From Gammaproteobacteria bacterium (GTDB taxonomy: Bacteria > Pseudomonadota > Gammaproteobacteria > Ga0077536), in NCBI GenBank assembly GCA_021773835.1, contig JAJFJQ010000010.1, forward strand, positions 114,215-178,214: 64,000 nt of DNA, written 5' to 3'. The translations under genes and the position numbers were made by a program. The notes under the pieces were generated by a model. It worked only from the letters and a program-made list of their open reading frames with translations. It searched no databases and was not told the origin of the DNA. The number at the start of each line of letters is the position of its first letter. Position 1 is the stretch's first letter. Shown here piece after piece: positions 1 to 64,000 of this stretch.

Positions 1-489
1 GATCAGACCTTTTGGCAGACCATCGGTATTAATGCGATAGGCCAGCATCCATTCATGTAAGGTCTTGTTGCGCTCGGTGCCATCGGGAGACGACAGATCA
101 ATATTCCAGTCGGTGATGTAATTCTGGCCAAACTCATTGAAGTAGAGCGCCGTGTACGAGCGATCGTGAAGTTCTCTGCCATCGAACGCCTCGCGTTCTT
201 TAAGCGTGTTCTCCCACGGGTAGGGCAAACCTTCCTGTGCCCAGCGCATGTAGATGTTCGGTCCGACATCTAAGTAATCGCTTGGGTGCCACGGCTTCGG
301 CTTCCACAGGGCTTCCTCGTCGCCCCACTTACACACGAAGGTGCCAGGCTCGTCACCTGGGGTCACCGAATAGGGTTTACCTAAAATCATCGTCTCTTCA
401 GCGATTGCGGACAACGGCGCGACGAGGGCTAGCACTAGCAGATAAAGTGCAATCGCGGCGGAAGTGCCGATCCAGGTTGGTTTGATCAT
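1..489 (-). CDS. secreted hypothetical protein, C-terminus beyond window
   Basis: The reading frame is open from ATG at 489-487 to the window edge, giving 163 residues with no stop. Residues 1-31 form a signal peptide with a hydrophobic core (LLVLALVAPLSA) and a plausible AIA/EE cleavage site, so the product is probably periplasmic or exported. A GGAGG-type ribosome binding site lies just upstream (minus strand, about 494-500). The mature part is rich in Trp, Tyr and acidic residues (for example WKPKPWHPSDY and YFNEFGQNYITDWN). I do not recognise the family. It is transcribed away from the molybdenum-hydroxylase operon, across a 1-kb intergenic region. The gene is absent from simple start-to-stop ORF lists because its stop lies outside the window. 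Confidence 0.8.
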   Translation of the reverse strand, partial: MIKPTWIGTSAAIALYLLVLALVAPLSAIAEETMILGKPYSVTPGDEPGTFVCKWGDEEALWKPKPWHPSDYLDVGPNIYMRWAQEGLPYPWENTLKEREAFDGRELHDRSYTALYFNEFGQNYITDWNIDLSSPDGTERNKTLHEWMLAYRINTDGLPKGLI

Positions 490-785
490 GAGATAGCCTC
501 CAGTGGTTATCAATAAATGATGACGTTTCGCGGCGGGATCAACGAGCCTATTGCACACACATCCTCTCCCGACAGCGCGGTTTAGTCCCCACTCAGTATG
601 TTGTTAAATTCCTACTTATTTTTATTAAACGACCGATTAAATGACGTCGAAGCCAGAGTATCTTACGATACCGCCTAGTTGACAAGCGTATTTTGCGAAT
701 TCAGGCGATTTCTGATGCGGATTCAGACGGTCTGATCTTACTGATGTTAAGACAAATTCTCGCTGTTGGCGGACAGGCTGGGTAA

Positions 786-817
786 TTATAGTTGTTGTTA
801 AAACACAACAACTATAA
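786..817. repeat. perfect 13-bp inverted repeat (AT-rich hairpin)
   Basis: Arms at 786-798 and 805-817 are exact reverse complements (left arm TTATAGTTGTTGT) around a 6-nt loop. The AT-rich stem lacks a GC core, so it could be an operator or a weak terminator. It sits in the 1-kb region between the divergent genes at 489 and 1519. Confidence 0.6.
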
Positions 818-880
818 ACGATTCAACTTAAAGTGCGGGGTTTCCGGCTGATCTTGATGCAACCGTCCCCTTCGAGTGCC

Positions 881-957
881 CGGTTAGCTCAAACTTTATA
901 AAGTTTGCGACCTCGGCTTGGCGGCGTGTTATCCCGCCAGATCTTTTTTGCTAACCG
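881..957. other. 77-nt nested inverted-repeat element, possible structured RNA
   Basis: An outer 8-bp stem pairs CGGTTAGC (881-888) with GCTAACCG (950-957). Inside it lie a perfect 16-bp palindrome AAACTTTATAAAGTTT (891-906) and a second hairpin TGGCGG/CCGCCA (919-924 with 934-939). The three helices are compatible with one three-way-junction fold. There is no tRNA T-loop or anticodon arrangement. Function is unknown. Apart from this and the hairpin at 786-817, I see no convincing gene in 490-1518. Confidence 0.4.
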
Positions 958-1518
958 AAGGCCGGAGGGTTGACGAGATTAAGCGAGATTGCCTCAGCCA
1001 AGCAGCTAATGGATCGACTCAAAGTGAAATCGACAACGTCTTTCTACTATCAGATGGTATGTAACTAAAATAATCTATCCCTCTTGGTCTGATCGGCCAT
1101 TTGATTTGCGCACCATGTTCCGCAGCGTCGGCCGTGACGATCGATATTGCAACAACTGTCTGAACGCTGCAGCAATCGACCGGAATAAAATCGACCACTC
1201 ACTGCTTGCACAACCGCCCTGCTGGTCGCGATCCATTGCCATACCATAGGGACCTTTTGACGTGTGTACAGATGGAAGAACCTACCTTATAGTTGGCGAA
1301 AATAATCAAGCCCGACGGACCCGCCGATGAAAGAACCAGCATCGCAGCGCGCAGCGCCTGTTGTAGCTACCGAGCAGATGCTAACCGGCTCCAGCAGATC
1401 CCGAGCGGTCCTGACATACAACAGACTACGCACAAGGTTCCGATGCTTTGCAACTGCAAAGCGTGGTCTTGGTAGTTCTAGGTGAAACAATATTAGCTAG
1501 CAAGCAAGGTGGTTGCGC

Positions 1519-3789
1519 ATGACGATCGGAGACAGAGTTCCTCGTGGCGATGGGCCGGAAAAAGTAACCGGCCAAGCAAAATACACCGCTGATATCACCA
1601 TGACCGGCATGCTGCATGCGCGGTTTTTATACGCCGAACGACCGCGCGCGCGGATCATCGGAATCGACACAGCTGCGGCAAAAGCGCTACCCGGGGTGTT
1701 CGCCGTAATTACCCAAGATGACATGCTTGACGTGCGTTACGGTTTCTTTGTCAAAGACCGAACCGTGTTCGCCACCGATGAAGTTCGGTTCGAGGCCGAA
1801 GTTGTCGCCGCGGTTGCTGCATTAACGCCCGAGATTGCAGCCGAGGCAGTGCGGTTAATCGAAGTGGACTACGAGGACCTCGAACCCATCCTCGATGTCG
1901 AGGATGCGCTGCGAGACGACGTGGACTTAGTGCATGCGGGATTTGCCTCCTACGAGCAGATGGCAGGGGTTGATCGCGATCGCAACGACTGCGCCCACAT
2001 GACCTCCGTTAAAGGTGACGTCGATGCGGGCTTCGCCGAAGCCGATGTTGTCGTCAGTGCCCGCTATCGCAGCGACATGTCGCACGCGGCGCCGATAGAG
2101 CCCCATGCCGTTATCGCCGAATGGCAAGGTGAGCGGGTAACGATCTGGTCGACCAGTCAAGTACCGTTTCCGGCCCGCTCCCAGGTTGCGCGAACGCTCG
2201 GGATCCCAGAAAGCAACGTCCGTATCATCGTGCCACATCTTGGCGGCGGCTTTGGTGGCAAGTGCGACGTCCATTTCGAGACGCACATTGCAGCACTCGC
2301 TAAGGTGACCCGACGCCCGGTCAAGCTCGTGTTCACTCGGCGCGAAGAGTTTCTTGCCACCGACAAACCGCGGCATGCCGCAATCATTGACCTTGAAACC
2401 GGGGTGCGCAACGACGGCACGATCACCGCCCGTCGCGCCAAAATTATTCTCGACGGCGGCGCCTATTCCGGCGACAGTCACTTCGCTAGTGAGATCAGCA
2501 TAATGATGCTACAGGGTCCGTATCGGATCCCGAATCTCAGCGCCGAAGTCCATACTGTCTACACCAACCGCACACCAAGTGGATCGGTGCGCGCGCCAGG
2601 CGCGCCGCAAACGGTTTGGGCAGTTGAACAACATACCGAGGAGATCGCCGCGCAGCTCGGCATGGATCCAATTGACTTCCGGCGCAAGAATCTCGTTGAA
2701 GACGGCGACACCGGACAGACCGGTCAGCGCTTTGATAACCCAAACGCGGCCGCATGTTTGGAGCGCGCGCTCGAAATGGCTGGATACGGCCAAGAACTAC
2801 CAGAAGGTGAAGCATTCGGCGTGTCCTGCGGTTGGTGGTTCTCACTGCCAGTGGCGTCCGGCGCCTATGTCAAACTCAATGCCGACGGCAGCGGCACGAT
2901 CGTGACCGGTGCGCAAGAAAATGGCAGCGGATCGGTAATGGGGATGCCGGCGCTCGCCGCTGAAGAACTCGGCATGGCCCCGGAACAATTTTCCATCGTC
3001 TATCAAGACACCAGTGCGGGTCCCTTCGATCTCGGCAGCGCCGGGAGTCAGACGACAATGAACAACGGCAGGGCGGTGATCGACGCCGCCCGACAAGTGC
3101 GCGATGAGCTGTTGCAACTCGCCGCGCATACTTTGGAAGCGGCCGTTGACGATCTCGAACTCGTCGATGGCGCGGTGCGTGTGCGTGGTGCGCCAACCGT
3201 CGCGGTTACGATTGGCGAACTCGCAGCGCAAGCGCACGGCGGCGAACTCTTACTCGGCAAAGGATCGGGGCAGCCGCTGCCAATGCCTGAACACGACGCC
3301 AGTGAATGTGTCGGGCGTTTGTTCTATCCGGCCTTCGCGCATCCCTCGTTTTTCTGCCACGTCGGTCGGATCCGGGTTGATCAGGACACCGGTGTCGTCC
3401 AAGTGCTCGATTGGTCTGCCGCGTTCGACTTCGGCACGATCCTCAATCCGATTGGGGCCGAAGGACAAGTCGAAGGCGGCACCGTACAAGGCATCGGATT
3501 CGGCCTGTTAGAAGGCAGCATCTACAAGGATGGACATCAACAGAATGCCTCGTTACTGGAGTACAAACTGCAAACTGCGATCGACGCGCCACCGATCAAA
3601 ATTGCCTTTGTCGGTGGACCGGCACCGGCTGGCCCGCATGGTGCACGCGCTATTGGCGAGCCCCCGGTGGTTGGACCCCCTGCCGCATTAGCGAATGGAA
3701 TTGCGGCCGCGACCGGCGCCCGGGTTCGGCATTTACCAATGACACCGGAACGTGTGTGGGAAAGCATGCAAGCAACGGGGGTAAATTAA
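1519..3789 (+). CDS. xanthine dehydrogenase/aldehyde oxidase-family Mo-binding large subunit (set 1)
   Basis: This 756-residue protein has the molybdenum-hydroxylase large-subunit layout: an aldehyde oxidase a/b hammerhead domain at the N-terminus, then the molybdopterin-binding domains. Visible signatures are GGGFGGK (about residues 241-247) and a C-terminal AIGEPPV segment whose Glu (about 713) matches the catalytic Glu of the family. The active-site loop reads SVRAPGAPQ (about 357), not the AYxCSFR of true form I CO dehydrogenase, so CO oxidation is unlikely. ATG at 1519 is chosen because AAGGTGG lies 6 nt upstream; a TTG at 1513 is too close to it. The stop is immediately followed by the next start (TAAATG). 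Hydroxylation of an N-heterocycle or aldehyde is inferred; the substrate is unknown. Confidence 0.92.
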   Translation: MTIGDRVPRGDGPEKVTGQAKYTADITMTGMLHARFLYAERPRARIIGIDTAAAKALPGVFAVITQDDMLDVRYGFFVKDRTVFATDEVRFEAEVVAAVAALTPEIAAEAVRLIEVDYEDLEPILDVEDALRDDVDLVHAGFASYEQMAGVDRDRNDCAHMTSVKGDVDAGFAEADVVVSARYRSDMSHAAPIEPHAVIAEWQGERVTIWSTSQVPFPARSQVARTLGIPESNVRIIVPHLGGGFGGKCDVHFETHIAALAKVTRRPVKLVFTRREEFLATDKPRHAAIIDLETGVRNDGTITARRAKIILDGGAYSGDSHFASEISIMMLQGPYRIPNLSAEVHTVYTNRTPSGSVRAPGAPQTVWAVEQHTEEIAAQLGMDPIDFRRKNLVEDGDTGQTGQRFDNPNAAACLERALEMAGYGQELPEGEAFGVSCGWWFSLPVASGAYVKLNADGSGTIVTGAQENGSGSVMGMPALAAEELGMAPEQFSIVYQDTSAGPFDLGSAGSQTTMNNGRAVIDAARQVRDELLQLAAHTLEAAVDDLELVDGAVRVRGAPTVAVTIGELAAQAHGGELLLGKGSGQPLPMPEHDASECVGRLFYPAFAHPSFFCHVGRIRVDQDTGVVQVLDWSAAFDFGTILNPIGAEGQVEGGTVQGIGFGLLEGSIYKDGHQQNASLLEYKLQTAIDAPPIKIAFVGGPAPAGPHGARAIGEPPVVGPPAALANGIAAATGARVRHLPMTPERVWESMQATGVN

Positions 3790-4707
3790 ATGGCAGCGCG
3801 GCAATATTTCGCGCCTAACAGCGTAGACGAGGCACTACAGGTAATAGGTCGGCACGGCCGAATTGGGGTGGTAGCTGGCGGCACCGACGCCGTTGTCGGT
3901 CATCGATCCGGCAAAAGTCCGCTAGCTGACGCCATCGTCGGCATTCACCGACTGCAAGATCTGAACGGGATCAAAGTTGCCAACGACGGGGGCCTATGCA
4001 TTGGCGCACTAACGAGCTACGCGTCGCTATTGTCCTCGAACGAAGTCTTGGAGCGTTATACCGCACTGGCTGATGCAAGCGCGATCGTGGGCTCATGCGC
4101 TACCCGCAATGTCGGCACGCTTGGTGGCAATATCGTAAATGCTTCACCAGCGATGGACACTGGCGCCCCACTGTTGGTATTTGATGCGGTAACTGAACTG
4201 CGCTCGCAGGCGCGCACACGCCAGCTACCGATTGCCGAGTTGTGGACGGGCCCCGGCCAATCTGTAGTCGCAGACGACGAACTGCTGGTGTCCGTGACCT
4301 TACCGTCATTGCCACCGCAATCAGGCAGTGCCTATCTGCGACTAGAATACCGCCGCGCGATGGAGATTGCCGTGGTTGGGGTGGCTGTACAAATCACGCT
4401 TGGTGCAGATGGCGTCGTCGCCGCGGCCTCGATCGCTTTGGCAGCCGTCGGTCCGACATGCTTCTTAGTTGATGCAGCAGGGAACGCGATAGTCGGTCGC
4501 TCCTTAGATGAATCAAGCACTGCCGAGGCCGCTGCGGCCGCCGCCGATGCGGCAAGACCAATCTCCGATAATCGGGCGAGCGAAAATTATCGACGCCAAA
4601 TGGTCTCTGTCGTCACCGGCAGAGCTATACAGGTCGCCGCAGCGCGTGCCGCTGGTCGCACCGTCAACATTCCCGCCAGCCAACGATGGCGCGAAGCCAC
4701 TCAATAA
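3790..4707 (+). CDS. FAD-binding medium subunit of Mo-hydroxylase (set 1)
   Basis: A 305-residue CoxM/XdhB-like protein with the two FAD-binding signatures of the family: VVAGGTDAVV (about residues 28-37) and TLGGNIVNASPAMD (about 109-122). It passes electrons from the 2Fe-2S subunit to its acceptor. The start codon abuts the stop of the large subunit, and the 2Fe-2S gene follows after 15 nt, so the three genes form one translationally coupled unit. The C-terminal CO-dehydrogenase flavoprotein domain is present (ENYRRQM near residue 270). Length is normal for the family. Confidence 0.92.
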   Translation: MAARQYFAPNSVDEALQVIGRHGRIGVVAGGTDAVVGHRSGKSPLADAIVGIHRLQDLNGIKVANDGGLCIGALTSYASLLSSNEVLERYTALADASAIVGSCATRNVGTLGGNIVNASPAMDTGAPLLVFDAVTELRSQARTRQLPIAELWTGPGQSVVADDELLVSVTLPSLPPQSGSAYLRLEYRRAMEIAVVGVAVQITLGADGVVAAASIALAAVGPTCFLVDAAGNAIVGRSLDESSTAEAAAAAADAARPISDNRASENYRRQMVSVVTGRAIQVAAARAAGRTVNIPASQRWREATQ

Positions 4708-4722
4708 TGAGGACCTGGTCTA

Positions 4723-5190
4723 ATGATCAATCCACTTAGTTTGTCGGTAAACGGCGTGCCCTACACAGCCGCAATTGAACCGCACCGAACGCTGCTCAGC
4801 GTGTTGCGCGAAGAGTTCGGCATCACCGGGCCCAAAGAAGGTTGCGACGACTCCGAGTGCGGCGCCTGTATGGTGCTGATCGACGGCGAACCGACAAACG
4901 CTTGCTGCTACCTCGCGCTGCAGGCCGAAGACCGGGAGATAACGACGATCGAGGGCATTTCCGATAGTCCGGTCGGCAGCCGGATCCAAGCACGAATGCT
5001 CGAAGACGGCGGCATCCAATGCGGGTTTTGCACCCCTGGGATCGTCGTCATGGCCACCGCATTGTTGTCGTCAAACCCAAACCCGAACGAAGAAGAAATC
5101 AGAAATGCACTCGCCGGCAATCTTTGCCGTTGCACTGGTTATCAAAAGATCGTGGCCGCCGTGTCCAAGGCTGCAGGCGACCTGGAATGA
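4723..5190 (+). CDS. [2Fe-2S] small subunit of Mo-hydroxylase (set 1)
   Basis: A 155-residue CoxS-like ferredoxin subunit. The N-terminal plant-type cluster is GCDDSECGAC (about residues 41-50) plus a later Cys in TNACC. The C-terminal helical cluster has QCGFCTPG (about 99) and LCRCTGYQ (about 134). The first motif has Ser-Glu where the family commonly has Gly-x before the second Cys; all cluster cysteines are retained. The stop overlaps the start of the downstream flavin oxidoreductase (ATGA), placing that enzyme in the same transcript. Confidence 0.93.
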   Translation: MINPLSLSVNGVPYTAAIEPHRTLLSVLREEFGITGPKEGCDDSECGACMVLIDGEPTNACCYLALQAEDREITTIEGISDSPVGSRIQARMLEDGGIQCGFCTPGIVVMATALLSSNPNPNEEEIRNALAGNLCRCTGYQKIVAAVSKAAGDLE

Positions 5191-6191
5191 ACAACGAGCG
5201 TATCTCACCGGTCGGGCTGGTACTCGGCAGCCATATGCCGCCGGAGCTGATTGCGCCAACCGCGCGTCTCGCCGAAGAGACTGGTTATGGCGAACTGTGG
5301 TTCTCCGAGGATTGCTTTTTTGCCGGCGGTGCCTCCGGCGTTACGGCGGCGTTGGCCGCGACCGAACGGCTGCCGGTAGAGCTCGGCATCGTCTCGGCGG
5401 TTACCCGGCATCCAGCTATCAACGCGATGGAGTTCGCCACGATCGCGCGCATGTTTCCGGATCGCTTTGTTCCCGGGATCGGCCTTGGCGTGCCCGCGTG
5501 GCTCGACCAGATGGGTCTCGGTCAGCGTTACGCGCTGACCGCCGTACGTGAGTGTATAACGTCTATCCGTCGCTTATTGGACGGCGAAGAACTTACCGAA
5601 GTCGGTAAAGTATTCTCGTTTGATCAAGTAAAGCTAACGCATGGGCCCGACAGATATGTGCCGATCGTTGCCGGCATGGTCAACGAGAAAGGCTTGCGCC
5701 TATCGGGCGAAGTCGCAGACGGCACCGTGCTATCGGTATTGGCGAGCCCGGCCTATATCGCCTGGGCCTGCGACCAAATCAAGGCAGGCGCCGCATCGCG
5801 TTCAGCCGATGCCGAGAACCGGGTATCCACCTTCGTCATTTTCTCAGTCGACCCAGATGGCAAGAAGGCAAAGGCTGCGGTGCGTGACGCCATCGCCTTT
5901 TATCTCGCGGCAATTCCAGACACAGATCTGACCCGGGTCTATGGCAATCGTGACGAAGTTGTTGAGCTGTTGCGCACCGAAGGTGCCGACGGATTAGCCC
6001 GGGCGATGCCTGATAGTTGGGTGGAAGACCTCGCGGTTGCCGGTACACCAGATGAATGCGCGGAAAAGATCCAGGCGCAACTCACCGCCGGATCTGACTC
6101 GGTCGGCCTATGGTTGTTTCCGGTTGACGACGGCGAGCGGATCGCGCGCCTGGCCGCGGCGGAAGTGCTACCGCGTATAAAAACTAACTGA
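5187..6191 (+). CDS. LLM-class (luciferase-like) flavin-dependent oxidoreductase
   Basis: A 334-residue TIM-barrel protein of the bacterial luciferase/F420 superfamily. Typical elements are VGLVLGSH at the start, ETGYGELWFSED (about residues 30-41), a GIGLGVPAW motif (about 100) and a C-terminal AGTPDECAEKI helix. The frame is open further upstream, but ATG at 5187 is chosen because it overlaps the 2Fe-2S stop in the classic ATGA arrangement. Members oxidise substrates with FMN or F420. In this operon a monooxygenase or dehydrogenase step acting on the product of the molybdenum hydroxylase is inferred; the cofactor cannot be told from the sequence. Confidence 0.9.
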   Translation: MNNERISPVGLVLGSHMPPELIAPTARLAEETGYGELWFSEDCFFAGGASGVTAALAATERLPVELGIVSAVTRHPAINAMEFATIARMFPDRFVPGIGLGVPAWLDQMGLGQRYALTAVRECITSIRRLLDGEELTEVGKVFSFDQVKLTHGPDRYVPIVAGMVNEKGLRLSGEVADGTVLSVLASPAYIAWACDQIKAGAASRSADAENRVSTFVIFSVDPDGKKAKAAVRDAIAFYLAAIPDTDLTRVYGNRDEVVELLRTEGADGLARAMPDSWVEDLAVAGTPDECAEKIQAQLTAGSDSVGLWLFPVDDGERIARLAAAEVLPRIKTN

Positions 6192-6219
6192 TCAATACCT
6201 AACGGGAGCGAGGAATAAC

Positions 6220-6540
6220 ATGGCACAGCGCGTTTTTTTCCTAAACACCTTGCACGATGGCGTAACCCCCGACGAGTACGAAAGTTGGGTGCGGCAAGTA
6301 GACTACCCACTCGCCCGAGGTCTCGCGGAGATCAACAGCTACGTTGTCACCCGCATCGATGGGCATTTGGGCGGCGACGATCCGAAACCATTTCAATACC
6401 TCGAGGTAATCGAGGTAACCAACGTCGACGAGTACCGCGCCATGATGGAATCCAGCGCCGAGTTTAAGGGACTGATAGAGGAGTTCTCGAAGTACGTGGC
6501 AACCACCGTCGCCCTCTATGGCGAAGTTATCGACGATTAA
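6220..6540 (+). CDS. small HapK/RedY-like dimeric alpha-beta barrel protein
   Basis: A 106-residue soluble protein starting with AQRVFFLNTLHDGVTPDEYESW and containing DYPLARGL and FQYLEVIEVTNVDEY segments. This pattern resembles the HapK/RedY (REDY-like) family of small ferredoxin-like-fold proteins found beside aromatic-degradation or pigment genes. The biochemical role of those proteins is not firmly known. A GGGAGCGAGG Shine-Dalgarno region precedes the ATG. It lies between the two molybdenum-hydroxylase sets on the same strand, so it is probably co-transcribed. A catalytic or substrate-channelling role in ring opening is speculative. Confidence 0.6.
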   Translation: MAQRVFFLNTLHDGVTPDEYESWVRQVDYPLARGLAEINSYVVTRIDGHLGGDDPKPFQYLEVIEVTNVDEYRAMMESSAEFKGLIEEFSKYVATTVALYGEVIDD

Positions 6541-6612
6541 TTGCTGTTTTCCAGCGATCTTCGGCCACAAGCTTCTCGACTGGATATTTTTATTCATAGA
6601 GGTCAATAAGAG

Positions 6613-7485
6613 ATGAAACCAGCTCCATTTGCCTATCACGTCCCGAACACGATCGATGAAGCGCTTGCGATCCTCGGCAATGACCCCGACGGCTCAAGGC
6701 TATTGGCCGGCGGCCAAAGTCTGGTGCCGATGCTCAATCTACGCTTGGCGAATTTCGATAACCTGATCGACATCAATCATATCTCTGGGCTCGACCATAT
6801 TCGGATCGAATCGGATAGTCTGGTGATAGGCGCACTAACACGGCAGTACGACGTTGCACACAACGATGATGTTCGTAACCGGTTGCCGGTGTTATCCAAC
6901 GCGCTCGCACACATCGCCCATACCGCTATCTCCAATCGGGGGACGATCGTTGGCAGTCTTTGTCATGCGGATCCGGCGGCGGAACTACCGGCTGTATTGA
7001 CTGCAGTCGGCGGCGAGCTTGTAGTGCAAAGCGCCGCCGGCACCCGCACCATTCGTGCGAACGATTTTTTCAACTCAAGTTTCACCACCGCAATTAACCC
7101 AAACGAAGTCGCCACCGAGGTAAGATTTGACCTCGCCGGCGGTACAAGCGGATGGTCATTCGAAGAAGTAGCACGACGTCACGGGGATTTTGCGCTGGTT
7201 GGGGTTGTGATCCAGATGACGCTAGAAAAGAACGCTATTAGCGATGTTCGAATTGTCGTATTCGGTGTTGCAGCGACGCCGCAGCGGATAACCGACGCCG
7301 AAAAACGGCTCATCGGCCAGACGCTCAATGACGCCACGCTTGATCAAGCGGTCGCGGATGTCGCCGCCGCCTTGAGTCCACCGGACGATATCCACGCCAC
7401 GGCCCAATACCGACGACACGTAGCTGGGGTCCTGGTCCGGCGTGGACTGCTACGGGCGCTCGAAGACGCAAACTCAAGCGCATGA
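6613..7485 (+). CDS. FAD-binding medium subunit of Mo-hydroxylase (set 2)
   Basis: A 290-residue CoxM-type flavoprotein. FAD signatures are LLAGGQSLVPMLNLRLA (about residues 29-45) and GTIVGSLCHADPAAE (about 109-123). The C-terminal domain ends with TAQYRRHVAGVLVRR as in CO-dehydrogenase-type flavoproteins. These signatures are closer to the classical Cox consensus than those of the set 1 medium subunit, so the two sets are not a recent duplication. It opens a second M-S-L operon segment, 72 nt after the HapK-like gene. Confidence 0.92.
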   Translation: MKPAPFAYHVPNTIDEALAILGNDPDGSRLLAGGQSLVPMLNLRLANFDNLIDINHISGLDHIRIESDSLVIGALTRQYDVAHNDDVRNRLPVLSNALAHIAHTAISNRGTIVGSLCHADPAAELPAVLTAVGGELVVQSAAGTRTIRANDFFNSSFTTAINPNEVATEVRFDLAGGTSGWSFEEVARRHGDFALVGVVIQMTLEKNAISDVRIVVFGVAATPQRITDAEKRLIGQTLNDATLDQAVADVAAALSPPDDIHATAQYRRHVAGVLVRRGLLRALEDANSSA

Positions 7486-7542
7486 GCGCAACACCATCGA
7501 CAGCATCTCGATGCTGTTTGACAAATTTTGGAGCGAACTGAA

Positions 7543-8019
7543 ATGGCCACAACAAAACATGCGGTTGACCTCACCGTAAACGGTGAATCGGCACAGGTCA
7601 TGGTCGAGGCACGGCGAACCCTGGCCGATGTCTTGCGTGAAGAGCTCGGCCTTACCGGCACCAAGCTCGGTTGCGAGCACGGTGTGTGTGGCGCATGTAC
7701 CGTGATCGTCGATGGCCGCACCGCGCGTTCTTGTTTAATGTTCGCGGTCCAAGCGAACGGGTGCGAGATCACAACGGTCGAGGGCCTCGACACGGATGGA
7801 AAACTTGATTTCGTGCAACAGGCATTTACCGAAAACCATGGACTGCAGTGTGGTTTCTGCACCCCTGGTGTTCTCATGTCAGTGCATTCGTTCTTAAAGA
7901 ACAACCCAAACCCTAGCGAAGAAGAAATCCGGATCGAACTAAGCGGCAATATCTGCCGCTGTACCGGTTATCAAAATATCGTCAAATCCATCGCGGCAGC
8001 CGCCGCCGCAAGTCGATAA
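7543..8019 (+). CDS. [2Fe-2S] small subunit of Mo-hydroxylase (set 2)
   Basis: A 158-residue CoxS-like subunit with GCEHGVCGACTV (about residues 43-54), QCGFCTPGV (about 104) and ICRCTGYQN (about 138), the full set of ligands for two 2Fe-2S clusters. ATG at 7543 is preferred over an in-frame TTG at 7528, because GGAG at 7530-7533 lies at proper spacing. It transfers electrons between the molybdopterin centre and FAD. The large subunit gene follows after 23 nt. Confidence 0.93.
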   Translation: MATTKHAVDLTVNGESAQVMVEARRTLADVLREELGLTGTKLGCEHGVCGACTVIVDGRTARSCLMFAVQANGCEITTVEGLDTDGKLDFVQQAFTENHGLQCGFCTPGVLMSVHSFLKNNPNPSEEEIRIELSGNICRCTGYQNIVKSIAAAAAASR

Positions 8020-8042
8020 CGACACCTCGGGAGATAATACTG

Positions 8043-10445
8043 ATGGATAAGGTAACGTCTGCTGTACGACTGCCAAAAGATCGATCCATTCGCAAAGGCA
8101 AATGGATTGGTGCGCGGGTGCAACGAGTGGAGGACCCGCGCTTTCTCACTGGCAGCGCGAAGTATGTTGCCGACCTCACGCTACCGCGCATGGTGCATGC
8201 CGTGTTTGTACGCTCCCCTCACGCGCACGCGTACATCGTCTCGATCGATAAATCCGTCTTGCCAGGACTTGGCAAAACCGCGTTCGCGTTTACTGGTGAA
8301 GACATGCGCGAGGTACCGGCGCTGATCGATGTCGTGACCTTAGAAACTTTGTTGAAGACGCCGCAGCATAGCTTGGCGCTCGGCAAAGTACGTTTCGCTG
8401 GTGAGGCGGTCGCCATCGTCGCGCACGCCGATAGGTATATTGCAGAAGACCTGGCCGAGCTGCTTGGCCAGGCGATTGAATACGATATATTGGATCCCGT
8501 ACCTGATGTCGCGGCCGCCAGTAAGACTGACGCCGCGCTACTGCATCCCGATATCGGCACCAACGAGGTCTACCGAGAGACCGAAACCCACGGTGACATC
8601 GACGGTGCCTTTAAGGCCGCCGACCAAAGCTTCTCGCTCCGGTTCCACCACAATCGCTACGAGGCGGCGCCGATGGAGACGCGTGGCGTATTGGCAAACT
8701 ACGAGCGCCCCGATAGTCAGTTAACGGTTTGGTCGTCGACACAGATGCCACACTTTTTAGGCTCAATAATCTCTGGCAAGCTCGGCCTGCCGGCGCAACG
8801 TGTGCGCGTGATTGCGCCCGAGGTTGGCGGCGGCTTCGGCCAGAAGATGTGTACCTCCCCAGAAGAGATCGTTGTCCCGTGGGTCGCGCTACAACTCGGG
8901 CGTCCGGTACGCTGGATTGAGGATCGTCGAGAACACTTGCTGTCGGCGACACACGCCAAGGAGCAATACGTCAACCTTGATGTCGCGGTCAAAAACGACG
9001 GCAAGATACTTGGCATCAAGGGCGAATTTATCGGCGACGGCGGTGGATATTCGTTCAACACCGAAAGCGCCTTGATCGAGCCGGCGTTGGCAGCCAAGGC
9101 GTTTCCCGGCCCTTATCGGCTCGAGTGCTACGAAGAAACAGTCGCCGCATCTTTAACGAACAAGAGTCCGGCCGCCGCCTACCGCGGCGTCGGGTGGACG
9201 GCATCTAACGCCGCACGCGAGATCGTGATCGATGAGATCGCGCGCGGCCTGGACATCGATCCGGCCGACATGCGTCGCATGAATATGCTCGACGCCGACG
9301 AACTCCCCTACAAGAGCATTACGGGTCAAATCTATGACAGCGGTAGTTATAAAGAGTCGCTCGACAAAGCGCTCGACGCGATCGACTACCCCGCGTTCCG
9401 CGCGGAGCAGCAACGCTTGCGTGGCGAAGGGCGCTATACCGGCGTTGGTATCAGCTGTTATGTAGAACAGACCGCTTGGGGCAGTGATTCATCCGCCCAA
9501 GCGGGTACCCCACTCCCCTCGCACGACAACTCCACCGTAACGATGGACCCTGGCGGCAAGGTGACGATTGGCACCAGTGTTTCGGGGCACGGCCAAGGCC
9601 ACGAGACTTCGCTCGCCCAAGTTGCGGCGGATGGGCTTGGTATCGACATCGCCGATGTGCGGGTACTGCACGGCGACACGCTCACGTCACCCTACGGGCT
9701 CGGCACTTATGCCAGCCGCAGTGCCGTGATCGGCGGCGCAACCGTTGCCCGAGCCGCAGCCGACGTGCGCGAGCAAGTCTTGCGCGTCGCGGGGAAGCTG
9801 TTCGAGGCGAGTCCCGAAGACCTGCTCATTGAAGACGGCATCATCTCGGTCGCGGGCGCGCCATCGTTATCGAAGACGATGGAGGAGGTTGCCTTCGCAG
9901 CCTATTGGGATGGAGGCTTGCGTGACGAGGAGCCGGGCGAAAACCACCAGCCATTGCTCTCTTCTACCCGCTTCTACGACCCGCCGGCCACCTATTCAAA
10001 CGGTTGTGTCGTCGTGCTCACCGAGGTCGATACCGATACCGGGGTTGTGAAATTAGATCGCGTGGTCGTGGTTGAGGACTGTGGCACCGTGATCAACCCC
10101 ATGATCGTCGACGGCCAAGTGCACGGCGCGATCATGCAAGGGATCGGGGGCGCGCTGCTCGAGCATTTGATCTACGACGCGGACGGTCAGCCACTGACGA
10201 CGACGTATATGGATTACCTAGTCCCTACCGCGATGGGCATGCCCAACATGGAGGTACACCATCTGGAAACGCCGTCACCGTTCAGTATCGGTGGCATCAA
10301 AGGTATGGGAGAAGGCGGTCAGGTGGCGGCGCCGGCGGCGGTGGCTAACGCGGTTGCCGATGCGCTCGCACCGTTTGGCGCGCGCATCACACATTTTCCA
10401 CTCAGCCCGGACAACGTCCTGCGGATGATCGGCAAGATTGCGTGA
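8043..10445 (+). CDS. xanthine dehydrogenase/CoxL-like Mo-binding large subunit (set 2)
   Basis: An 800-residue large subunit. It has the hammerhead N-terminal domain (RVEDPRFLTGSAKYVADL), VGGGFGQKM (about residues 260-268), an AYRGVGW active-site loop (about 378-384) and KGMGEGGQVAAP containing the catalytic Glu (about 756). The AYRGxG loop resembles form II CoxL-like enzymes, not authentic CO dehydrogenase (AYxCSFR). A GGGAG Shine-Dalgarno sequence lies upstream of ATG 8043. It completes a second full heterotrimer in the island. No XdhC/CoxF-type maturation factor is present in this window. Confidence 0.92.
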   Translation: MDKVTSAVRLPKDRSIRKGKWIGARVQRVEDPRFLTGSAKYVADLTLPRMVHAVFVRSPHAHAYIVSIDKSVLPGLGKTAFAFTGEDMREVPALIDVVTLETLLKTPQHSLALGKVRFAGEAVAIVAHADRYIAEDLAELLGQAIEYDILDPVPDVAAASKTDAALLHPDIGTNEVYRETETHGDIDGAFKAADQSFSLRFHHNRYEAAPMETRGVLANYERPDSQLTVWSSTQMPHFLGSIISGKLGLPAQRVRVIAPEVGGGFGQKMCTSPEEIVVPWVALQLGRPVRWIEDRREHLLSATHAKEQYVNLDVAVKNDGKILGIKGEFIGDGGGYSFNTESALIEPALAAKAFPGPYRLECYEETVAASLTNKSPAAAYRGVGWTASNAAREIVIDEIARGLDIDPADMRRMNMLDADELPYKSITGQIYDSGSYKESLDKALDAIDYPAFRAEQQRLRGEGRYTGVGISCYVEQTAWGSDSSAQAGTPLPSHDNSTVTMDPGGKVTIGTSVSGHGQGHETSLAQVAADGLGIDIADVRVLHGDTLTSPYGLGTYASRSAVIGGATVARAAADVREQVLRVAGKLFEASPEDLLIEDGIISVAGAPSLSKTMEEVAFAAYWDGGLRDEEPGENHQPLLSSTRFYDPPATYSNGCVVVLTEVDTDTGVVKLDRVVVVEDCGTVINPMIVDGQVHGAIMQGIGGALLEHLIYDADGQPLTTTYMDYLVPTAMGMPNMEVHHLETPSPFSIGGIKGMGEGGQVAAPAAVANAVADALAPFGARITHFPLSPDNVLRMIGKIA

Positions 10446-10489
10446 CTATAGGCGTGCTGTGCGAACGATGCGGTCGACGTCAGTCTAGA

Positions 10490-12544
10490 CTAATCCTCGC
10501 GGATCCGAAGGAGGCCCCACTGGTCGACCCAGAGCCGCTGCCCCGGTAATACCAGCGTCGTGGTCGTATTCTCTTCGACTACAGCCGGCCCCTGCAGTTC
10601 GATGCCTTGAGCCAATCGCTCGCGGCTATAAATCGTGGCGTCGCGCGGGCCCGATTCATCAAACCACACAGATCGCTGCCCACGCACCGCATTATCCTTT
10701 GCACCGGTCGCCAGCACTGGCGGTGCAATCGGTGGCATCGGCGCTTCGACTTCTGCTGCCAGATGGTAAGTGACTAACTCGACCGGCGAATCGTTTAAGC
10801 GAAACGTGAAGGCGCGTTCGTGGGCACGGTGGAATCCTTGCAAGATATCGTCAATATCCTGTGTGTCGAGGTCGACATCGGTCACCACCGAGTGTTCTTG
10901 TCCTTGGTAACGCATCGCAAGCTTCGTCGACACCGCTAAGGCCTTACCAAGCTTTTGCTCCAGGTCGAAATACTCCTTCGCCTCACGGATCATTTTTTCG
11001 AACACATTACGGATGTCCGACATCTTCAACGCGTCGATTGTGGCGAGCGTGGTCAGCGCGATATCACGACGCGGTGGCGTTGCAAGCATTCCCCAGGCGG
11101 AGAAGATCCCAGCGTGTCGCGGAATTAGGATCTCGCGCACCCCTACTTCACGCGCAAGTGCTCCCGCGTGCATGGGGCCACCACCGCCACAGGCGAGCAA
11201 GGTAAAATCACGCGAATCGTGACCGCGTTGCACCGTAATGAGTTTGAGCGCATTAACCATGTCGGCCTCGGCGATACGATTAACCGCGAGTGCCGTCTCC
11301 TCAACGGTGCGACCGAGCGGTTCGGCTAGGCTCTGCATCGCATCGCGGGCTCGAGTTTCATCGAGTTCGAATAACCCACCACTGAATGTGCGGGCATCGA
11401 GTACGCCGGTGATCAGTTTCGCATCCGTGACCGTTGGCAACTCGCCACCGCGGGCATAACACGCAGGACCTGGATCTGCGCCCGCACTTTGCGGACCGAC
11501 CCGGATCATTCCGGCGTCGTCCAAGCGTGCGATCGATCCGCCGCCGGCACCCACCTCAACGATATCCACCACTGGTACCTTGATCGGATAACCCGGCCAC
11601 AAACGTGTGAGACCGAGTCGGTATTCCGAATCAAGTTTCGCCACGCCGCCTTCGATCAGCGAGCATTTAGCCGTCGTACCGCCGACGTCGAAGTAGATGA
11701 TATTTGGGGCGTCACATTGTCGCCCGAGATACGCGGCACCACTCACACCCCCTGCTGGACCCGACTCGACCAAAGTGATCGGATGGGTCTTGGCACGCTC
11801 AAAGTTGGTCGAACCAACATTCGATTGCATGGCGTTGAGTTCACACTCGATCCCCGCGTCTCGCGCAAGGTCGCCGAGCCGGCTTAGGTATCCCGCCATC
11901 AATGGCTGGACATAGGCGTTAAGAACCGCCGTATTGGTACGCTCGTATTCGCGCCACTCGCGGGTAATTTCATGCGAAGCGGTGACTGCAACACCGGGTA
12001 GCGCCGCACGTAGTTGCGCCGCCGCAGCACGCTCGTGCTTGGGTTCGCGATAGGCGTGCAAAAAAGCAACGGCAACCGCTTCAACGCCGGCCACTTTGCA
12101 CGCCTCGGCGGCTTTCTCAACATCGTCCAACTCAAGCGGCCGGACGACATTGCCGCTGGCATCAAGGCGCTCGCGCACTTCGAAACGGAGATGGCGTGGC
12201 ACGAAACTTTCCGGCGATCGGAATTGTAGGTTATACAGATCGGGGCGGTTGCCGCGCCCGATCTCAAGCACGTCGCGAAAACCGGCCGTGGTAACCAATG
12301 CAGTACGCGCACCTTTGCGCTCCGTTATGGCATTAATAACCGTGGTGCCGCCGTGAATAAAGAAGGCAACGCTATGCGGATCGATTTTGGCAGCTCGGAT
12401 CACATCCATCACGCCGATGGCAGGGTCCGCCGGTGTAGTTAAGACCTTAGCAACTTCGAGTTCACCAGAAGTCTCATCGAGATACACGAGGTCGGTAAAG
12501 GTGCCACCGACATCGGTGGCGAGACGACCACTACGCTCAGACAA
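10490..12544 (-). CDS. hyuA: hydantoinase/oxoprolinase family protein, HyuA-like subunit
   Basis: A 684-residue HyuA-type protein. The N-terminal ATDVGGTFTDLVYLD phosphate-binding motif (about residues 9-23), IHGGTTVINAI (about 63) and FDVGGTTAKCSLI (about 295) are hallmark actin-like ATPase segments of the hydantoinase A/5-oxoprolinase/acetone carboxylase family. The start is TTG at 12544, overlapping the hyuB stop by 8 nt, so it is translationally coupled to hyuB. The family hydrolyses cyclic amides, or carboxylates ketones, with ATP. Next to molybdenum hydroxylases, cleavage of a cyclic ureide or lactam is the plausible role. It converges with the set 2 large subunit across only 44 nt. Confidence 0.93.
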   Translation of the reverse strand: MSERSGRLATDVGGTFTDLVYLDETSGELEVAKVLTTPADPAIGVMDVIRAAKIDPHSVAFFIHGGTTVINAITERKGARTALVTTAGFRDVLEIGRGNRPDLYNLQFRSPESFVPRHLRFEVRERLDASGNVVRPLELDDVEKAAEACKVAGVEAVAVAFLHAYREPKHERAAAAQLRAALPGVAVTASHEITREWREYERTNTAVLNAYVQPLMAGYLSRLGDLARDAGIECELNAMQSNVGSTNFERAKTHPITLVESGPAGGVSGAAYLGRQCDAPNIIYFDVGGTTAKCSLIEGGVAKLDSEYRLGLTRLWPGYPIKVPVVDIVEVGAGGGSIARLDDAGMIRVGPQSAGADPGPACYARGGELPTVTDAKLITGVLDARTFSGGLFELDETRARDAMQSLAEPLGRTVEETALAVNRIAEADMVNALKLITVQRGHDSRDFTLLACGGGGPMHAGALAREVGVREILIPRHAGIFSAWGMLATPPRRDIALTTLATIDALKMSDIRNVFEKMIREAKEYFDLEQKLGKALAVSTKLAMRYQGQEHSVVTDVDLDTQDIDDILQGFHRAHERAFTFRLNDSPVELVTYHLAAEVEAPMPPIAPPVLATGAKDNAVRGQRSVWFDESGPRDATIYSRERLAQGIELQGPAVVEENTTTTLVLPGQRLWVDQWGLLRIRED

Positions 12545-14222
12545 CGCTCGACAGCCTTGTAGGATCTAGTCCGTAGTCTGCCACCGCATCTTCGACCGCG
12601 ATATAACCGTTTACGACGTCACTTTCCACCGCCTCTATCGGACGCTCACTCGGATCGCCCCAACCACCGCCGCCACCTGTGCAGATCCGAACCGTGTCTC
12701 CTTGCGCTAGGGCCATCTGTTTGATCCGAGCGATGCGTTTTGAACCGGACGCAGACGTCACATCGACGTAGTTAACCGAGCCCTGTGTGCCGCCGCCGAC
12801 ACTCCACGGGCGTTCTTGCGAGCGGCCGAGACTGCCATGCAGATACGCAGCGTCGGTTAGGATTTCGTATTCACGCACGACACCAAAGCCACCGCGATGG
12901 CGGCCCGCACCGGATCCGTCACCCACGTTCAAAGAATACTCGCGCACCCGCAGCGGCAATATTGCCTCCAACAATTCGACGGAATAGTTGAAGGTGTCGC
13001 CGTCGGTCGAGGCGATCAATGCACTCGCGCCATCGCGGGACTCGGTTGCACCCCAACCGCCATGTTGCGGCTCGATGTGCACAAACAGATCGTCGCTATC
13101 GGGGCGCTGGCCATAGAGATAGGTTGCACACAGGCTCATATAACTACCCGCACTGAAACGATTTGAGGCGAGCGGCGCCAGCGCCTTCCATACGAGCTCT
13201 GAGGCCTGCGATGATCCTTCGTAATACCAACCGACCGGAGACGGCGACTCTGCGCTGAACACGGTACCGCCAGGAATTTCGATCTCGAGCGGACGAAACC
13301 AACCGTCGTTGGATGGCGCGTGGGGTGCGACGAGTGCTTTAAATACGGTCTTCACTGCTGAGAGCAAGGCACCGCGAGAGCAATTGATCGGCCCTCCACG
13401 CGCAGGCGCACTGCCGGTGAAGTCGACCGACACCTGATCACCGTCGATCTTAACTGCAACACACACCGGGATCTGTTCGTCCGATACACCATCGCCGTCG
13501 ATGACATCGGTCGCTTCATACACGCCGTCCGGCAACAAGGCGACGGCGTTCCGACACCGGCGTTCGCTTAAGGAAAGAATGGATTCGAAAACATTCTTAA
13601 CAGCGACTGCACCGTAGCGCCCGCAGATCGCTGCAAGACGTCGTTCCCCAATCCGGGTGGCCGCGAGCTCGGCATTGAGATCGCCCAAAGCAAGCAACGG
13701 TAGCCTGACGTTTACGCGGATCAAATCGGCTATCTCTGGGAGCAGCTCGCCGTTTTCGCACAATCGCATACCCGGTAAACGCAGGCCTTCCTGAAAGGTG
13801 TCGACCGCGTCGGGTGGCAGACTACCAGGGATCGCGCCACCGACATCAAGCCAATGCGCCACTGAAATAGAGTAGGCAATGATCTCGTTATCAACAAAAA
13901 TCGGTTGTACGACCGCCATATCGCAGGAGTGTGTGCCACCTTCAAACGGATCGTTGGTGATAAAGGCATCGCCTGGACGAATGCGCCCGGCAAACTTTCT
14001 TGAGATGAAACGTACTTGTGCCGAGAAGGTGCCAGTGAACAAGGTCAAGCCGTTACTCTGCGCAATCAGTTCTCCGTTGGCATCGCAGATCCCACAAGCG
14101 AAATCCAATACCTCATAGATCACTGGGCTCATACTCGTGCGCGCGAGGACGACACCCATCTCGTCCACGGCCGCGAGCAACTTTCCTTCTATGATTTCAA
14201 GATCGGCAAGAGCGGCAGTCAT
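12537..14222 (-). CDS. hyuB: hydantoinase B/oxoprolinase family protein, HyuB-like subunit
   Basis: A 561-residue HyuB-type subunit. The conserved opening is LADLEIIEGKLLAAVDEMG, followed by SPVIYEVLDFACGICDANGE, DAFITNDPFEGGTHSCD (about residues 81-97) and the C-terminal GGGGGWGDPSER. The frame is open upstream to a TTG at 14312, but HyuB proteins normally begin a few residues before the LEIIxG segment, so ATG 14222 is preferred. No strong Shine-Dalgarno supports either start. It is divergent from the NCS1 permease gene, with a 156-nt shared upstream region that probably holds both promoters. Confidence 0.92.
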   Translation of the reverse strand: MTAALADLEIIEGKLLAAVDEMGVVLARTSMSPVIYEVLDFACGICDANGELIAQSNGLTLFTGTFSAQVRFISRKFAGRIRPGDAFITNDPFEGGTHSCDMAVVQPIFVDNEIIAYSISVAHWLDVGGAIPGSLPPDAVDTFQEGLRLPGMRLCENGELLPEIADLIRVNVRLPLLALGDLNAELAATRIGERRLAAICGRYGAVAVKNVFESILSLSERRCRNAVALLPDGVYEATDVIDGDGVSDEQIPVCVAVKIDGDQVSVDFTGSAPARGGPINCSRGALLSAVKTVFKALVAPHAPSNDGWFRPLEIEIPGGTVFSAESPSPVGWYYEGSSQASELVWKALAPLASNRFSAGSYMSLCATYLYGQRPDSDDLFVHIEPQHGGWGATESRDGASALIASTDGDTFNYSVELLEAILPLRVREYSLNVGDGSGAGRHRGGFGVVREYEILTDAAYLHGSLGRSQERPWSVGGGTQGSVNYVDVTSASGSKRIARIKQMALAQGDTVRICTGGGGGWGDPSERPIEAVESDVVNGYIAVEDAVADYGLDPTRLSSVV

Positions 14223-14378
14223 GTCGGCTGAGTCTAGACCCTTGTCGGCGTACAATCCATCACTAATAAGTGCAATTAGATCAGCCGACGGACGCAATCG
14301 CACTGGTAACAATTAAAATATCGACCACAACAATGTCCCCTGAAAACGCTACCGGAAAATGTTGCCATTAACCTGATC

Positions 14379-15671
14379 ATGAAAAATTCCCTTTCCGATT
14401 TTTCTCGTGAACCGGTGCCCGCCGGATCGCGCCGCAGTGTCATTTGGATAGCAGCGACATCATCGGCGTGGCTCGTCGCGGTCACGACGCTGTTCACTGG
14501 CGGCGCACTGGCGGACGACCTCGACATCACGAAGATCACCGTCGCCATCGTTGTCGGTATGACCATTATCGGCATCGTCGGTTACGGCATGGGTCGCCTC
14601 GGCGCGACCTTCCATGTCTCAACAACCATGTTGGCGAAAAACACCTTCGGGACCCTTGGTGCGGCGATCCTCGGTGTCATTCTCGCCTTAACATTGGGCA
14701 TTGGCTGGTTCGCCTGGCAACTATCATTTTTCGCCACCACCTTGCGCGAAATATTGCCTGACGCACCGTGGGCAAATCCCACCTATTCGATCGTATGGGC
14801 TGGGACCTTGATGACGATGACCGCATTTGGCGGTTTTAGGTGGCTCGCATGGCTAAGTATCGTCGCCGTGCCGTTGGTGCTTGCAGTAGCGGGCTTTGGC
14901 ATCTATCTCGCCTTGGGAAATTCAGACCCGGCACCCGTCGCCCCCGTTGCAACAAAGATCGGTGCCTTAACCATGATGACCGGCATTACCGCGGTCGTCG
15001 GTAGCGCAATTTTCGGTGCGGTAGTCGTGGCTGATATTTCTCGTTATTCGAGGAATGCGAATTCTGGTGGGTTAGCGGTCGGCTTAGGCTACGCCGGTGG
15101 CGGAACGATCGTCATGATCGCCGGTGCAATCATGGCCGAATATGCCAGCGTCCCTGGGGTGACTGCCGCCGCCAATGTCCCGGCCGCAATGAACGCACTT
15201 GGCATGGGATATTGGGCATTCATTGTTCTGTTGCTTGCTCAATGGACAACGAACGACAGTAATTTGTATTCGGGGTCGTTAGGGCTAGCAGGCGTCGTGC
15301 CATTCCCGAAGCCGTATCTCGTACTCGCTATGGGTGTATTGGGAATAGCAATCGCCTCTATTGGGATCGAGAATTTTTTTGTGCCTTACCTGGTGTTTTT
15401 AGGTACGTTCATGCCGCCGGTGGCGGGGGTCATTATTGTCGACTACTATGTGTTTCGAATGCGTGGAAAGCAAACACCCGAGTTCGATAGTGTCCACCAG
15501 GGAGAGACCGTTCACTGGCTCGCCTGTGGTGCGGTCGTTCTCGGCGGTATTGCCGCTCAGCAACTTGCGAAATTGGGGTCCATTCTTGGCGCCGCATCGG
15601 TCACTTCATTTTTATTCGGCGGCCTGTTTTACTTTTTGCCGAAAGTCTTAATTCGTTCCGATACATCATGA
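14379..15671 (+). CDS. NCS1-family nucleobase/cytosine permease-like transporter
   Basis: A 430-residue polytopic inner-membrane protein with about 12 hydrophobic segments. The N-terminus (VPAGSRRSVIWIAATSSAWLV), an early GMTIIGIVGYGMGRLGATFHVST segment, the GNSD loop and a late QWTTNDSNLYSGSLGLAG stretch match cytosine permease (CodB)-type NCS1 transporters. These import nucleobases, hydantoins or allantoin with Na+ or H+. Lying beside hyuBA and two molybdenum hydroxylases, it probably imports the heterocycle that these enzymes degrade (inference). Length is normal. Confidence 0.88.
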   Translation: MKNSLSDFSREPVPAGSRRSVIWIAATSSAWLVAVTTLFTGGALADDLDITKITVAIVVGMTIIGIVGYGMGRLGATFHVSTTMLAKNTFGTLGAAILGVILALTLGIGWFAWQLSFFATTLREILPDAPWANPTYSIVWAGTLMTMTAFGGFRWLAWLSIVAVPLVLAVAGFGIYLALGNSDPAPVAPVATKIGALTMMTGITAVVGSAIFGAVVVADISRYSRNANSGGLAVGLGYAGGGTIVMIAGAIMAEYASVPGVTAAANVPAAMNALGMGYWAFIVLLLAQWTTNDSNLYSGSLGLAGVVPFPKPYLVLAMGVLGIAIASIGIENFFVPYLVFLGTFMPPVAGVIIVDYYVFRMRGKQTPEFDSVHQGETVHWLACGAVVLGGIAAQQLAKLGSILGAASVTSFLFGGLFYFLPKVLIRSDTS

Positions 15672-15685
15672 TTGACTTCAATCAA

Positions 15686-15859
15686 TCAAGAAAACCGATC
15701 GCGGATCAAAATCTCTTCCATTCCGAGGCGCCCAGGCCTAGGCCACGGCAGTTTCGCACCTTGCCAGGCTAAAACATCGGCGCGGATTTCTTTTCGGATC
15801 TCGGGGTCTTGCACCAGCACAAAGCGCCAATGCTGGATGTTAAAACAGGTAGGCGACAT
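15686..15859 (-). pseudogene. nitroreductase-family remnant (N-terminal fragment)
   Basis: The minus strand from 15859 to 15686 encodes 57 residues beginning MSPTCFNIQHWRFVLVQDPE. This matches the SxxNxQxWRFVVVxDPE segment that follows the FMN-binding start of nitroreductases. The usual N-terminal RRSxRxF helix is missing in frame (a stop lies just upstream). The protein ends after about 45 further residues, instead of the roughly 150 residues expected. It is therefore a truncated, probably non-functional copy at the 3' side of the permease gene. Confidence 0.6.
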
Positions 15860-16038
15860 GCTGTATTACTGCGCCGAAATGCAACGTCGATGACGCGCTT
15901 GAGATGAAACCCACTGGTTACAGTCGACCAGTTAATTTGTGACCAACTGCATCGCCCTGCATGCTAGCATCACCCTAACAGAACATCACAACCGATCGCA
16001 CAACATCGCATCGTTTAGGCAACACTTGGACAAACTCA

Positions 16039-17403
16039 ATGCACGCAAAAGAACCTGTCATACGCGATTACCCTCTGATAGTGGCATCGCCGAAGATGCG
16101 GCTGCTAATGCTTATAATCACGATGGTCATGATGCAAACGACGATCGCCGCGCCAACCCGCGATGACGTACTCGGATGGTTAGAAGAATATCGCTATGCG
16201 CATGACGGCCCAACAGCGGGCACGATCGTTCGGGTTGATGATCTTGAGATGCTAAAACCCTTCGTCGTCCCCGGGTTTTTCGACGAAATGCAGTTTCCGG
16301 AAATTGCCGTTGAGATCGAGCAGGCCTATCACTTCGAAGCACCGGCAAGTTACCAGGAAGCGACTATGAAGGGCGGTGACCGTGCCAGTCTCGGCACGGA
16401 CGGAGCGCTTGAGAACTACGCTGCCGGGTTGCCTTTCTCGCATCCCAGAATCACCGCTGCCACACCTGCTGACGCGGGCCAAATGGTCGCGTGGAATCAC
16501 ATCCACCGCTGGCAATACTATGGTTATAAATCGGCTGAAATGCGCATCAATCTGGTGCGCCCGACAACTGCCGGCGAGCGGGGCGTGCTGTCTCCAGGGC
16601 TCGAAGGCGGCGGCACCGTCGATCGTTTTATGACGACGTCCTACCACCGGGTGTATCTCAGCCGACTCGCGATGCTTCCGGATCAGGCGTATCGGATCGA
16701 TCTCGATGACGCAGAACGGCTGTTGTGGAAAGACTTTTTCGAATTCTTCGAGCCGTTCGACATCAAGGGTACTAAGTTCGTGATCGAACGCGCCTTTGCC
16801 AACCAAGACGACCAAGTGAATTCCTACCTGCCGACCCAGCGGCGGGTGCGGCGCCTATCGGCGAAAGAACGTGCGGATTCATTCATGGGCACCGATTTTA
16901 CCTTCGACGATTTCGCGGTCTTCTCGGGGCGTGTGTTCGATTTTAAATGGACTTACCTCGGGCAAAAGTCGATCTTGCTGGTGGCAAATTCGAAACACGA
17001 GAACGCCAAGTTTTACGGACCCAGCAGCCGCATCCCGAGCGACCGTTGGCAAGTACGGCCGTGTTATGTGGTGGAGTTGAGCCCGGTGTGGAAAGACCAC
17101 CCCTACGCTAGCCGCATTATGTTCATCGACATGGAAAACTTCGAAGCGACCTTCGCATCGATCTTCGACCACGACGACAAGTTATGGAAGTCGCTTTATA
17201 CCGTGATGCAAGCGCCGCAAGATGATGGTGGAAGCACCGCCGACCTTGAAAAATCCGTCGTCGACTGGCGCTCTTCAATTTCAGTCGACCATAAGAACAA
17301 CCGTGGGTCGGTCGCGATCGGGCGGCCCGTTTCGCATCCGACTATGAGCGCGTCGAAGGTCAGACAAACCTTCGACGTTTCTAATCTTACAAGCGGGCGT
17401 TAG
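16039..17403 (+). CDS. DUF1329-family exported protein
   Basis: A 454-residue protein resembling DUF1329, an outer-membrane lipoprotein-sorting-like fold of unknown function. Shared features are ALENYAAGLPFSHPRI (about residues 130-145), the QRRVRRLS segment followed by FTFDDFAVFSGRVFDFKW, WQVRPCYVVELSPVWKDHPY and a RIMFIDMENFEA strand. A signal-peptide-like stretch (MRLLMLIITMVMMQTTIAA) begins at the in-frame ATG 16096. Initiation may therefore be there, not at 16039; neither has a clear Shine-Dalgarno. DUF1329 genes often pair with DUF1302 genes, but none is visible here. It precedes a luciferase-like enzyme by 48 nt. Confidence 0.75.
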   Translation: MHAKEPVIRDYPLIVASPKMRLLMLIITMVMMQTTIAAPTRDDVLGWLEEYRYAHDGPTAGTIVRVDDLEMLKPFVVPGFFDEMQFPEIAVEIEQAYHFEAPASYQEATMKGGDRASLGTDGALENYAAGLPFSHPRITAATPADAGQMVAWNHIHRWQYYGYKSAEMRINLVRPTTAGERGVLSPGLEGGGTVDRFMTTSYHRVYLSRLAMLPDQAYRIDLDDAERLLWKDFFEFFEPFDIKGTKFVIERAFANQDDQVNSYLPTQRRVRRLSAKERADSFMGTDFTFDDFAVFSGRVFDFKWTYLGQKSILLVANSKHENAKFYGPSSRIPSDRWQVRPCYVVELSPVWKDHPYASRIMFIDMENFEATFASIFDHDDKLWKSLYTVMQAPQDDGGSTADLEKSVVDWRSSISVDHKNNRGSVAIGRPVSHPTMSASKVRQTFDVSNLTSGR

Positions 17404-17451
17404 TCGAAATTGGTATATCGTGTTTAACGACGTCCGTACCGGAGGCCTGTG

Positions 17452-18579
17452 ATGAAATTTGGATTCTTAACCGAGGGTGATACCCCGCCTGGGGCATCGG
17501 CAGCAAACCGCTTGCATGAGGTGATTCGCGAAGCACAGTTTTGCGATGAAATGAATTTTGATTTTTGGGGTAGTTCTGAACAGCACTTTACGGATCCGGT
17601 AGCCACGATCTCAGCGCCTGAGGTTTTATACGGCGCGGTAGCTCAGGCCACGAGCCGGATCAAATTGCGCAGCATGTCGACGGTGCTGCTGCACTTTAAT
17701 CATCCAATTCGATCGGCTGAACGTTTGGCAACACTCGATATCCTCTCTCGTGGCCGCATGCAATTCGGTACCGCTCGGGGTAACAATGCGGGCGCCGTAA
17801 AAGCCTTTGAGATAGATGCCGATGGCACCCGGGGCGAGTGGCTCGAAACGCTTGAGGTCATCGTCAAGGCTCTCACGACGCACGAGATGGAACATCACGG
17901 CGAGTTCTACAACATCGAGCCAACGATCGTTTGTCCCCGGCTCTACCAACCGCAATTTCCCGAGATCCATGTAGCCGCAACCAGCCTGGAAACGCATATC
18001 GAAGCCGGCAAAATGGGGATCGGCGTTATGAACGCGTCGCCGTTCGCGTGGGACTATTTAGAAGATTGCATCAAGGCCTATAGAGATGCCTTAAAAGAGG
18101 CGAAGCCGCTACCAGGGGTTGGGATCACGAGTACGATTTCGTTAGGCGTGTTCGGGGTGCATTGTGCACGCACGCGAGCGCTCGCACTCGAGGAAGCGCG
18201 CCCATCTTCGTTGGGATTTGCGAAATTTCTGATGAGTTTCTATGGTGCGATCAGTGAGACCAGTCCGGGCTACGCGTATCTCGCCGGGGTCAAGGACACG
18301 CTCGGGGATCGTGCCGACGATTTGCCTTATTTAGTCGATGCGCTGCCGTGGTTCCTGGTCGGTGCACCAGATGACATCATCAAACGGATCCGCGAATTCG
18401 AAGCAATGGGGATCGACGAAGTGATCCTACGTATGGACGGGCATGGCCACCATAAAATTATGGAGAGCATCGAAATGTTCGGTAAATACGTGCTGCCCGA
18501 ATTCCAAAACCCCGGCAATATTGTCCGCGGCGGTGGGTACGAAGAGTACGGCGTGGAGTCGCCGCCCTATATGTTGTGA
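17452..18579 (+). CDS. LLM-class flavin-dependent oxidoreductase
   Basis: A 375-residue member of the bacterial luciferase-like monooxygenase family. It shows the N-terminal MKFGFLTEGDTPPGAS strand, FDFWGSSEQHF, LLHFNHPIRSAERLATLDILSRGRMQFGTARG and a C-terminal VGAPDDIIKRIREFEAMGIDEVI block. The typical SxGR-like sequence (LSRGRMQFG) supports flavin binding. ATG 17452 is chosen because GGAGG (17441-17445) lies 6 nt upstream. It is probably co-transcribed with the DUF1329 gene. The substrate is unknown; it is distinct in sequence from the other two such enzymes in the window. Confidence 0.9.
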   Translation: MKFGFLTEGDTPPGASAANRLHEVIREAQFCDEMNFDFWGSSEQHFTDPVATISAPEVLYGAVAQATSRIKLRSMSTVLLHFNHPIRSAERLATLDILSRGRMQFGTARGNNAGAVKAFEIDADGTRGEWLETLEVIVKALTTHEMEHHGEFYNIEPTIVCPRLYQPQFPEIHVAATSLETHIEAGKMGIGVMNASPFAWDYLEDCIKAYRDALKEAKPLPGVGITSTISLGVFGVHCARTRALALEEARPSSLGFAKFLMSFYGAISETSPGYAYLAGVKDTLGDRADDLPYLVDALPWFLVGAPDDIIKRIREFEAMGIDEVILRMDGHGHHKIMESIEMFGKYVLPEFQNPGNIVRGGGYEEYGVESPPYML

Positions 18580-18600
18580 TCCTGGTGCAAGCGTTGAAAC

Positions 18601-20076
18601 TCAGTCGCTGTGATCAATAAAGATGTTCTTTTCTTCGGTATACAACTCCAGCGCGCGCATACTCAGTTCGCGCCCTAGACCTGATTTCTTGTGACCGCCA
18701 AACGGGGCGAATAATCCATAACGGCTAGCGCTACCGTGCGAATTAACTGAGACCATGCCGCATTGCAGGGCGCGCGCGACCCGTATAGCCTTACCACCAT
18801 CGCGCGACCAGACCGAGGCGTTTAAGCCATACTCATTGTCATTGGCCATTGCGATCGCATGGGCCTCGTCATCAAATGGGATCACGACCACGACCGGTCC
18901 AAAAATTTCTTCGCGCGCCGCCTGCATATCGTTAGTCGCGTTCGCAAGAATCGTCGGTGAGAAGTAATGTCCTTGTGCCAAGTTGACTGGCCGGTCACCA
19001 CCACACAGCACATTAGCGCCCTCGGCAACGGCGCCATCGACATAGTCTTTGACCGTGCGCCAACTCGAACTCGATATCAGCGGTCCCATGTTGGTGTCAT
19101 CCGCCATCGGATCGCCTACGCGGAACAATTCGGTCGCCGTCACTAAACGCTCGGTAAATTCCTCAAGTACGCCACGTTCGACAAACAATCGGGTACGAGC
19201 GGAACAACTTTGACCGGCATTGCCAAAAGCACCAAACACCGCCGCGGTAGCAGCTTTGTCCAGGTCGGCATCAGAAAAAACGATATTTGGGCTTTTACCA
19301 CCGAGCTCCAAGGATACGCGTTTGATGTCGTCGGCCGATTGTTTTACCAATTCTGCGCCAGTGCGTGTCTCCCCGGTAAACGCAATCTTGTTGACCATTG
19401 GGTGGCGCGCAATCGTGTTACCCAATTCGCCCCCGGGTCCCGGCAACACGTTTAACACCCCGGCCGGTACGCCTGCCGCGAGTGCGATCTGCCCCAAGAT
19501 AAGGCTTGTGACCGGCGTATGGCTTGCCGGTTTTAGAATAAGCGAGCACCCACACGCCAGAGCCGGCGCAGTTTTCCAAGAAGCCGCCAACAACGGAAAG
19601 TTCCACGGCGTAATTTGCGCAACGACGCCGATCGGTTCGCGCAAGGTAAAATCCAGGACATCCGCACCCATTGGGATCGTATTGCCAAAAAACTTATCGG
19701 CAGCACCGGCGTAGTACTCGAACACCCGCGCACTCGCATCCACTTCATTACGAGAGTTGGCCAAGATCTTACCGCCACAACGGGTTTCGAGTTCGGCGAG
19801 CTCATCAAACCGACCTCGAATGCCATCGGCAATTGCTTGCAATATACGACCACGTGCAAAAGGGGCGAGCCGCGGCCAAGGTCCTTGGTCAAAAGCCGTT
19901 CTTGCAGCGAGCGCGGCTGCTTCCAGATCCGCGACGCCGGCGCGGGCGACTTCGGCAACAAGCGATTCTGTCGCCGGATCATTGACCACGAACGTGCCGC
20001 CTTGCGCGGCATCGCGCAGTTCGCCGCCAATAAGAAGTTGGTAATTACCACTCGTCAATGTCATTGGTAGATTCAT
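18601..20076 (-). CDS. NAD(P)-dependent aldehyde dehydrogenase
   Basis: A 491-residue ALDH-superfamily protein. The catalytic elements are visible: TPWNFPLLAASWK, VSLELGGKSPNIVF (general-base Glu, about residue 255) and FGNAGQSCSARTRLFVE with the nucleophilic Cys (about 289), then EEIFGPVVVVIPFD. It oxidises an aldehyde to an acid. The start overlaps the 3' end of the upstream HAD gene by 32 nt; an alternative ATG at 20064 would reduce the overlap to 20 nt. The overlap implies a shared transcript. The closest subgroup appears to be betaine/aminobutyraldehyde-type, but the substrate is uncertain. Confidence 0.93.
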   Translation of the reverse strand: MNLPMTLTSGNYQLLIGGELRDAAQGGTFVVNDPATESLVAEVARAGVADLEAAALAARTAFDQGPWPRLAPFARGRILQAIADGIRGRFDELAELETRCGGKILANSRNEVDASARVFEYYAGAADKFFGNTIPMGADVLDFTLREPIGVVAQITPWNFPLLAASWKTAPALACGCSLILKPASHTPVTSLILGQIALAAGVPAGVLNVLPGPGGELGNTIARHPMVNKIAFTGETRTGAELVKQSADDIKRVSLELGGKSPNIVFSDADLDKAATAAVFGAFGNAGQSCSARTRLFVERGVLEEFTERLVTATELFRVGDPMADDTNMGPLISSSSWRTVKDYVDGAVAEGANVLCGGDRPVNLAQGHYFSPTILANATNDMQAAREEIFGPVVVVIPFDDEAHAIAMANDNEYGLNASVWSRDGGKAIRVARALQCGMVSVNSHGSASRYGLFAPFGGHKKSGLGRELSMRALELYTEEKNIFIDHSD

Positions 20077-20758
20077 CTCTTGTTGGCGGAGCTTGGTCGG
20101 ATATAACTTCCTGCAACCACGACACTAGATCGTCGGCGATAATATGTACATGATCGCCTACCGTCCCATGACTAAATTCGGATGAATTACGGACCCAAAC
20201 CGTCGTCATCCCAAGCGCCGCTGCCGGACGTAAATTATCGGGCACGTCTTCGATAAAGGCGATCGAGGATGGATCACCACCCACGGCTTGCGCAACTCGA
20301 TAGTAGGCCGCGACTTTGGGCTTCGGCGCATAGTCCGCCGCCACGATGTCGAAAATGGCATCAAATTGCGCCGCACATCCAAGACGATTTAACACCCGAT
20401 CCGCGTGGTCGGCAGTACCATTAGTAAAAACAAACTTACGACCGGGCAGCTTTTCCAGAGCGAGATTAAGTGCCGGGCTCGATTCGACCACCAAATAATC
20501 GACGTCATGAATGTACTCAAAGTACACCTCCGGCGTCACACCGTGATGTTTAATCAATCCATGCAACGGCGTCCCGTACTCCCGCATGTAGGCTGTTTGT
20601 AGTTCACGAGCTTGTTCCTTTGACGTACCTAAGAGCTCACAAAACAGGCGTTGCGCCTGGTTCGACATTTGCCGTTGTAAATTGCAGGTAGCCGGGTACA
20701 GCGTGTTGTCCAAGTCGAACAACCAATTTTTGATATGTCGCAGCGGCGGAGTGCTCAC
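20045..20758 (-). CDS. HAD-family pyrimidine 5'-nucleotidase-like hydrolase
   Basis: A 237-residue HAD hydrolase. Motif I is NWLFDLDNTLYP (about residues 11-22), motif II FVFTNGTADHA, motif III the Lys in YAPKPKVAAYYRVA, and motif IV SIAFIEDVPDNL. This pattern, with DNTLYP and FEDxxxNL, is that of pyrimidine 5'-nucleotidases of the Sdt1 type. Initiation is at GTG 20758. It is coupled to the downstream aldehyde dehydrogenase by overlap. A role in nucleotide salvage fits the nearby LOG-family gene and the NCS1 transporter but is inference. Confidence 0.85.
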   Translation of the reverse strand: MSTPPLRHIKNWLFDLDNTLYPATCNLQRQMSNQAQRLFCELLGTSKEQARELQTAYMREYGTPLHGLIKHHGVTPEVYFEYIHDVDYLVVESSPALNLALEKLPGRKFVFTNGTADHADRVLNRLGCAAQFDAIFDIVAADYAPKPKVAAYYRVAQAVGGDPSSIAFIEDVPDNLRPAAALGMTTVWVRNSSEFSHGTVGDHVHIIADDLVSWLQEVISDQAPPTRDESTNDIDEW

Positions 20759-20796
20759 CGCGGGAACGTGAACAATGATCTTACGCGGGGCGGATA

Positions 20797-21324
20797 CTAT
20801 GGTGTCGCTTCATTCGCTACTGACGCGACAGTAGCGTCCGGCGGCGCCAGGATGATCTCCTCGATAGTCACATCCTTTAGTTTACCCTTACTCGAGACAT
20901 ACATCATGACGGTGCGGCCGGGAAATTCGAAGGTGATTGTATAGACCTCGTAGCGAGGGTTTGTATCGATGCTCATCGAAACCTTCGCGTTTTCGCCATA
21001 CATGTCAGCGTCGATCGAACCCAACAGCGCCATTCCAAGTTCACGGACGGCCTCGCCCTCAAACGCGCCGGCATCGCGACTGGCCCAAATCAATGTGCCG
21101 TCGCGGAACTGGACAATGCCGTGATGTATGTCAACGTCGTCTTTGTCGACAACCTCGAGCACATCAGGCCGGATTTCAATCAACTGGTACTTTTCTTCCA
21201 ACTGCGGTCGCAGTGTCTTCTCTAAGTCACCAACCTTGACCGCGAATTCGCCGATCATAAAGTCGCCAGCTGCCGCCGTGGTACATGCGAACAGAGCTAA
21301 GAGACCGATTATTAGAAAGCGCAT
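20797..21324 (-). CDS. periplasmic hypothetical protein
   Basis: A 175-residue protein with a clean signal peptide (MRFLIIGLLALFACTTAAAGD). It is followed by an alternating strand-rich domain that includes FRDGTLIWASRDAGAF and YEVYTITFEFPGRTVMMYVSSKG. The frame is open 75 nt further upstream, but ATG 21324 has GAGGAGG at ideal spacing and starts the signal peptide. I do not recognise the family; the mid-part, about a gauge-like V-V-D-x-D-D-V-D-I motif, has no catalytic signature. It lies 38 nt upstream of the HAD gene on the same strand and may be co-transcribed. Confidence 0.8.
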   Translation of the reverse strand: MRFLIIGLLALFACTTAAAGDFMIGEFAVKVGDLEKTLRPQLEEKYQLIEIRPDVLEVVDKDDVDIHHGIVQFRDGTLIWASRDAGAFEGEAVRELGMALLGSIDADMYGENAKVSMSIDTNPRYEVYTITFEFPGRTVMMYVSSKGKLKDVTIEEIILAPPDATVASVANEATP

Positions 21325-21439
21325 CGTGGGATCCTCCTCAGAGGCGTTCACCGGATCGAGAGGGAGGCTAGTATAAGAAGAACAAAGCCTATTTTTCAAG
21401 GATGCAATACCATTACACCTTTAGTGGGAGAACGATCAA

Positions 21440-22036
21440 ATGACGGAACGGGTATTTCACCGAGTGTGTGTGTTCTCGGGATCACGATTTGGTAGCGATC
21501 CTGCTTTCAAGCAGGCTGCCAGTGAACTGGGAGCGACCTTAGCAGAGCACGAGATTGAACTCGTTTATGGCGGAGGTAGTGTGGGATTAATGGGTGTCAT
21601 CGCCGACTCAATTCTGAGTCGTGGTGGTCGTGCGACGGGCGTGATACCAGAATTTCTCGCTACCAAGGAATTGATGCATAAAGGACTAAGCGAGGTCTTT
21701 GTCACGCAAGATATGCACACACGCAAAGCGAAAATGGCTGAACTCAGCGACGCCTTCATTGCCATGCCTGGCGGATTAGGCACCTTCGAAGAGTTGTTCG
21801 AAATGGTTACCTGGGCGCAACTCGGCGTGCATGAAAAACCGATCGGTTTATTGAACACCAAAGGCTTTTACCAACCACTGCTCGATATGATCGAACACAC
21901 AATCGATGCTGGTTTTATTCACGACAGTCATCGACAGTTATTAGTTGCCGAACAAGATCCATCCAGGCTGCTATCAAGACTTCAGAATCAACCGGCACTG
22001 AATTTCCAAAAAGTTACAGATCTTAATCGGACTTAG
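21440..22036 (+). CDS. LOG-family (TIGR00730) nucleotide phosphoribohydrolase-like protein
   Basis: A 198-residue Rossmann-fold protein with the two LOG signatures: a VCVFSGSRFGSDPAF start, and MPGGLGTFEELFEMVTWAQLG (PGGxGTxxE, about residues 108-116). Members hydrolyse nucleoside 5'-monophosphates (cytokinin-activating or AMP-type) to base and ribose 5-phosphate. Glu in ELFE and Arg in HTRKAKM are the expected catalytic residues. It is monocistronic and divergent from the periplasmic protein gene. The RTX gene ends 115 nt beyond it, convergently. Confidence 0.9.
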   Translation: MTERVFHRVCVFSGSRFGSDPAFKQAASELGATLAEHEIELVYGGGSVGLMGVIADSILSRGGRATGVIPEFLATKELMHKGLSEVFVTQDMHTRKAKMAELSDAFIAMPGGLGTFEELFEMVTWAQLGVHEKPIGLLNTKGFYQPLLDMIEHTIDAGFIHDSHRQLLVAEQDPSRLLSRLQNQPALNFQKVTDLNRT

Positions 22037-22151
22037 CGCTCGCCCCCGATATGTCTGTAGAAACGTATTCGGAACAGGTACAAATCTCGGCGAGCGAATA
22101 GCTTGTACCTGCCCGGAACACACATCCCACTTTCCGTATCGAGTACTGCCC

Positions 22152-25100
22152 TCAAGCGAAAAGGTCGGTCGACGCAATCGAGTCTGCAGCAATTTTCATC
22201 ACGTCATTCTCTGCATTGAAGGAATCGCCAAGGATATCAATCGTACCAACCGTCGTATCGGCGCCGTCTTTTAGGGTAACCAATGTGTGGCCATCCAAGT
22301 CGTCAAACAACAAGGTTAGATCATTGGACACCAACAGCTTGTCTTGACCGGAGCGAAAGTCTCTTACTACGTCCAATCCGAGCGAAGCACCTTCGATGGA
22401 TTCGAACACAAAATGGTCCCTGCCGCGCCCGCCAGTTAAATCATCGTCGCCAGCGCCGCCAACGAGAATATCTTTTCCACGCCCGCCTTCAATTTCATCC
22501 GCGCCGGCGCCACCAACGATGATGTCGTTGCCGCGACCGCCCGAAATGACGTCGTCGCCCGCACCGCCGTCGATCTTGTCGTGTCCAGATCCACCGTCGA
22601 TATCGTCGTTCCCATTACCCGCGCGAATAGTGTCGCGCCCGCGACCGCCGTCGATAACATCCGCGCCGTCGCCACTATTTATATTGTCACTGCCACGCCC
22701 GCCATCAACGACATCGTTACCCGCGCCGCTGTTAATCGTATCGCGACCTTTACCGCCGCTAATGTCATCGTCTCCCGCTTGAGTTGTTATGCTGTCGTTG
22801 CCGCGACCGCCATCGATCTCATTATCGCCAGACCCGCCATTAATCATGTCGTTGCCGGATCCGCCCGAGATTTCATCGTCGCCCTCACCGCCATCCAGCT
22901 TATCGCTGCCGCGACCACCATCGATCACGTCTGCGCCATTCCCACCACTTATCGTATCGGCACCTCGCCCGCCGTCGATTTCATCGTCGCCCGAACCACC
23001 CAGTAACTCATCCGCGCCGCGCGTGCCGACAATAACTAGGTCTTCCTCGGTCGGTGCTTCATCTACCGGAGGTTCGTCCACCGGGGGTTCGTCTACCGGA
23101 GGTTCGTCCACTGGAGGCTCGTCTACCGGGGGGCCATCTACCGGAGGCTCGTCTACCGGAGGCTCGTCTACCGGAGGTTCGTCTACCGGAGGTTCGTCCA
23201 CCGGAGGTTCGTCCACTGGAGGCTCGTCCACCGGAGGGCCATCTACCGGAGGGCCATCTACCGGAGGCTCGTCTACCGGAGGCTCGTCCACCGGAGGGCC
23301 ATCTACCGGAGGCTCGTCTACCGGAGGTTCGTCTACCGGAGGTTCGTCTACCGGAGGTTCGTCCGACGTTGCAATGTAGTCGAGCGATCCAGCGGCTAGC
23401 TTAAACGCCTCCGCACCGTAGATCTCACGGTCCAAAACCACAAGGTCATCGATAGCGCCATCGAAGAAGTAGCGCAGATCATTGAGCGTGCCGCTGCTAC
23501 GGTTCATCGTACTCGCACCGAACACCATCGATTCCGTATTACCAGTCATCCCCAGCGCGAACTCCGGACGACCCGAGAGGTCTTCTACATCCTCCAACTG
23601 TCCGTTCAAATAGAACGCCGCTTGTCCCGCATCAAACGTGAACGCAAAGTGGTATTCCTCGCCCGCCACGATATGTTCGATGTTCTTCGCTTTTAGATAA
23701 ACACTCTGCGTCGTCGATTGATAACGAACATCTACACAACCGTGATCGTCGATCCAAGCCGTCAGGTGACCGCCGTCCACATACCCACTCGCATCCTTCG
23801 AAAACAACACCTGCTTTCCATCCCCAGGCGTGTCCGCGATAAAACTGAATGCAACAGTGCCTGCCGTCTGCGCCAATCCCGTCGCGCGTCCCTCATGCGC
23901 AACATTTACATACGCACCCGGCTCGCCAACCACACTCGGGCCGTCGTCACCGTTCCCCGTGAACGTCATCATGTCCAATTCCGGATGTGATAACTCGTCG
24001 ATCACCGCTACCGCCACCGGCACGTCGTCCGGTACGTTGCTCGCATACCTGAACAGCCCACTGTCTTCAAATGGGTTCGAACTGAACAGCTCCGGATTCT
24101 CGATCACCTCACCCAGATTCCCTTCCGCATCACGTGAGTCGTAACCAATAAACTCCGAACCATCCGACAAGATGCTCGTCTTTAACTCACCACTCGGCGC
24201 TAAGGCCTCTTGAAGCTCATCTACCGTCTCTACGATCCCATGCGTTACCTTCGATTCACGCACGATGTCATCTGCATTCACCAAATCACCGTGCACGACG
24301 ATCTGACCCAACAGATCTTCTGTGTGCGCGCCACCACCCGCACCTTGCTTCGAATACACCGTGATCACCGATATCGCTTCATCATCAACACCATCACCAT
24401 CGGTGTCGATCAAGCGGTGCTCCACTACCGGCGTCGCTGTGTGACCGATGATCGCGATCGTATCTTCGTCGGCGTCATAGTCCGCGATCGTGTCGATCCC
24501 GAACATATCCACCCAGTGGTCGTGTACCTCGTCGTTCTCACCCGCGACCCCGGCCCAGTCGATCCGGCGGTCGTCTTCAACGTGCTCTAAGATGATGTCC
24601 CGCTTCGCGTTGATCTGCGGATTGAACAGGAATGTATCGCGCCCTGCACCACCGACCATGATGTCATCGCCCACCAGCGGCTGGTCTTCCCAACCGTACA
24701 GTTTCTGGCGCTCGGGGTTCACCTCGTTATCTGGATCGCCCCGCGTCGGCTCGCCGATCACCAACTGACCGATACGTTGTTCACCCGAATCCGAACGGCT
24801 CACCAGCAAGTCATCACCATCACCACCCAACAACAGATCTGAGCCACGACCGCCTTCGAGCACATCGTCTTCACTGCCACCGATGAGAATATCGTTACCG
24901 TAGCCACCGACAAGCTCATCGCTACCGGCACCGCCAATCAGTTCATCGTCACCACCTTCTCCATACAGGACATCGTTACCCGCACCACCGTCGATGACAT
25001 CGTTACCGGCCAACATCGGTTGTGGACCGGACGGTGCTGTTAACGCATCACCCGGACCTTCGGTGAACAACTGCCACACCTGCGCCGCATCCAGGGCTGC

Positions 25101-25982
25101 ATCTGGCATGAACCCACCCCACAAGCCAAAGTCCGCTATCGCGCCATCGAAGGCGTCGTCTAGATCATCGGAATCAGCGGCGAACGCCGCTGGGGTGTCG
25201 TTGTTCTTCGTGGCGGAGGTATCCGTGCCAAGTAGCCACGGTTCTTCGTTTTGCAGAATATAGGCTTCGGTCGCCTGAGCCGGCGAATCGAGATTGCCCT
25301 CTTTGCGCACCCAGGCGTAATCCGGAACAGCGACCCCATCAACGTAGACGGTGATACCGTCTTCGGTGAAGGACACGGCAAGGTGCGTCCATTGTCCCTC
25401 ACTCAAATAGGCCTCCGAGGACTCCCACGCCTTATTGCTGCCACCGTCACCCTCGGCAAAACGTAGGAAAACCCGGCCATTATCCTGATGCCCGAGCCTA
25501 AAATGTCCGCCATCGCCGGTGCCGGATTGATCCTTGGACAAGACGATCGCCTGCCCTTTTGAAACCACATCCGGTTGCACCCAAAGCGACACTGTCCCTT
25601 GAGTCACTTCCATGATCGGATCATGGGAGATGAACCCGAAGGTATCTTCGCCATTAAACGCTAGAGCGCCATCTGCAGTTCCATCGGGACCCGGCCGCGT
25701 CACTGGATCCGTTTGTTGGACTGCACTGCCACCGACTAATTGATACGCCGTCGCGTCAGATCCGCCGCGTTCATCCCCGAATACGCCCTCGGCACCAATG
25801 TCGAATCCCCAAAACGCCAACGCACCGGGCAGGCCAACAACACTCGTCGGCTCATCACCATTGATAGTATCGGATCCCGGGGTACCTGGGAGGAGATCGG
25901 ACGATGCCGGTGTAAACCCTAAGGGTTCAAAGTGGGCTCGGCTATTTTGAAAAGTGATCGGTCCTTCGCTTGTATCATCCAT
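22152..25982 (-). CDS. RTX calcium-binding protein with two LamG-like domains, type I secretion substrate
   Basis: A 1276-residue secreted protein without an N-terminal signal peptide. Order of parts: LamG/concanavalin-like domain (about 44-314), first RTX block with GGxGxD repeats (about 320-395), an insert, a second LamG-like domain (about 660-865), about twenty PPVD(E/G) pentapeptides (about 873-973), a long second RTX block (about 985-1180) and a C-terminal tail typical of type I substrates (FRSGQDKLLVSNDL). The RTX nonapeptides bind Ca2+ and fold after export. ATG 25982 is chosen because GGAGG lies 9 nt upstream. The exporter and adaptor genes lie directly upstream on the same strand. 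Adhesion or glycan binding is inferred from LamG. Confidence 0.9.
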   Translation of the reverse strand: MDDTSEGPITFQNSRAHFEPLGFTPASSDLLPGTPGSDTINGDEPTSVVGLPGALAFWGFDIGAEGVFGDERGGSDATAYQLVGGSAVQQTDPVTRPGPDGTADGALAFNGEDTFGFISHDPIMEVTQGTVSLWVQPDVVSKGQAIVLSKDQSGTGDGGHFRLGHQDNGRVFLRFAEGDGGSNKAWESSEAYLSEGQWTHLAVSFTEDGITVYVDGVAVPDYAWVRKEGNLDSPAQATEAYILQNEEPWLLGTDTSATKNNDTPAAFAADSDDLDDAFDGAIADFGLWGGFMPDAALDAAQVWQLFTEGPGDALTAPSGPQPMLAGNDVIDGGAGNDVLYGEGGDDELIGGAGSDELVGGYGNDILIGGSEDDVLEGGRGSDLLLGGDGDDLLVSRSDSGEQRIGQLVIGEPTRGDPDNEVNPERQKLYGWEDQPLVGDDIMVGGAGRDTFLFNPQINAKRDIILEHVEDDRRIDWAGVAGENDEVHDHWVDMFGIDTIADYDADEDTIAIIGHTATPVVEHRLIDTDGDGVDDEAISVITVYSKQGAGGGAHTEDLLGQIVVHGDLVNADDIVRESKVTHGIVETVDELQEALAPSGELKTSILSDGSEFIGYDSRDAEGNLGEVIENPELFSSNPFEDSGLFRYASNVPDDVPVAVAVIDELSHPELDMMTFTGNGDDGPSVVGEPGAYVNVAHEGRATGLAQTAGTVAFSFIADTPGDGKQVLFSKDASGYVDGGHLTAWIDDHGCVDVRYQSTTQSVYLKAKNIEHIVAGEEYHFAFTFDAGQAAFYLNGQLEDVEDLSGRPEFALGMTGNTESMVFGASTMNRSSGTLNDLRYFFDGAIDDLVVLDREIYGAEAFKLAAGSLDYIATSDEPPVDEPPVDEPPVDEPPVDGPPVDEPPVDEPPVDGPPVDGPPVDEPPVDEPPVDEPPVDEPPVDEPPVDEPPVDGPPVDEPPVDEPPVDEPPVDEPPVDEAPTEEDLVIVGTRGADELLGGSGDDEIDGGRGADTISGGNGADVIDGGRGSDKLDGGEGDDEISGGSGNDMINGGSGDNEIDGGRGNDSITTQAGDDDISGGKGRDTINSGAGNDVVDGGRGSDNINSGDGADVIDGGRGRDTIRAGNGNDDIDGGSGHDKIDGGAGDDVISGGRGNDIIVGGAGADEIEGGRGKDILVGGAGDDDLTGGRGRDHFVFESIEGASLGLDVVRDFRSGQDKLLVSNDLTLLFDDLDGHTLVTLKDGADTTVGTIDILGDSFNAENDVMKIAADSIASTDLFA
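23062..23364. repeat. 15-bp tandem repeat encoding PPVD(E/G)
   Basis: About twenty tandem copies of a 15-bp unit lie inside the RTX gene and encode the pentapeptide PPVDE, with Gly replacing Glu in some copies. Third-position differences (GTCTACC/GTCCACC) are scattered among units. The tract is an acidic, proline-rich extended linker between the second LamG domain and the C-terminal RTX block. Copy number is likely to vary between strains. Confidence 0.9.
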
Positions 25983-26049
25983 CACTGCGATTCCTCCGTG
26001 AAATCGTTCCTTGTGTACGCGACTGTCTGCGTTCGCCGACAATCTCCAT

Positions 26050-26068
26050 TAACGCTTACACAGCGTTA
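26050..26068. promoter_or_regulatory. inverted repeat in the RTX gene leader
   Basis: TAACGCT (26050-26056) and AGCGTTA (26062-26068) form a 7-bp stem with a 5-nt loop in the 215-nt gap between the adaptor gene and the RTX gene. It lies about 70 nt before the RTX start. It could be a regulatory hairpin or an operator; no U-tract follows. Confidence 0.35.
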
Positions 26069-26197
26069 GCGTTTTACTTCCGTGTCACAGCGAATCGATT
26101 AAAAATTTCGATTGCTTAACGTGCGGCGGTAGTATGAAACTTCTTAACAATAATTTACTTGACTCTCATCACAAATATTTAGCCTGATGTGAAAGTT

Positions 26198-27514
26198 TTA
26201 CTGCTCTCTCATCGCGCGATAAAAACTTCGCTGCACCGGACGGAAGATGTATTCCACCGTTGTTTGTTCACCGGTGATGATCATCACCTCCGCCTGCATC
26301 CCTGCCGACAGTTCCAATTCTTTTTCAATCGTCACCGCAATATCTGGCAAGGTCACGCGCGCAAGGTAGTAGGGGTTTCCAGTGCGCTCATCGGTGAGTC
26401 GATCCGCAGAGACGGACGCCACAACGCCGGTGAGTGGCGCCACAGTACGTCGATTGAATGCCGTTAAAACAACCTCCGCCTCCATACCGGGGACCACAGA
26501 ATCGATATCGATCGGGTTCACCCGTGCCTCAACGACCAGTTCTTCTTCGTCGGGCACGATGTCCATTAGCGACTCACCAGCGCCAATCACGCCACCGATC
26601 GTATGCACTTGTAAGTTCACGATCGTCCCATTCAGTGGCGCCGTAATATTGGTTCGATGCAGCACGTCTTCGGCCGCGTGGATACGTTCATCGAGATCCG
26701 AAAACGACGTTTTGACCTCACGTAGTTGTGCGACGACCTCGTTGAGGATGGTCGTGCGTAGCTCGAGGATTTTTAACTTTTCTTCTTCAATACTCTGTTT
26801 TATTCGAGCGATCGCTGCACGTTGTTGACTGCGATTCCCGGAAACCTCTGAACGCTCACGTTTCAGCTCGATGATCCGCTGCATACCCGTGAGTTTTCGT
26901 GCGAATAATTTTTCCTGCGCGGCGAGCTCTTCGTCGATCAGCTTAAGCTGTGTGCCTTGCGCATTGATTTGGCCGTGCAAACCAGTCATCTCTTCCCGGA
27001 ACTGGGTAATTCGGTTCTCTAAGATCCCTTGTTCACCCGCAAGTGCGCGGCGTCGCGCATTAAAGATGTTCAGTTCGCCCTTGATGGCATTCGAAACATC
27101 TTTCGAGGTGTTTTGATCGGCAAAGTCGATTTCATCGCGTCCATCACGCTCGGCTTCCAAGCGCGCAGCCAATGCGCGCACAGCCTCATGGCGGATCCGA
27201 AGCTGTGCCAAATTCGCCTTTACCTGAGTCGTATCCAGCTGGATCAATGTTTGACCCGCGCTTACTGATTGACCTTCTTGGACAAGGATTTTTGCGACGA
27301 TACCACCTTCCAAATGCTGCACCGTCTTGCGGTAGCTCTCGACGCTCAACACACCCGGCGCAACGGCGGCGCTTTGCAGCGGCGCGGTAGCAGCCCACCC
27401 TCCGAAGCCAACAAAAAACACTAAGACAATGGTGGCGCCGACGATAACGACAGGTCGCATCGCTTGCAGTGCAGTAGCAGGAGGTGTCGCATTTTCGTCG
27501 TTGGATTTAGGCAT
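26198..27514 (-). CDS. HlyD-family periplasmic adaptor of type I secretion system
   Basis: A 438-residue membrane-fusion protein. It has a short cytoplasmic N-terminus, one membrane segment (VVIVGATIVLVFFVGFGGWAA, about residues 20-40), a biotinyl-lipoyl half-motif (VQHLEGGIVAKILVQEGQSV), a long coiled coil and a C-terminal LDERIHAAEDVLHRTNITAPLNGTIVNL block. It joins the inner-membrane ABC exporter to an outer-membrane TolC-type channel, which is not encoded here. ATG 27514 overlaps the end of the exporter gene by 8 nt; the frame upstream of it is a shadow. The RTX substrate gene follows. Confidence 0.93.
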   Translation of the reverse strand: MPKSNDENATPPATALQAMRPVVIVGATIVLVFFVGFGGWAATAPLQSAAVAPGVLSVESYRKTVQHLEGGIVAKILVQEGQSVSAGQTLIQLDTTQVKANLAQLRIRHEAVRALAARLEAERDGRDEIDFADQNTSKDVSNAIKGELNIFNARRRALAGEQGILENRITQFREEMTGLHGQINAQGTQLKLIDEELAAQEKLFARKLTGMQRIIELKRERSEVSGNRSQQRAAIARIKQSIEEEKLKILELRTTILNEVVAQLREVKTSFSDLDERIHAAEDVLHRTNITAPLNGTIVNLQVHTIGGVIGAGESLMDIVPDEEELVVEARVNPIDIDSVVPGMEAEVVLTAFNRRTVAPLTGVVASVSADRLTDERTGNPYYLARVTLPDIAVTIEKELELSAGMQAEVMIITGEQTTVEYIFRPVQRSFYRAMREQ

Positions 27515-29228
27515 TTTCGACCGCCTTGATATTCGGAACAATTGGGGTCGGAGCAGACGTCGGCACCGGGCGCGTGATCTTTGCCAGCACAGCATCCTTC
27601 GGTCCGCTTAGTTGTACTTGACCGTCGATCAAGATGAGTAAGGCGTCAACGTGTCGGATGACGTTTGGTTGATGCGCGATAACAATTACGGTAGTTCCTT
27701 GCGCTTTAAGTGTCGCGAAAGCGTTGATCAGGGCGTCGAGTCCCATTTGGTCAAGATTCGAATTCGGCTCGTCTAATACGACCAAACTCGGGCCACCATA
27801 TATCGCACGGGCGAGACCGATACGCTGTCGCTGACCAGCCGACAATGCGGCGCCACCTTCGCCGATTTCAGTTTCGTAAGCATCCGGCAGCCGCAGAATC
27901 ATCTCGTGCACACCAGCAAGCTTGGCCGCTTCAAGGATCGCGTCGGGATCGCCTTCGCCAAGTCGCGCGATGTTCTCGCGCACGGTTCCGGCAAATAACT
28001 CGATATCTTGTGGGAGATAGCCCAAATGTTGTCCGCGATCGTTGGAGTCCCAAGTTGCGACATCAACACCGTCGAGGCGCACATGCCCCAATCGTGGTTT
28101 GAGATTTCCGATCAATAGGCGCGCCAGGGTGGTTTTGCCCGCAGCAGACGGTCCGGTTATCGCTAGTACCTGGCCGGCCTGGAGTTCAAAGCTCACGTCC
28201 TTCAGGGTCGGTTCGCCGGAGTCGCCATGACGATAGGTAATCCCTTCGACAGTGACGATACCGCGCGGTTTTGGCAGCGCCATTGGCTCGCGCTGCTGCG
28301 CCGACATTTCGATGCGCTCTCGCAATCGCTGATAGGCACCACGCGCCGTCACCAGGCCTTTCCAAGAGCCGATCGCTTGATCGACCGGGGCCAGCGCACG
28401 ACCTAGCAGAATAGTCCCGGCGACCATGCCACCGGGCGACAATTGATTGCTGATAACAAGCCACGCACCAATGCCAAGCATCGCAGTTTGCAATCCCAAG
28501 CGGCAGAACTTCGAGGTCGCCGTTATAACCCCGCTGCGCGCGTTGGCTTGCGACTGCAGTGCCTGTGCCAATTGTTGATGCTGGCTCCAACGTCGCGACA
28601 TCTGCTTGAACATCCCCATGGCGTGGATAACATCGGCATTGCGTACCGCAGATTCCGCGTGCTCCATCGCCTTGATTTGCATGGCATTGGAACGTTGCAG
28701 CGCGTTGCGAGTTGCCAGTTCGTTAGCAACGGCCAAAGCCATCAACACAACCGCGCCACCGAGCGCGACCCATCCAAGTACCGGATGGAGCAAGAAGATG
28801 ACCCCCAAAAACAATGGGATCCACGGTGCATCCATGATTGGAAACATCGAGGGTCCGCTGAGAAATGCACGGACGTTGGCCAAATCTCGCAAACCCTGGG
28901 TTGTCGGTCCAGATTTCGATTTGAGCCGCTCTTCAACGCTTTCACGTAGAACCAGTCCAGCCAGCCGATCATCGAACCAGGCGCTCATTTTGTTTAAGCC
29001 AAAGCTGCGCACACCCTCGAGGCACGCAAGCGCGAACAGGGCAACCGCTGCAATGAGGGAGAGGACGACGAGTGTATCGATACTCTGGCTACTGAGGACC
29101 CGATCGAAGACTTGGAGCATGTACAACGGTGCGGTGAGCATCAGCAGGTTGATGAACGCGCTAAAAACCGCGATTGCAATAAAAGCCCCGCGTAAACCCT
29201 CTATCGTCGTCCGAAATTCGTTCTGCAT
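27507..29228 (-). CDS. type I secretion ABC exporter (permease-ATPase)
   Basis: A 573-residue PrtD-type half-transporter without a C39 peptidase domain. The N-terminal membrane domain (INLLMLTAPLYMLQVFDRVLSSQS) is followed by an ATPase with Walker A GPSAAGKTTL (about residue 356), ABC signature LSAGQRQRIGLARAIYG (about 461), Walker B LVVLDEPNSNLD and the H-loop VIVIAHQP. It exports the downstream RTX protein in one step across both membranes. ATG 29228 has GGAAGGGA upstream; an earlier in-frame ATG at 29252 is possible but poorly placed. It is the first gene of the ABC-HlyD-RTX operon. Confidence 0.93.
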   Translation of the reverse strand: MQNEFRTTIEGLRGAFIAIAVFSAFINLLMLTAPLYMLQVFDRVLSSQSIDTLVVLSLIAAVALFALACLEGVRSFGLNKMSAWFDDRLAGLVLRESVEERLKSKSGPTTQGLRDLANVRAFLSGPSMFPIMDAPWIPLFLGVIFLLHPVLGWVALGGAVVLMALAVANELATRNALQRSNAMQIKAMEHAESAVRNADVIHAMGMFKQMSRRWSQHQQLAQALQSQANARSGVITATSKFCRLGLQTAMLGIGAWLVISNQLSPGGMVAGTILLGRALAPVDQAIGSWKGLVTARGAYQRLRERIEMSAQQREPMALPKPRGIVTVEGITYRHGDSGEPTLKDVSFELQAGQVLAITGPSAAGKTTLARLLIGNLKPRLGHVRLDGVDVATWDSNDRGQHLGYLPQDIELFAGTVRENIARLGEGDPDAILEAAKLAGVHEMILRLPDAYETEIGEGGAALSAGQRQRIGLARAIYGGPSLVVLDEPNSNLDQMGLDALINAFATLKAQGTTVIVIAHQPNVIRHVDALLILIDGQVQLSGPKDAVLAKITRPVPTSAPTPIVPNIKAVENA

Positions 29229-29457
29229 GTGGGTTTCCCTTCCACTAATCAACCATCCTGGTGCAGCGCGCCTTGAGTGCGGCGAGCGATAATGTCGCGC
29301 ATGCGCTCGTGATCTATAAAATAGACAGGTGTTAACAAAGTTTCACGCCCGAAGTGCGACGATTGGACAATGCTCACAGGTTTCGGATGCGGCACTTGCA
29401 GTTTTCGAAAAACTAAAATACGCGCCTCGTTGATTAGAATTGACGTAAAGTATCGAA

Positions 29458-30354
29458 ATGAAAATCCGATTTGCAGTTAGCCCACCGCGGTCCGCACTGG
29501 AAGATGCCGCATTTCCACTGTATTTAGAAGAATGCGAGCGCCTCGGGTTTGATACCGTGTGGTTATCCGATATCCCACTTGGCGGCCTCGGTGATCCGCT
29601 AATCAGCCTGACATTTGCCGCGGCCCAAACCGCGCGTTTGAAGCTCGGCGCAAATTTGGTCCCACTCGGTCGCCATCCATTGTGGTTGGCAAAACAACTC
29701 GCTCAGCTCGATCGAATGTCGCGCGGTCGCCTACTCGTCTCATTCGTACCAGGCCTCGGACAACCGGCTGAGCGCAAGGCGCTTGGCTATGCGACCGGCA
29801 ATCGCGGCAAAGTCGTCGATGAAATGATTACTTTGATGCGCCGTTGGTGGGCGGGCGAAACAGTAACTGAGCATTGGCGTGGATTGGACTTCGAGGATAT
29901 CGCGCTTGAGCCGAGGCCGATGCAGGAACCACTCGAAGTGTGGCTTGGTGGGATCAGTAAAATGGCGCTAGAACGCACCGCCAACCTCGCCGATGGCTGG
30001 CTCACCTCTGCAGCGACCCCACCGGAGGCCGGCGCTGGACGCAATGCGATCGAGCGACGCGCACTGGAACTCGGACGCGTCGTTGACGCCGACCATTTTG
30101 GGATCAGTATTCCGTATTGCTTAGAGGATCCGTCAGAGACCGCACTGAGTAGTTTGCGGCAACGGCGCAAGGACCGCGACCTAACCAATATCGTCGCCGT
30201 CGGCGCGGATGACTTACAACGTTTGGCTAGCGCCCATATAGATGAGGGACTAAGTAAGTTTGTCGTGCGTCCACTCGATGCGTTGTCGCCTACCGCACCC
30301 TGGCGTGATGATTTGCGCTGGTTGGCCGACGCGGTATTACCCTTACAAAACTGA
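29458..30354 (+). CDS. LLM-class flavin-dependent oxidoreductase
   Basis: A 298-residue luciferase-like TIM-barrel protein. Features are MKIRFAVSPPRS, FDTVWLSDIPLGGLGDPLISL, KLGANLVPLGRHPLWLAKQLAQLDRMSRGRLLVSFVPG and WLGGISKMALERTANLADGWL near residue 160. The overall pattern suggests an F420-type TIGR-family member, but FMN use is equally possible. It is the third such enzyme in this window and is unrelated by context to the secretion operon it diverges from. It has a weak ribosome binding site. No neighbouring partner gene is obvious. Confidence 0.88.
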   Translation: MKIRFAVSPPRSALEDAAFPLYLEECERLGFDTVWLSDIPLGGLGDPLISLTFAAAQTARLKLGANLVPLGRHPLWLAKQLAQLDRMSRGRLLVSFVPGLGQPAERKALGYATGNRGKVVDEMITLMRRWWAGETVTEHWRGLDFEDIALEPRPMQEPLEVWLGGISKMALERTANLADGWLTSAATPPEAGAGRNAIERRALELGRVVDADHFGISIPYCLEDPSETALSSLRQRRKDRDLTNIVAVGADDLQRLASAHIDEGLSKFVVRPLDALSPTAPWRDDLRWLADAVLPLQN

Positions 30355-30403
30355 TCCGATATTTGCACGCGACGCGCGCATGATATGGCGATTTGAGTAC
30401 TGG

Positions 30404-30634
30404 CTATTGACGATGATCCTGCAGCGCGGTGATGTACAAGTCCTCGACTTTCTTCCGCGCCCAAGGGGTTCTACGCAGAAATTTTAAACTCGATGCGACC
30501 GACGGATCGCTGTTGAAGCAGCGAATGTCGATCCGCTTGCCCAGCTCAATCCAGCCATAACGTTCAACCAAGCTGTTAACAATCTGCTCCAGCGTAATGC
30601 CATGCAATGGGTTATTAGCCTGTTGCTCATTCAT
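30404..30634 (-). CDS. VF530-family DNA-binding protein
   Basis: A 76-residue protein nearly filling the VF530 (DUF2132) family: [43 protein letters not shown] and KTPW-like [14 protein letters not shown]. Members are small helical proteins with double-stranded DNA-binding ability reported from structural work. Length and all conserved blocks are complete. It lies 29 nt downstream of the symporter stop on the opposite reading order of the strand, i.e. upstream of it in transcription, and may be co-transcribed. Confidence 0.9.
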
Positions 30635-30663
30635 GAAACGATTTTTGCTCGATTCAATGGAAC

Positions 30664-31947
30664 CTAGGCTTCATCCGCTTGATCGATGTTGATCGCGCCG
30701 GCATTACGATCGTTAAAGGTTTCTAAATCTAATGCGCCCTCACTCTTCGCGATAATACAGGTCACCGTACAATCGCCGGTAACATTGCAAGCGGTACGCA
30801 TCATATCGAGGATCCGGTCCACCCCTATGATTAAAGCGATTCCTTCAACGGGTAGCCCGACCTGATTCAACACCATGGTTAACATGATGAGACCAACGCC
30901 GGGTACGGCTGCCGTACCAATCGACGCCAATGTAGCGGTTAAGACAACCATCAAATAATTTGCCAACGTCAGATCGACGCCGTAGACATTCGCAATGAAT
31001 ACCGTCGCCACTCCCTGCATGATCGCCGTGCCGTCCATATTAATGGTTGCGCCTAGGGGTACGGTGAATGACGCCACAGCGTTGTCCACGCCCAACTTGG
31101 CCTCGGCGGTACGTAAGGTGACGGGGATCGTTGCGGCACTGCTAGCAGTGGAAAATGCGAACGTCGCGGGGTCGCGCATTTTGCGCAAAAATATAAACGG
31201 ATTGAGGTTTGCGAAAGTTTTTAGCAGCGTGGGATAAACAACGAGTGCATGCAATCCGAGCGCGCACATCAGCGTCAGAAAGTAGCCTAATAGCGGCAAA
31301 ATCAATTCGATCCCTTGCGTCGCGAAAGTTCGAGCGATCAACGCAAACACACCATACGGCGCGAGGCGCATGATGATCTCGACCATCTTCATGATTACCA
31401 CGTCGAGATCATTAAATACGTTGAGAACGTGTCGACCCCGCTCTCCAGACATCGTAATAGCTATGCCGAATAGCAGCGCAAACACGATGATTTGCAACAT
31501 ATTACCCGAAGCCATCGCCGACACTGGATTGGACGGCACCATGTTAATGATCACGTCGGCCAACGGTGGCGCTTCGCGTCCGGTGAATTCTGCCGTCGTA
31601 CTACCAATCTCGAAGCCTGCACCCGGACCAACGCTCACCGCCAAAGTCAACGCTATGGAAACCGCGATCATTGTGGTGCCAAGGTACAAGGAGATCGCCT
31701 TAATACTCATACGCCCTAAAGCGGTCAAATCCCCGAGCGAGGTAACGCCGCCGACGAGTGACACGAATACTAACGGCACGACCAGCATCTTTAACGACGC
31801 AATGAAAATTGCGCCAACCACATACAGCAATCCGTTAATGAAATAGTCATTAACGATTGCGACGTCGACAAAAAGCAGATTTACGACAACGCCAAGGAGC
31901 GCGCCTGCGCCCATTGCAATCATGATTTTTTGCGTCAGATTTTGCAT
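30664..31947 (-). CDS. dicarboxylate/amino acid:cation symporter (DAACS family)
   Basis: A 427-residue GltP/DctA-type transporter. The Ser-rich re-entrant loop reads [13 protein letters not shown] (about residues 261-273) and the cation-binding segment [13 protein letters not shown] (about 301-313), both diagnostic. The protein has eight predicted membrane helices plus two hairpins. It imports glutamate, aspartate or C4-dicarboxylates with Na+ or H+; which one is not visible. GGAGAG lies directly before ATG 31947. An operator-like inverted repeat lies 66 nt upstream. Confidence 0.93.
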
Positions 31948-32012
31948 GATCTCTCCGCACGCGAATTGGTATTCGAGCGGCGCCCGAGTCGTAGCGCGGC
32001 CGGTGCATTTCT

Positions 32013-32027
32013 ATTGTTGGCAACAAT
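32013..32027. promoter_or_regulatory. 15-bp quasi-palindrome upstream of the symporter
   Basis: ATTGTTG and CAACAAT flank a single G at 32013-32027. The element lies 66 bp before the symporter start and about 100 bp before the divergent gene at 32131, so it could be an operator for either. No regulator gene is adjacent. Confidence 0.35.
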
Positions 32028-32130
32028 GTTATCGTAGATGGATAGCTTAGGATCACTCGGGCATACTTTAATTCGATCGCCTAGAAGATGAGTCGTCTTT
32101 TAGCGGCCGCAATGCGACGGAGGGCAGGTG

Positions 32131-32931
32131 ATGAGGCTATATCGATATTGGGTCAAGGAGACGGCAACTATCCCCGTTGATGGCGAGCCCTTAGAAATCC
32201 ATTGCTATGGGCACTCCAATGATTCGATTGCTAGGGCGAAAGACAATGCGCTAGAGCAGGCGGCCGCGGTTCAGAAGAAAATCGAGGAAAACCGCGGTCC
32301 GCGTGGCGCTTATGAAGTTGCTATCCGAGAGGAAATCATCGACGAAATTGACCGCCACAACATCATCTCGCGTAATCGATATGGCGCATTGGTGTTGAAC
32401 TCTGAAAATGTTGTCTTTGTCGACATCGACGAACCGCGGATTGGATTTTGGAAACGACTTTTTGGAAATAAAAATAGATCCAAGAAACAGCAGATGCTGG
32501 TGATGATTGAGCAACAAGCGTCGCGCGATGCATACGATGGACTAGGGATACGGGTGTATGAAACGCGCGCTGGGATGCGTCTCATTATCACCGGCCGAAA
32601 ATATACCGCGGGATCCGATGAGTCGCAGAAACTGCTTCGTGATTTCAACGCCGATCCGTTGTATGCAGTGCTGTGCAGCAAACAGCAATGCTACCGTGCA
32701 CGACTTACCCCAAAACCGTATCGCATGCGGCTCAAGGCGCATCGATTCAGCTACCCGCGAACGGAACAGGAGCAACAAGCAGTTGAACAATGGCTTGAGA
32801 CTTACGCACAAGCGTCTGATCGGTTTGCGACATGTAAATTCGTTAAAGCATTGGGCCGGCCAAGCCGCAATGCGGTCATCAATTATCACGACAATGTCAC
32901 TAAGGCACATGAGTCAATGACGCTCGCCTAA
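32131..32931 (+). CDS. conserved hypothetical protein
   Basis: A 266-residue soluble protein. It starts MRLYRYWVKETATIPVDGEP and contains a helix-rich REEIIDEIDRHNIISRNRYGALVLN segment, YETRAGMRLIITGRKY (about residues 148-163), a CSKQQCYRARLTPKPYRM stretch with a Cys pair (about 182-199) and a C-terminal INYHDNVTKA. I recognise the overall pattern (NRYGALVLN ... RARLTPKP ... HD) as a conserved uncharacterised family but know no function. ATG 32131 is preferred to GTG 32128 because GGAGGG (32119-32124) is at proper distance. It is monocistronic and divergent from the symporter. Confidence 0.85.
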   Translation: MRLYRYWVKETATIPVDGEPLEIHCYGHSNDSIARAKDNALEQAAAVQKKIEENRGPRGAYEVAIREEIIDEIDRHNIISRNRYGALVLNSENVVFVDIDEPRIGFWKRLFGNKNRSKKQQMLVMIEQQASRDAYDGLGIRVYETRAGMRLIITGRKYTAGSDESQKLLRDFNADPLYAVLCSKQQCYRARLTPKPYRMRLKAHRFSYPRTEQEQQAVEQWLETYAQASDRFATCKFVKALGRPSRNAVINYHDNVTKAHESMTLA

Positions 32932-33066
32932 GCCCTTTGAACTAGCACATCAATCCAGATTGTTCTTATACTCAAGGGACGCACGCATTTCGCACAATTT
33001 GAGAAGTTGGGAATGACCACGCCTGGAAAGCTTTACCTGTGATCCTAGATCTTGAAGGGCCGAAAC

Positions 33067-34236
33067 GTGCCTTATGAATCCACCGAGTGCGCCGAACTCA
33101 TCGCGGCGCGGCGTCTCGTACCAGCGATTGCCGAGCGCGCGATGGTCGCCGAACAGGATCGGCGTCTAGCACCGGCAACCGTTCAGGCAATGGCCGACGC
33201 CGGCCTCGTGCAAATGGCGATCCCGAAGGCATACGGCGGTCTCGAAAGTCGCTTGGTCGATACCTTGCAAGTAATCGAGGAGATCTCCTACGCAGATGCA
33301 TCCGCCGGTTGGTGTTTGATGAATTATCAAACTACGGCCTTCGGTTCAGCACTGCTACCACCATCTGCTGCGAAGGCAATCTTTGCCGGTTCTGACCGCG
33401 CCGTGCCAGCCGGGGTGCTGAAACCAACTGGACGCGGACGATTCGTCGACGGCGGGATGCATGTCAACGGACGTTGGGCCTTTGCTTCTGGCTGTGACAA
33501 CGCAAACTGGTTACTCGGCACGGTGGTGATAACGAACGACCAAGACGAACCCCAATTCAACCCGGATGGCACACCGCAGATACTATTGCCGTTTTTCGCA
33601 CGGGATCAATTTGAGATCCTCGACACCTGGCATGTCTCAGGACTGCGCGCGAGCGGTAGCCACGATGTCGAGGTTCGCAGCGCATTGGTACCCGAAGGCC
33701 ACTGGTTAAGCCTCACCGATCCGCCACTCGTTAGCGGCACGCTATTTGAATTTCCTATCGTCAGTACCTTCCCGCCTGCCGTCGCTGCCGTCGCGCTTGG
33801 GGTTGCGCGCGCGGCCTTCGAGTGTTTTGTCGAGCTTGCACGTAGCAAAGTGCCGGTTGGCGGCACAACGCCATTGCGTGAACTCGGATCTGCGCAGATT
33901 GACATCGCCCGCGCGGAGGCCTTAACTGATTCAGCGCGCAGTTATATGTACGAAACGGTGACGGCCTTATGGACGATGGTCGAGCAGGGACAGCCTGCCA
34001 CAATTGACGCGCGACGCCGCGTCCGGCTTGCTGGGATCCACGCTGCGGCTACCGCCGCCAACGCGGTCGACCTGCTGTACAACGCGGCGGGCGCCTCGTC
34101 GATTGCCAATAGCTGTCCGTTGCAAAGGCATTTTCGCGACGTACATGTGGTAACCCAGCACATGCATGTCAGTGGTGCGGGCTACGAGCGGATGGGGAAA
34201 CTTCTACTCACAGACGTCCTCGACGGACTGTTGTAG
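33067..34236 (+). CDS. acyl-CoA dehydrogenase-fold (class D) flavin monooxygenase-like protein
   Basis: A 389-residue protein of the acyl-CoA dehydrogenase fold. It resembles the HsaA/HpaB-like two-component oxygenases more than true dehydrogenases: AVQAMADAGLVQMAIPKAYGG is followed by DASAGWCLMNYQTTAF, GRWAFASGCDNANWLLG (about residues 134-150), HVSGLRASGSHDVEV and a C-terminal SSIANSCPLQRHFRDVHVVTQH. The SLQRxxRDxHxxxQH end is typical of these monooxygenases. GTG 33067 has AAGGGC 6 nt upstream; a TTG at 33052 is the alternative. No flavin reductase partner is adjacent. Confidence 0.85.
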   Translation: MPYESTECAELIAARRLVPAIAERAMVAEQDRRLAPATVQAMADAGLVQMAIPKAYGGLESRLVDTLQVIEEISYADASAGWCLMNYQTTAFGSALLPPSAAKAIFAGSDRAVPAGVLKPTGRGRFVDGGMHVNGRWAFASGCDNANWLLGTVVITNDQDEPQFNPDGTPQILLPFFARDQFEILDTWHVSGLRASGSHDVEVRSALVPEGHWLSLTDPPLVSGTLFEFPIVSTFPPAVAAVALGVARAAFECFVELARSKVPVGGTTPLRELGSAQIDIARAEALTDSARSYMYETVTALWTMVEQGQPATIDARRRVRLAGIHAAATAANAVDLLYNAAGASSIANSCPLQRHFRDVHVVTQHMHVSGAGYERMGKLLLTDVLDGLL

Positions 34237-34273
34237 CGCGGCTACGCGGCCACAGAAGCCATACTCAATGGCG

Positions 34274-35098
34274 TTAGACTTTCGCTAGCAACGCTTCCAC
34301 TTCCTTGCGCGATGCCATGCCTGCCGTCCACTCGAACGTGCCGTGCTCGAGCATTTCCTTACCTGCGCTAAGCACCGCGTTGATACTCACCCAATTTAGC
34401 GCGCTACCGACACTGATCCGTTTAGCGCCTGCTTCGGCAAAGTCGGCAACACTCGCGCCCTGAAAAAATACCGAGAGAACATTAAATGGTTTATCAATTG
34501 CGGCAGTCACCTGTCGGACTTGGGCGAGCGAGTTGAGACCCGGCGCATAGAGCACGTGCGCGCCTGCCTTTGAGAATGCCTGTAGGCGCTTGATCGTATC
34601 GTCGAGATCATCAACGCCACGCAGCAGGTTCTCGGCGCGAGCGGTTAGTTGCATTGGGATCGCCAACGATGCGACCGCCTCCGCTGCCGCTTGGACTCGC
34701 TCTAGCGCAAGATTGAAATCGTACAGCGTTTGCGCATCGCGGCTAAAATCCTCGACCGAGCAGCCAGCAACACCGGTTTCGGCGATGCGACAGACATTCT
34801 TCGCTACGGTACTGGGATCGTCCGCAAATCCATTTTCGAAATCGACATTAATCGGGATTGACGTTGCCTCTGCGAGACGGGCGCAATGCTCGAGCTTATC
34901 TTCCAAGGTAACTTCACCGTCGGCGCAACCGATCGCATTGGCCAAACCCGCGCTTGTGGTGGCGAGTGCGTCGAAGCCAAGCGCTTCAAGCAGCCTGGCG
35001 GATCCGACATCCCAGGGATTGGGTATCAGGAAAGCACCATCGCGTTGATGCAAATCGATGAATCGCGCGCATTTTTCGGCTTGACTAGGCATTGGCAT
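34274..35098 (-). CDS. isocitrate lyase/PEP mutase family protein
   Basis: A 274-residue TIM-barrel protein of the isocitrate lyase/PEP mutase superfamily. It shows FLIPNPWDVGSARLLEALGFDALATTSAG near the start, then IPINVDFENGFADDP (metal-binding Asp and Glu) and AGCSVEDFSRD in place of GxxIED. These are features of the oxaloacetate-hydrolase/PEP-mutase-like group. It would act on a C-C or C-P bond of a small oxo-acid with Mg2+. It lies 34 nt downstream of the CnbZ-like gene, so the two likely form an operon. Confidence 0.88.
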   Translation of the reverse strand: MPMPSQAEKCARFIDLHQRDGAFLIPNPWDVGSARLLEALGFDALATTSAGLANAIGCADGEVTLEDKLEHCARLAEATSIPINVDFENGFADDPSTVAKNVCRIAETGVAGCSVEDFSRDAQTLYDFNLALERVQAAAEAVASLAIPMQLTARAENLLRGVDDLDDTIKRLQAFSKAGAHVLYAPGLNSLAQVRQVTAAIDKPFNVLSVFFQGASVADFAEAGAKRISVGSALNWVSINAVLSAGKEMLEHGTFEWTAGMASRKEVEALLAKV

Positions 35099-35132
35099 TC
35101 CTCAATTCAATCGTGACCGTATTGGCTGCAGA

Positions 35133-35891
35133 TCAAGCCTTCACAATGTGTTCGGTATAGACGCCACGGACATCCATTTCGTAGTCGAGCCCGGCGACCG
35201 GCGGCCGCGCATAGAACCACGTCAGGCCTAAGGCCGCCGCACCGCGGGCTACGATCTCATCGGCTAGAAACGGGTGCAGATCATGAACGGTATAGGCATG
35301 GGTTGCGGTCGAAGTTTTCCAAGCCGCGTCCAGCGCAGACATCCGACTCTCCATCGTATCCAGCACATACAGCGCCTTTTCTCGCATGGCATCGGCGGAA
35401 TTATCGCCCCGTCGGATAATGCGCTCCGCATAGGTGCCTGGGCCTTCTGGTACTTCTGCCGAGCCGGCGATAACAAAGCTTGGCGGCGACGCATCGCTTG
35501 CGGGAACGGTATAACTAAACGCGTGAAAACTCGGACCCGCCGGCCGGCCGATCTCGGGACAGACATTGGATCTCGCAACCGGGTTTTCATCATCGGCGAA
35601 CAGTCCCCAACGCTCTAGCGTGCCGACGTAGACCCGGTTGAAATCGACAAAGCCCTGTTCGGAAAACGGCTCAGGCGAACGTAGCTCGCAGGCACAAAAC
35701 GCCGTGTAGGGCCGCCCGATCCCGTCTAGGTGTGCTTCGATGCGCTTGAACCCTTCGTCTAAGGCCACCGGTCGGGTAAACCTAACCCGTTCGATCGCAA
35801 ACCCCGGCTCTGCGGCTACCCCACCGGAATATTGAAAGGGCCCACGAATGTAGCGGTAGCCTCCCGGCTCGAAAGTTGCAATCTCTGCCAT
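35133..35891 (-). CDS. CnbZ-like (2-amino-muconate deaminase-type) protein
   Basis: A 252-residue protein starting MAEIATFEPGGYRYIRGPFQYSGGVAAEPGF. It continues with TAFCACELRSPEPFSEQGF, FNRVYVGTLERWG and PSFHAFSYTVPA. This pattern recalls the proteins annotated as 2-amino-5-chloromuconate deaminase CnbZ, which deaminate an aminomuconate in chloronitrobenzene breakdown. Many database relatives are probably not true CnbZ, so the substrate is open. It is upstream of, and on the same strand as, a PEP-mutase-family gene. Confidence 0.5.
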   Translation of the reverse strand: MAEIATFEPGGYRYIRGPFQYSGGVAAEPGFAIERVRFTRPVALDEGFKRIEAHLDGIGRPYTAFCACELRSPEPFSEQGFVDFNRVYVGTLERWGLFADDENPVARSNVCPEIGRPAGPSFHAFSYTVPASDASPPSFVIAGSAEVPEGPGTYAERIIRRGDNSADAMREKALYVLDTMESRMSALDAAWKTSTATHAYTVHDLHPFLADEIVARGAAALGLTWFYARPPVAGLDYEMDVRGVYTEHIVKA

Positions 35892-35977
35892 AGCTAGTGC
35901 CTCTAGGTGCTGCGTAACAATTTGAGTCCGCCAGAGTAACGACGGCGTCGCCGATGATCAATCACACCCTCGGCGAA

Positions 35978-36727
35978 CTATACGTGACGATCTTCCATGA
36001 GCCGGTTAATGCATGCATCGAGCGTTTCGGTCGCGATCTCGCCCCGCTCGAACAACGAGCAACAAAGATTCGCGGCAGCCGCAGGTTCAGGTGAGCGTAG
36101 CCGAAATAACTCTAACGCCGCTCCGCTGCCCACGGCGATATCGCGTAACACTAAAGGACTTAGCATCGCGGCAGTTTCCAACACCGGGCATTGAGCGACG
36201 TTATGAATTGCCGTGAGTAATTTGGGTCCAATAAATTGCGGCGGCATTGGACCATGATTTTTCATGAGTAGTCGCTCGGCGGTCTCGATATAAAAATTCA
36301 AAAACGAATTTCCCGAACAAAACATTAGGAATGCATTGTGCACCTTGATATGCGCCTTGAGCTTAGCCGGATTGCTACGATCCGCTTGGATCCAAACTTC
36401 GCGTCCCAGAGCGTAACTTTCATCGGGCAATATAAAACCGGCCGGATCGAAAATTAAAAAGTCCGCATCGCACCAAATCACGCGTTCGAAACCTTCATTC
36501 ATATACGATTGAATAGCCCTTATGCGGGCGAGGTCTGTTGCAACTATTCGTTGAGGTCCAGTTTTCTCTAGCAGCGAAGTGGGAACATAGTCGAACAAGT
36601 CATCGTGCATAAAATGATACTGAAAATTATGTAACTCGCACCACCGCTCAACCGATCCGATGCAGGTAAGTAACCACTCATTAGGCAATGGATCCTTGTG
36701 GGATTGTAGGACAAGGGTATCGGGCAT
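35978..36727 (-). CDS. glycosyltransferase-like (GT-A fold) protein
   Basis: A 249-residue protein with FERVIWCDADFLIFDPAGF (about residues 82-100). This resembles the DxD metal/sugar-nucleotide motif of GT-A glycosyltransferases, preceded by the usual TDLARIRAIQSYMNEGF helix that handles the donor. The remainder (KVHNAFLMFCSGNSFLNFYIETAE) also fits that group. It lacks a membrane anchor. The gene stands alone; no polysaccharide cluster is nearby. Donor and acceptor are unknown. Confidence 0.65.
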   Translation of the reverse strand: MPDTLVLQSHKDPLPNEWLLTCIGSVERWCELHNFQYHFMHDDLFDYVPTSLLEKTGPQRIVATDLARIRAIQSYMNEGFERVIWCDADFLIFDPAGFILPDESYALGREVWIQADRSNPAKLKAHIKVHNAFLMFCSGNSFLNFYIETAERLLMKNHGPMPPQFIGPKLLTAIHNVAQCPVLETAAMLSPLVLRDIAVGSGAALELFRLRSPEPAAAANLCCSLFERGEIATETLDACINRLMEDRHV

Positions 36728-36920
36728 TTATTGAGGTGTCTCGTCGCACCATCGAGCGAATTAAGGTGAACCAATCTAGCACAGACATAGCTACCTGAAC
36801 CCCCCGGTCACTCGGTCTTCCATCTGCAAAAAATATTCAATCCCACTGGGTCTGAAGCGCCGGTCAACATAGGAAATTCCATTAACAATATCCGCACAAA
36901 ACATGTCACTTGCATATTGG

Positions 36921-36930
36921 ACCGATCGGT
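36921..36930. promoter_or_regulatory. ACCGATCGGT palindrome, TetR-type operator candidate
   Basis: A perfect 10-bp palindrome lies 65 bp before the MAPEG gene. ACCGxxCGGT cores are common in operators of TetR-family repressors. The flanks (TTGG and TCTAA) extend the symmetry only partly. No TetR gene lies in the neighbourhood. Confidence 0.35.
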
Positions 36931-36995
36931 TCTAAATTAAGCATATAAGTGACCACCCATGCGCCAATCCGCAGTCTTCCAGAAGGGGAAATACG

Positions 36996-37409
36996 ATGAC
37001 CACTGAAATTTCGATGCTAATCGCGGCGACCGGCGTGCTCGGCGCAACAATCATTGCACAGGCGACCCATTTGATGTTCGCATTCCCGCCAATGGCAACA
37101 ATGGGTACTCGCGATGAGCTCAAACTCACGACACTAGCAGAACGACTACAGCGTCTTGTGCACAATCATCTTGAAGGGACCGCGCTATTCATACCGCTTG
37201 TGGTTGCGATTTCATTGACCGGCGCCACTGTTGAGGCAAACGGGATCCATTGGGGCAGTGCACCACTTAGCGCGCTCGGCGCGCAAGTTTTCGCCGCCAG
37301 CCGCGTCGTCCATGCGGTGACCTATGGGTTAGGTATTCCAGTCATCCGTTCTCTAGCTTGGATGGTTGGGATGACGGGGCTCGTTATGATGGTTATTGCG
37401 TTGTTCTAA
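36996..37409 (+). CDS. MAPEG-family membrane protein
   Basis: A 137-residue membrane protein with four hydrophobic segments. The conserved cytoplasmic stretch is LAERLQRLVHNHLEGTALFIPLVV (about residues 47-70), matching the RxxxxxxNxxE motif of MAPEG proteins (membrane-associated eicosanoid/glutathione metabolism). It is followed by the Arg-containing AASRVVHAVTYGLGIPVIRSLAW. Bacterial members may bind glutathione, but activity is mostly unproved. The start follows AGAAGGGG. It is monocistronic. Confidence 0.85.
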   Translation: MTTEISMLIAATGVLGATIIAQATHLMFAFPPMATMGTRDELKLTTLAERLQRLVHNHLEGTALFIPLVVAISLTGATVEANGIHWGSAPLSALGAQVFAASRVVHAVTYGLGIPVIRSLAWMVGMTGLVMMVIALF

Positions 37410-37660
37410 AAACTCATCGACAGATAATTAATTTCCGCGAGCTGATTCGCCGCAATAAAGCAATCCGCGCATTCCCAAAGCCATGCCAACCGATTTTTCC
37501 TGTCTTGGCGATTCCCGGACAGCTGTGGTGGCCCGTCATCATTGACTATTTGATAAACATATCAGTATCCCAACGCAAGATCCTGAATAATTTGCGTCCT
37601 TTTCGAAGTTGGCCCGTCTTATAGGGCTGATAGCTCTTTTAACCTATAGAGGGAATTTCG

Positions 37661-38107
37661 ATGAGATTACAATTAGCGTTGAATGTTCGGGACCTTGGAG
37701 AAGCCGTGACCTACTATTCGAAATTGTTTGATGCAAAGCCGCATAAACAGCGAGAGGGGTACGCAAATTTTGCTATCGAGGAGCCACCGTTAAAGCTAGT
37801 CCTGTTCGAAGACCCAAACGCACACCAGCGGCTAAATCACCTCGGTGTCGAGGTGTTCGATGAGGATCAGATCGAAACTGCTTCGAAACGACTTTCTCAA
37901 CAAGGCGTGCTTGATGAGGTGCAACGCGATGAGACCTGTTGCCATGCTACCCAGAACAAACTCTGGTCGAACGAGCCGCAAGGGCTGCGCTGGGAGTGGT
38001 ACCGGATCACCGATGATGATCCAACCGAGTCCACCGAAGCTCAAGCTTCAAGGTGTTGCGAAAGCGTTCAGAACGAGGGGACTTGCTGCGTCCGTGCAGA
38101 GGTTTAA
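37661..38107 (+). CDS. ArsI/CadI-type vicinal-oxygen-chelate dioxygenase
   Basis: A 148-residue VOC-fold protein. It starts MRLQLALNVRDLGEAVTYYSKLF and contains RLNHLGVEVF (metal His) and DETCCHATQNKLWSNEPQGLRWEWY (about residues 92-116). The Cys-Cys pair followed by W and WEWY is the hallmark of the ArsI/CadI family: ArsI C-As lyase or cadmium-inducible protein. The C-terminal extension carries two more Cys pairs (RCC and TCC). It is translated 15 nt before the SigZ-type sigma gene on the same strand, so a metal or metalloid response unit is implied. Confidence 0.88.
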   Translation: MRLQLALNVRDLGEAVTYYSKLFDAKPHKQREGYANFAIEEPPLKLVLFEDPNAHQRLNHLGVEVFDEDQIETASKRLSQQGVLDEVQRDETCCHATQNKLWSNEPQGLRWEWYRITDDDPTESTEAQASRCCESVQNEGTCCVRAEV

Positions 38108-38122
38108 TGCTAAGGTAGATAG

Positions 38123-38713
38123 ATGCACGCGATGGATGAGGAAGGAGAGGCATCTGCGGACACGACAGAAGAGTGGCATGCCGTGGCCGCGCGCTTGCGT
38201 CGGTTTTTGCGAAACCGGGTAGACCCAGGTTCCGTTGACGATTTGCTCGGCGACATCCTATTGCGCTTAGTGGAACATCAACAGTCACTTAAAGCGGCGG
38301 ACAACCCATCTGCATGGATATACCGAGTCGCGGCGAATGCGGTGACCGATCATTATCGGCGCCGCGCCACGGAGGAACGCGTGATTGCATCAACCGCGGC
38401 CGACGACGCGCCGGACATTCCATCGCCGTCGCTTGTTGAAAGCTCCGCTGAGATGGAACTGGCTAAGTGCCTAGACCCGTTAATACGGACACTACCGGTG
38501 TCCTATGCACAGGCCCTGTATCTAACCGATATAGAAGGGCTCTCGCAGGTCGAAGCGGCTCAGCAACTTGGTTTGTCCACGTCAGGCATGAAGTCGCGAG
38601 TCCAACGTGGGCGCGCGCGACTGAAAAAGACCTTGCTCCGATGTTGTCAAGTTTACCTCGACAAGAAAGGCCGCGTAGCTGATTACGAACCACACTCAGG
38701 AAAGTGCTGCTGA
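38123..38713 (+). CDS. sigZ: ECF RNA polymerase sigma factor, SigZ-like
   Basis: A 196-residue sigma-70-family protein. Region 2 is DLLGDILLRLVEHQQSL with AWIYRVAANAVTDHYRRRA; region 4 is LPVSYAQALYLTDIEGLSQVEAAQQLGLSTSGMKSRVQRGRARLK. The tail RCCQVYLDKKGRVADYEPHSGKCC, with Cys pairs near residue 172 and at the end, matches SigZ-type factors. No anti-sigma gene is adjacent, so the Cys pairs may make it directly metal- or redox-responsive (inference). It is coupled to the ArsI/CadI-like gene upstream. Confidence 0.85.
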   Translation: MHAMDEEGEASADTTEEWHAVAARLRRFLRNRVDPGSVDDLLGDILLRLVEHQQSLKAADNPSAWIYRVAANAVTDHYRRRATEERVIASTAADDAPDIPSPSLVESSAEMELAKCLDPLIRTLPVSYAQALYLTDIEGLSQVEAAQQLGLSTSGMKSRVQRGRARLKKTLLRCCQVYLDKKGRVADYEPHSGKCC

Positions 38714-38753
38714 GACCGGTCTGATAATCATAACCTGTGCGATTCAGCTAGTG

Positions 38754-38909
38754 CTACGCTTCTCCGGGTACGGGAACGTCGTCGTAATCGATCTCAACAT
38801 TGTCCATGTCGATAAACGATACTGAGAATCCGGCGGTATTTTCGGCCTCGAATGTTTCAATCAAGTGACCTTCTATTACCTCGCGTGACATTAGCGTTTG
38901 CTCTTCCAC
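38754..38909 (-). CDS. small acidic peptide, copy 1 (51 aa)
   Basis: A GTG-initiated ORF of 51 residues with a strong GAGGAG Shine-Dalgarno about 8 nt upstream. It opens with MEEQTLMSREVIEGHL, then has ENTAGFSVSF and a VEIDYDDVPVP end. It matches copy 2 (42412-42585) at 37 of the first 48 residues; copy 2 differs by a longer C-terminus. It has no signal peptide, Cys residues or membrane segment. Its upstream region is also duplicated. The family is not one I recognise (not PqqA or MftA by motif). A ribosomal-peptide precursor or a small regulatory protein are the options. Confidence 0.75.
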   Translation of the reverse strand: MEEQTLMSREVIEGHLIETFEAENTAGFSVSFIDMDNVEIDYDDVPVPGEA

Positions 38910-38955
38910 TTTACTTTCTCCTCTAGCGTCAAAATTGACGAGTTTGTGTGTTCAT

Positions 38956-39032
38956 TCGATGGTGAAAGTATGGACTAGCAATGTAATCTGGGTGTTTCTG
39001 CTGTGGCAGTGAATTGTTTCAGTTTGGTAACA
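38956..39032 (-). promoter_or_regulatory. conserved upstream block of small peptide copy 1
   Basis: A 77-bp block upstream of copy 1 matches 42631-42707 upstream of copy 2, including identical runs CGATGGTGAAAGTATGGACT and GGTGTTTCTGCT (+ strand). Mismatches cluster in two short spots. The conservation before a small paralogous gene points to a shared promoter and activator site. A TACATT/TACAAT hexamer on the minus strand could be a -10 element without a good -35. Confidence 0.65.
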
Positions 39033-39062
39033 AGCGGCTGGCCCGGCCGAGCAACCACGGAT

Positions 39063-41507
39063 TCACATGACAGCGGTAAGGTCTGCAATTTCATGTTTAA
39101 CCAAGGCCTCAAAAGACTGCGGTCTTCCGATCCCGTAGCCCTGGGCATAATCAACACCGATCACCCGTAACACATCCATGATCTCATCGTTCTCGACGAA
39201 TTCCGCGATGGTCTTCATCCCCATTACGTGACCAATCTCATTGATCGATTTCACCATCGCACGGTGTATCGGGTCGTCTACGATATCTTTGACAAAGGCA
39301 CCGTCAATTTTCAAATAATCGACCGGAAGTGTTTTTAAATAGGCAAATGAGGATAAGCCGCTGCCAAAATCATCCAGCGCGAATCGGCAACCATATTCTT
39401 TAAGCGTCGCGATAAACGTCGTCGCGGTGCTCAGATTCGCAATTGCTGCCGTCTCGGTGATTTCAAAACAGATTTTCGCGCCAGCAATCCCCGATTTGTC
39501 GAGTTCCGTGACAATGAAGTCCAAGAATTCTAGGTTGCTCAATGACTGTCCTGAAAGGTTTATCGAAATACAACTAATCTGAGTTAGAAACCCTGGATTA
39601 CTAATCAACACATCAAGGGCTTTCGTAACGACCCAAGTATCCAACTGCGTTATCACGCTATAGCGCTCTGCCGCCGGTAGGAATGCCCCAGGCGGAATGA
39701 GTTGCCCGTCCCCTTCGTCCAGTCTGATGAGCAGCTCATAGTGAATATGGTCACAACCTTCCACGGGCATTATGGCCTGCGCGAAAAGGCAGAAACGGTC
39801 TTCGTCTAGCGCCCGCTGAACTCGTGTTACCCATTGCATTTCGCCATGACGTCTCGCCAGTTCGATATCTTCCGGACAGTACACATGCACGCGGTTTCGC
39901 CCGAGGTCCTTAGCCATGTAACAAGCAGCATCTGCGCGCCTTAATAGCTCCTGAATAGTGGGCGTTTCGCTAGTTATTTCTACCAAGCCAATGCTTACTC
40001 CTACCCGAAATACGCGGTCCTCCCAATTAAATTGAAAATTTTGTACCGCCTCTTGCATAGAGCTTACCGCCCGATGGGCTTGGTCCACCGTGCAGTGTTC
40101 CATTAACACACCAAACTCATCACCACCGAGACGCGCTACGGTGTCTCGTTTACGTATCCCTTGTCGTAGTACCGCGCTGATTTGGCGCAGCATCTCGTCT
40201 CCCGCGGCATGTCCGCAGGTATCGTTGACGACCTTGAACTGATCCAAATCGATGTAGCACATCGCATGTTCGGACTGGTCTCTGCCAATGCTATCGAACA
40301 GTTGTTTCAGATGTCGTTCAAACTCCCTCCGATTTACTAGGCCCGTTAAAGCGTCATGGGTCGCCTGATAGGTGATTTTTTCAGCCAGACGTCGCGTTTC
40401 AGTGATGTCTTCACATACGATCAACGCCACCGGCCGACCATCTATATCGTTGACTACTCGGGCGGTCTCACGCATATAGATAACAGAGCCGTTTTGGCAG
40501 GTTTTTCTCAGTTCCCAGTTGCGCGTCGACCCAGGCGTCTCGAAGCATTGTCGTAGGTATTCTTCGGCCGCCGTTCGATCTTCATCAAAGGTTATGGAGA
40601 CCGCCGGCTTGCTGACGAGTTCGTCCTTCGAATAACCAAGTTGGTCAAGCGCGAATTGATTAACGGAGACTATGACGCCGTATTCATCAACGGCATAAAG
40701 CATAATTGGATTGTTGTCGTACAGTGCGCGAAATCGCTCCTCACTACTACGCAACGCTACTTCCACTTGCTTGCGCTCAGTAATGTCTTGCACTGTGCCC
40801 ATTATTCGCCTTACGACGTCATGCTCGCCGACGTTCACTTCCGCTTGGCCATGGACGGTCCGGATCTCGCCGCTTGGCCGAATGATGCGATACTCCATGT
40901 AGAAGATGTCGTGCCGTTCCACGGTATCGGCAAGCGCGTCTTTTATCGCTGCTACGTCTTCAGGATGAACGTAATCGAACACAGAATCATAGTGTAAGGT
41001 GATCGACTGGGGGTCGATCCCCATGATCCTAAAGAGTTCATCCGACCAGGTGATCACACCCTCTTCAACATCCCACTCCCAACTGCCTATATTCGCCAAA
41101 CGTTGCGCTTCGGTCAGAATGAATTCGCTTTTGCGTAATGCGTCCTCGGCCTGTTTTCGCTCAGTTATGTCCCTTCCTATCGACACAACGAATTTCTCAC
41201 CATCCATTTCTATTATCGAGAACGACATCGACATGGGTATCGCGTGACCGCCTTTGGCGCGATATTCGATCTCGTTTTCGGAAACGGTACCGTTACGCTC
41301 GATTTCTTTGATTAGAGAGGGCCTATTTTCGGGATTCCGCCAAAAATTTAATTCAAGTACGGTTTTTCCCAGAACTTCTTCCGCGCTATAGCCAAATGTC
41401 TTGATAAATGCGGGGTTAACGTAGGAAATCAAGCCGTCGTCAGAGCGGCTGATTATTACCGTGTCCGGCGTCGCGTTTAGGATCTTTGATAACGGATCGT
41501 CTTTCAT
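39063..41507 (-). CDS. PAS-GGDEF-EAL cyclic-di-GMP signalling protein
   Basis: An 814-residue cytoplasmic protein with three PAS domains (about 5-115, 125-245, 260-370), a GGDEF domain (about 390-545) and an EAL domain (about 560-810). The cyclase loop ARLGGDEFGVL (GGDEF about residue 460) is intact, with an RKRD inhibitory I-site five residues before it. The EAL signature reads YELLIRL instead of EALxRL. DDFGSGLSSFAYL and KIDGAFVKDI are present, so phosphodiesterase activity is possible. ATG 41507 has GGGAG 6 nt upstream; the frame is open to 41618. The protein is soluble, and the two small peptide genes lie on either side of it. Confidence 0.9.
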   Translation of the reverse strand: MKDDPLSKILNATPDTVIISRSDDGLISYVNPAFIKTFGYSAEEVLGKTVLELNFWRNPENRPSLIKEIERNGTVSENEIEYRAKGGHAIPMSMSFSIIEMDGEKFVVSIGRDITERKQAEDALRKSEFILTEAQRLANIGSWEWDVEEGVITWSDELFRIMGIDPQSITLHYDSVFDYVHPEDVAAIKDALADTVERHDIFYMEYRIIRPSGEIRTVHGQAEVNVGEHDVVRRIMGTVQDITERKQVEVALRSSEERFRALYDNNPIMLYAVDEYGVIVSVNQFALDQLGYSKDELVSKPAVSITFDEDRTAAEEYLRQCFETPGSTRNWELRKTCQNGSVIYMRETARVVNDIDGRPVALIVCEDITETRRLAEKITYQATHDALTGLVNRREFERHLKQLFDSIGRDQSEHAMCYIDLDQFKVVNDTCGHAAGDEMLRQISAVLRQGIRKRDTVARLGGDEFGVLMEHCTVDQAHRAVSSMQEAVQNFQFNWEDRVFRVGVSIGLVEITSETPTIQELLRRADAACYMAKDLGRNRVHVYCPEDIELARRHGEMQWVTRVQRALDEDRFCLFAQAIMPVEGCDHIHYELLIRLDEGDGQLIPPGAFLPAAERYSVITQLDTWVVTKALDVLISNPGFLTQISCISINLSGQSLSNLEFLDFIVTELDKSGIAGAKICFEITETAAIANLSTATTFIATLKEYGCRFALDDFGSGLSSFAYLKTLPVDYLKIDGAFVKDIVDDPIHRAMVKSINEIGHVMGMKTIAEFVENDEIMDVLRVIGVDYAQGYGIGRPQSFEALVKHEIADLTAVM

Positions 41508-41859
41508 CGTAACTCCCACCTCAAGCCCATTGTCTGGTGCAATCAGGCGCGCCCGCGGAATACCAAGATCGAGTTTAAGCCCGCAATCGGAAACGACGAC
41601 GTCCATGACCGAGACCAACGTTGACTAGCCAACAGGAGTACGTTCCCATAGCTTTCTCGAGGACATAAGGACGGCATCAACCCATGGCATCCGCCACAAG
41701 CTTCAATTCGACATGTCGTCTCTCACCCGGACCCCGTTCCGTGAATTCCAGGCACCTCGTGTAGCGGCACTATTTAGGCAAAGTTTAAATTTTTGGGCGC
41801 TGGTGCCGGTAATTTGGCACCTAGGGGAGCTGCGGGTGCAGCGTATAACGCTATATAAC

Positions 41860-42305
41860 TTAGAGAGGGCATGCTACGCCCACATAATTTGTCCGCACGA
41901 GCGAGATCCCAGGAATGGGCGGCGGCTGTTGGATCTGAATAATCTCGTCCCACACATGTCCGAATCCGGCACGCTCGAACAACTCGCTGGGATTGCGGGT
42001 CGAATGGCACCCACCGAGTAGACGGGACCAAATGGGGTTCAAACGGTGCTGCCAGCGTCGCATTCGTTCCGAGGTAGCCAAACCGTGTTCGACATAAAGC
42101 AGTCGTCCGTCCTTTTTCAACACGCGTCGCATACCCCGAAGCGCGCGTTGTCGTACCACCGGAGACTCGTACCGCTACCGTAGCCCACCTCGAGGACGCG
42201 GCCCATGGCTCGAGGGATCACCTTCGCGCGTTGCTGTACAAATCCTTCGTGTCCACAGATCCCATCAATGATGCGCGGAAGTATTCGATTCTCGTAATAT
42301 CCCAT
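41860..42305 (-). pseudogene. SAM-dependent methyltransferase, internally deleted and frameshifted
   Basis: The N-terminal part (42305 inward) reads MGYYENRILPRIIDG and GRVLEVGYGSGTSLRWYDNA, the SAM-binding motif of UbiE-like methyltransferases. The C-terminal part, in another frame up to 41860, reads MRRVLKKDGRLLYVEHG, RWQHRLNPIWSRLLGGCH and FERAGFG, the end of the same family. The middle (about 65 residues, from the motif I loop to the motif post-I strand) is missing, and the two parts meet out of frame near 42120-42160. The gene is inactivated by a deletion. The first 350 nt on its 3' side (41508-41859) show no gene, only a weak GGTGCC/GGCACC hairpin at 41802-41821. Confidence 0.75.
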
Positions 42306-42411
42306 AACGTAAAATGTGGCCAGAGGTGATCCATGAGAGCTAAAGGTCTTGCGCGGCAGTCATTGGTAGTTTGATAAACATACCTCGGCTGACCAATTAG
42401 CCTACTCGTCT

Positions 42412-42585
42412 TTAGGCCGATACGTAGTATTGTTCGTCGCTCGGTACGGGAACGTCGACATAATTAATTTCAACGTTTTCGATTTCGACGAAAGATACCG
42501 AGAAGCCGGCGGTGTTCTCAACCGCGTAGGTTTCGACCAGGTGACCTTCAATAACTTCGCGTGACATTAACGTTTGTTCATCCAT
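42412..42585 (-). CDS. small acidic peptide, copy 2 (57 aa)
   Basis: An ATG-initiated 57-residue ORF paralogous to the peptide at 38754-38909. The first 48 residues are 77% identical: DEQTLMSREVIEGHL, ENTAGFSVSF, and DVPVPSDEQYYVSA in place of DDVPVPGEA. Changes are mostly conservative (I/V, D/E, F/Y), as expected if the protein sequence is under selection. GAGGAGG precedes the start at about 9 nt. No Cys or signal peptide is seen. It lies between the methyltransferase pseudogene and the Cys-rich secreted protein gene, which is divergent. Confidence 0.75.
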   Translation of the reverse strand: MDEQTLMSREVIEGHLVETYAVENTAGFSVSFVEIENVEINYVDVPVPSDEQYYVSA

Positions 42586-42630
42586 TTTACTTCCTCCTCG
42601 ATTATCAGGATTAACGGGTTCTTTGCTGTT

Positions 42631-42707
42631 TCGATGGTGAAAGTATGGACTGCCATTGTAGTTAGGGTGTTTCTGCTTTGGCGGTGAATTGTTTCAAATT
42701 GGTAACA
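42631..42707 (-). promoter_or_regulatory. conserved upstream block of small peptide copy 2
   Basis: A 77-bp block in the 376-nt region before 42962, almost identical to 38956-39032. On the minus strand it contains a TACAAT hexamer close to where a -10 element would lie, and a conserved GTTACCAA end. The rest of the 376-nt region (42708-42961) shows no gene. Confidence 0.65.
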
Positions 42708-42961
42708 GCATTTTCGGCTGGCTGAGCAATAGTGCATTCTGTCAACGGCTCGCTTAAAGCCTAGGTTTTAAGCGGCTTTCAGGGCTATCGTCGTGCTGCT
42801 ATTAGACGAGATTGCGGTACAAATTCTTCCTTCTGCGTCACGGCCATTTTAAATTTCAGGCAATATACACATGGTTTTCGTGTAGGTTATGCCTACCTCG
42901 CGAGCGTGACGTACGGCTCCGGTGGCCAACTGATGTATGCTTGCTCTAACGACGATAATCT

Positions 42962-43324
42962 ATGAAATTGCAATTCCTATCTCGACGTTACGCATTCTAC
43001 GCATTCGTTGCACTAGCACTATTAACTTGCATGGCTGTCGCAGTTGAGAGCGATATCGACTCCACTATAGATCCTGCATTAGAAAATTTACCCGGTGCGG
43101 ATTCTGAGATCACCCGTCTTGATTGCACTGCTGTTATGTCACCGAGTATCGATAACCACGGGCGACCGGCCGGCGGCATGTGTACAGAATGTATGTGTAA
43201 TAACGGTCAACGGATGCCGATGTTTCTTTGTGATAAAGGGCACTATCCGACGGAATGTAAGAACAAGTCACAGGAACTCCACGCTCCAAAGCGGCACGGC
43301 CACCTAGATCAAAGGGCGATTTGA
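42962..43324 (+). CDS. small secreted Cys-rich protein
   Basis: A 120-residue protein with an N-terminal signal sequence (AFYAFVALALLTCMAVAVES). The mature part contains six Cys (LDC, GGMCTECMC, FLCDKG, TECKNK), a spacing suited to disulfides or a metal site. It is hydrophilic, with an acidic mid-part (ESDIDSTIDPALENLPGADSE). I do not recognise the family. It is divergent from small peptide copy 2 and shares the 376-nt intergenic region with it, so both may respond to the same signal (inference). Confidence 0.7.
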   Translation: MKLQFLSRRYAFYAFVALALLTCMAVAVESDIDSTIDPALENLPGADSEITRLDCTAVMSPSIDNHGRPAGGMCTECMCNNGQRMPMFLCDKGHYPTECKNKSQELHAPKRHGHLDQRAI

Positions 43325-43373
43325 TAACTCAATTTATCAAGCGTCAGATGATCAAAAATGCTCGGCTCAAATT

Positions 43374-43420
43374 CGTGGATCGATCTTCCCGGGGAATTGC
43401 CTTGGTTGAGGCAATCCACG
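43374..43420. other. nested inverted repeats between convergent genes
   Basis: CGTGGAT (43374-43380) pairs with ATCCACG (43414-43420). Within it lie a CCCGGGG-like palindrome and ATTGCC/GGCAAT (43396-43401 with 43410-43415). The inner and outer stems overlap at one end, so they are alternative folds. It lies between two convergent genes and may act as a bidirectional terminator, though no T-tract follows. Confidence 0.35.
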
Positions 43421-43485
43421 CCCCCTCACGATAGGCAGAGTTGACATCCGGGTTAAGCCATTAACTCAGTAAGTTCCCCGAATTT

Positions 43486-44208
43486 CTAGCGTCGCGCCTC
43501 AAGGGCTTTCGCCAGCGCTGGGTAATCATCGGCGACAATGTCATGGATCGGGTTCGGCTCCGGGTCGGGCGGGCCGTCGTTGCCCCACTCTCGGGGGCGC
43601 TTCACAAAGGCCGTTTTGAACCCTTGTTTTTTGGCGGCGTCTAGATCGAAATTATGGCAGGCGACCATGCAGATATTGGACGGGTCCAACTGCAGATAGT
43701 GCGCCACCGTGTCATAGGCTTCGGGCAACACCTTGTACTTGCCGATCGCTTCGCAGCTGAACACGGCGTCCCACGAGAGACCGTTACGCCGCGCGGTGTC
43801 CATAATGATTCGAAAACTCAGAATTGTGAACGACGCACATATAAAGTGCTCCCGAAGCTGCGGCAGAACAGGGGGGAAGTCCGACCAGCATTCGAAATTG
43901 TGGGGCGCGTCATAGGCGATCGCATGACGCTCCGCCTCGCTGAACGCGTCCAGCCCGTGTTCCGCAATCACTTCATCGAGCGCCATGCGGTGCCCACCGT
44001 CGAAATTGTACGTCGGCGGCGTGTGCTCGCCGAGGTTTAGCATCTTACCGAGGCTTTTGCGGCGGATGTCATTTGTAATGTCGTGCCAGTTACGCTCCAA
44101 ACGATGAGCGGCACCCGTTTTGGTCAGGATGGTCTTGAATCCGGTATGCCAATCCAAAATGGTACCGCCGGTATCGAATGTCAGGGCGCGGATGCCTGAT
44201 ATGCTCAT
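43486..44208 (-). CDS. haloacid dehalogenase type II-like HAD hydrolase
   Basis: A 240-residue HAD protein. Motif I is ALTFDTGGTILDW (nucleophile Asp about residue 11), motif III the Lys of GKYKVLPEAYDTVA, and motif IV MVACHNFDLDAAKKQG. The MVACHNFDLDAA signature is characteristic of type II L-2-haloacid dehalogenases and their relatives. The nucleophile and Lys are retained; halide-specific residues cannot be judged from this alone. It is monocistronic and divergent from the FNR-like gene. Confidence 0.85.
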   Translation of the reverse strand: MSISGIRALTFDTGGTILDWHTGFKTILTKTGAAHRLERNWHDITNDIRRKSLGKMLNLGEHTPPTYNFDGGHRMALDEVIAEHGLDAFSEAERHAIAYDAPHNFECWSDFPPVLPQLREHFICASFTILSFRIIMDTARRNGLSWDAVFSCEAIGKYKVLPEAYDTVAHYLQLDPSNICMVACHNFDLDAAKKQGFKTAFVKRPREWGNDGPPDPEPNPIHDIVADDYPALAKALEARR

Positions 44209-44349
44209 GCCAAAATCCTCGTGTCAGAAAACGTACGCGATCATTGGGAACTCTAGTGCTGCGGGATTATATGCACGAATGAGTTGTGCTTTTCGTTCTC
44301 CCGTGCCTCCCATTTTTCGAATTGTATCGGTTTATGGCAAAGTATCGGC

Positions 44350-45327
44350 ATGGACTCGATAGAAGCGCGCCCAGTATTTCCAAACGTCGAGATGAATCTC
44401 GTGCGCAAATCAGCGCCCGCGGTAGCGACGGTGATCTCAAATGAGTTGTGTATGGCCGGAAAGTCGGCAAGCTTCGTCAAGCATCTGGTACTCGATGTCA
44501 CGGGTACGCCATTCGAAAATCGTTTTATCGCGGGACAATCATTCGGGGTGATCGCGCCTGGCACTAACGCGAAAGGGAAGCCACACAAAGTTCGGCTGTA
44601 TTCGTTGGCTTGCCCGGGATGGGGAGAAGACGGTGACGGCAGGCAAATTTCTACCACCCCAAAGCGACTGATCGATGAAAACCGGCCTCAGAACAATAAT
44701 GATGACGCGGACGACCATCGCTTGTTCCTTGGGGTCTGTAGCAATTATCTCGGTGATCTTAAACCCGGCGATAAAGTGAATATCACCGGACCGAACGGGC
44801 AACGATTCCTGCTGCCGCTAGAACCGGAGCTTCACGACTACTTATTCCTCGCAACCGGAACGGGCATTGCACCCTTCCGCGGCATGCTGATGGAGCTTCT
44901 AGAGTCGCGGGCCGGCCCGTGCCGTTCACGCATCGACCTAGTAATGGGAGCGGCGTACTCCTCGGATCTGCTCTACCACGATTACTTCCTGGCACTCGAA
45001 AAGGAACATGAAAATTTTCACTATCACACGGCCATCAGTCGCGAACCCAGCGAGGAGAATAACAAGGGCTTATATGTCGATGGGTTGATCGAGCGGGACT
45101 TCGCCTATTTCGCTCCGGCCCTAGCAAATCCGCGAACACTGATGTACGTCTGCGGATTAGAAGGAATGCGCTACGGTATGGTGCGCTTGCTCGCCAGCCA
45201 CAAACTCGGCGCCGGTTACTTTCGTGCTGACGAAACAATCAGCAAGCGCGATTCCGCTCAATGGACCGCGAGTGACATCCGCAGACACGTGAAGGCCGGA
45301 GCGCGTAGCTTTCTCGAAGTGTATTAG
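44350..45327 (+). CDS. ferredoxin-NADP+ reductase-like flavoprotein
   Basis: A 325-residue plant-type ferredoxin-NADP reductase. The FAD domain has KVRLYSLACPG (RxYSxxx) and LGVCSNYLGDLKPGDKVNITGP; the NADP domain has ATGTGIAPFRGML (about residues 196-208) and MYVCGLEGMRYG, and it ends in EVY with the C-terminal Tyr typical of the family. It moves electrons between NADP(H) and a ferredoxin or flavodoxin. The upstream open frame to 44284 lacks a Shine-Dalgarno; ATG 44350 is preferred. No ferredoxin gene is adjacent. Confidence 0.88.
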   Translation: MDSIEARPVFPNVEMNLVRKSAPAVATVISNELCMAGKSASFVKHLVLDVTGTPFENRFIAGQSFGVIAPGTNAKGKPHKVRLYSLACPGWGEDGDGRQISTTPKRLIDENRPQNNNDDADDHRLFLGVCSNYLGDLKPGDKVNITGPNGQRFLLPLEPELHDYLFLATGTGIAPFRGMLMELLESRAGPCRSRIDLVMGAAYSSDLLYHDYFLALEKEHENFHYHTAISREPSEENNKGLYVDGLIERDFAYFAPALANPRTLMYVCGLEGMRYGMVRLLASHKLGAGYFRADETISKRDSAQWTASDIRRHVKAGARSFLEVY

Positions 45328-45386
45328 GCCATATGCGATCGCTCACCAAAACGTTAAGTTTCGATGCAGCGGTACGCGTTGACTAA

Positions 45387-46232
45387 TTAACTTTTTACTG
45401 CCCCCACTTGTTTGCTACCAGTAATGACGTCGTCCAACAGATCGATCAATACCTCCACGCTATCGAGCAACCGTGGGCTCGGCCGGCTAAAGTGTTCGTC
45501 GCCGTCTAATAGATGGATTGTCAAATCCGCCGGTACGGGATCTTGATCAGCGCGCATCGCCGTGAAGCCACAACAGGCTGCGATGATGACATCCGCTTCG
45601 GCCCGTCGCACATCACTCCAGGAAACCTCGTAAGAGGGGTCACCGGGCTGAGCCAGCACACTGTTGCAACCGAGTAAGCCAATCAAATCAGGCATCCAGT
45701 GTCCTGCGGCAAACGGCGGCATTAACCAGTCTAGAAACGCAACCCTTAATGGGTTCGATTGGGCGAAGCGTCCGTGTAACCGATCGAACGTGTTCTCCCA
45801 AGAATCGATCAACTTCACCGCCTCATTCTCACGTTTGATCGCCGCACCAACGTCTCGAAATCCATCTGGGATGTCGTTTAGGCCAAACGGCATTAAGTTA
45901 ACCAACAGCGGTCGACTTGGCAGGTTACAAACAGCATCTTCTACGTCACCGGACGGTACGGCACATACATCACAAAGCGACTGGCTAATCACAACATCAG
46001 GCGCTAGCTGCTCAAGACGCGCGATATCGAGATCGTATAAAGGGGCCCCAGTACCCTTAACCTCCGCATCAATGGTTGCGCTCGGTGCCGCAAGATCGAG
46101 GCGGGTGCTTGTAAGCGCGGGCAGGTGCGACCAGGTCGTGCCACAACTGTGGCTTACCCCGACGAGTTCGTCACCCGCACCGAGCGCAACGACGATATCG
46201 GTGGCACTAGGAAGTAGCGATGCAATCCGCAC
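45387..46232 (-). CDS. cobalamin-binding (BtuF-like) protein
   Basis: A 281-residue periplasmic-binding-protein-fold protein. It starts MRIASLLPSATDIVVALGAGDELVGVSHSC and contains LDIARLEQLAPDVVISQSLCDVCAVPSGDV (about residues 67-96). The SLLPSATEI opening followed by LAPDVVxSQ... is typical of cobalamin-binding BtuF-like proteins. It has no signal peptide, so it may be cytoplasmic or a B12-salvage relative. No BtuCD genes are adjacent. It converges with the FNR gene. Confidence 0.82.
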   Translation of the reverse strand: MRIASLLPSATDIVVALGAGDELVGVSHSCGTTWSHLPALTSTRLDLAAPSATIDAEVKGTGAPLYDLDIARLEQLAPDVVISQSLCDVCAVPSGDVEDAVCNLPSRPLLVNLMPFGLNDIPDGFRDVGAAIKRENEAVKLIDSWENTFDRLHGRFAQSNPLRVAFLDWLMPPFAAGHWMPDLIGLLGCNSVLAQPGDPSYEVSWSDVRRAEADVIIAACCGFTAMRADQDPVPADLTIHLLDGDEHFSRPSPRLLDSVEVLIDLLDDVITGSKQVGAVKS

Positions 46233-46319
46233 GATATTGCTCTAACAAAATATTAAACCGGACACCAAGGTACCCACGGTTCATATACAGCGCAACTCAA
46301 CAAATTCGACAGCCGCCGC

Positions 46320-47609
46320 TTATCCCCAGATATCCGCGGTTATGCTCTGGTACCAGCCCACAGCGTAGCTCGCTTCAGCACTGCGGAATGCAGTGTCTGC
46401 ATCCTTCGGACTGATCCCGCCCGCCCCCTCGACAGAGACGATCCCTTCAGCTCCGGCTCGGTACACCGCCGCCACCGATATACCGTAATCCGGTCCGACC
46501 AGGCTATAACAGGTGTTGCTGTAAGACGGTTCCGGCATCTCCAGGCCGGACAGGCTCGCTGCGATTGACGTCGCGCAAACCTTGCCCTGGCTGCTCGCGG
46601 CGAAGCCTGACTTTGGCATCGGGTTGGCGACCGCGGCATCACCGATGACATAGATGTCCTTATGCACGGCAGATTCAAAAGTACGCTGGTCCACCGCGCA
46701 CCAGCCACCATCGCCTGCAAGACCCGCGACTTGTGCAATCGCACCGGCCTTCTGAGGGGGGATCATATTGATCACATCGCCGGTCTGGGGATCGCCGAAG
46801 GTCGGGTGAACGGTCATTGACCGAACATCGACGGCCTCAATGGCCCCACCTTCGGATTCCGGGATCCATTCGATCATCCCTGGATAGAGCGCCTTCCAGC
46901 CCTGTTCGAACAAGGGCCGCTTCGAGAACGTGTCCTTCGCGTCATAAATCAGGATCTTCGACCTTGGCTTGGCCTGTTTGAGGTAGTGGGCAATCATACT
47001 GGCCCGTTCATACGGTCCCGGTGGACAACGGAATGGGTTGCGTGGCGCCGCAATGATGACCACCCCGCCGTTAGGCATCGCCTCGAGTTGTTTGCGTAGT
47101 TGCAGTGTTTGTGGCCCGGCTTTCCAAGCGTGAGGCATTTGCTCGCTAGCAGCCTCGTCATAACCGTCGATCGCCCCCCACTGAAAATCGATCCCCGGAG
47201 ACACCACCAGCTTGTCGTACGTTAAAGTGGACCCGGCGCTCAGCGCGACTGTCTTGGCCGCGGGGTCAATGGTGCTTGCACGGTCCTGGATCACCTCTAC
47301 GCCGTGCGCGTCCCTCAACGCATCATAGTGATGGGTGATGAAGTCGATGTCGTAGAGGCCACCCAATACGGCATTGCTAAACGGGCAGGTTACGAAACTT
47401 GATTCGCGCTCGACCAATGTGACTGTTATTGCCGGCGCGATCCGGCGCAGATACTTCGCGCAAGTAGCCCCCCCAAATCCACCACCGATGATCACGACCC
47501 GGCCGGCGGACTGCCCGCCACCGGCGACGATCGGCCACGCTGCCATTGACGAGACGGCACCGGCGCTGCCGATCAATTCGATGAAATGCCTGCGAGTGGA
47601 ATGTCTCAT
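46320..47609 (-). CDS. fccB: flavocytochrome c sulfide dehydrogenase, flavoprotein subunit (FccB)
   Basis: A 429-residue flavoprotein. The N-terminus is a Tat-type signal (STRRHFIELIGSAGA), so it is exported folded. It has GRVVIIGGGFGGATCAKYL (FAD, about residues 35-53), FVTCPFSNAVLGG (the Cys that carries covalent FAD in FccB), and two Cys in FRCPPGPYERA and SNTCYSLVGPDYG that form the redox disulfide. It oxidises sulfide to sulfur or polysulfide and passes electrons to FccA. It is encoded 19 nt downstream of the cytochrome gene on the same strand. Confidence 0.92.
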   Translation of the reverse strand: MRHSTRRHFIELIGSAGAVSSMAAWPIVAGGGQSAGRVVIIGGGFGGATCAKYLRRIAPAITVTLVERESSFVTCPFSNAVLGGLYDIDFITHHYDALRDAHGVEVIQDRASTIDPAAKTVALSAGSTLTYDKLVVSPGIDFQWGAIDGYDEAASEQMPHAWKAGPQTLQLRKQLEAMPNGGVVIIAAPRNPFRCPPGPYERASMIAHYLKQAKPRSKILIYDAKDTFSKRPLFEQGWKALYPGMIEWIPESEGGAIEAVDVRSMTVHPTFGDPQTGDVINMIPPQKAGAIAQVAGLAGDGGWCAVDQRTFESAVHKDIYVIGDAAVANPMPKSGFAASSQGKVCATSIAASLSGLEMPEPSYSNTCYSLVGPDYGISVAAVYRAGAEGIVSVEGAGGISPKDADTAFRSAEASYAVGWYQSITADIWG

Positions 47610-47628
47610 GACTGCACCGCCTCGTTGT

Positions 47629-47943
47629 TCATTTCTGTTTGCCGAGGTGGGTCGCGATGAGTTGAATTTCTTCGTCTGAGTATCCCTTCGCGTGCCGTCC
47701 CATTACGGTCGAGCGTCGCTTCCCGGAACGAAAATCCTCCAACATGACGCGGAGGTCCTCCGCCGTCTTCCCGGCAATCGCGGGGATCGCGCCGGGGCTT
47801 CGCCCTTCGGGCCCGTGACAACTGGCGCAGGATGCGCTGAGTATGGCGCCGCGGTTCAGCGCTTCGTCAGCGGTCGCGGGGTAAATCACTACGCCTGCCA
47901 GGGTAGCCGCTGTAATGATCAAGGTATGGATCGGTCTTTGCAT
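47629..47943 (-). CDS. fccA: cytochrome c subunit of sulfide dehydrogenase (FccA-like)
   Basis: A 104-residue c-type cytochrome with a signal peptide (LIITAATLAGVVIYPATADE), one haem-binding CASCH at about residues 38-42 and a Met ligand in TVMGRHAKGYSDEEI. It has a single haem. It is upstream of, and probably co-transcribed with, fccB, and accepts electrons from it in the periplasm. It is divergent from soxY, with a 182-nt shared region. Confidence 0.88.
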   Translation of the reverse strand: MQRPIHTLIITAATLAGVVIYPATADEALNRGAILSASCASCHGPEGRSPGAIPAIAGKTAEDLRVMLEDFRSGKRRSTVMGRHAKGYSDEEIQLIATHLGKQK

Positions 47944-48125
47944 CGTACGAACCCCTCATTGCGGCTGTCCGGATAGCCTCAACAACAGACTAGCAGAGTT
48001 TAGAAATTCCGCACGACTTGACCAATTACCGGTTGCGGTTCAGCAAATGTTCGGACAAATCGAAACTATGACAAAATATTCCTGGCCGCCGGCGTCCCTT
48101 AACGCTGCTCACCGGAGAGAAGACG

Positions 48126-48590
48126 ATGCGAATCCGCAGAACGATGATCCTTGAGACCGGCCTCGCGGTTCTAGCGCTCGTTGGTATGCCGGGGATGTTG
48201 CGCGCTGCTTCTTGGCCAAAAAAAGCTTTTGAATGGGCCGCGGCAAAGGATGCGCTCGTCAGCCTGTATGGCACCGATACTACATCGCCTTCCGATCGGA
48301 TCGAATTGTCGGCACCGCTTGTCGCGGAAAACGGCGCGATCGTACCGATATCGATCCAGACTACGCTAGAAGGTGTCCGCTCGATCAGCATCGTGGTCGA
48401 AAAGAACCCGCGTCCGCTGGCAGCAACGTTTGAATTTCTAGAAGGAACGATCCCCGCGATCGATTGCCGCATCAAAATGGCTGAAAGCTCCCCGGTTATG
48501 GTCGTCGTCCAAACGCCGGCTGGCCTGTTCAGCAGCGTTAAGAAGGTGACCGTCACGGTGGGCGGCTGCGGCCAAGCGCATTCCGGCTGA
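48126..48590 (+). CDS. soxY: SoxY sulfur carrier protein
   Basis: A 154-residue protein. The N-terminal signal RIRRTMILETGLAVLALVG has paired Arg (Tat-like), and the C-terminus is VKKVTVTVGGCGQAHSG. The GGCG swinging-arm Cys that carries thiosulfate or sulfide sulfur is present, but followed by QAHSG instead of ending at GGCGG. The middle (APLVAENGAIVPISIQT) matches SoxY. It acts in the periplasm with SoxZ, whose gene begins 16 nt later. Confidence 0.93.
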   Translation: MRIRRTMILETGLAVLALVGMPGMLRAASWPKKAFEWAAAKDALVSLYGTDTTSPSDRIELSAPLVAENGAIVPISIQTTLEGVRSISIVVEKNPRPLAATFEFLEGTIPAIDCRIKMAESSPVMVVVQTPAGLFSSVKKVTVTVGGCGQAHSG

Positions 48591-48606
48591 GATCACCGGC
48601 ACAACC

Positions 48607-48921
48607 ATGGGCAACACAATCAAAGTCAAAGCTAAACTCAAAGGCGACGTCGCCGACGTCAAGTGCCTGGTCGTCCATCCAATGGAAACTGGCGCCCGAC
48701 ATGATCCGGATTCCGGTGAGCTAGTGCCGCGACACCACATCACACAATTGTCGTTCGCACTCAACGGCAGATCTGTTCTGATCGCAAACTGCAGCACCGC
48801 GGTCTCGAAAAACCCTTACTTTAGATTCAGCTTTGCCGGCGCCGCCGCCGGCGATAGGCTCTCGGTCACGTGGGAAGACATCAAAGGAAAGTCTGATTCG
48901 ATCGAAACGATACTGGGGTGA
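48607..48921 (+). CDS. soxZ: SoxZ, partner of SoxY
   Basis: A 104-residue immunoglobulin-like protein. IKVKAKLKGDVADVKCLVVHPMETG is followed by HHITQLSFALNGRSVLIANCSTAVSKNPYFRFSF and LSVTWEDIKGKS. These are the conserved SoxZ blocks. It forms the SoxYZ heterodimer carrying sulfur intermediates in the periplasm. It is without a signal peptide, as usual, because it is exported with SoxY. The transporter gene starts 3 nt after the stop. Confidence 0.93.
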   Translation: MGNTIKVKAKLKGDVADVKCLVVHPMETGARHDPDSGELVPRHHITQLSFALNGRSVLIANCSTAVSKNPYFRFSFAGAAAGDRLSVTWEDIKGKSDSIETILG

Positions 48922-48924
48922 CGA

Positions 48925-50073
48925 ATGGAGTGGTCCGCCGTTTACAAAGTCGCAACACTCGCGTTTATGATCGGCGCGCTGTTCGGCGCGGTCGCGAATA
49001 AAACGAATTTCTGCGCAATGGGCGCCGTTGCCGATTGGGTTAATTTCGGCGACAAGAACCGCCTTCGCGCGTGGTTTCTCGCACTCGGCATCGCGATCCT
49101 TATGAGCCAGGGACTACAGGTCTTTGGTCTGGTGAATCTAGCCGAAACGCGTTATCTAAGCACCGACTTCCGCTGGTTGGGCTATCTGCTCGGGGGCGGA
49201 CTTTTCGGGATCGGCATGACGCTGGCTTCGGGCTGTGGCCAGCGGACGCTGGTTCGCGCCGGCGGCGGAAATCTCAAGTCGCTCGTGGTCATCGTGTTTC
49301 TCGGGTTAACGGCCTACATGACAATGCGCGGCGTGTTGGCGATCGTGCGGGTCGAACTGATCCAACAGGCAGATATCGACCTGCGCGGGGCAGGCATCGT
49401 CGATCAGGGTATTGGCACTTTGATCGCCGCCGCCGCAGGCCTCGAAAGCGTAACCTTGGTCAATCGGATAGTCGCGGCGCTAATTGGCGGCGGACTGATC
49501 ACCTACGCGTTCTGGAGTGCAACCTTCCGGCGAAGCTTCAATGATGTACTCGCCGGCGTAATCATCGGCTTGATCATTCCCGCAGGCTGGTACGTGACCG
49601 GGATGATCGGGTTCGACGACTTCGAGCCGGTTCCTCTGGAATCTTGGTCGTTTGTCGCGCCGACGGCCGAGGCACTCCAGTATTTAATGACCTTCACTGG
49701 GTCCACCATTAGCTTCGGGGTCGCCGCTGTGGGTGGTGTTGTGTTCGGATCATTTATCTATTCGGTCTGCGCGCGAAAGTTTCGCATCGAGGCCTTTATC
49801 GAGCCTAATGACATGGTGCGCCACATCGTCGGCGGGGTGATGATGGGATTCGGCGGGGTGTTGGCCATGGGTTGCACCATCGGACAAGGCATCACCGGCA
49901 TGTCGACACTCGCACTAGGCTCTCTAATGGCAATGGTAGCCATCATATTTGGCAGCGCGCTGACGATGAAGGTCCAGTATTATTTGCTCGACGAGTTGGG
50001 CATTGTCGCGGCCCTGAGACATGCCCTCGCCGATATGAACCTAGCCCCGCGACGCACCGACCAACGGCCCTAA
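48925..50073 (+). CDS. YeeE/YedE-family sulfur-compound transporter (TsuA-like)
   Basis: A 382-residue polytopic membrane protein. Conserved motifs are KTNFCAMGAVADW (about residues 25-37), ASGCGQRTLVRAGGGNLKSL (about 101-120) and AMGCTIGQGITGMS (about 310-323). The Cys of the FCAMG, SGCGQ and GCTIGQG motifs line the thiosulfate/sulfur pathway of YeeE/TsuA. Encoded 3 nt after soxZ, it may move thiosulfate or released sulfur between periplasm and cytoplasm. Length is normal for the double-domain form. Confidence 0.9.
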   Translation: MEWSAVYKVATLAFMIGALFGAVANKTNFCAMGAVADWVNFGDKNRLRAWFLALGIAILMSQGLQVFGLVNLAETRYLSTDFRWLGYLLGGGLFGIGMTLASGCGQRTLVRAGGGNLKSLVVIVFLGLTAYMTMRGVLAIVRVELIQQADIDLRGAGIVDQGIGTLIAAAAGLESVTLVNRIVAALIGGGLITYAFWSATFRRSFNDVLAGVIIGLIIPAGWYVTGMIGFDDFEPVPLESWSFVAPTAEALQYLMTFTGSTISFGVAAVGGVVFGSFIYSVCARKFRIEAFIEPNDMVRHIVGGVMMGFGGVLAMGCTIGQGITGMSTLALGSLMAMVAIIFGSALTMKVQYYLLDELGIVAALRHALADMNLAPRRTDQRP

Positions 50074-50125
50074 CGTTGATAAACGGAACCGGGCCAATGA
50101 TATGTTTAGCCGCCTGAGACCGTAA

Positions 50126-50686
50126 TTACCCGTCGCTTTTCTCCGCAGATTCAATAAATCCACTCCAGACCGGGACAGTACGCAGCTCATAACCTTCGTT
50201 TAAATCCCAGATCGAAACTAGATCCTGCATTGCCGAGCTTCGGTCATCTCCGGCCTTAAGGACACGCCACAGATAGGTGAATGCAGACGCTCGCGCATTC
50301 AGATAGCAATGGACAAGCACACGTTTGCCTTTCGCCTTTTCCATCACCGATAGAAATGTTTCCAGATCGGACAACGGCGGATCGTCCCAATTAACTGGAA
50401 TGTGCACATAATCGATTCCGAGCTGCCGAATCAGATCGCCTTCGTCCGCATAGGCACCAGGCTCGGTCACAGGCGCCAAATTGATAACGAGTTCAATATC
50501 GGCTTCCGCTAATGCTGGCAATTGGTCCATAGTCGGTTGGCCCGACGACGCTAAGTACGGACCGTACTCAAAGTAATTGACCAGTTCTAACAAACCGATC
50601 TCTTCATTCGCTGCGGTTTGAGAGCACCAGAGGGTGCCCACGAGTAAAAGTCTTGTTAGCTTGCTCACGTATCGAGGACTCTGCAT
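50126..50686 (-). CDS. exported protein-tyrosine-phosphatase-like protein
   Basis: A 186-residue protein with a signal peptide (MQSPRYVSKLTRLLLVGTLWCSQTAANEE). It has the LASSGQPTMDQLPALAEADIELVINL start and VLVHCYLNARASAFTYLWRV. The HCxxxxRAS loop is the P-loop-like motif of the DUF442/PTP-like group; it has a CX4R spacing instead of the CX5R of classical phosphatases. This spacing is common in the subfamily. The periplasmic substrate is unknown. Frame extends to a TTG at 50722; ATG 50686 starts the signal peptide. Confidence 0.75.
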   Translation of the reverse strand: MQSPRYVSKLTRLLLVGTLWCSQTAANEEIGLLELVNYFEYGPYLASSGQPTMDQLPALAEADIELVINLAPVTEPGAYADEGDLIRQLGIDYVHIPVNWDDPPLSDLETFLSVMEKAKGKRVLVHCYLNARASAFTYLWRVLKAGDDRSSAMQDLVSIWDLNEGYELRTVPVWSGFIESAEKSDG

Positions 50687-50740
50687 ATATTTCGGCCGCC
50701 TAAAGTAACACAACGACCGCAAGTGGCTATCGGTAGCCCA

Positions 50741-52588
50741 CTAGACCGGCGCCGGAAAATAGATCCATGGCAAGACCCAACTCAATACTGCCCACATGAG
50801 CAACGTTAGCGGAATGCCGACCCGGGCAAAGTCACCAAACCTGTATCCACCTGCGTTCATCACGAGTAGATTCGTCTTATACGCCATCGGCGTGGCAAAA
50901 CTCATATTCGCGCCAAACATCACGGCGAGTACAAACGCCTCCGGTGGTAGTTGTAGCTGATGCGCGATAGTTATCGCGATCGGAGTGCCGATGACCGCTG
51001 CTGCGTTGTTCGACAACACATTCGTCATTGCCGCCATCAACAACAACAGACCACTGACCATCACAGGCGGCGATGCGCCCTCGAATAAGTAAAGGAAGCC
51101 GTAGGCAACCACCTCCGCCCCGCCGGTAACGGATAATGCCTGACCAAGCGCAAGACTCACGACGACGATTAAAATCACCGGGATGCTCAAAGCCTGCGGA
51201 ATATCACGCCAGCTCAAGCACGAAGTGAGCAGCATCGCGAGCACGCCCATTACCGCGCTAACGGCAATCGGCAGTAATCCGATCGCCGTCAACGTTACCA
51301 CCCCTAACATGATCGAGATCGCAAGACGCGCTCGTCGATCAAACGGCAGATCTATCGTCGCATCAAGAACAAGCAATTCACCGTCGCGCTTGAGCTCGCC
51401 GATTTTGTCACGCGCACCTTGTACAAGCAGCACATCGCCACGCTCAAGTACGACTTCTCCGATGCCGCGAGGCATCGCGTCGATAGCGCGTCCGGCGCGA
51501 TGAATGGCAAGCGTCACGAGGTCATAGCGATCGGCGAAGCGGATGCTTTTCATCGTTCCGCCGACCAGCGGCGATCCTTCAGCAATAACGACCTCCGCAA
51601 TTTGTTGATCTTCAGCGGCGATCGGGTTGTCATCACCAACCGGCTTCCCGCTGATGTATAGTTTTGCCTCCAGTACCGTTTCAAACTCTTTCAGGCGCGA
51701 TGGTGAGTCAGTTATGGACAAACGATCACCCGCCTGCAGCACGGCATCGGGTAGCGGCACGGTAAACGCATATTCTGTTTTACGGATCCGCTTGACGACC
51801 ATTTCGCCATCAGTCTTTTTTAGCACTTCGGATAAGGTCTTGCCGTCGGCATAGCTACCTGGGGGGATATTCAACTGCGCGGTAAACACACGTGGCGACA
51901 TATCGCTCATGAGAGGCATACGTTGCGGTAGTATGTACGGCGCCAGCAACCACAAATATACAATCCCAATACCGCCTGCGATCATTGCGGGCACGGCAAA
52001 ATCGAACATGCCGAAACGCGCTAAGCCAAGGTCGGCGGCGACGCTAACCACTAGTAGATTAGTCGATGTGCCGATGCTGGTACCCATACCGCCGAGTAAG
52101 GTTGCGAACCCCATGGGCATTAGCATGCCAGAGGTCGATGCTTTCGTGCGTTGCGCGACGCTGAGTAACACCGGGATCAACAAGACCACCACAGGCGTAT
52201 TGTTGACGAACGCACTTAGTATTGCGGCGGCGATCAATGTCGCCAGCAGCGATAGCTTTGGACTCATACTCCACGAGTGGGCCAATTTCCGACCGAGCGG
52301 TTCGAGTGCACCGGTGCGCACCAAACCGTGCCCAATGATCATTAACCCGCATACGGCTACAAGCGCCTCGTGCCCGAACCCCGAATAGAAGGCAACGATC
52401 GGTAGCGCGCGGCCATTAACTTCAAACGGGAACACAGCGAACCCTACCGAGATCACAACCAACACCAGAAGTGATGAGGTTTCCAGCGGAATGCGCTTAC
52501 GCGTGAACAAAACCAGCGCCACTACGGTAAGCGCTAACACAGCCCAAGTGTGCACACTGGCATTTGCAAGAGAGTCCGAAGCGGTCAT
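50741..52588 (-). CDS. SLC13-type anion transporter with two TrkA-C domains
   Basis: A 615-residue membrane protein of the divalent anion:Na+ symporter/ArsB superfamily. The first half has FVNNTPVVVLLIPVLLSVAQRTKAS and LLGGMGTSIGTSTNLLVVSVAA; then come two soluble TrkA-C domains (about 210-370) and a second membrane half with VLSNNAAAVIGTPIAI. The NTP/NNA hairpin motifs are diagnostic. Sulfate, dicarboxylate or another anion may be the substrate. Lying beside the sulfur module, sulfate export or import is possible but unproved. Confidence 0.88.
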   Translation of the reverse strand: MTASDSLANASVHTWAVLALTVVALVLFTRKRIPLETSSLLVLVVISVGFAVFPFEVNGRALPIVAFYSGFGHEALVAVCGLMIIGHGLVRTGALEPLGRKLAHSWSMSPKLSLLATLIAAAILSAFVNNTPVVVLLIPVLLSVAQRTKASTSGMLMPMGFATLLGGMGTSIGTSTNLLVVSVAADLGLARFGMFDFAVPAMIAGGIGIVYLWLLAPYILPQRMPLMSDMSPRVFTAQLNIPPGSYADGKTLSEVLKKTDGEMVVKRIRKTEYAFTVPLPDAVLQAGDRLSITDSPSRLKEFETVLEAKLYISGKPVGDDNPIAAEDQQIAEVVIAEGSPLVGGTMKSIRFADRYDLVTLAIHRAGRAIDAMPRGIGEVVLERGDVLLVQGARDKIGELKRDGELLVLDATIDLPFDRRARLAISIMLGVVTLTAIGLLPIAVSAVMGVLAMLLTSCLSWRDIPQALSIPVILIVVVSLALGQALSVTGGAEVVAYGFLYLFEGASPPVMVSGLLLLMAAMTNVLSNNAAAVIGTPIAITIAHQLQLPPEAFVLAVMFGANMSFATPMAYKTNLLVMNAGGYRFGDFARVGIPLTLLMWAVLSWVLPWIYFPAPV

Positions 52589-52840
52589 CGCACTATTTTC
52601 TGATGGACGTCGTGATACGGGGGTAAGGTGATAGTGTACTTAAATTGGGACTTCGGCGAGTTAGATTCGCCGTATCGTGGCGCAAAGCGGACGCCGATAA
52701 AATGACATGGGCGGTCCATAATCTACCGCGCAGCGGTGCCCCTCATTTCATAATTGTCGTTGGTCGGCCCGATGCGTGTGGCTTATAGTACATTTCGACC
52801 ACTAGGTTCACGCCAACCATCAAAACTAAGGAGCCCCATT

Positions 52841-53323
52841 ATGGCTACGCCCGCAGTTGAAATGACCGGCAAGACTGGAAACCTCACACCAGCCGAGAAC
52901 AAAGACCGTTACCGTAAGCTTTACATCGACGACCTCTGGAACGGCGGCAATCTAGACATCCTGCCTGAAATCATTCACAAGGACACCTATTATCACCCGC
53001 CGAGTTTTCAGGACCCGACAAGGTACGACGATATGGCTGGGATCATCCAGGGATTTCACAACGCATTTCCTAACGGATCGTTTTCGTTCGTCATCGATGA
53101 AATGATCGCTGAAGACGATCTCGTGTTTGTGCAACTGTCGTTTGAAGGGAAACAGCACGACGAGTTTTGCGGTGTGCCGTCGTCCGGTAAGACCCTAAAG
53201 TTCACCGTCGCGGGCTGGTACCGCTTTAAGGAAGGTCGGATCATTGAGTGCCGCAAGTATAACGTGGGTGACAATCACGATTTCATCTCTGCAATGGGAA
53301 TACGCGAGCAACTCGGCAACTGA
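52841..53323 (+). CDS. SnoaL-like/ester cyclase family protein
   Basis: A 160-residue NTF2-fold protein with RKLYIDDLWNGGNLDILPEIIHKDTYYH, a DDMAGIIQGFHNAFPNGSFSFVIDEMIAEDDLVFVQL core and GKTLKFTVAGWYRFKEGRI. This is the SnoaL/polyketide-cyclase-like pattern. The catalytic acid-base pair is not clear. ATG 52841 is chosen because AAGGAG lies 7 nt upstream; the frame extends to 52754 without support. It stands alone between convergent/divergent transporter and amidohydrolase genes. Confidence 0.78.
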   Translation: MATPAVEMTGKTGNLTPAENKDRYRKLYIDDLWNGGNLDILPEIIHKDTYYHPPSFQDPTRYDDMAGIIQGFHNAFPNGSFSFVIDEMIAEDDLVFVQLSFEGKQHDEFCGVPSSGKTLKFTVAGWYRFKEGRIIECRKYNVGDNHDFISAMGIREQLGN

Positions 53324-53407
53324 ACAGTACAAACGGAGTCAGTATCCTACAAAAGACAGAACAGACCTCTCAGACTTCTTTTCGTAGCAGCATAATAGTC
53401 GCTGGGT

Positions 53408-54853
53408 TTACTCCTGCTGAGCCGCTGTGGCCGCACCGGCTAACAACGCCTGCAGCGCGTCGTGCGAGTACAACTTACCCGCCACAACGACCGCTGAAAT
53501 TTTTTGGGTATTGCGGATGTCGGCAATGGGGTTCGCGTCGAGGAGGACTAGATCGGCAAGCTTGCCTGCTTCAACGGTCCCGAGTTGGTCGAGCTGTTCA
53601 AAGTATTCGGCAGGATTGCGGGTTGCCGCCTGTAGCGCCTCCAGCGGAGTCAATCCCGCCTCGACCAACAACACCAACTCTTCATGCAGCGAATAACCTG
53701 GAAACGTGTACGGCACGGGAGTATCCGTTCCCGCCAAGAAGCGTACCCCTGCCTCATGCAAGCTCTGAGTGAGCTCAAATTGACGCCGGAAGAATTCTTT
53801 CCCCATGGCGATATCCTCATCCGACCTATCTTTCATGCGCCTCTCTTTCATTTCGCCCCACGTCCGGAAAGTCTCTGGCGGTATATATTGCAGTCGCGGA
53901 TCCTTCGGGAAGCTATTTTCATCGAGGTGCCACGCGCCGCGTATCCAGACGAACGTCGGACAGTACCAAGTACCGCTGCTGGCGATTCGGGCGAAAAGTG
54001 TTTTTGCTTTCTGCGGACTATAACTATTCAAAACCCGTTGCAGCACGGCCTTTTTTGCCGATAGGTACAGGTCAACGACGGTCAATTCGTTAGTCAGCGC
54101 CGCCTCTTCGGTGGAACTGCCGCGTAGCAAACCGAAAGAGTGCTCGATACTGCGTTGCCCCCCCTCCGCCACCTCGGCCGCAGTGACCTTATTTGGCACA
54201 TGCCCGGCTACTGCCATGTCCTGTCGTCGCGCCTCTTCCAAAACAGCAAAGTACGCCTCCCGGGGGATCAGCGACTGGACTTTGATGAAATCTGCACCTT
54301 GTTGCTTCAGCTCTTGAACTACCCGGCGCGCCTCAGTCGGATCCGGGATCCCAATAGACTCCGGAAAGGGTGGGTTTGGACCATCGAGCATCGGGCCGGA
54401 AGCGATGATCCGGGGGCCAATTAATTTGCCCGCAGATATCTCCTCGCGCCATTGAACTAGCAAGTCCAGATCTCCACCCATGTCCCGCACGCCTGTTATA
54501 CCGAGCGCAATTAACATTGGGAGAAAACTATCTCGCCCGCCAGGCAATGCTTTCGGATACGCCAAATGAGTGTGCATATCCCATAGTCCCGGAATAAGGA
54601 ATTTTCCGGAGGCATCAATGATCTTGACCGATGGCCCTTGGGCGATGGGAGTAGCGTCCGTCTCGCCTACCGCCTGAATGCGATCGTTTTCGATAATAAC
54701 CGTCATGTCAGGCTGAGCGGGTGCCCCTGTCGCGTCGATGACAGTGACGTTGGTAAAGACAAGGGAGGAAGGCGCAACGCTGGGTTGTTCCGCCGGCGCA
54801 GTCGATGACACAACAAACCCGACCACATACACCGCGATCACGAAGTAGTTCAT
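53408..54853 (-). CDS. exported imidazolonepropionase-like amidohydrolase
   Basis: A 481-residue amidohydrolase with a signal peptide (MNYFVIAVYVVGFVVSSTAPAE). Metal ligands are visible: LWDMHTHLAYP (HxH, about residues 90-96), a central VAGHVPNK and IEHSFG with His, and AGTDTPVPYTFPGYSLHEEL with the Asp. Related enzymes act on cyclic amides or peptides; the secreted location suggests a periplasmic peptidase or hydrolase role. The family includes many of unknown substrate. A Shine-Dalgarno AGGGAGG precedes ATG 54853. Confidence 0.85.
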   Translation of the reverse strand: MNYFVIAVYVVGFVVSSTAPAEQPSVAPSSLVFTNVTVIDATGAPAQPDMTVIIENDRIQAVGETDATPIAQGPSVKIIDASGKFLIPGLWDMHTHLAYPKALPGGRDSFLPMLIALGITGVRDMGGDLDLLVQWREEISAGKLIGPRIIASGPMLDGPNPPFPESIGIPDPTEARRVVQELKQQGADFIKVQSLIPREAYFAVLEEARRQDMAVAGHVPNKVTAAEVAEGGQRSIEHSFGLLRGSSTEEAALTNELTVVDLYLSAKKAVLQRVLNSYSPQKAKTLFARIASSGTWYCPTFVWIRGAWHLDENSFPKDPRLQYIPPETFRTWGEMKERRMKDRSDEDIAMGKEFFRRQFELTQSLHEAGVRFLAGTDTPVPYTFPGYSLHEELVLLVEAGLTPLEALQAATRNPAEYFEQLDQLGTVEAGKLADLVLLDANPIADIRNTQKISAVVVAGKLYSHDALQALLAGAATAAQQE

Positions 54854-55059
54854 AGGATCCTCCCTTCGTTTGTATGGCGCTTAGATAGGATATAGCGCCA
54901 ATTCGACCGACAGCACGCGTCCGTCGCCACCTGCAATCGGGCGTCGAGTCTGAGCTTACCCCAAATAAAACGGATATGAAAAGTTAGCGGTTTAGCGTGC
55001 TTCGAATTCGACGAGTGCCCGATGGTCTAAGAAGACCGTTACGACTTTATTCAATTGCG

Positions 55060-55974
55060 TTATCCCATGGTCGCTATTGAGTCGCGTAGCGTCTGCACGA
55101 AGTCTACGCCATAAGGCGAGTGGCCCGCATCGGGCACAACGATTAATTTAGCCGACTCGATCGCGCCAGCCACCTGCTCTGCGCCACTTAGCGGGCAAAT
55201 CCAATCCGAAGCACCATGAACCAGCACCACGGGCAGCGTAGTTAACGCGCTCGGGTTGACCAACAAATGACCCTGTGGGAGAAAACTCTTATTCGCCCAA
55301 TAGTGAAGGTAGACCTTGGCGCGGCCTACCATGCCTGCATCAATCTCATCGAGCGTCATCATCGGTAGTGTCTCTGGGTCTGGGCCTTTCAAGCCGGCTT
55401 CCAGCGCCCACACAGCATAGGTCGCCTCCAGTTGATCTGTTCGGTTTGGCGACAAACTCTTAAGATAATAAGCATTGATAGGATCAGCGCGATCGCCGGG
55501 ATCGAGCGCCCTCATGACAGCATGGTGGCGCTTGGGCAAAAGCCGGGCACGCTCCTCTAGGATCCATCTAGTCTGATGGTCATGGCGATTCGATAAGCCC
55601 GCCAGCACCAGCCCGCTACAGGCCCTTGGATGGTTTTGACTATAAAGAACTCCAAGACAGGCGCCCCAGGACACGCCGAAGGCCAGCCAGCGGCCGATAC
55701 CCAAGTAGCGCCGCAGTTTTTCAATATCATCAAGCAAATCTTGCAAAGTGTTTCTAAACGTCCCGACTACCGCCTTCGATTGTCCACTGCCACGCTGATC
55801 GAACATGACAACTCGATGCATTCGCGGATCAAAAAACGTGAGATGCCGGGGATTCATGCCGGAACCGGGACCACCGTGCAATGCGATCACCGGCGCCGCG
55901 TCCGGCCGGCCGAAAGAGCACCAAAAAAGCGTGTGGGAGCCGCCAACATTGAGCAAGCCTGACGTAGTCGACAC
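55060..55974 (-). CDS. proline iminopeptidase-like alpha/beta hydrolase
   Basis: A 304-residue alpha/beta hydrolase. The oxyanion segment HGGPGSGMNPRHLTFFDPRMHRVVMFDQRGSGQS is the hallmark of proline iminopeptidases. It has the nucleophile elbow GVSWGACLG (Ser about residue 101), Asp in VHGASDWICPLSG and His in DAGHSPYG, so the triad is complete. It removes N-terminal proline from small peptides in the cytoplasm. The length is normal. The gene ends 206 nt from the amidohydrolase promoter; no operon partner is evident. Confidence 0.9.
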   Translation of the reverse strand: MSTTSGLLNVGGSHTLFWCSFGRPDAAPVIALHGGPGSGMNPRHLTFFDPRMHRVVMFDQRGSGQSKAVVGTFRNTLQDLLDDIEKLRRYLGIGRWLAFGVSWGACLGVLYSQNHPRACSGLVLAGLSNRHDHQTRWILEERARLLPKRHHAVMRALDPGDRADPINAYYLKSLSPNRTDQLEATYAVWALEAGLKGPDPETLPMMTLDEIDAGMVGRAKVYLHYWANKSFLPQGHLLVNPSALTTLPVVLVHGASDWICPLSGAEQVAGAIESAKLIVVPDAGHSPYGVDFVQTLRDSIATMG

Positions 55975-56021
55975 ATTTCGCCACGCAGCTGGTACTTCCC
56001 GGTCAGTCAGTGGCTTCTCTG

Positions 56022-57137
56022 CTACGCCGAAAGGCGTTCAACTATTTTCGGAGTTTGGTAATCGAGTTGGCTGGCCGAATTTATTGACTTCGTGACGAAT
56101 GGTGAGGTCATGGCACGAATGAGTGCGCTGTAGTCGAGTTGGAAGGTCATTTCTGTACCGATGGGCACGATATCAACTGCAGACGACGTCGTGATCAGAT
56201 GGTCGCTGCTACATCCGAGTATCTCGGTGCCATCGGGTGGCCTCAAGCCGTGCGGATCAATATCTTGAATGCCTATCGCCAAGATGGTTTGCACGATGTC
56301 ACCATGATTAATCGGTACCGAACACTGTCCGAAGGCACTTTGCGCAAGATTGCCGGTAGGCATTGTCGGTTTTAGCTTCGACTCGATTACCTCGGCAACA
56401 AGCGAGATTGCATCCGTATGCAGTCCATCGATTGGGTTTCGATATAGGGTTTCACGACCTAGCAGAATTGATTCGCCCAATCGAAGATCGTTGACCAGCC
56501 CGGTATCCGTGCCACTGAACGCCCAATTTAGATTCGCCGAATTTCCACCGGATACCGTTTCGATTGAGATATCGAATGTCGCTTCCATTGACGCCGCCAG
56601 CTCGGACAATATTCGCATGTTGGCATCGTCTGGCGATGCACCGCTTCGACAGGCCAGATTAGTCCCGATCCCCTTGAGCACGATGTTTGGCAGGCTGAGC
56701 GTCTCACTAACAACCGCAAGCAGATCGGCCGGCATGATACCTTCGCGCAGATCGCCAAGCTCGACCATGAGCATAACCGCGTGCGTTCGCCCCATCGCGC
56801 ATGCTTCGCGCGAAAGACGTCTGACAACATCGACCTCGGTGTTAAAACTGACGTCCGCACTCATCACAACCCGCTTCGCCTGACTCAGCATCGGTGAACG
56901 GATCAGGGACATGCGCGCTTGAACGTGTGCCAAACGCATTGCTTCGATATTTTCAATACGTGCGTCGCCCAAATCGCACACGCCACCTTCCAACATTGCG
57001 CGAGCGATTTCAGGCGAGCCGAGCGTCGCCTTGGTCACGCCGGTCACCGCGATCCCATGCCCGGCCAGCCGATCGACTAGCGTGCGCGCGTTGTGGCTGA
57101 TTTTCTCGAGGTCTATTTCCAGGCGCGGCAAGGACAT
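56022..57137 (-). CDS. PLP-dependent alanine/ornithine racemase-family protein
   Basis: A 371-residue PLP-barrel protein. LPRLEIDLEKISHNARTLVDRL is followed by VTGVTKATLGSPEIA (Lys in VTK, the PLP lysine), IGTNLACRSGASPDDANM and ISIETVSGGNSANLNW. It matches the alanine/ornithine racemase group (YhfX or ORD-like), not the canonical Alr. ATG 57137 is linked to the DUF1611 stop by TGATG overlap. It probably racemises an amino acid; the substrate is unknown. The pairing with DUF1611 recurs in other bacteria (family knowledge). Confidence 0.85.
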   Translation of the reverse strand: MSLPRLEIDLEKISHNARTLVDRLAGHGIAVTGVTKATLGSPEIARAMLEGGVCDLGDARIENIEAMRLAHVQARMSLIRSPMLSQAKRVVMSADVSFNTEVDVVRRLSREACAMGRTHAVMLMVELGDLREGIMPADLLAVVSETLSLPNIVLKGIGTNLACRSGASPDDANMRILSELAASMEATFDISIETVSGGNSANLNWAFSGTDTGLVNDLRLGESILLGRETLYRNPIDGLHTDAISLVAEVIESKLKPTMPTGNLAQSAFGQCSVPINHGDIVQTILAIGIQDIDPHGLRPPDGTEILGCSSDHLITTSSAVDIVPIGTEMTFQLDYSALIRAMTSPFVTKSINSASQLDYQTPKIVERLSA

Positions 57138-58315
57138 CACGCCGCTACGGGTGGCAATACCTTCGCCAGTTCCGGGAACGCGAGAAAGACCATTTCTACC
57201 AGTCGGTCGGTAGAACCGCTCAGCGCATCGGTCGTCGGGATGCCGAGCTCGTTCTCATATTGCCTAATCGCCGAGCTTACTTCCGCGTCGCTCATATTTT
57301 CGTGGTTTATCGTCATACCGATCACCTTGGTTTCGGCAAACGTCTCGATCAGTTTTATTTCGGTAGCCGGTATTGGCATGCTCATCTGTGCGAAATCGCA
57401 ACGATTCCGGCGTGCCGGTGCATGCTGCAATACCACACCATCGGGACTGGCTCCACGAAGTATGAATGACGATGTCGAAAACGCGGGGTGACTCAAGGCA
57501 CCCTGCCCTTCAATAAGGATCACGTCAGGGCGTTCGACTACGAAAGCCTTCACGATCGTTGCTTCAAGTTCGCCGGCACAGAACTGCGACGGGATTGCGT
57601 CAAGCGCGATGCCGTAGCGAGCACCCTGGATCAAACCTGTCTGGCCGGTTCCAATCATTACGGTTTTCACGCCACACCGGTTGAGCGCCTGCGCCAGAAT
57701 CATCGCGGTGGTGCGCTTACCTATCGCGCAATCAGTACCTAGCACCGCAATGCGCGGACATGTCACCCGGTCGATATCACCGGTAAAAATATGCAGGTCT
57801 TTTTTGTCCGGCGGTTTGCGCACGTCGAAGATCTCGACATTGCTCGCTTTGCAAGCAGCCTTGAATACCGGATCGTCATTGAGAAATTCGTGAAGCCCAT
57901 TGATGATGTTCATTCCGTGGCTGATGGCCTCGAGCACCAGGCTTCGCTCACGTAATGAAAGCATGCCACTTGAAGGGGCCATGCCGAAGATAAAGTATTC
58001 AGGTACGGTCACCACATTGGCGAGAGCATCTGCGAGATCGCGCCTTATTGGGATTGAATTGGGTTTACCATCGAGCACCGTACCCGCATCGAGGCCTGCC
58101 TTTGTACTATCAATTACCGACAGTATTTCGTAGCGCTCAGAGTGTCGAACGAGCCCGTTCGCGGTCTTGCCGTCAATAGCGCCAAAATTTGCTTCGCAAT
58201 AAACGATTGCAGTGGCGATCGGAATTCGGCTGCCGCTGCATCGAACAGGCGCGCCAGCGCTTGCGTGAATTGCGGCAACAGGGGATGGTTTCGAAAGTCG
58301 GGAGACTCGTTCCAT
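57137..58315 (-). CDS. DUF1611 (DgcN-like) P-loop protein
   Basis: A 392-residue protein with the DUF1611 layout: an N-terminal domain containing VYCEANFGAIDGKTANGLVRHS, then a P-loop-like RIAVLGTDCAIGKRTTAMILAQAL (about residues 185-208), VMIGTGQTGLIQGARYGIALDA and ILIEGQGALSHPAF. It resembles the ATP-grasp-unlike P-loop ligase fold DgcN. The first 28 residues (to about GSRIP) are not part of the usual DUF1611 start and the initiation site is uncertain. It is transcribed with the racemase gene downstream. A role in D-amino acid metabolism is inferred. Confidence 0.85.
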   Translation of the reverse strand: MERVSRLSKPSPVAAIHASAGAPVRCSGSRIPIATAIVYCEANFGAIDGKTANGLVRHSERYEILSVIDSTKAGLDAGTVLDGKPNSIPIRRDLADALANVVTVPEYFIFGMAPSSGMLSLRERSLVLEAISHGMNIINGLHEFLNDDPVFKAACKASNVEIFDVRKPPDKKDLHIFTGDIDRVTCPRIAVLGTDCAIGKRTTAMILAQALNRCGVKTVMIGTGQTGLIQGARYGIALDAIPSQFCAGELEATIVKAFVVERPDVILIEGQGALSHPAFSTSSFILRGASPDGVVLQHAPARRNRCDFAQMSMPIPATEIKLIETFAETKVIGMTINHENMSDAEVSSAIRQYENELGIPTTDALSGSTDRLVEMVFLAFPELAKVLPPVAA

Positions 58316-58507
58316 AGTCGATCCTTGAGGTTGGGGCTCAGAGGAGGCGACGGGATCGTGCCGGCCAGAGTTGGCCGAAAGTCAACGAGTAGTCCCACTA
58401 AGGTGGCTAATCGCCCGAACAATTTCGGGCGGGAGTGCATTACCGGGCCACTATAGCACGTATCCCCTCGATCACTTGTTTTGGCATGGAAAGTAGGTGA
58501 GAAATGC

Positions 58508-58551
58508 GGGACAGACCACGTTTAATCGTCTGGAGAAACAGGGTCTGTCCC
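58508..58551. repeat. REP-like palindrome, imperfect copy
   Basis: GGGACAGACC (58508-58517) and GGTCTGTCCC (58542-58551) form a 10-bp stem around an imperfect centre. The half-sequence GGGACAGACCACGTTT is shared with the perfect copy at 62356-62415. The 499-nt gap 58316-58814 otherwise shows no gene; it lies between divergent genes. Confidence 0.75.
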
Positions 58552-58814
58552 TGATTTTCTTAGAAGCCTCCTATAAAAATGGATTCGACCAATCGCATTC
58601 ATTGGAGTCTAAAAATGCCGCTCGAAACTTAAGGTTTCCTCAATCGAAATGCTTGTATGTAACAACATGAACGAAGTCTTTCCGAGTCTCGATCAATCGC
58701 CTAGTTTTACGCATCCGTTACCCATATTTACAGTGCTGTCGCGCATACTTTTCATGGAATCATTGATGAACCGTCGGGCATCAAATGCTCGACTTCAAGA
58801 ATAGGGGAAACGCC

Positions 58815-59378
58815 ATGAAGAACATCGTTCTAGTACTTATTATTTTTGTGGGTGGTGTCGCATCCGCTGATGCCAGTGCGAATCGGAGAGGACATCATCG
58901 TATTGACCACTTACCCAAAGGGCATTACGCAGTCACTCACAGTAATAAATCTTATTTCTTCAATGCTGGGCGATGGTATCGGCATGACGGTAGGGCCTAC
59001 ATTTCCATCGTCGCACCAATCGGAGCAAGAGTGTCTACCTTGCCTCGTGGCTATTTGAGTTTCGGCATTGGGCTGAACCGATACTTCTATCTTGGCGGCA
59101 CGTATTACCGCCAGATCCCTAGTGGATACGAAGTCATCGAAAAACCCGCCGAAGCCGAAAAAGTGCTAGCGACTACGGGATCAGATCGACTAGTCATCTA
59201 TCCGGCAGGCGGCCAACCCCCGGAACAAGTGAAACGCGATCGATACGAATGCCACGTTTGGTCAGCACAAGAAACCGGATACGACCCGAGCTCAGCTGAC
59301 GCGGACCCGGCCTATCGCTCGGATTACAATCGCGGGCTCGGTGCGTGCCTCACTGCTCGGAGCTATGTCGTGAATTAG
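58815..59378 (+). CDS. DUF6515-family exported protein
   Basis: A 187-residue protein with a signal peptide (MKNIVLVLIIFVGGVASADAS). Its repeats (YFFNAGRWYRHDG, YFYLGGTYYRQIPSGYEVI) and ARVSTLPRGYLSFGIG match the DUF6515 family of Tyr-rich exported proteins. The C-terminal CHVWSAQETGYDPSSADADPAYRSDYNRGLGAC has two Cys. ATG 58815 has AGGGG upstream; the frame starts at 58785 but with no Shine-Dalgarno. No function is known. Confidence 0.72.
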   Translation: MKNIVLVLIIFVGGVASADASANRRGHHRIDHLPKGHYAVTHSNKSYFFNAGRWYRHDGRAYISIVAPIGARVSTLPRGYLSFGIGLNRYFYLGGTYYRQIPSGYEVIEKPAEAEKVLATTGSDRLVIYPAGGQPPEQVKRDRYECHVWSAQETGYDPSSADADPAYRSDYNRGLGACLTARSYVVN

Positions 59379-59412
59379 TTGACGAGACGCCGAGTATTGT
59401 ACGAACGGAAGC

Positions 59413-59568
59413 GTGGATAAGCAGAGCGCATTTGAACGGCGAGTTCTTGAGGCCTTACATGACTCAGAAAACGAGCTGCCTCAGCATATACTGAGGCGCC
59501 TCGCAGAAGCGCGAAGACGTGCATTGGCTAAATCTTCTCAAGATCGGAAGGTTCTACCGCCGCCTTGA
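59413..59568 (+). CDS. short ORF resembling the DUF3619 N-terminus
   Basis: A GTG-initiated frame of 51 residues follows the DUF6515 gene on the same strand. It contains AFERRVLEALHDSE, then LPQHILRRLAEARRRALA. This resembles the N-terminal helix of DUF3619 membrane proteins (RVLxxLDxxxxxLxxxxxxRLxxARxxAL). The usual membrane segment is missing because a stop follows at 59566. It is either a truncated gene or a genuine small protein. Confidence 0.4.
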   Translation: MDKQSAFERRVLEALHDSENELPQHILRRLAEARRRALAKSSQDRKVLPPP

Positions 59569-59612
59569 TAAGATAATCCAACTTAAAGGACGCTAACGAA
59601 AAGATCTTTTTG

Positions 59613-60800
59613 CTACGTAGCCTCTTTCATTGCGCGCACGGTAAAAGCAGCAGCAAGCGCCAGGCCGCCACCAAGCCAAAGCACACTGCGGACACCAATC
59701 TCGTCCGCTGCAAAACCACCAAGCAGCGCACCAAACGCAATCGCGAAATTGAACATCGCTGCAAATAGCGCCGACGCCATTTCAGGTACCGTCGGTGCTG
59801 CACGATTCATCCACGTCTGCAGGCTCACCGATACACCGCCGTAAGCGAGCCCCCAAAGAAAAAGCAATATTATTGCGGGAAGCACTGCTACTCCGAGTAT
59901 TGCCATCAGCAAAAGTACAACGCTGAGGGCAATCGTGATGCAAAGAAGCGCGCGCCGTATATCGCGCGAAGCCGCCGGACCGGCGAGGAAATTCCCTATC
60001 ACACCGGCAACCCCATAAATGGATAAAAGCGGGCCTATTAATGCCGCACTGATCCCTGCAAGTTCCTGCAAAATCGGCCGTACAAATGTGAACGCAGTAA
60101 AGTGACCTGTCACGAAGCAAAACGTGATAATTACGCCGATCCGTACGTTTGTGTTACTAAGCAATCGATAAAGTGTGAGCAAGGTAATCGACTGCGCAAC
60201 CGGCAATCGCGGAAGCGCGGCAAATAGCAACGCAAACGTTACGGCACTAACAACGGCCATGCCGAAAAAGGCGGAGCGCCAACCGTTTACATCGCCAAGC
60301 AGCGTGCCTAGCGGAACACCTAATACCGATGCGACTGCCACGCCACCAAAAATTATTGACATTGCACGTCCAACGGCTGGACCAGCGACAAGACGCCCGG
60401 CAAGCGGCCCTACAACGGGGAAAAAACCGCCAATGGAAATCCCAACCAATACGCGCGATGCGAGAAGAACTGCAAAGTTAGAGGCGTAGGCTGAGAGCAA
60501 ATTCGCTATGGTGAGCAACGCGATGAGCGTGCATAAAATGATACGGCGGTCGGTACGCCCAGATGCAGCTGAAAATAGCAGCGCCGCAAGCGCGGCAACG
60601 ATCCCCGGAAGCGTAACCGTTAACCCTGCCGTGCCGATCGAAACATTAAGGTCTGTGGCGATCGTGGTTAAAAGACCGACCGGCAATAACTGCGCGGTGA
60701 CGAGTGAAAAGGTCGCTGCCCCAAGCGCGTACACGGCAAACCAATAGGGGAGCGACGGAATCTCACCTGCGTCAAGACCCACTTCGTTTTCGTCAGCCAT
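59613..60800 (-). CDS. MFS transporter (AraJ/DHA1-like efflux permease)
   Basis: A 395-residue membrane protein with about 12 hydrophobic segments. It starts with SLPYWFAVYALGAATFSLVTAQLLPVGLL. Loop 2-3 reads SGRTDRRIILCTLIALLTIANLL, and RVLVGISIGGFFPVVGPLAGRLV is motif C-like. This is the arabinose-efflux/sugar-efflux DHA1 subgroup (12 TM). It exports a drug or metabolite; the substrate is unknown. The gene is flanked by the short ORF and the DUF222-HNH gene. Confidence 0.88.
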   Translation of the reverse strand: MADENEVGLDAGEIPSLPYWFAVYALGAATFSLVTAQLLPVGLLTTIATDLNVSIGTAGLTVTLPGIVAALAALLFSAASGRTDRRIILCTLIALLTIANLLSAYASNFAVLLASRVLVGISIGGFFPVVGPLAGRLVAGPAVGRAMSIIFGGVAVASVLGVPLGTLLGDVNGWRSAFFGMAVVSAVTFALLFAALPRLPVAQSITLLTLYRLLSNTNVRIGVIITFCFVTGHFTAFTFVRPILQELAGISAALIGPLLSIYGVAGVIGNFLAGPAASRDIRRALLCITIALSVVLLLMAILGVAVLPAIILLFLWGLAYGGVSVSLQTWMNRAAPTVPEMASALFAAMFNFAIAFGALLGGFAADEIGVRSVLWLGGGLALAAAFTVRAMKEAT

Positions 60801-60884
60801 TAACTATCCTGCGGATACGTCACACAAATTAAGCGATACCTACCTACTCCGCATTTGACTACGCTTCGAGGAAAACAGCTAGTG

Positions 60885-62204
60885 TCACAAATCTCCGCGT
60901 TGAATCAGGCCCTCAACCGCCATCCCCATATCCATGCGTTCTCCTTGCCACTTTGGGGTAAGCGTTTCCGCGGAAACGTCTATGCCGGCATCCTTGGCAA
61001 TCGATTCAACATTAGTACCCGGCGCGGTAAGCGCAGGCACGTCCGGGATCCAGATATCGCCCGGCGTAAAGAACAAGACCTTCCCATCGTCGCGGGTGGT
61101 CACCTTAAAACCATCCTCATGGATCAATCGATGGTGATGCCGACACAGTAAAACCAAATTCCGAACACACGTTTCACCGCCATCTGCCCAATGCTGAAGA
61201 TGGTGTGCATCGAGGTGGCGGACGTTTGTGCATCCGGGGAAACGGCATCCTTTATCGCGGTGTTCCAATGCGCGTCGTATTGACGGCGGCACCGTACGAG
61301 ATTTGCGGCCAATGTTAAGCGGGTTGTCTTGTGCATCGGTTTCTAACTCAATTATCGTGGCATCGCAGGCGATGCGCCGCGCCGTGTCCCGACATAAACC
61401 AGGACCGTGCTGTAATTCCGCTCCATCAACACCACTCATTTTCTTCAATGCCTCTCTATTAACATGCACCAACACTTGGTAGCGCTCTGCCTGGCGCGAT
61501 GGTTTGGTATTGCTAGTTAAATAATCTCCGGCGATGTTTCCTAACGCATCTGCACGTCGGGCAGCATACGGTTTCTCCGGCAGAGACGTTTCCGCGGAAA
61601 CGTTATCGTTGAATTGTTGATCGTCGATCTCATCAACCGCACATTCCAGCGCTTTTAACACCAATGCACCACACTCCGCCGGTAAGCGCGCCTTGATAAC
61701 TAACGAGCCGTCATCATCCCAATACCAGTTCAACTCACGCATGGTATGTGCCTCATTGGCGACCTTCGCCGACTCATTGTGCCGCACGCGCCGAAAACTG
61801 CGGACCAAGTCCTCCACGTGTGACGCCGTCCCATGACGGGCGATCATCAACAAATAGTCTTCGTTGTCGGAATCCGCGATCCGGGTCATTGCGCGCACTT
61901 TCGAATAACTCACCTCGCCTCGAGCAAATGCCTCGCGGATCAAAGGCAGCATCGCCAATGCACGTGCGACCCTTACTTTCTCACGCGCCGCACCGAGACC
62001 GATCCCGCATTGCCAGTTCAACCAATGGGCACACGACTTAACGCCCCAGTCGCCCCACGCTTCTCGGCGGTCGAGTTCGGCAATTAGGTCGAGTAAGCGC
62101 GCGGTAGCTACAGTAATGCACGCGGCAAGCTCAGTGATGGCATCTTGTAGGGATTCTTTGGACAGGTGTTCCGGGTGAGGGGCAACAAAACGAACGGATT
62201 CCAT
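60885..62204 (-). CDS. DUF222 (13E12-type) protein with C-terminal HNH endonuclease domain
   Basis: A 439-residue protein. The N-terminal DUF222 region is ELDRREAWGDWGVKSCAHWLNWQCGIGLGAAREKVRVARAL. The C-terminal HNH domain has CRFPGCTNVRHLDAHHLQHWADGG and LVLLCRHHHRLIHEDGF (about residues 325-370), containing the Cys pairs of the zinc-stabilised HNH fold. DUF222-HNH proteins are often called 13E12 repeat proteins. The start has a near-consensus LexA box 25 nt upstream, so it is likely SOS-induced. A GAGAAG Shine-Dalgarno is present. Confidence 0.9.
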   Translation of the reverse strand: MESVRFVAPHPEHLSKESLQDAITELAACITVATARLLDLIAELDRREAWGDWGVKSCAHWLNWQCGIGLGAAREKVRVARALAMLPLIREAFARGEVSYSKVRAMTRIADSDNEDYLLMIARHGTASHVEDLVRSFRRVRHNESAKVANEAHTMRELNWYWDDDGSLVIKARLPAECGALVLKALECAVDEIDDQQFNDNVSAETSLPEKPYAARRADALGNIAGDYLTSNTKPSRQAERYQVLVHVNREALKKMSGVDGAELQHGPGLCRDTARRIACDATIIELETDAQDNPLNIGRKSRTVPPSIRRALEHRDKGCRFPGCTNVRHLDAHHLQHWADGGETCVRNLVLLCRHHHRLIHEDGFKVTTRDDGKVLFFTPGDIWIPDVPALTAPGTNVESIAKDAGIDVSAETLTPKWQGERMDMGMAVEGLIQRGDL

Positions 62205-62228
62205 ATGACTTCTCGGATAATTATTAAT

Positions 62229-62248
62229 ACTGTTATTATAAACAGTAT
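62229..62248. promoter_or_regulatory. LexA (SOS) box before the DUF222-HNH gene
   Basis: TACTGTTATTATAAACAGTA at 62229-62248 has the CTGT-N8-ACAG core, outer TA flanks and an AT-rich centre, differing from the E. coli consensus (TACTGTATATATATACAGTA) only in the central eight. It lies 24 nt before the gene start on the minus strand and overlaps a TATAAT-like -10, a position suited to repression. Confidence 0.75.
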
Positions 62249-62355
62249 TCTAGTACAGAGCTACCGCTAACAGGCTAATTTAATTGAGTAATATTAATAA
62301 TTAGTAGAGCAAGGGACACCCACGGAGGCATCACGCCGCAGATCGTTATTTGTGA

Positions 62356-62415
62356 GGATATCGGGGACAGACCACGTTTTATCGCCTAAGGAAACGTGGT
62401 CTGTCCCCGATATCC
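62356..62415. repeat. REP-like palindrome, perfect 24-bp arms
   Basis: Left arm 62356-62379 and right arm 62392-62415 are exact reverse complements, with a 12-nt loop. The arms contain GGGGACAGACCACGTTT, the core of REP elements common in proteobacterial intergenic regions and linked to RAYT transposases. No RAYT gene lies in this window. A partial copy follows at 62457-62474 (TGTCCCTGGATTTCTT). The 352-nt gap 62205-62556 holds this repeat and the LexA box, and no gene. Confidence 0.85.
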
Positions 62416-62556
62416 TTTCGATCGACGTTGTTCGTGTTCGGCGGATATAGGTATTTTGTCCCTGGATTTCTTGGGTCATTTGTGGAAGTGCAGCGGCTTA
62501 AATAGTAATCGTTAAACAACACAACGACGTGCTACAACTTAAGGGGCAGTACCAGA

Positions 62557-62979
62557 ATGAAAAATTTATTGGCATTAAGTTTAACCCTTACCCTAATAGC
62601 TTGCAGTCAAACGCCGCCACCAACAGACAACACAGGTAACACGCCTGAAGCAGTTGTATTAAACGCATACACTCTAATGTTTGAAGGTAATTACGACGCT
62701 GCTGAAGCACTGTTTGATAAACGATTAACAGCTTCCATATTCACACCGACCCACCCCGAGAACTTCGAAAGCTTCTACACGAAACAGATTGAACCCTGGA
62801 CACAAGCCAACCTGAGGACCAAATTGATTGGCAATAAATACAACCCTAATGTCTGGCGAGTTCGTATCTGGTCCGAAGATGGTAGGGGTGACGAGAACCA
62901 TCCTGGTGCCGTCCACGACCTTGCTCAGATCGATGGTAAATGGTTCTTTGTGAACTGGTCGGATTATCCGAAAGGATAG
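62557..62979 (+). CDS. small lipoprotein
   Basis: A 140-residue protein. The lipobox is LTLIACSQ with the lipidated Cys at residue 17 of the signal LLALSLTLTLIACS. The mature part is a NTF2-like or DUF4878-like domain (AVVLNAYTLMFEGNYDAAEALFDKRL, VWRVRIWSEDGRG and KWFFVNWSDYP). It is anchored in the membrane, probably on the periplasmic side. It is followed after 20 nt by a second small lipoprotein gene, so the two form an operon. The function is unknown. Confidence 0.75.
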   Translation: MKNLLALSLTLTLIACSQTPPPTDNTGNTPEAVVLNAYTLMFEGNYDAAEALFDKRLTASIFTPTHPENFESFYTKQIEPWTQANLRTKLIGNKYNPNVWRVRIWSEDGRGDENHPGAVHDLAQIDGKWFFVNWSDYPKG

Positions 62980-62999
62980 AAATTTAGGAGAACACCCAA

Positions 63000-63365
63000 A
63001 TGAACACTCTTCGTACACTCTTCGCTGTGCTCATTGTGAGTACAACCATTGGTTGCGGTGAACAAGCACCACAATTCATGGTTGAACAATCCACTGAAAA
63101 ACAGACTGAGCGGCTAGAACTTATCAATCGACTGGCTAAAGAAGATGTGTTTCCTAAGGTCACCTTCGCAGACAACGGCCCATTACTATTTGTTGGCTCA
63201 GCCTTTGATGGATTAGACGCCGCAACGAAGGTTGCATATGTGAAAGAGATCCATGCTTATGGATACAATGAAAAGCGAGGTCTCTTCCCAGCAAGACTTC
63301 GAGACTTTAAAACTGGCAGCACAGTCGGTGAATACCACCCTGACACTGGACTAATCCTAGAATAA
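63000..63365 (+). CDS. small lipoprotein
   Basis: A 121-residue protein with a lipobox-like STTIGC (Cys about residue 20) after the signal LRTLFAVLIVSTTIGCG. The mature part has FADNGPLLFVGSAFDGLDAATKVAYVKEIHAYGYN and ends in EYHPDTGLILE. It has no recognised family. A GGAG Shine-Dalgarno (62986-62990) lies before the ATG. It is co-transcribed with the upstream lipoprotein. Confidence 0.7.
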   Translation: MNTLRTLFAVLIVSTTIGCGEQAPQFMVEQSTEKQTERLELINRLAKEDVFPKVTFADNGPLLFVGSAFDGLDAATKVAYVKEIHAYGYNEKRGLFPARLRDFKTGSTVGEYHPDTGLILE

Positions 63366-63487
63366 CAACGTCAGCGTAAACTTTGGGAAATCAGTTGCCT
63401 GCCCTATTTTTTTTCCTTAAAGATTAATGCCCAATAGAATGAAAAGTAGGCGACAAATGACAGCCATCAAAGACGAACTCTAGCGTT

Positions 63488-63868
63488 TTGGGTGCATTAC
63501 TATTTTTTGGTCTCTTCGGCTTCGCATGCCTCGCTCTTCTGCGTTGGCTCATCAATTCCTGCCGTGTTCATTGGAAGACCTGGCACGTCGAGCCCACCCT
63601 CATCCAAAAATTTTTGCTGGTCGTCTCAGCCGTGCTTCATCTAATTGGTATCGCTGCGTGGCTGGTGATGGCGCTAACAACGTTAGGAGCCATCGGCGAT
63701 CAACTTAGTCCAGGTGGCCCTGCGCCTTATTTCCTGATGCCCTGGTTCACCGGGTTTTTCATTTTGGGTATCGCTAACTTTTTTGCAGAGAGTCTGGATG
63801 CTTTGGTGCGACGGGACTACGCTCACTTAATACATGGTGCAGCTGAGAATAAACCTGACCAGGATTGA
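63488..63868 (+). CDS. small membrane protein, apparent frameshift near its start
   Basis: The open frame from TTG 63488 gives 126 residues with three hydrophobic segments (GALLFFGLFGFACLALLRWLI, FLLVVSAVLHLIGIAAWLVMAL, and PYFLMPWFTGFFILGIANFFA). ATG 63457 has GTAGG 6 nt upstream and reads MTAIKDEL, then TAG. Dropping one T near 63481 joins that N-terminus to SVLGALLFFGLF. The gene is therefore either disrupted by a single-base frameshift or the reference carries an error. I do not recognise the family. Confidence 0.6.
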   Translation: MGALLFFGLFGFACLALLRWLINSCRVHWKTWHVEPTLIQKFLLVVSAVLHLIGIAAWLVMALTTLGAIGDQLSPGGPAPYFLMPWFTGFFILGIANFFAESLDALVRRDYAHLIHGAAENKPDQD

Positions 63869-63950
63869 AAAATCCTGGAAAAAACTCCGACCCTGAAGGC
63901 TCCCCACGAAAAGCTGATCAAAAACAAATAGATAGGGTTAGGGAACCTGC

Positions 63951-64000
63951 ATGGCATCCAGTGATCTGATCGATAGCGATATCAATTGGTTCACTGGAGG
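63951..64000 (+). CDS. start of a further gene, truncated by the window edge
   Basis: ATG 63951 follows AGGGA at good distance and opens a frame reading MASSDLIDSDINWFTG to the window end. The 16 residues are too few to name a family. The upstream 82 nt show no terminator, so it may continue the preceding operon or be separate. Confidence 0.4.
   Translation, partial: MASSDLIDSDINWFTG

Follow-up and report, generated by a model that had tools for sequence, protein, structure and literature searches.

In the 64,000-nucleotide stretch of DNA analysed here, the whole of which we call the window, two similar genes for small acidic proteins lie on the minus strand, and we found that each is preceded by a conserved non-coding region, part of which, by prediction, base-pairs with the start codon and ribosome-binding site of that gene. 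Copy A (38754..38909, GTG start, TAG stop) encodes a protein of 51 amino acids, and copy B (42412..42585, ATG start) one of 57 amino acids. We tentatively regard the two copies as self-contained, leader-gated units that each encode a small acidic binding protein, with incidental neighbours, which is the most plausible of the explanations considered here.

The original prediction, made from the letters of the DNA, held that these ORFs of 51 and 57 codons encode real proteins under selection; both ORFs are present, and the claim was borne out by their pattern of divergence and by seven external relatives. The two proteins are identical at 37 of 48 residues when both initiators are counted as methionine (36 of 48 by literal codons), and copy A was retrieved with copy B as query at an E-value of 2.6e-21, a likeness that is far above chance. 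A strong ribosome-binding site, as had been described, stands before each ORF (GGAGAAAGTAAAGTG and GGAGGAAGTAAAATG). Within the 48 codons, 32 bases differ, with 6/4/22 differences at codon positions 1/2/3, and the NG86 method gave a dN of 0.107 and a dS of 1.48. The resulting dN/dS of 0.07 (0.25 by YN00) is a rough value, since it comes from the single A-B pair, and it is low, where a ratio near 1 had been named as a refutation. The codon-position bias and the low dN/dS together indicate that copies A and B are real genes under purifying selection.

A search for homologues beyond the strain, which had been proposed as a check, returned seven other proteins of the same small family, drawn from ENA, JGI, NCBI and Logan sources, and 21 residues are invariant across all nine sequences. 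The expectation that relatives would always be small held for six of the seven, each of 54 amino acids, and failed for the seventh, which has 95 amino acids and runs past the usual end. The longest contigs of six of these relatives measure 548-6526 bases; the relative P0004 lies on 6.5 kb and P0007 on a contig of 2.96 Mb. The statement that no family had been described also stood: no meaningful profile match was obtained in Pfam, NCBIfam, PHROGs, PADLOC or PDB sequences, with best stray E-values of 0.09 (PHROGs), 0.1 (Pfam) and 0.91 (PDB), and a literature search with three sequence strings gave no match. No convincing relative was found in the other genomes searched. Among 96 related genomes, ten besides the source genome gave matches at E 0.07-0.87, of which one (L014) was inspected and judged to be chance and nine were dismissed on E-value. 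In a sample of the class, three other genomes had matches at E 0.0025-0.0092; one of these (L023) was judged to be chance because it overlaps longer ORFs, another lies within a 550-amino-acid frame, and the third contains four stops. Family pattern searches gave 61 and 47 matches in genome contigs and 54 in viral contigs, with no relative among them, and the family search of plasmids and phages was likewise without any relative. The family resembles the uncharacterised small-protein families of large catalogues such as GMSC (PMC11364881, accessible text) in being short, conserved, devoid of domain annotation and found mostly on short contigs; unlike those of such catalogues, the genes described here lie on a long contig, in two copies and with conserved upstream regions, which provides a testable mode of control.

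Both proteins are strongly acidic, with net charges of -13/-11 and GRAVY values of -0.22/-0.08 for copies A/B. AlphaFold predicted a three-stranded beta-meander with middling confidence, and identical strands were predicted from copy B and from the relative P0003; the structure models had a pLDDT of 78.6/77.1 and a pTM of 0.49/0.47, with a wide spread across the five models. No PDB match to the predicted structures was obtained at E 1e-3 or better. Because we recognised nothing in the small protein that would mark it as an enzyme, a membrane protein or an exported one, we infer that it serves as a small binding regulator, and "small regulator", one of two roles suggested in the original prediction, is the class that we prefer for both proteins.

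Upstream conservation, a feature absent from the earlier reading, is the strongest clue to how both genes work. The upstream regions of A (38910..39032, minus strand) and B (42586..42707, minus strand), which are likely leaders, are about 80% identical: 97 of 122 aligned non-coding columns agree, compared with 26 of 48 third codon positions (Fisher p 0.002). They include a 22-nt block that is identical in the two copies (38955-38976 and 42630-42651), and 45 of the 55 columns that lie upstream of it are identical (p 0.003 against third codon positions). In this genome, such conservation was found at the two small-gene copies only, and a search of its 6.1 Mb for the 18-nt core of the block, with up to two mismatches allowed, gave the two leaders only. 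A covariance model of the leader, run on 96 genomes, recovered its own two copies at about 1e-36, together with three further matches at E 0.03-0.09 that were taken as chance. The DNA upstream of B had two stray matches in its own genome, of 22 bases (E 0.009) and 16 bases (E 0.75), and the leader block was without a match in a scan of viral sequences. An ORF of 56 amino acids (42567-42737) traverses the B leader and reaches into the beginning of B; translational coupling of this frame with copy B is possible. The corresponding frame in A (TTG...VHTFTIE) meets a stop within the loop. That the two frames end differently and are separated by a one-base indel argues against their conservation as a leader peptide.

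In both copies, folding predictions pair the identical block with the start codon and the ribosome-binding site. The predicted 5' arm lies inside the block (A, 38958..38974; B, 42633..42649; both minus strand), and the predicted 3' arm (A, 38905..38923; B, 42581..42599; both minus strand) comprises the ribosome-binding site, the start codon and two bases of codon 2. The predicted helix of 15 pairs is kept in A and B; the 3' arms differ at 2 of 19 positions with pairing kept at both, and the pairs that vary, two in number, show U-A/U-G exchanges. The arms together differ at 2 of 36 positions, compared with 14 of 34 in the intervening loop (p 0.0005). Conservation of the 3' arm is expected anyway, as it contains the ribosome-binding site and start, and the 5' arm alone is not significantly better conserved than the rest of the leader (0/17 versus 10/57 differences, p 0.10). 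With only two leaders, which stem from one duplication, and 13 of 15 pairs that never vary, the exchanges do not amount to true covariation. In the folding model, 12 of the 15 pairs have a probability of at least 0.94 in both copies; two others have 0.75 (A) and 0.99-1.00 (B), and the last, at 0.53 and 0.40, shares its base with an adjacent partner. Fold z-scores of the two copies were -3.4 and -2.3 for a 90-nt region and only -1.8 and -1.3 for a longer region of 145 nt. When 43 gene starts in the window, called by ORF length and including A and B, were ranked for a hidden ribosome-binding site, copy B came 1st and copy A 4th (B 4th and A 6th-7th when the start codon was counted too), and for fold z-score A was lowest (-3.8) and B (-1.8) 4th. 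Among 177 matches to a ribosome site plus start across the window, those of A ranked 20th and 28th and those of B 21st-24th, so that start hiding at these genes is only moderately unusual.

These predictions suggest a mode of control in which A and B would be two independent transcription units, each with its own conserved upstream region, and the leader RNA of each would conceal the ribosome-binding site and start codon and thereby keep translation off. Opening of the fold may depend on a ligand, a protein, a trans-acting RNA or processing of the 5' end, and the acidic three-stranded beta-sheet protein, produced on signal only, would then bind a partner molecule. In translational riboswitches and RNA thermometers an upstream arm likewise pairs with the ribosome-binding site, as is predicted here. 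Rfam gave no match at E up to 1 across 38400-43400, and no riboswitch aptamer was recognised in the leaders. Opening by heat is unlikely by the folding model: the helix stays unmelted up to 55 C, with the accessibility of the ribosome site rising between 37 C and 55 C only from 0.26 to 0.34 in A and from 0.21 to 0.26 in B, and an RNA thermometer was therefore rejected. We consider it unlikely that the family, with acidic regulators of about 54 amino acids and self-locking mRNA leaders, embodies a translational switch of a new class that a dedicated small RNA or metabolite opens, in which the twins would supply one cell with a single inhibitor in two independently triggered doses.

The main rival to translational gating is that a specific transcription factor, or an alternative (ECF-type) sigma factor, uses the upstream block as its promoter and operator, so that the copies would be co-regulated in transcription and the helix would be a side effect; we regard this as possible, though doubtful. 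It accommodates the conservation of the 55 columns upstream of the block, which is unexplained by a start-hiding helix, and were transcription to start inside the block, the helix could not form at all. The arrangement GAAACACCC-N14-GTCC occurs at these two places only within the window, GAAAC occurs twice per leader, 22 nt apart in the alignment, and copy A has as its convergent neighbour an ECF sigma gene that resembles SigZ but scores under the cut-offs that NCBIfam sets for SigZ. However, the exact element was absent upstream of the sigma operon when the whole window was searched, a scan confined to promoters of the sigma-70 type detected none in the leaders, and the diverged loop between the conserved block and the ribosome-binding site is left unexplained by a promoter or operator.

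The remaining explanations draw on the neighbourhood or on the size of the proteins. As originally described, a PAS-GGDEF-EAL gene (39063..41618, minus strand) and methyltransferase-like pieces lie between the copies on the same strand, and their adjacency and common strand would fit a small protein that is a partner or regulator of the c-di-GMP protein. This is improbable, because the separate conserved upstream regions of the two small genes speak against a shared operon, and the c-di-GMP gene looks like an incidental bystander. The methyltransferase-like gene (41860..42305, minus strand) consists of two overlapping open pieces (41860-42159 and 42117-42305) and is probably decayed and probably incidental; it was labelled from weak Pfam matches (E 0.14 and 0.17), and an unrelated profile scored 0.045 on the first piece. 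In a comparison of gene order, a HAD relative was found in 7 of 35 other genomes of the taxonomic family, and in stretches of about 20 kb from four of these seven the other 25 window queries, small genes included, were unmatched at E 1e-4. More improbable still is a type I toxin-antitoxin-like unit, in which a start-hiding leader and an antisense RNA would control a small protein affecting growth. According to the accessible text of PMC5668327, several type I toxin mRNAs have inhibitory 5' structures, and tisB, dinQ, zorO and hok likewise encode fewer than 60 amino acids behind a leader that hides the ribosome-binding site and needs opening or processing; the leader is here a prediction. Unlike ZorO, described there as a small hydrophobic peptide, the proteins encoded here are acidic and not hydrophobic overall, as their GRAVY values indicate, with a predicted beta-sheet; two similar leaders, identical over a 22-nt block, further distinguish them from these systems. 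No antisense RNA was found, and no plus-strand sigma-70-like site was detected in the leaders. Least probable is that the ORFs encode the precursor of a peptide made on the ribosome and then modified and exported, the other role originally suggested and the part of that reading that was not supported. Small size, twin copies and the methyltransferase-like remnant adjoining B would favour it; all nine sequences lack cysteine, most of the length is conserved rather than divided into a leader and a variable core, and no peptide-modifying or export enzyme was identified by Pfam among eight neighbouring ORFs or pieces (36996-44208).

Copies A and B thus belong to a genuine, selected protein family that lies below common ORF length cut-offs and is absent from the family databases searched, with scattered relatives. 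Their conserved upstream regions provide a concrete hypothesis for how orphan small proteins may be switched on, and should the leader be a switch, comparing the two copies would offer a ready way to find its trigger.

Two sister genes for small acidic proteins lie on the minus strand of the window: copy A (38754-38909, GTG start, 51 aa) and copy B (42412-42585, ATG start, 57 aa), each preceded, as had been claimed, by a good ribosome-binding site. The original prediction of 37 shared residues among 48 aligned was reproduced with both initiators taken as Met (36/48 by literal codons). Over these 48 codons, the copies were found to differ by 6, 4, and 22 bases at codon positions 1, 2, and 3, and dN lay below dS rather than near it, both by NG86 (dN 0.107, dS 1.48) and by YN00 (dN 0.147, dS 0.59), with ratios that are rough for a single pair of short sequences and clear in direction. 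These data demonstrate that A and B are both protein-coding and under purifying selection, as was proposed. A stops at TAG where B continues for six residues (38754-38757 vs 42412-42432). The genome carries two copies, the third match having an E value of 1.4.

Queried with B alone, a set of 5.8 billion proteins returned A and one other (2/2 candidates). With a three-sequence alignment as query, 8 proteins of the family were recovered among 23 candidates (E up to 10), and a nine-row alignment recovered the same 8 among 323 candidates (E up to 10), namely copy A and seven external relatives from ENA, JGI, NCBI, and Logan. Six of the seven are 54 aa long; P0004, at 95 aa, extends about 40 residues beyond the usual family end. 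P0007 comes from contigs of up to 2.96 Mb, whose lengths compare with 548 to 6526 bases for the longest contig of each remaining relative. All nine family sequences share 21 invariant positions. The concern that no homologue might exist beyond this strain is thus answered by seven proteins of the same family. By our reading, a member was present in the own genome only, in the order (36 genomes), the class sample (369), and the phylum sample (398), own genome included in each; the family is therefore present beyond this strain, but rare. Three weak class-sample matches (E 0.0025-0.0092) were judged to be due to chance. No family member was found in genome_contigs, viral contigs, plasmids, or phages, and the family sequence strings did not occur in the literature searched.

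In agreement with the claimed absence of a known family, Pfam, NCBIfam, PHROGs, PADLOC, and PDB sequences gave nothing meaningful for the small proteins. All nine proteins lack Cys, and net charge is -11 to -13. AlphaFold models from B (pLDDT 78.6, pTM 0.49; five models spread widely, 52-79) and from P0003, an external relative (pLDDT 77.1, pTM 0.47; 57-77, equally a wide spread), place three strands at the same positions, followed by a loose tail; Foldseek and VIA-align matches were weak. We infer a small acidic beta-sheet protein that probably works by binding and is perhaps a dimer. The peptide precursor role suggested earlier is unlikely.

The minus-strand order is B, two open methyltransferase-like gene pieces, a PAS-GGDEF-EAL gene (39063-41618), and A. 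A separate conserved region precedes each of the small genes, which speaks for self-contained units rather than a c-di-GMP operon; that of A starts about 30 bases past the PAS-GGDEF-EAL stop, with a weaker stretch of local alignment extending to the last codons of that gene. Read from translation, the PAS-GGDEF-EAL protein keeps GGDEF, with RxxD five residues ahead, and has ELL in place of EAL. Seven family genomes contain a relative of the HAD gene that flanks the locus, and in the four of these that were examined the local gene order was not shared. At 36001-44000, G+C measured per 2 kb is 0.50-0.52, towards the lower limit of the window range (0.465-0.602); with one probably broken gene and the unshared order in those four genomes, this is possibly an acquired or decaying stretch. 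On the plus strand, 37661-38713 holds a glyoxalase-family gene, then a SigZ-like ECF sigma factor gene, a pair that recurs in another family genome (L026; 63% and 39% identity). Elsewhere (22152-29252, minus), a 1296-aa ORF (22152-26042) lies behind ORFs 27507-29252 and 26198-27595, which, from their first residues alone, look like type I secretion parts.

The upstream regions, whose conservation was absent from the original prediction, share 80% identity over 127 bases (BLAST). Aligned non-coding columns were identical at 97/122, compared with 26/48 third codon positions (Fisher p 0.002), and the excess persisted without a 22-nt block identical in both copies (38955-38976 in A, 42630-42651 in B; 75/100, p 0.014) and in the 55 columns upstream of that block alone (45/55, p 0.003). 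The regions are therefore either likewise constrained or have been kept alike by conversion. In 36 family genomes they had no match other than each other, and a covariance model run on 96 genomes recovered the own two copies and otherwise three weak matches; two stray short matches occur in the own genome (22 bases, E 0.009; 16 bases, E 0.75). Across 6.1 Mb, and allowing for up to two mismatches, the block's 18-nt core was found at two sites only. In B, a 56-aa frame (42567-42737, minus) spans the leader and extends into the beginning of the gene; the matching frame in A, TTG...VHTFTIE, ends in a stop within the loop.

In each copy, a large part of the 22-nt block is complementary to the start region, ribosome-binding site included, of the gene downstream. 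All 15 pairs of the predicted helix are possible in both copies, and 12 are predicted with a probability of 0.94 or higher in each copy. Two pairs vary between U-A and U-G, one of which involves the first start-codon base (GTG vs ATG); with only two leaders, this does not amount to real covariation. Differences fall at 2/36 arm positions and 14/34 loop positions (p 0.0005). Conservation of the 3' arm has other causes, and that of the 5' arm did not differ significantly from the rest of the leader (p 0.10). The 90-nt region gave fold z-scores of -3.4 and -2.3 (matched by 1 and 7 of 200 shuffles), and a longer 145-nt region gave -1.8 and -1.3. When 43 gene starts of the window were ranked by how hidden the ribosome site is, B came first and A fourth, or fourth and sixth to seventh with the start codon counted too. 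A second control was less favorable: among 177 ribosome-site-like matches, each with a start codon, from across the window, those of A ranked 20th and 28th and those of B 21st-24th. No heat opening was seen in the folding model up to 55 C, and no Rfam family matched. On these predictions, we give the helix slightly less than an even chance of locking the translation start of A and B. Its best rival is that the block belongs to a promoter or operator, possibly one used by an ECF sigma factor. This rival is favored by the conservation further upstream and by the SigZ-like gene, which adjoins A convergently, although the exact element is not present upstream of that gene's own operon. Both could be true together, with a locked leader downstream of a regulated promoter.

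Taken together, A and B represent a real, rare, and undescribed small-protein family for which a translational lock is plausible; the family is ordinary in kind, and what is unusual is how clear its paired upstream regions are.
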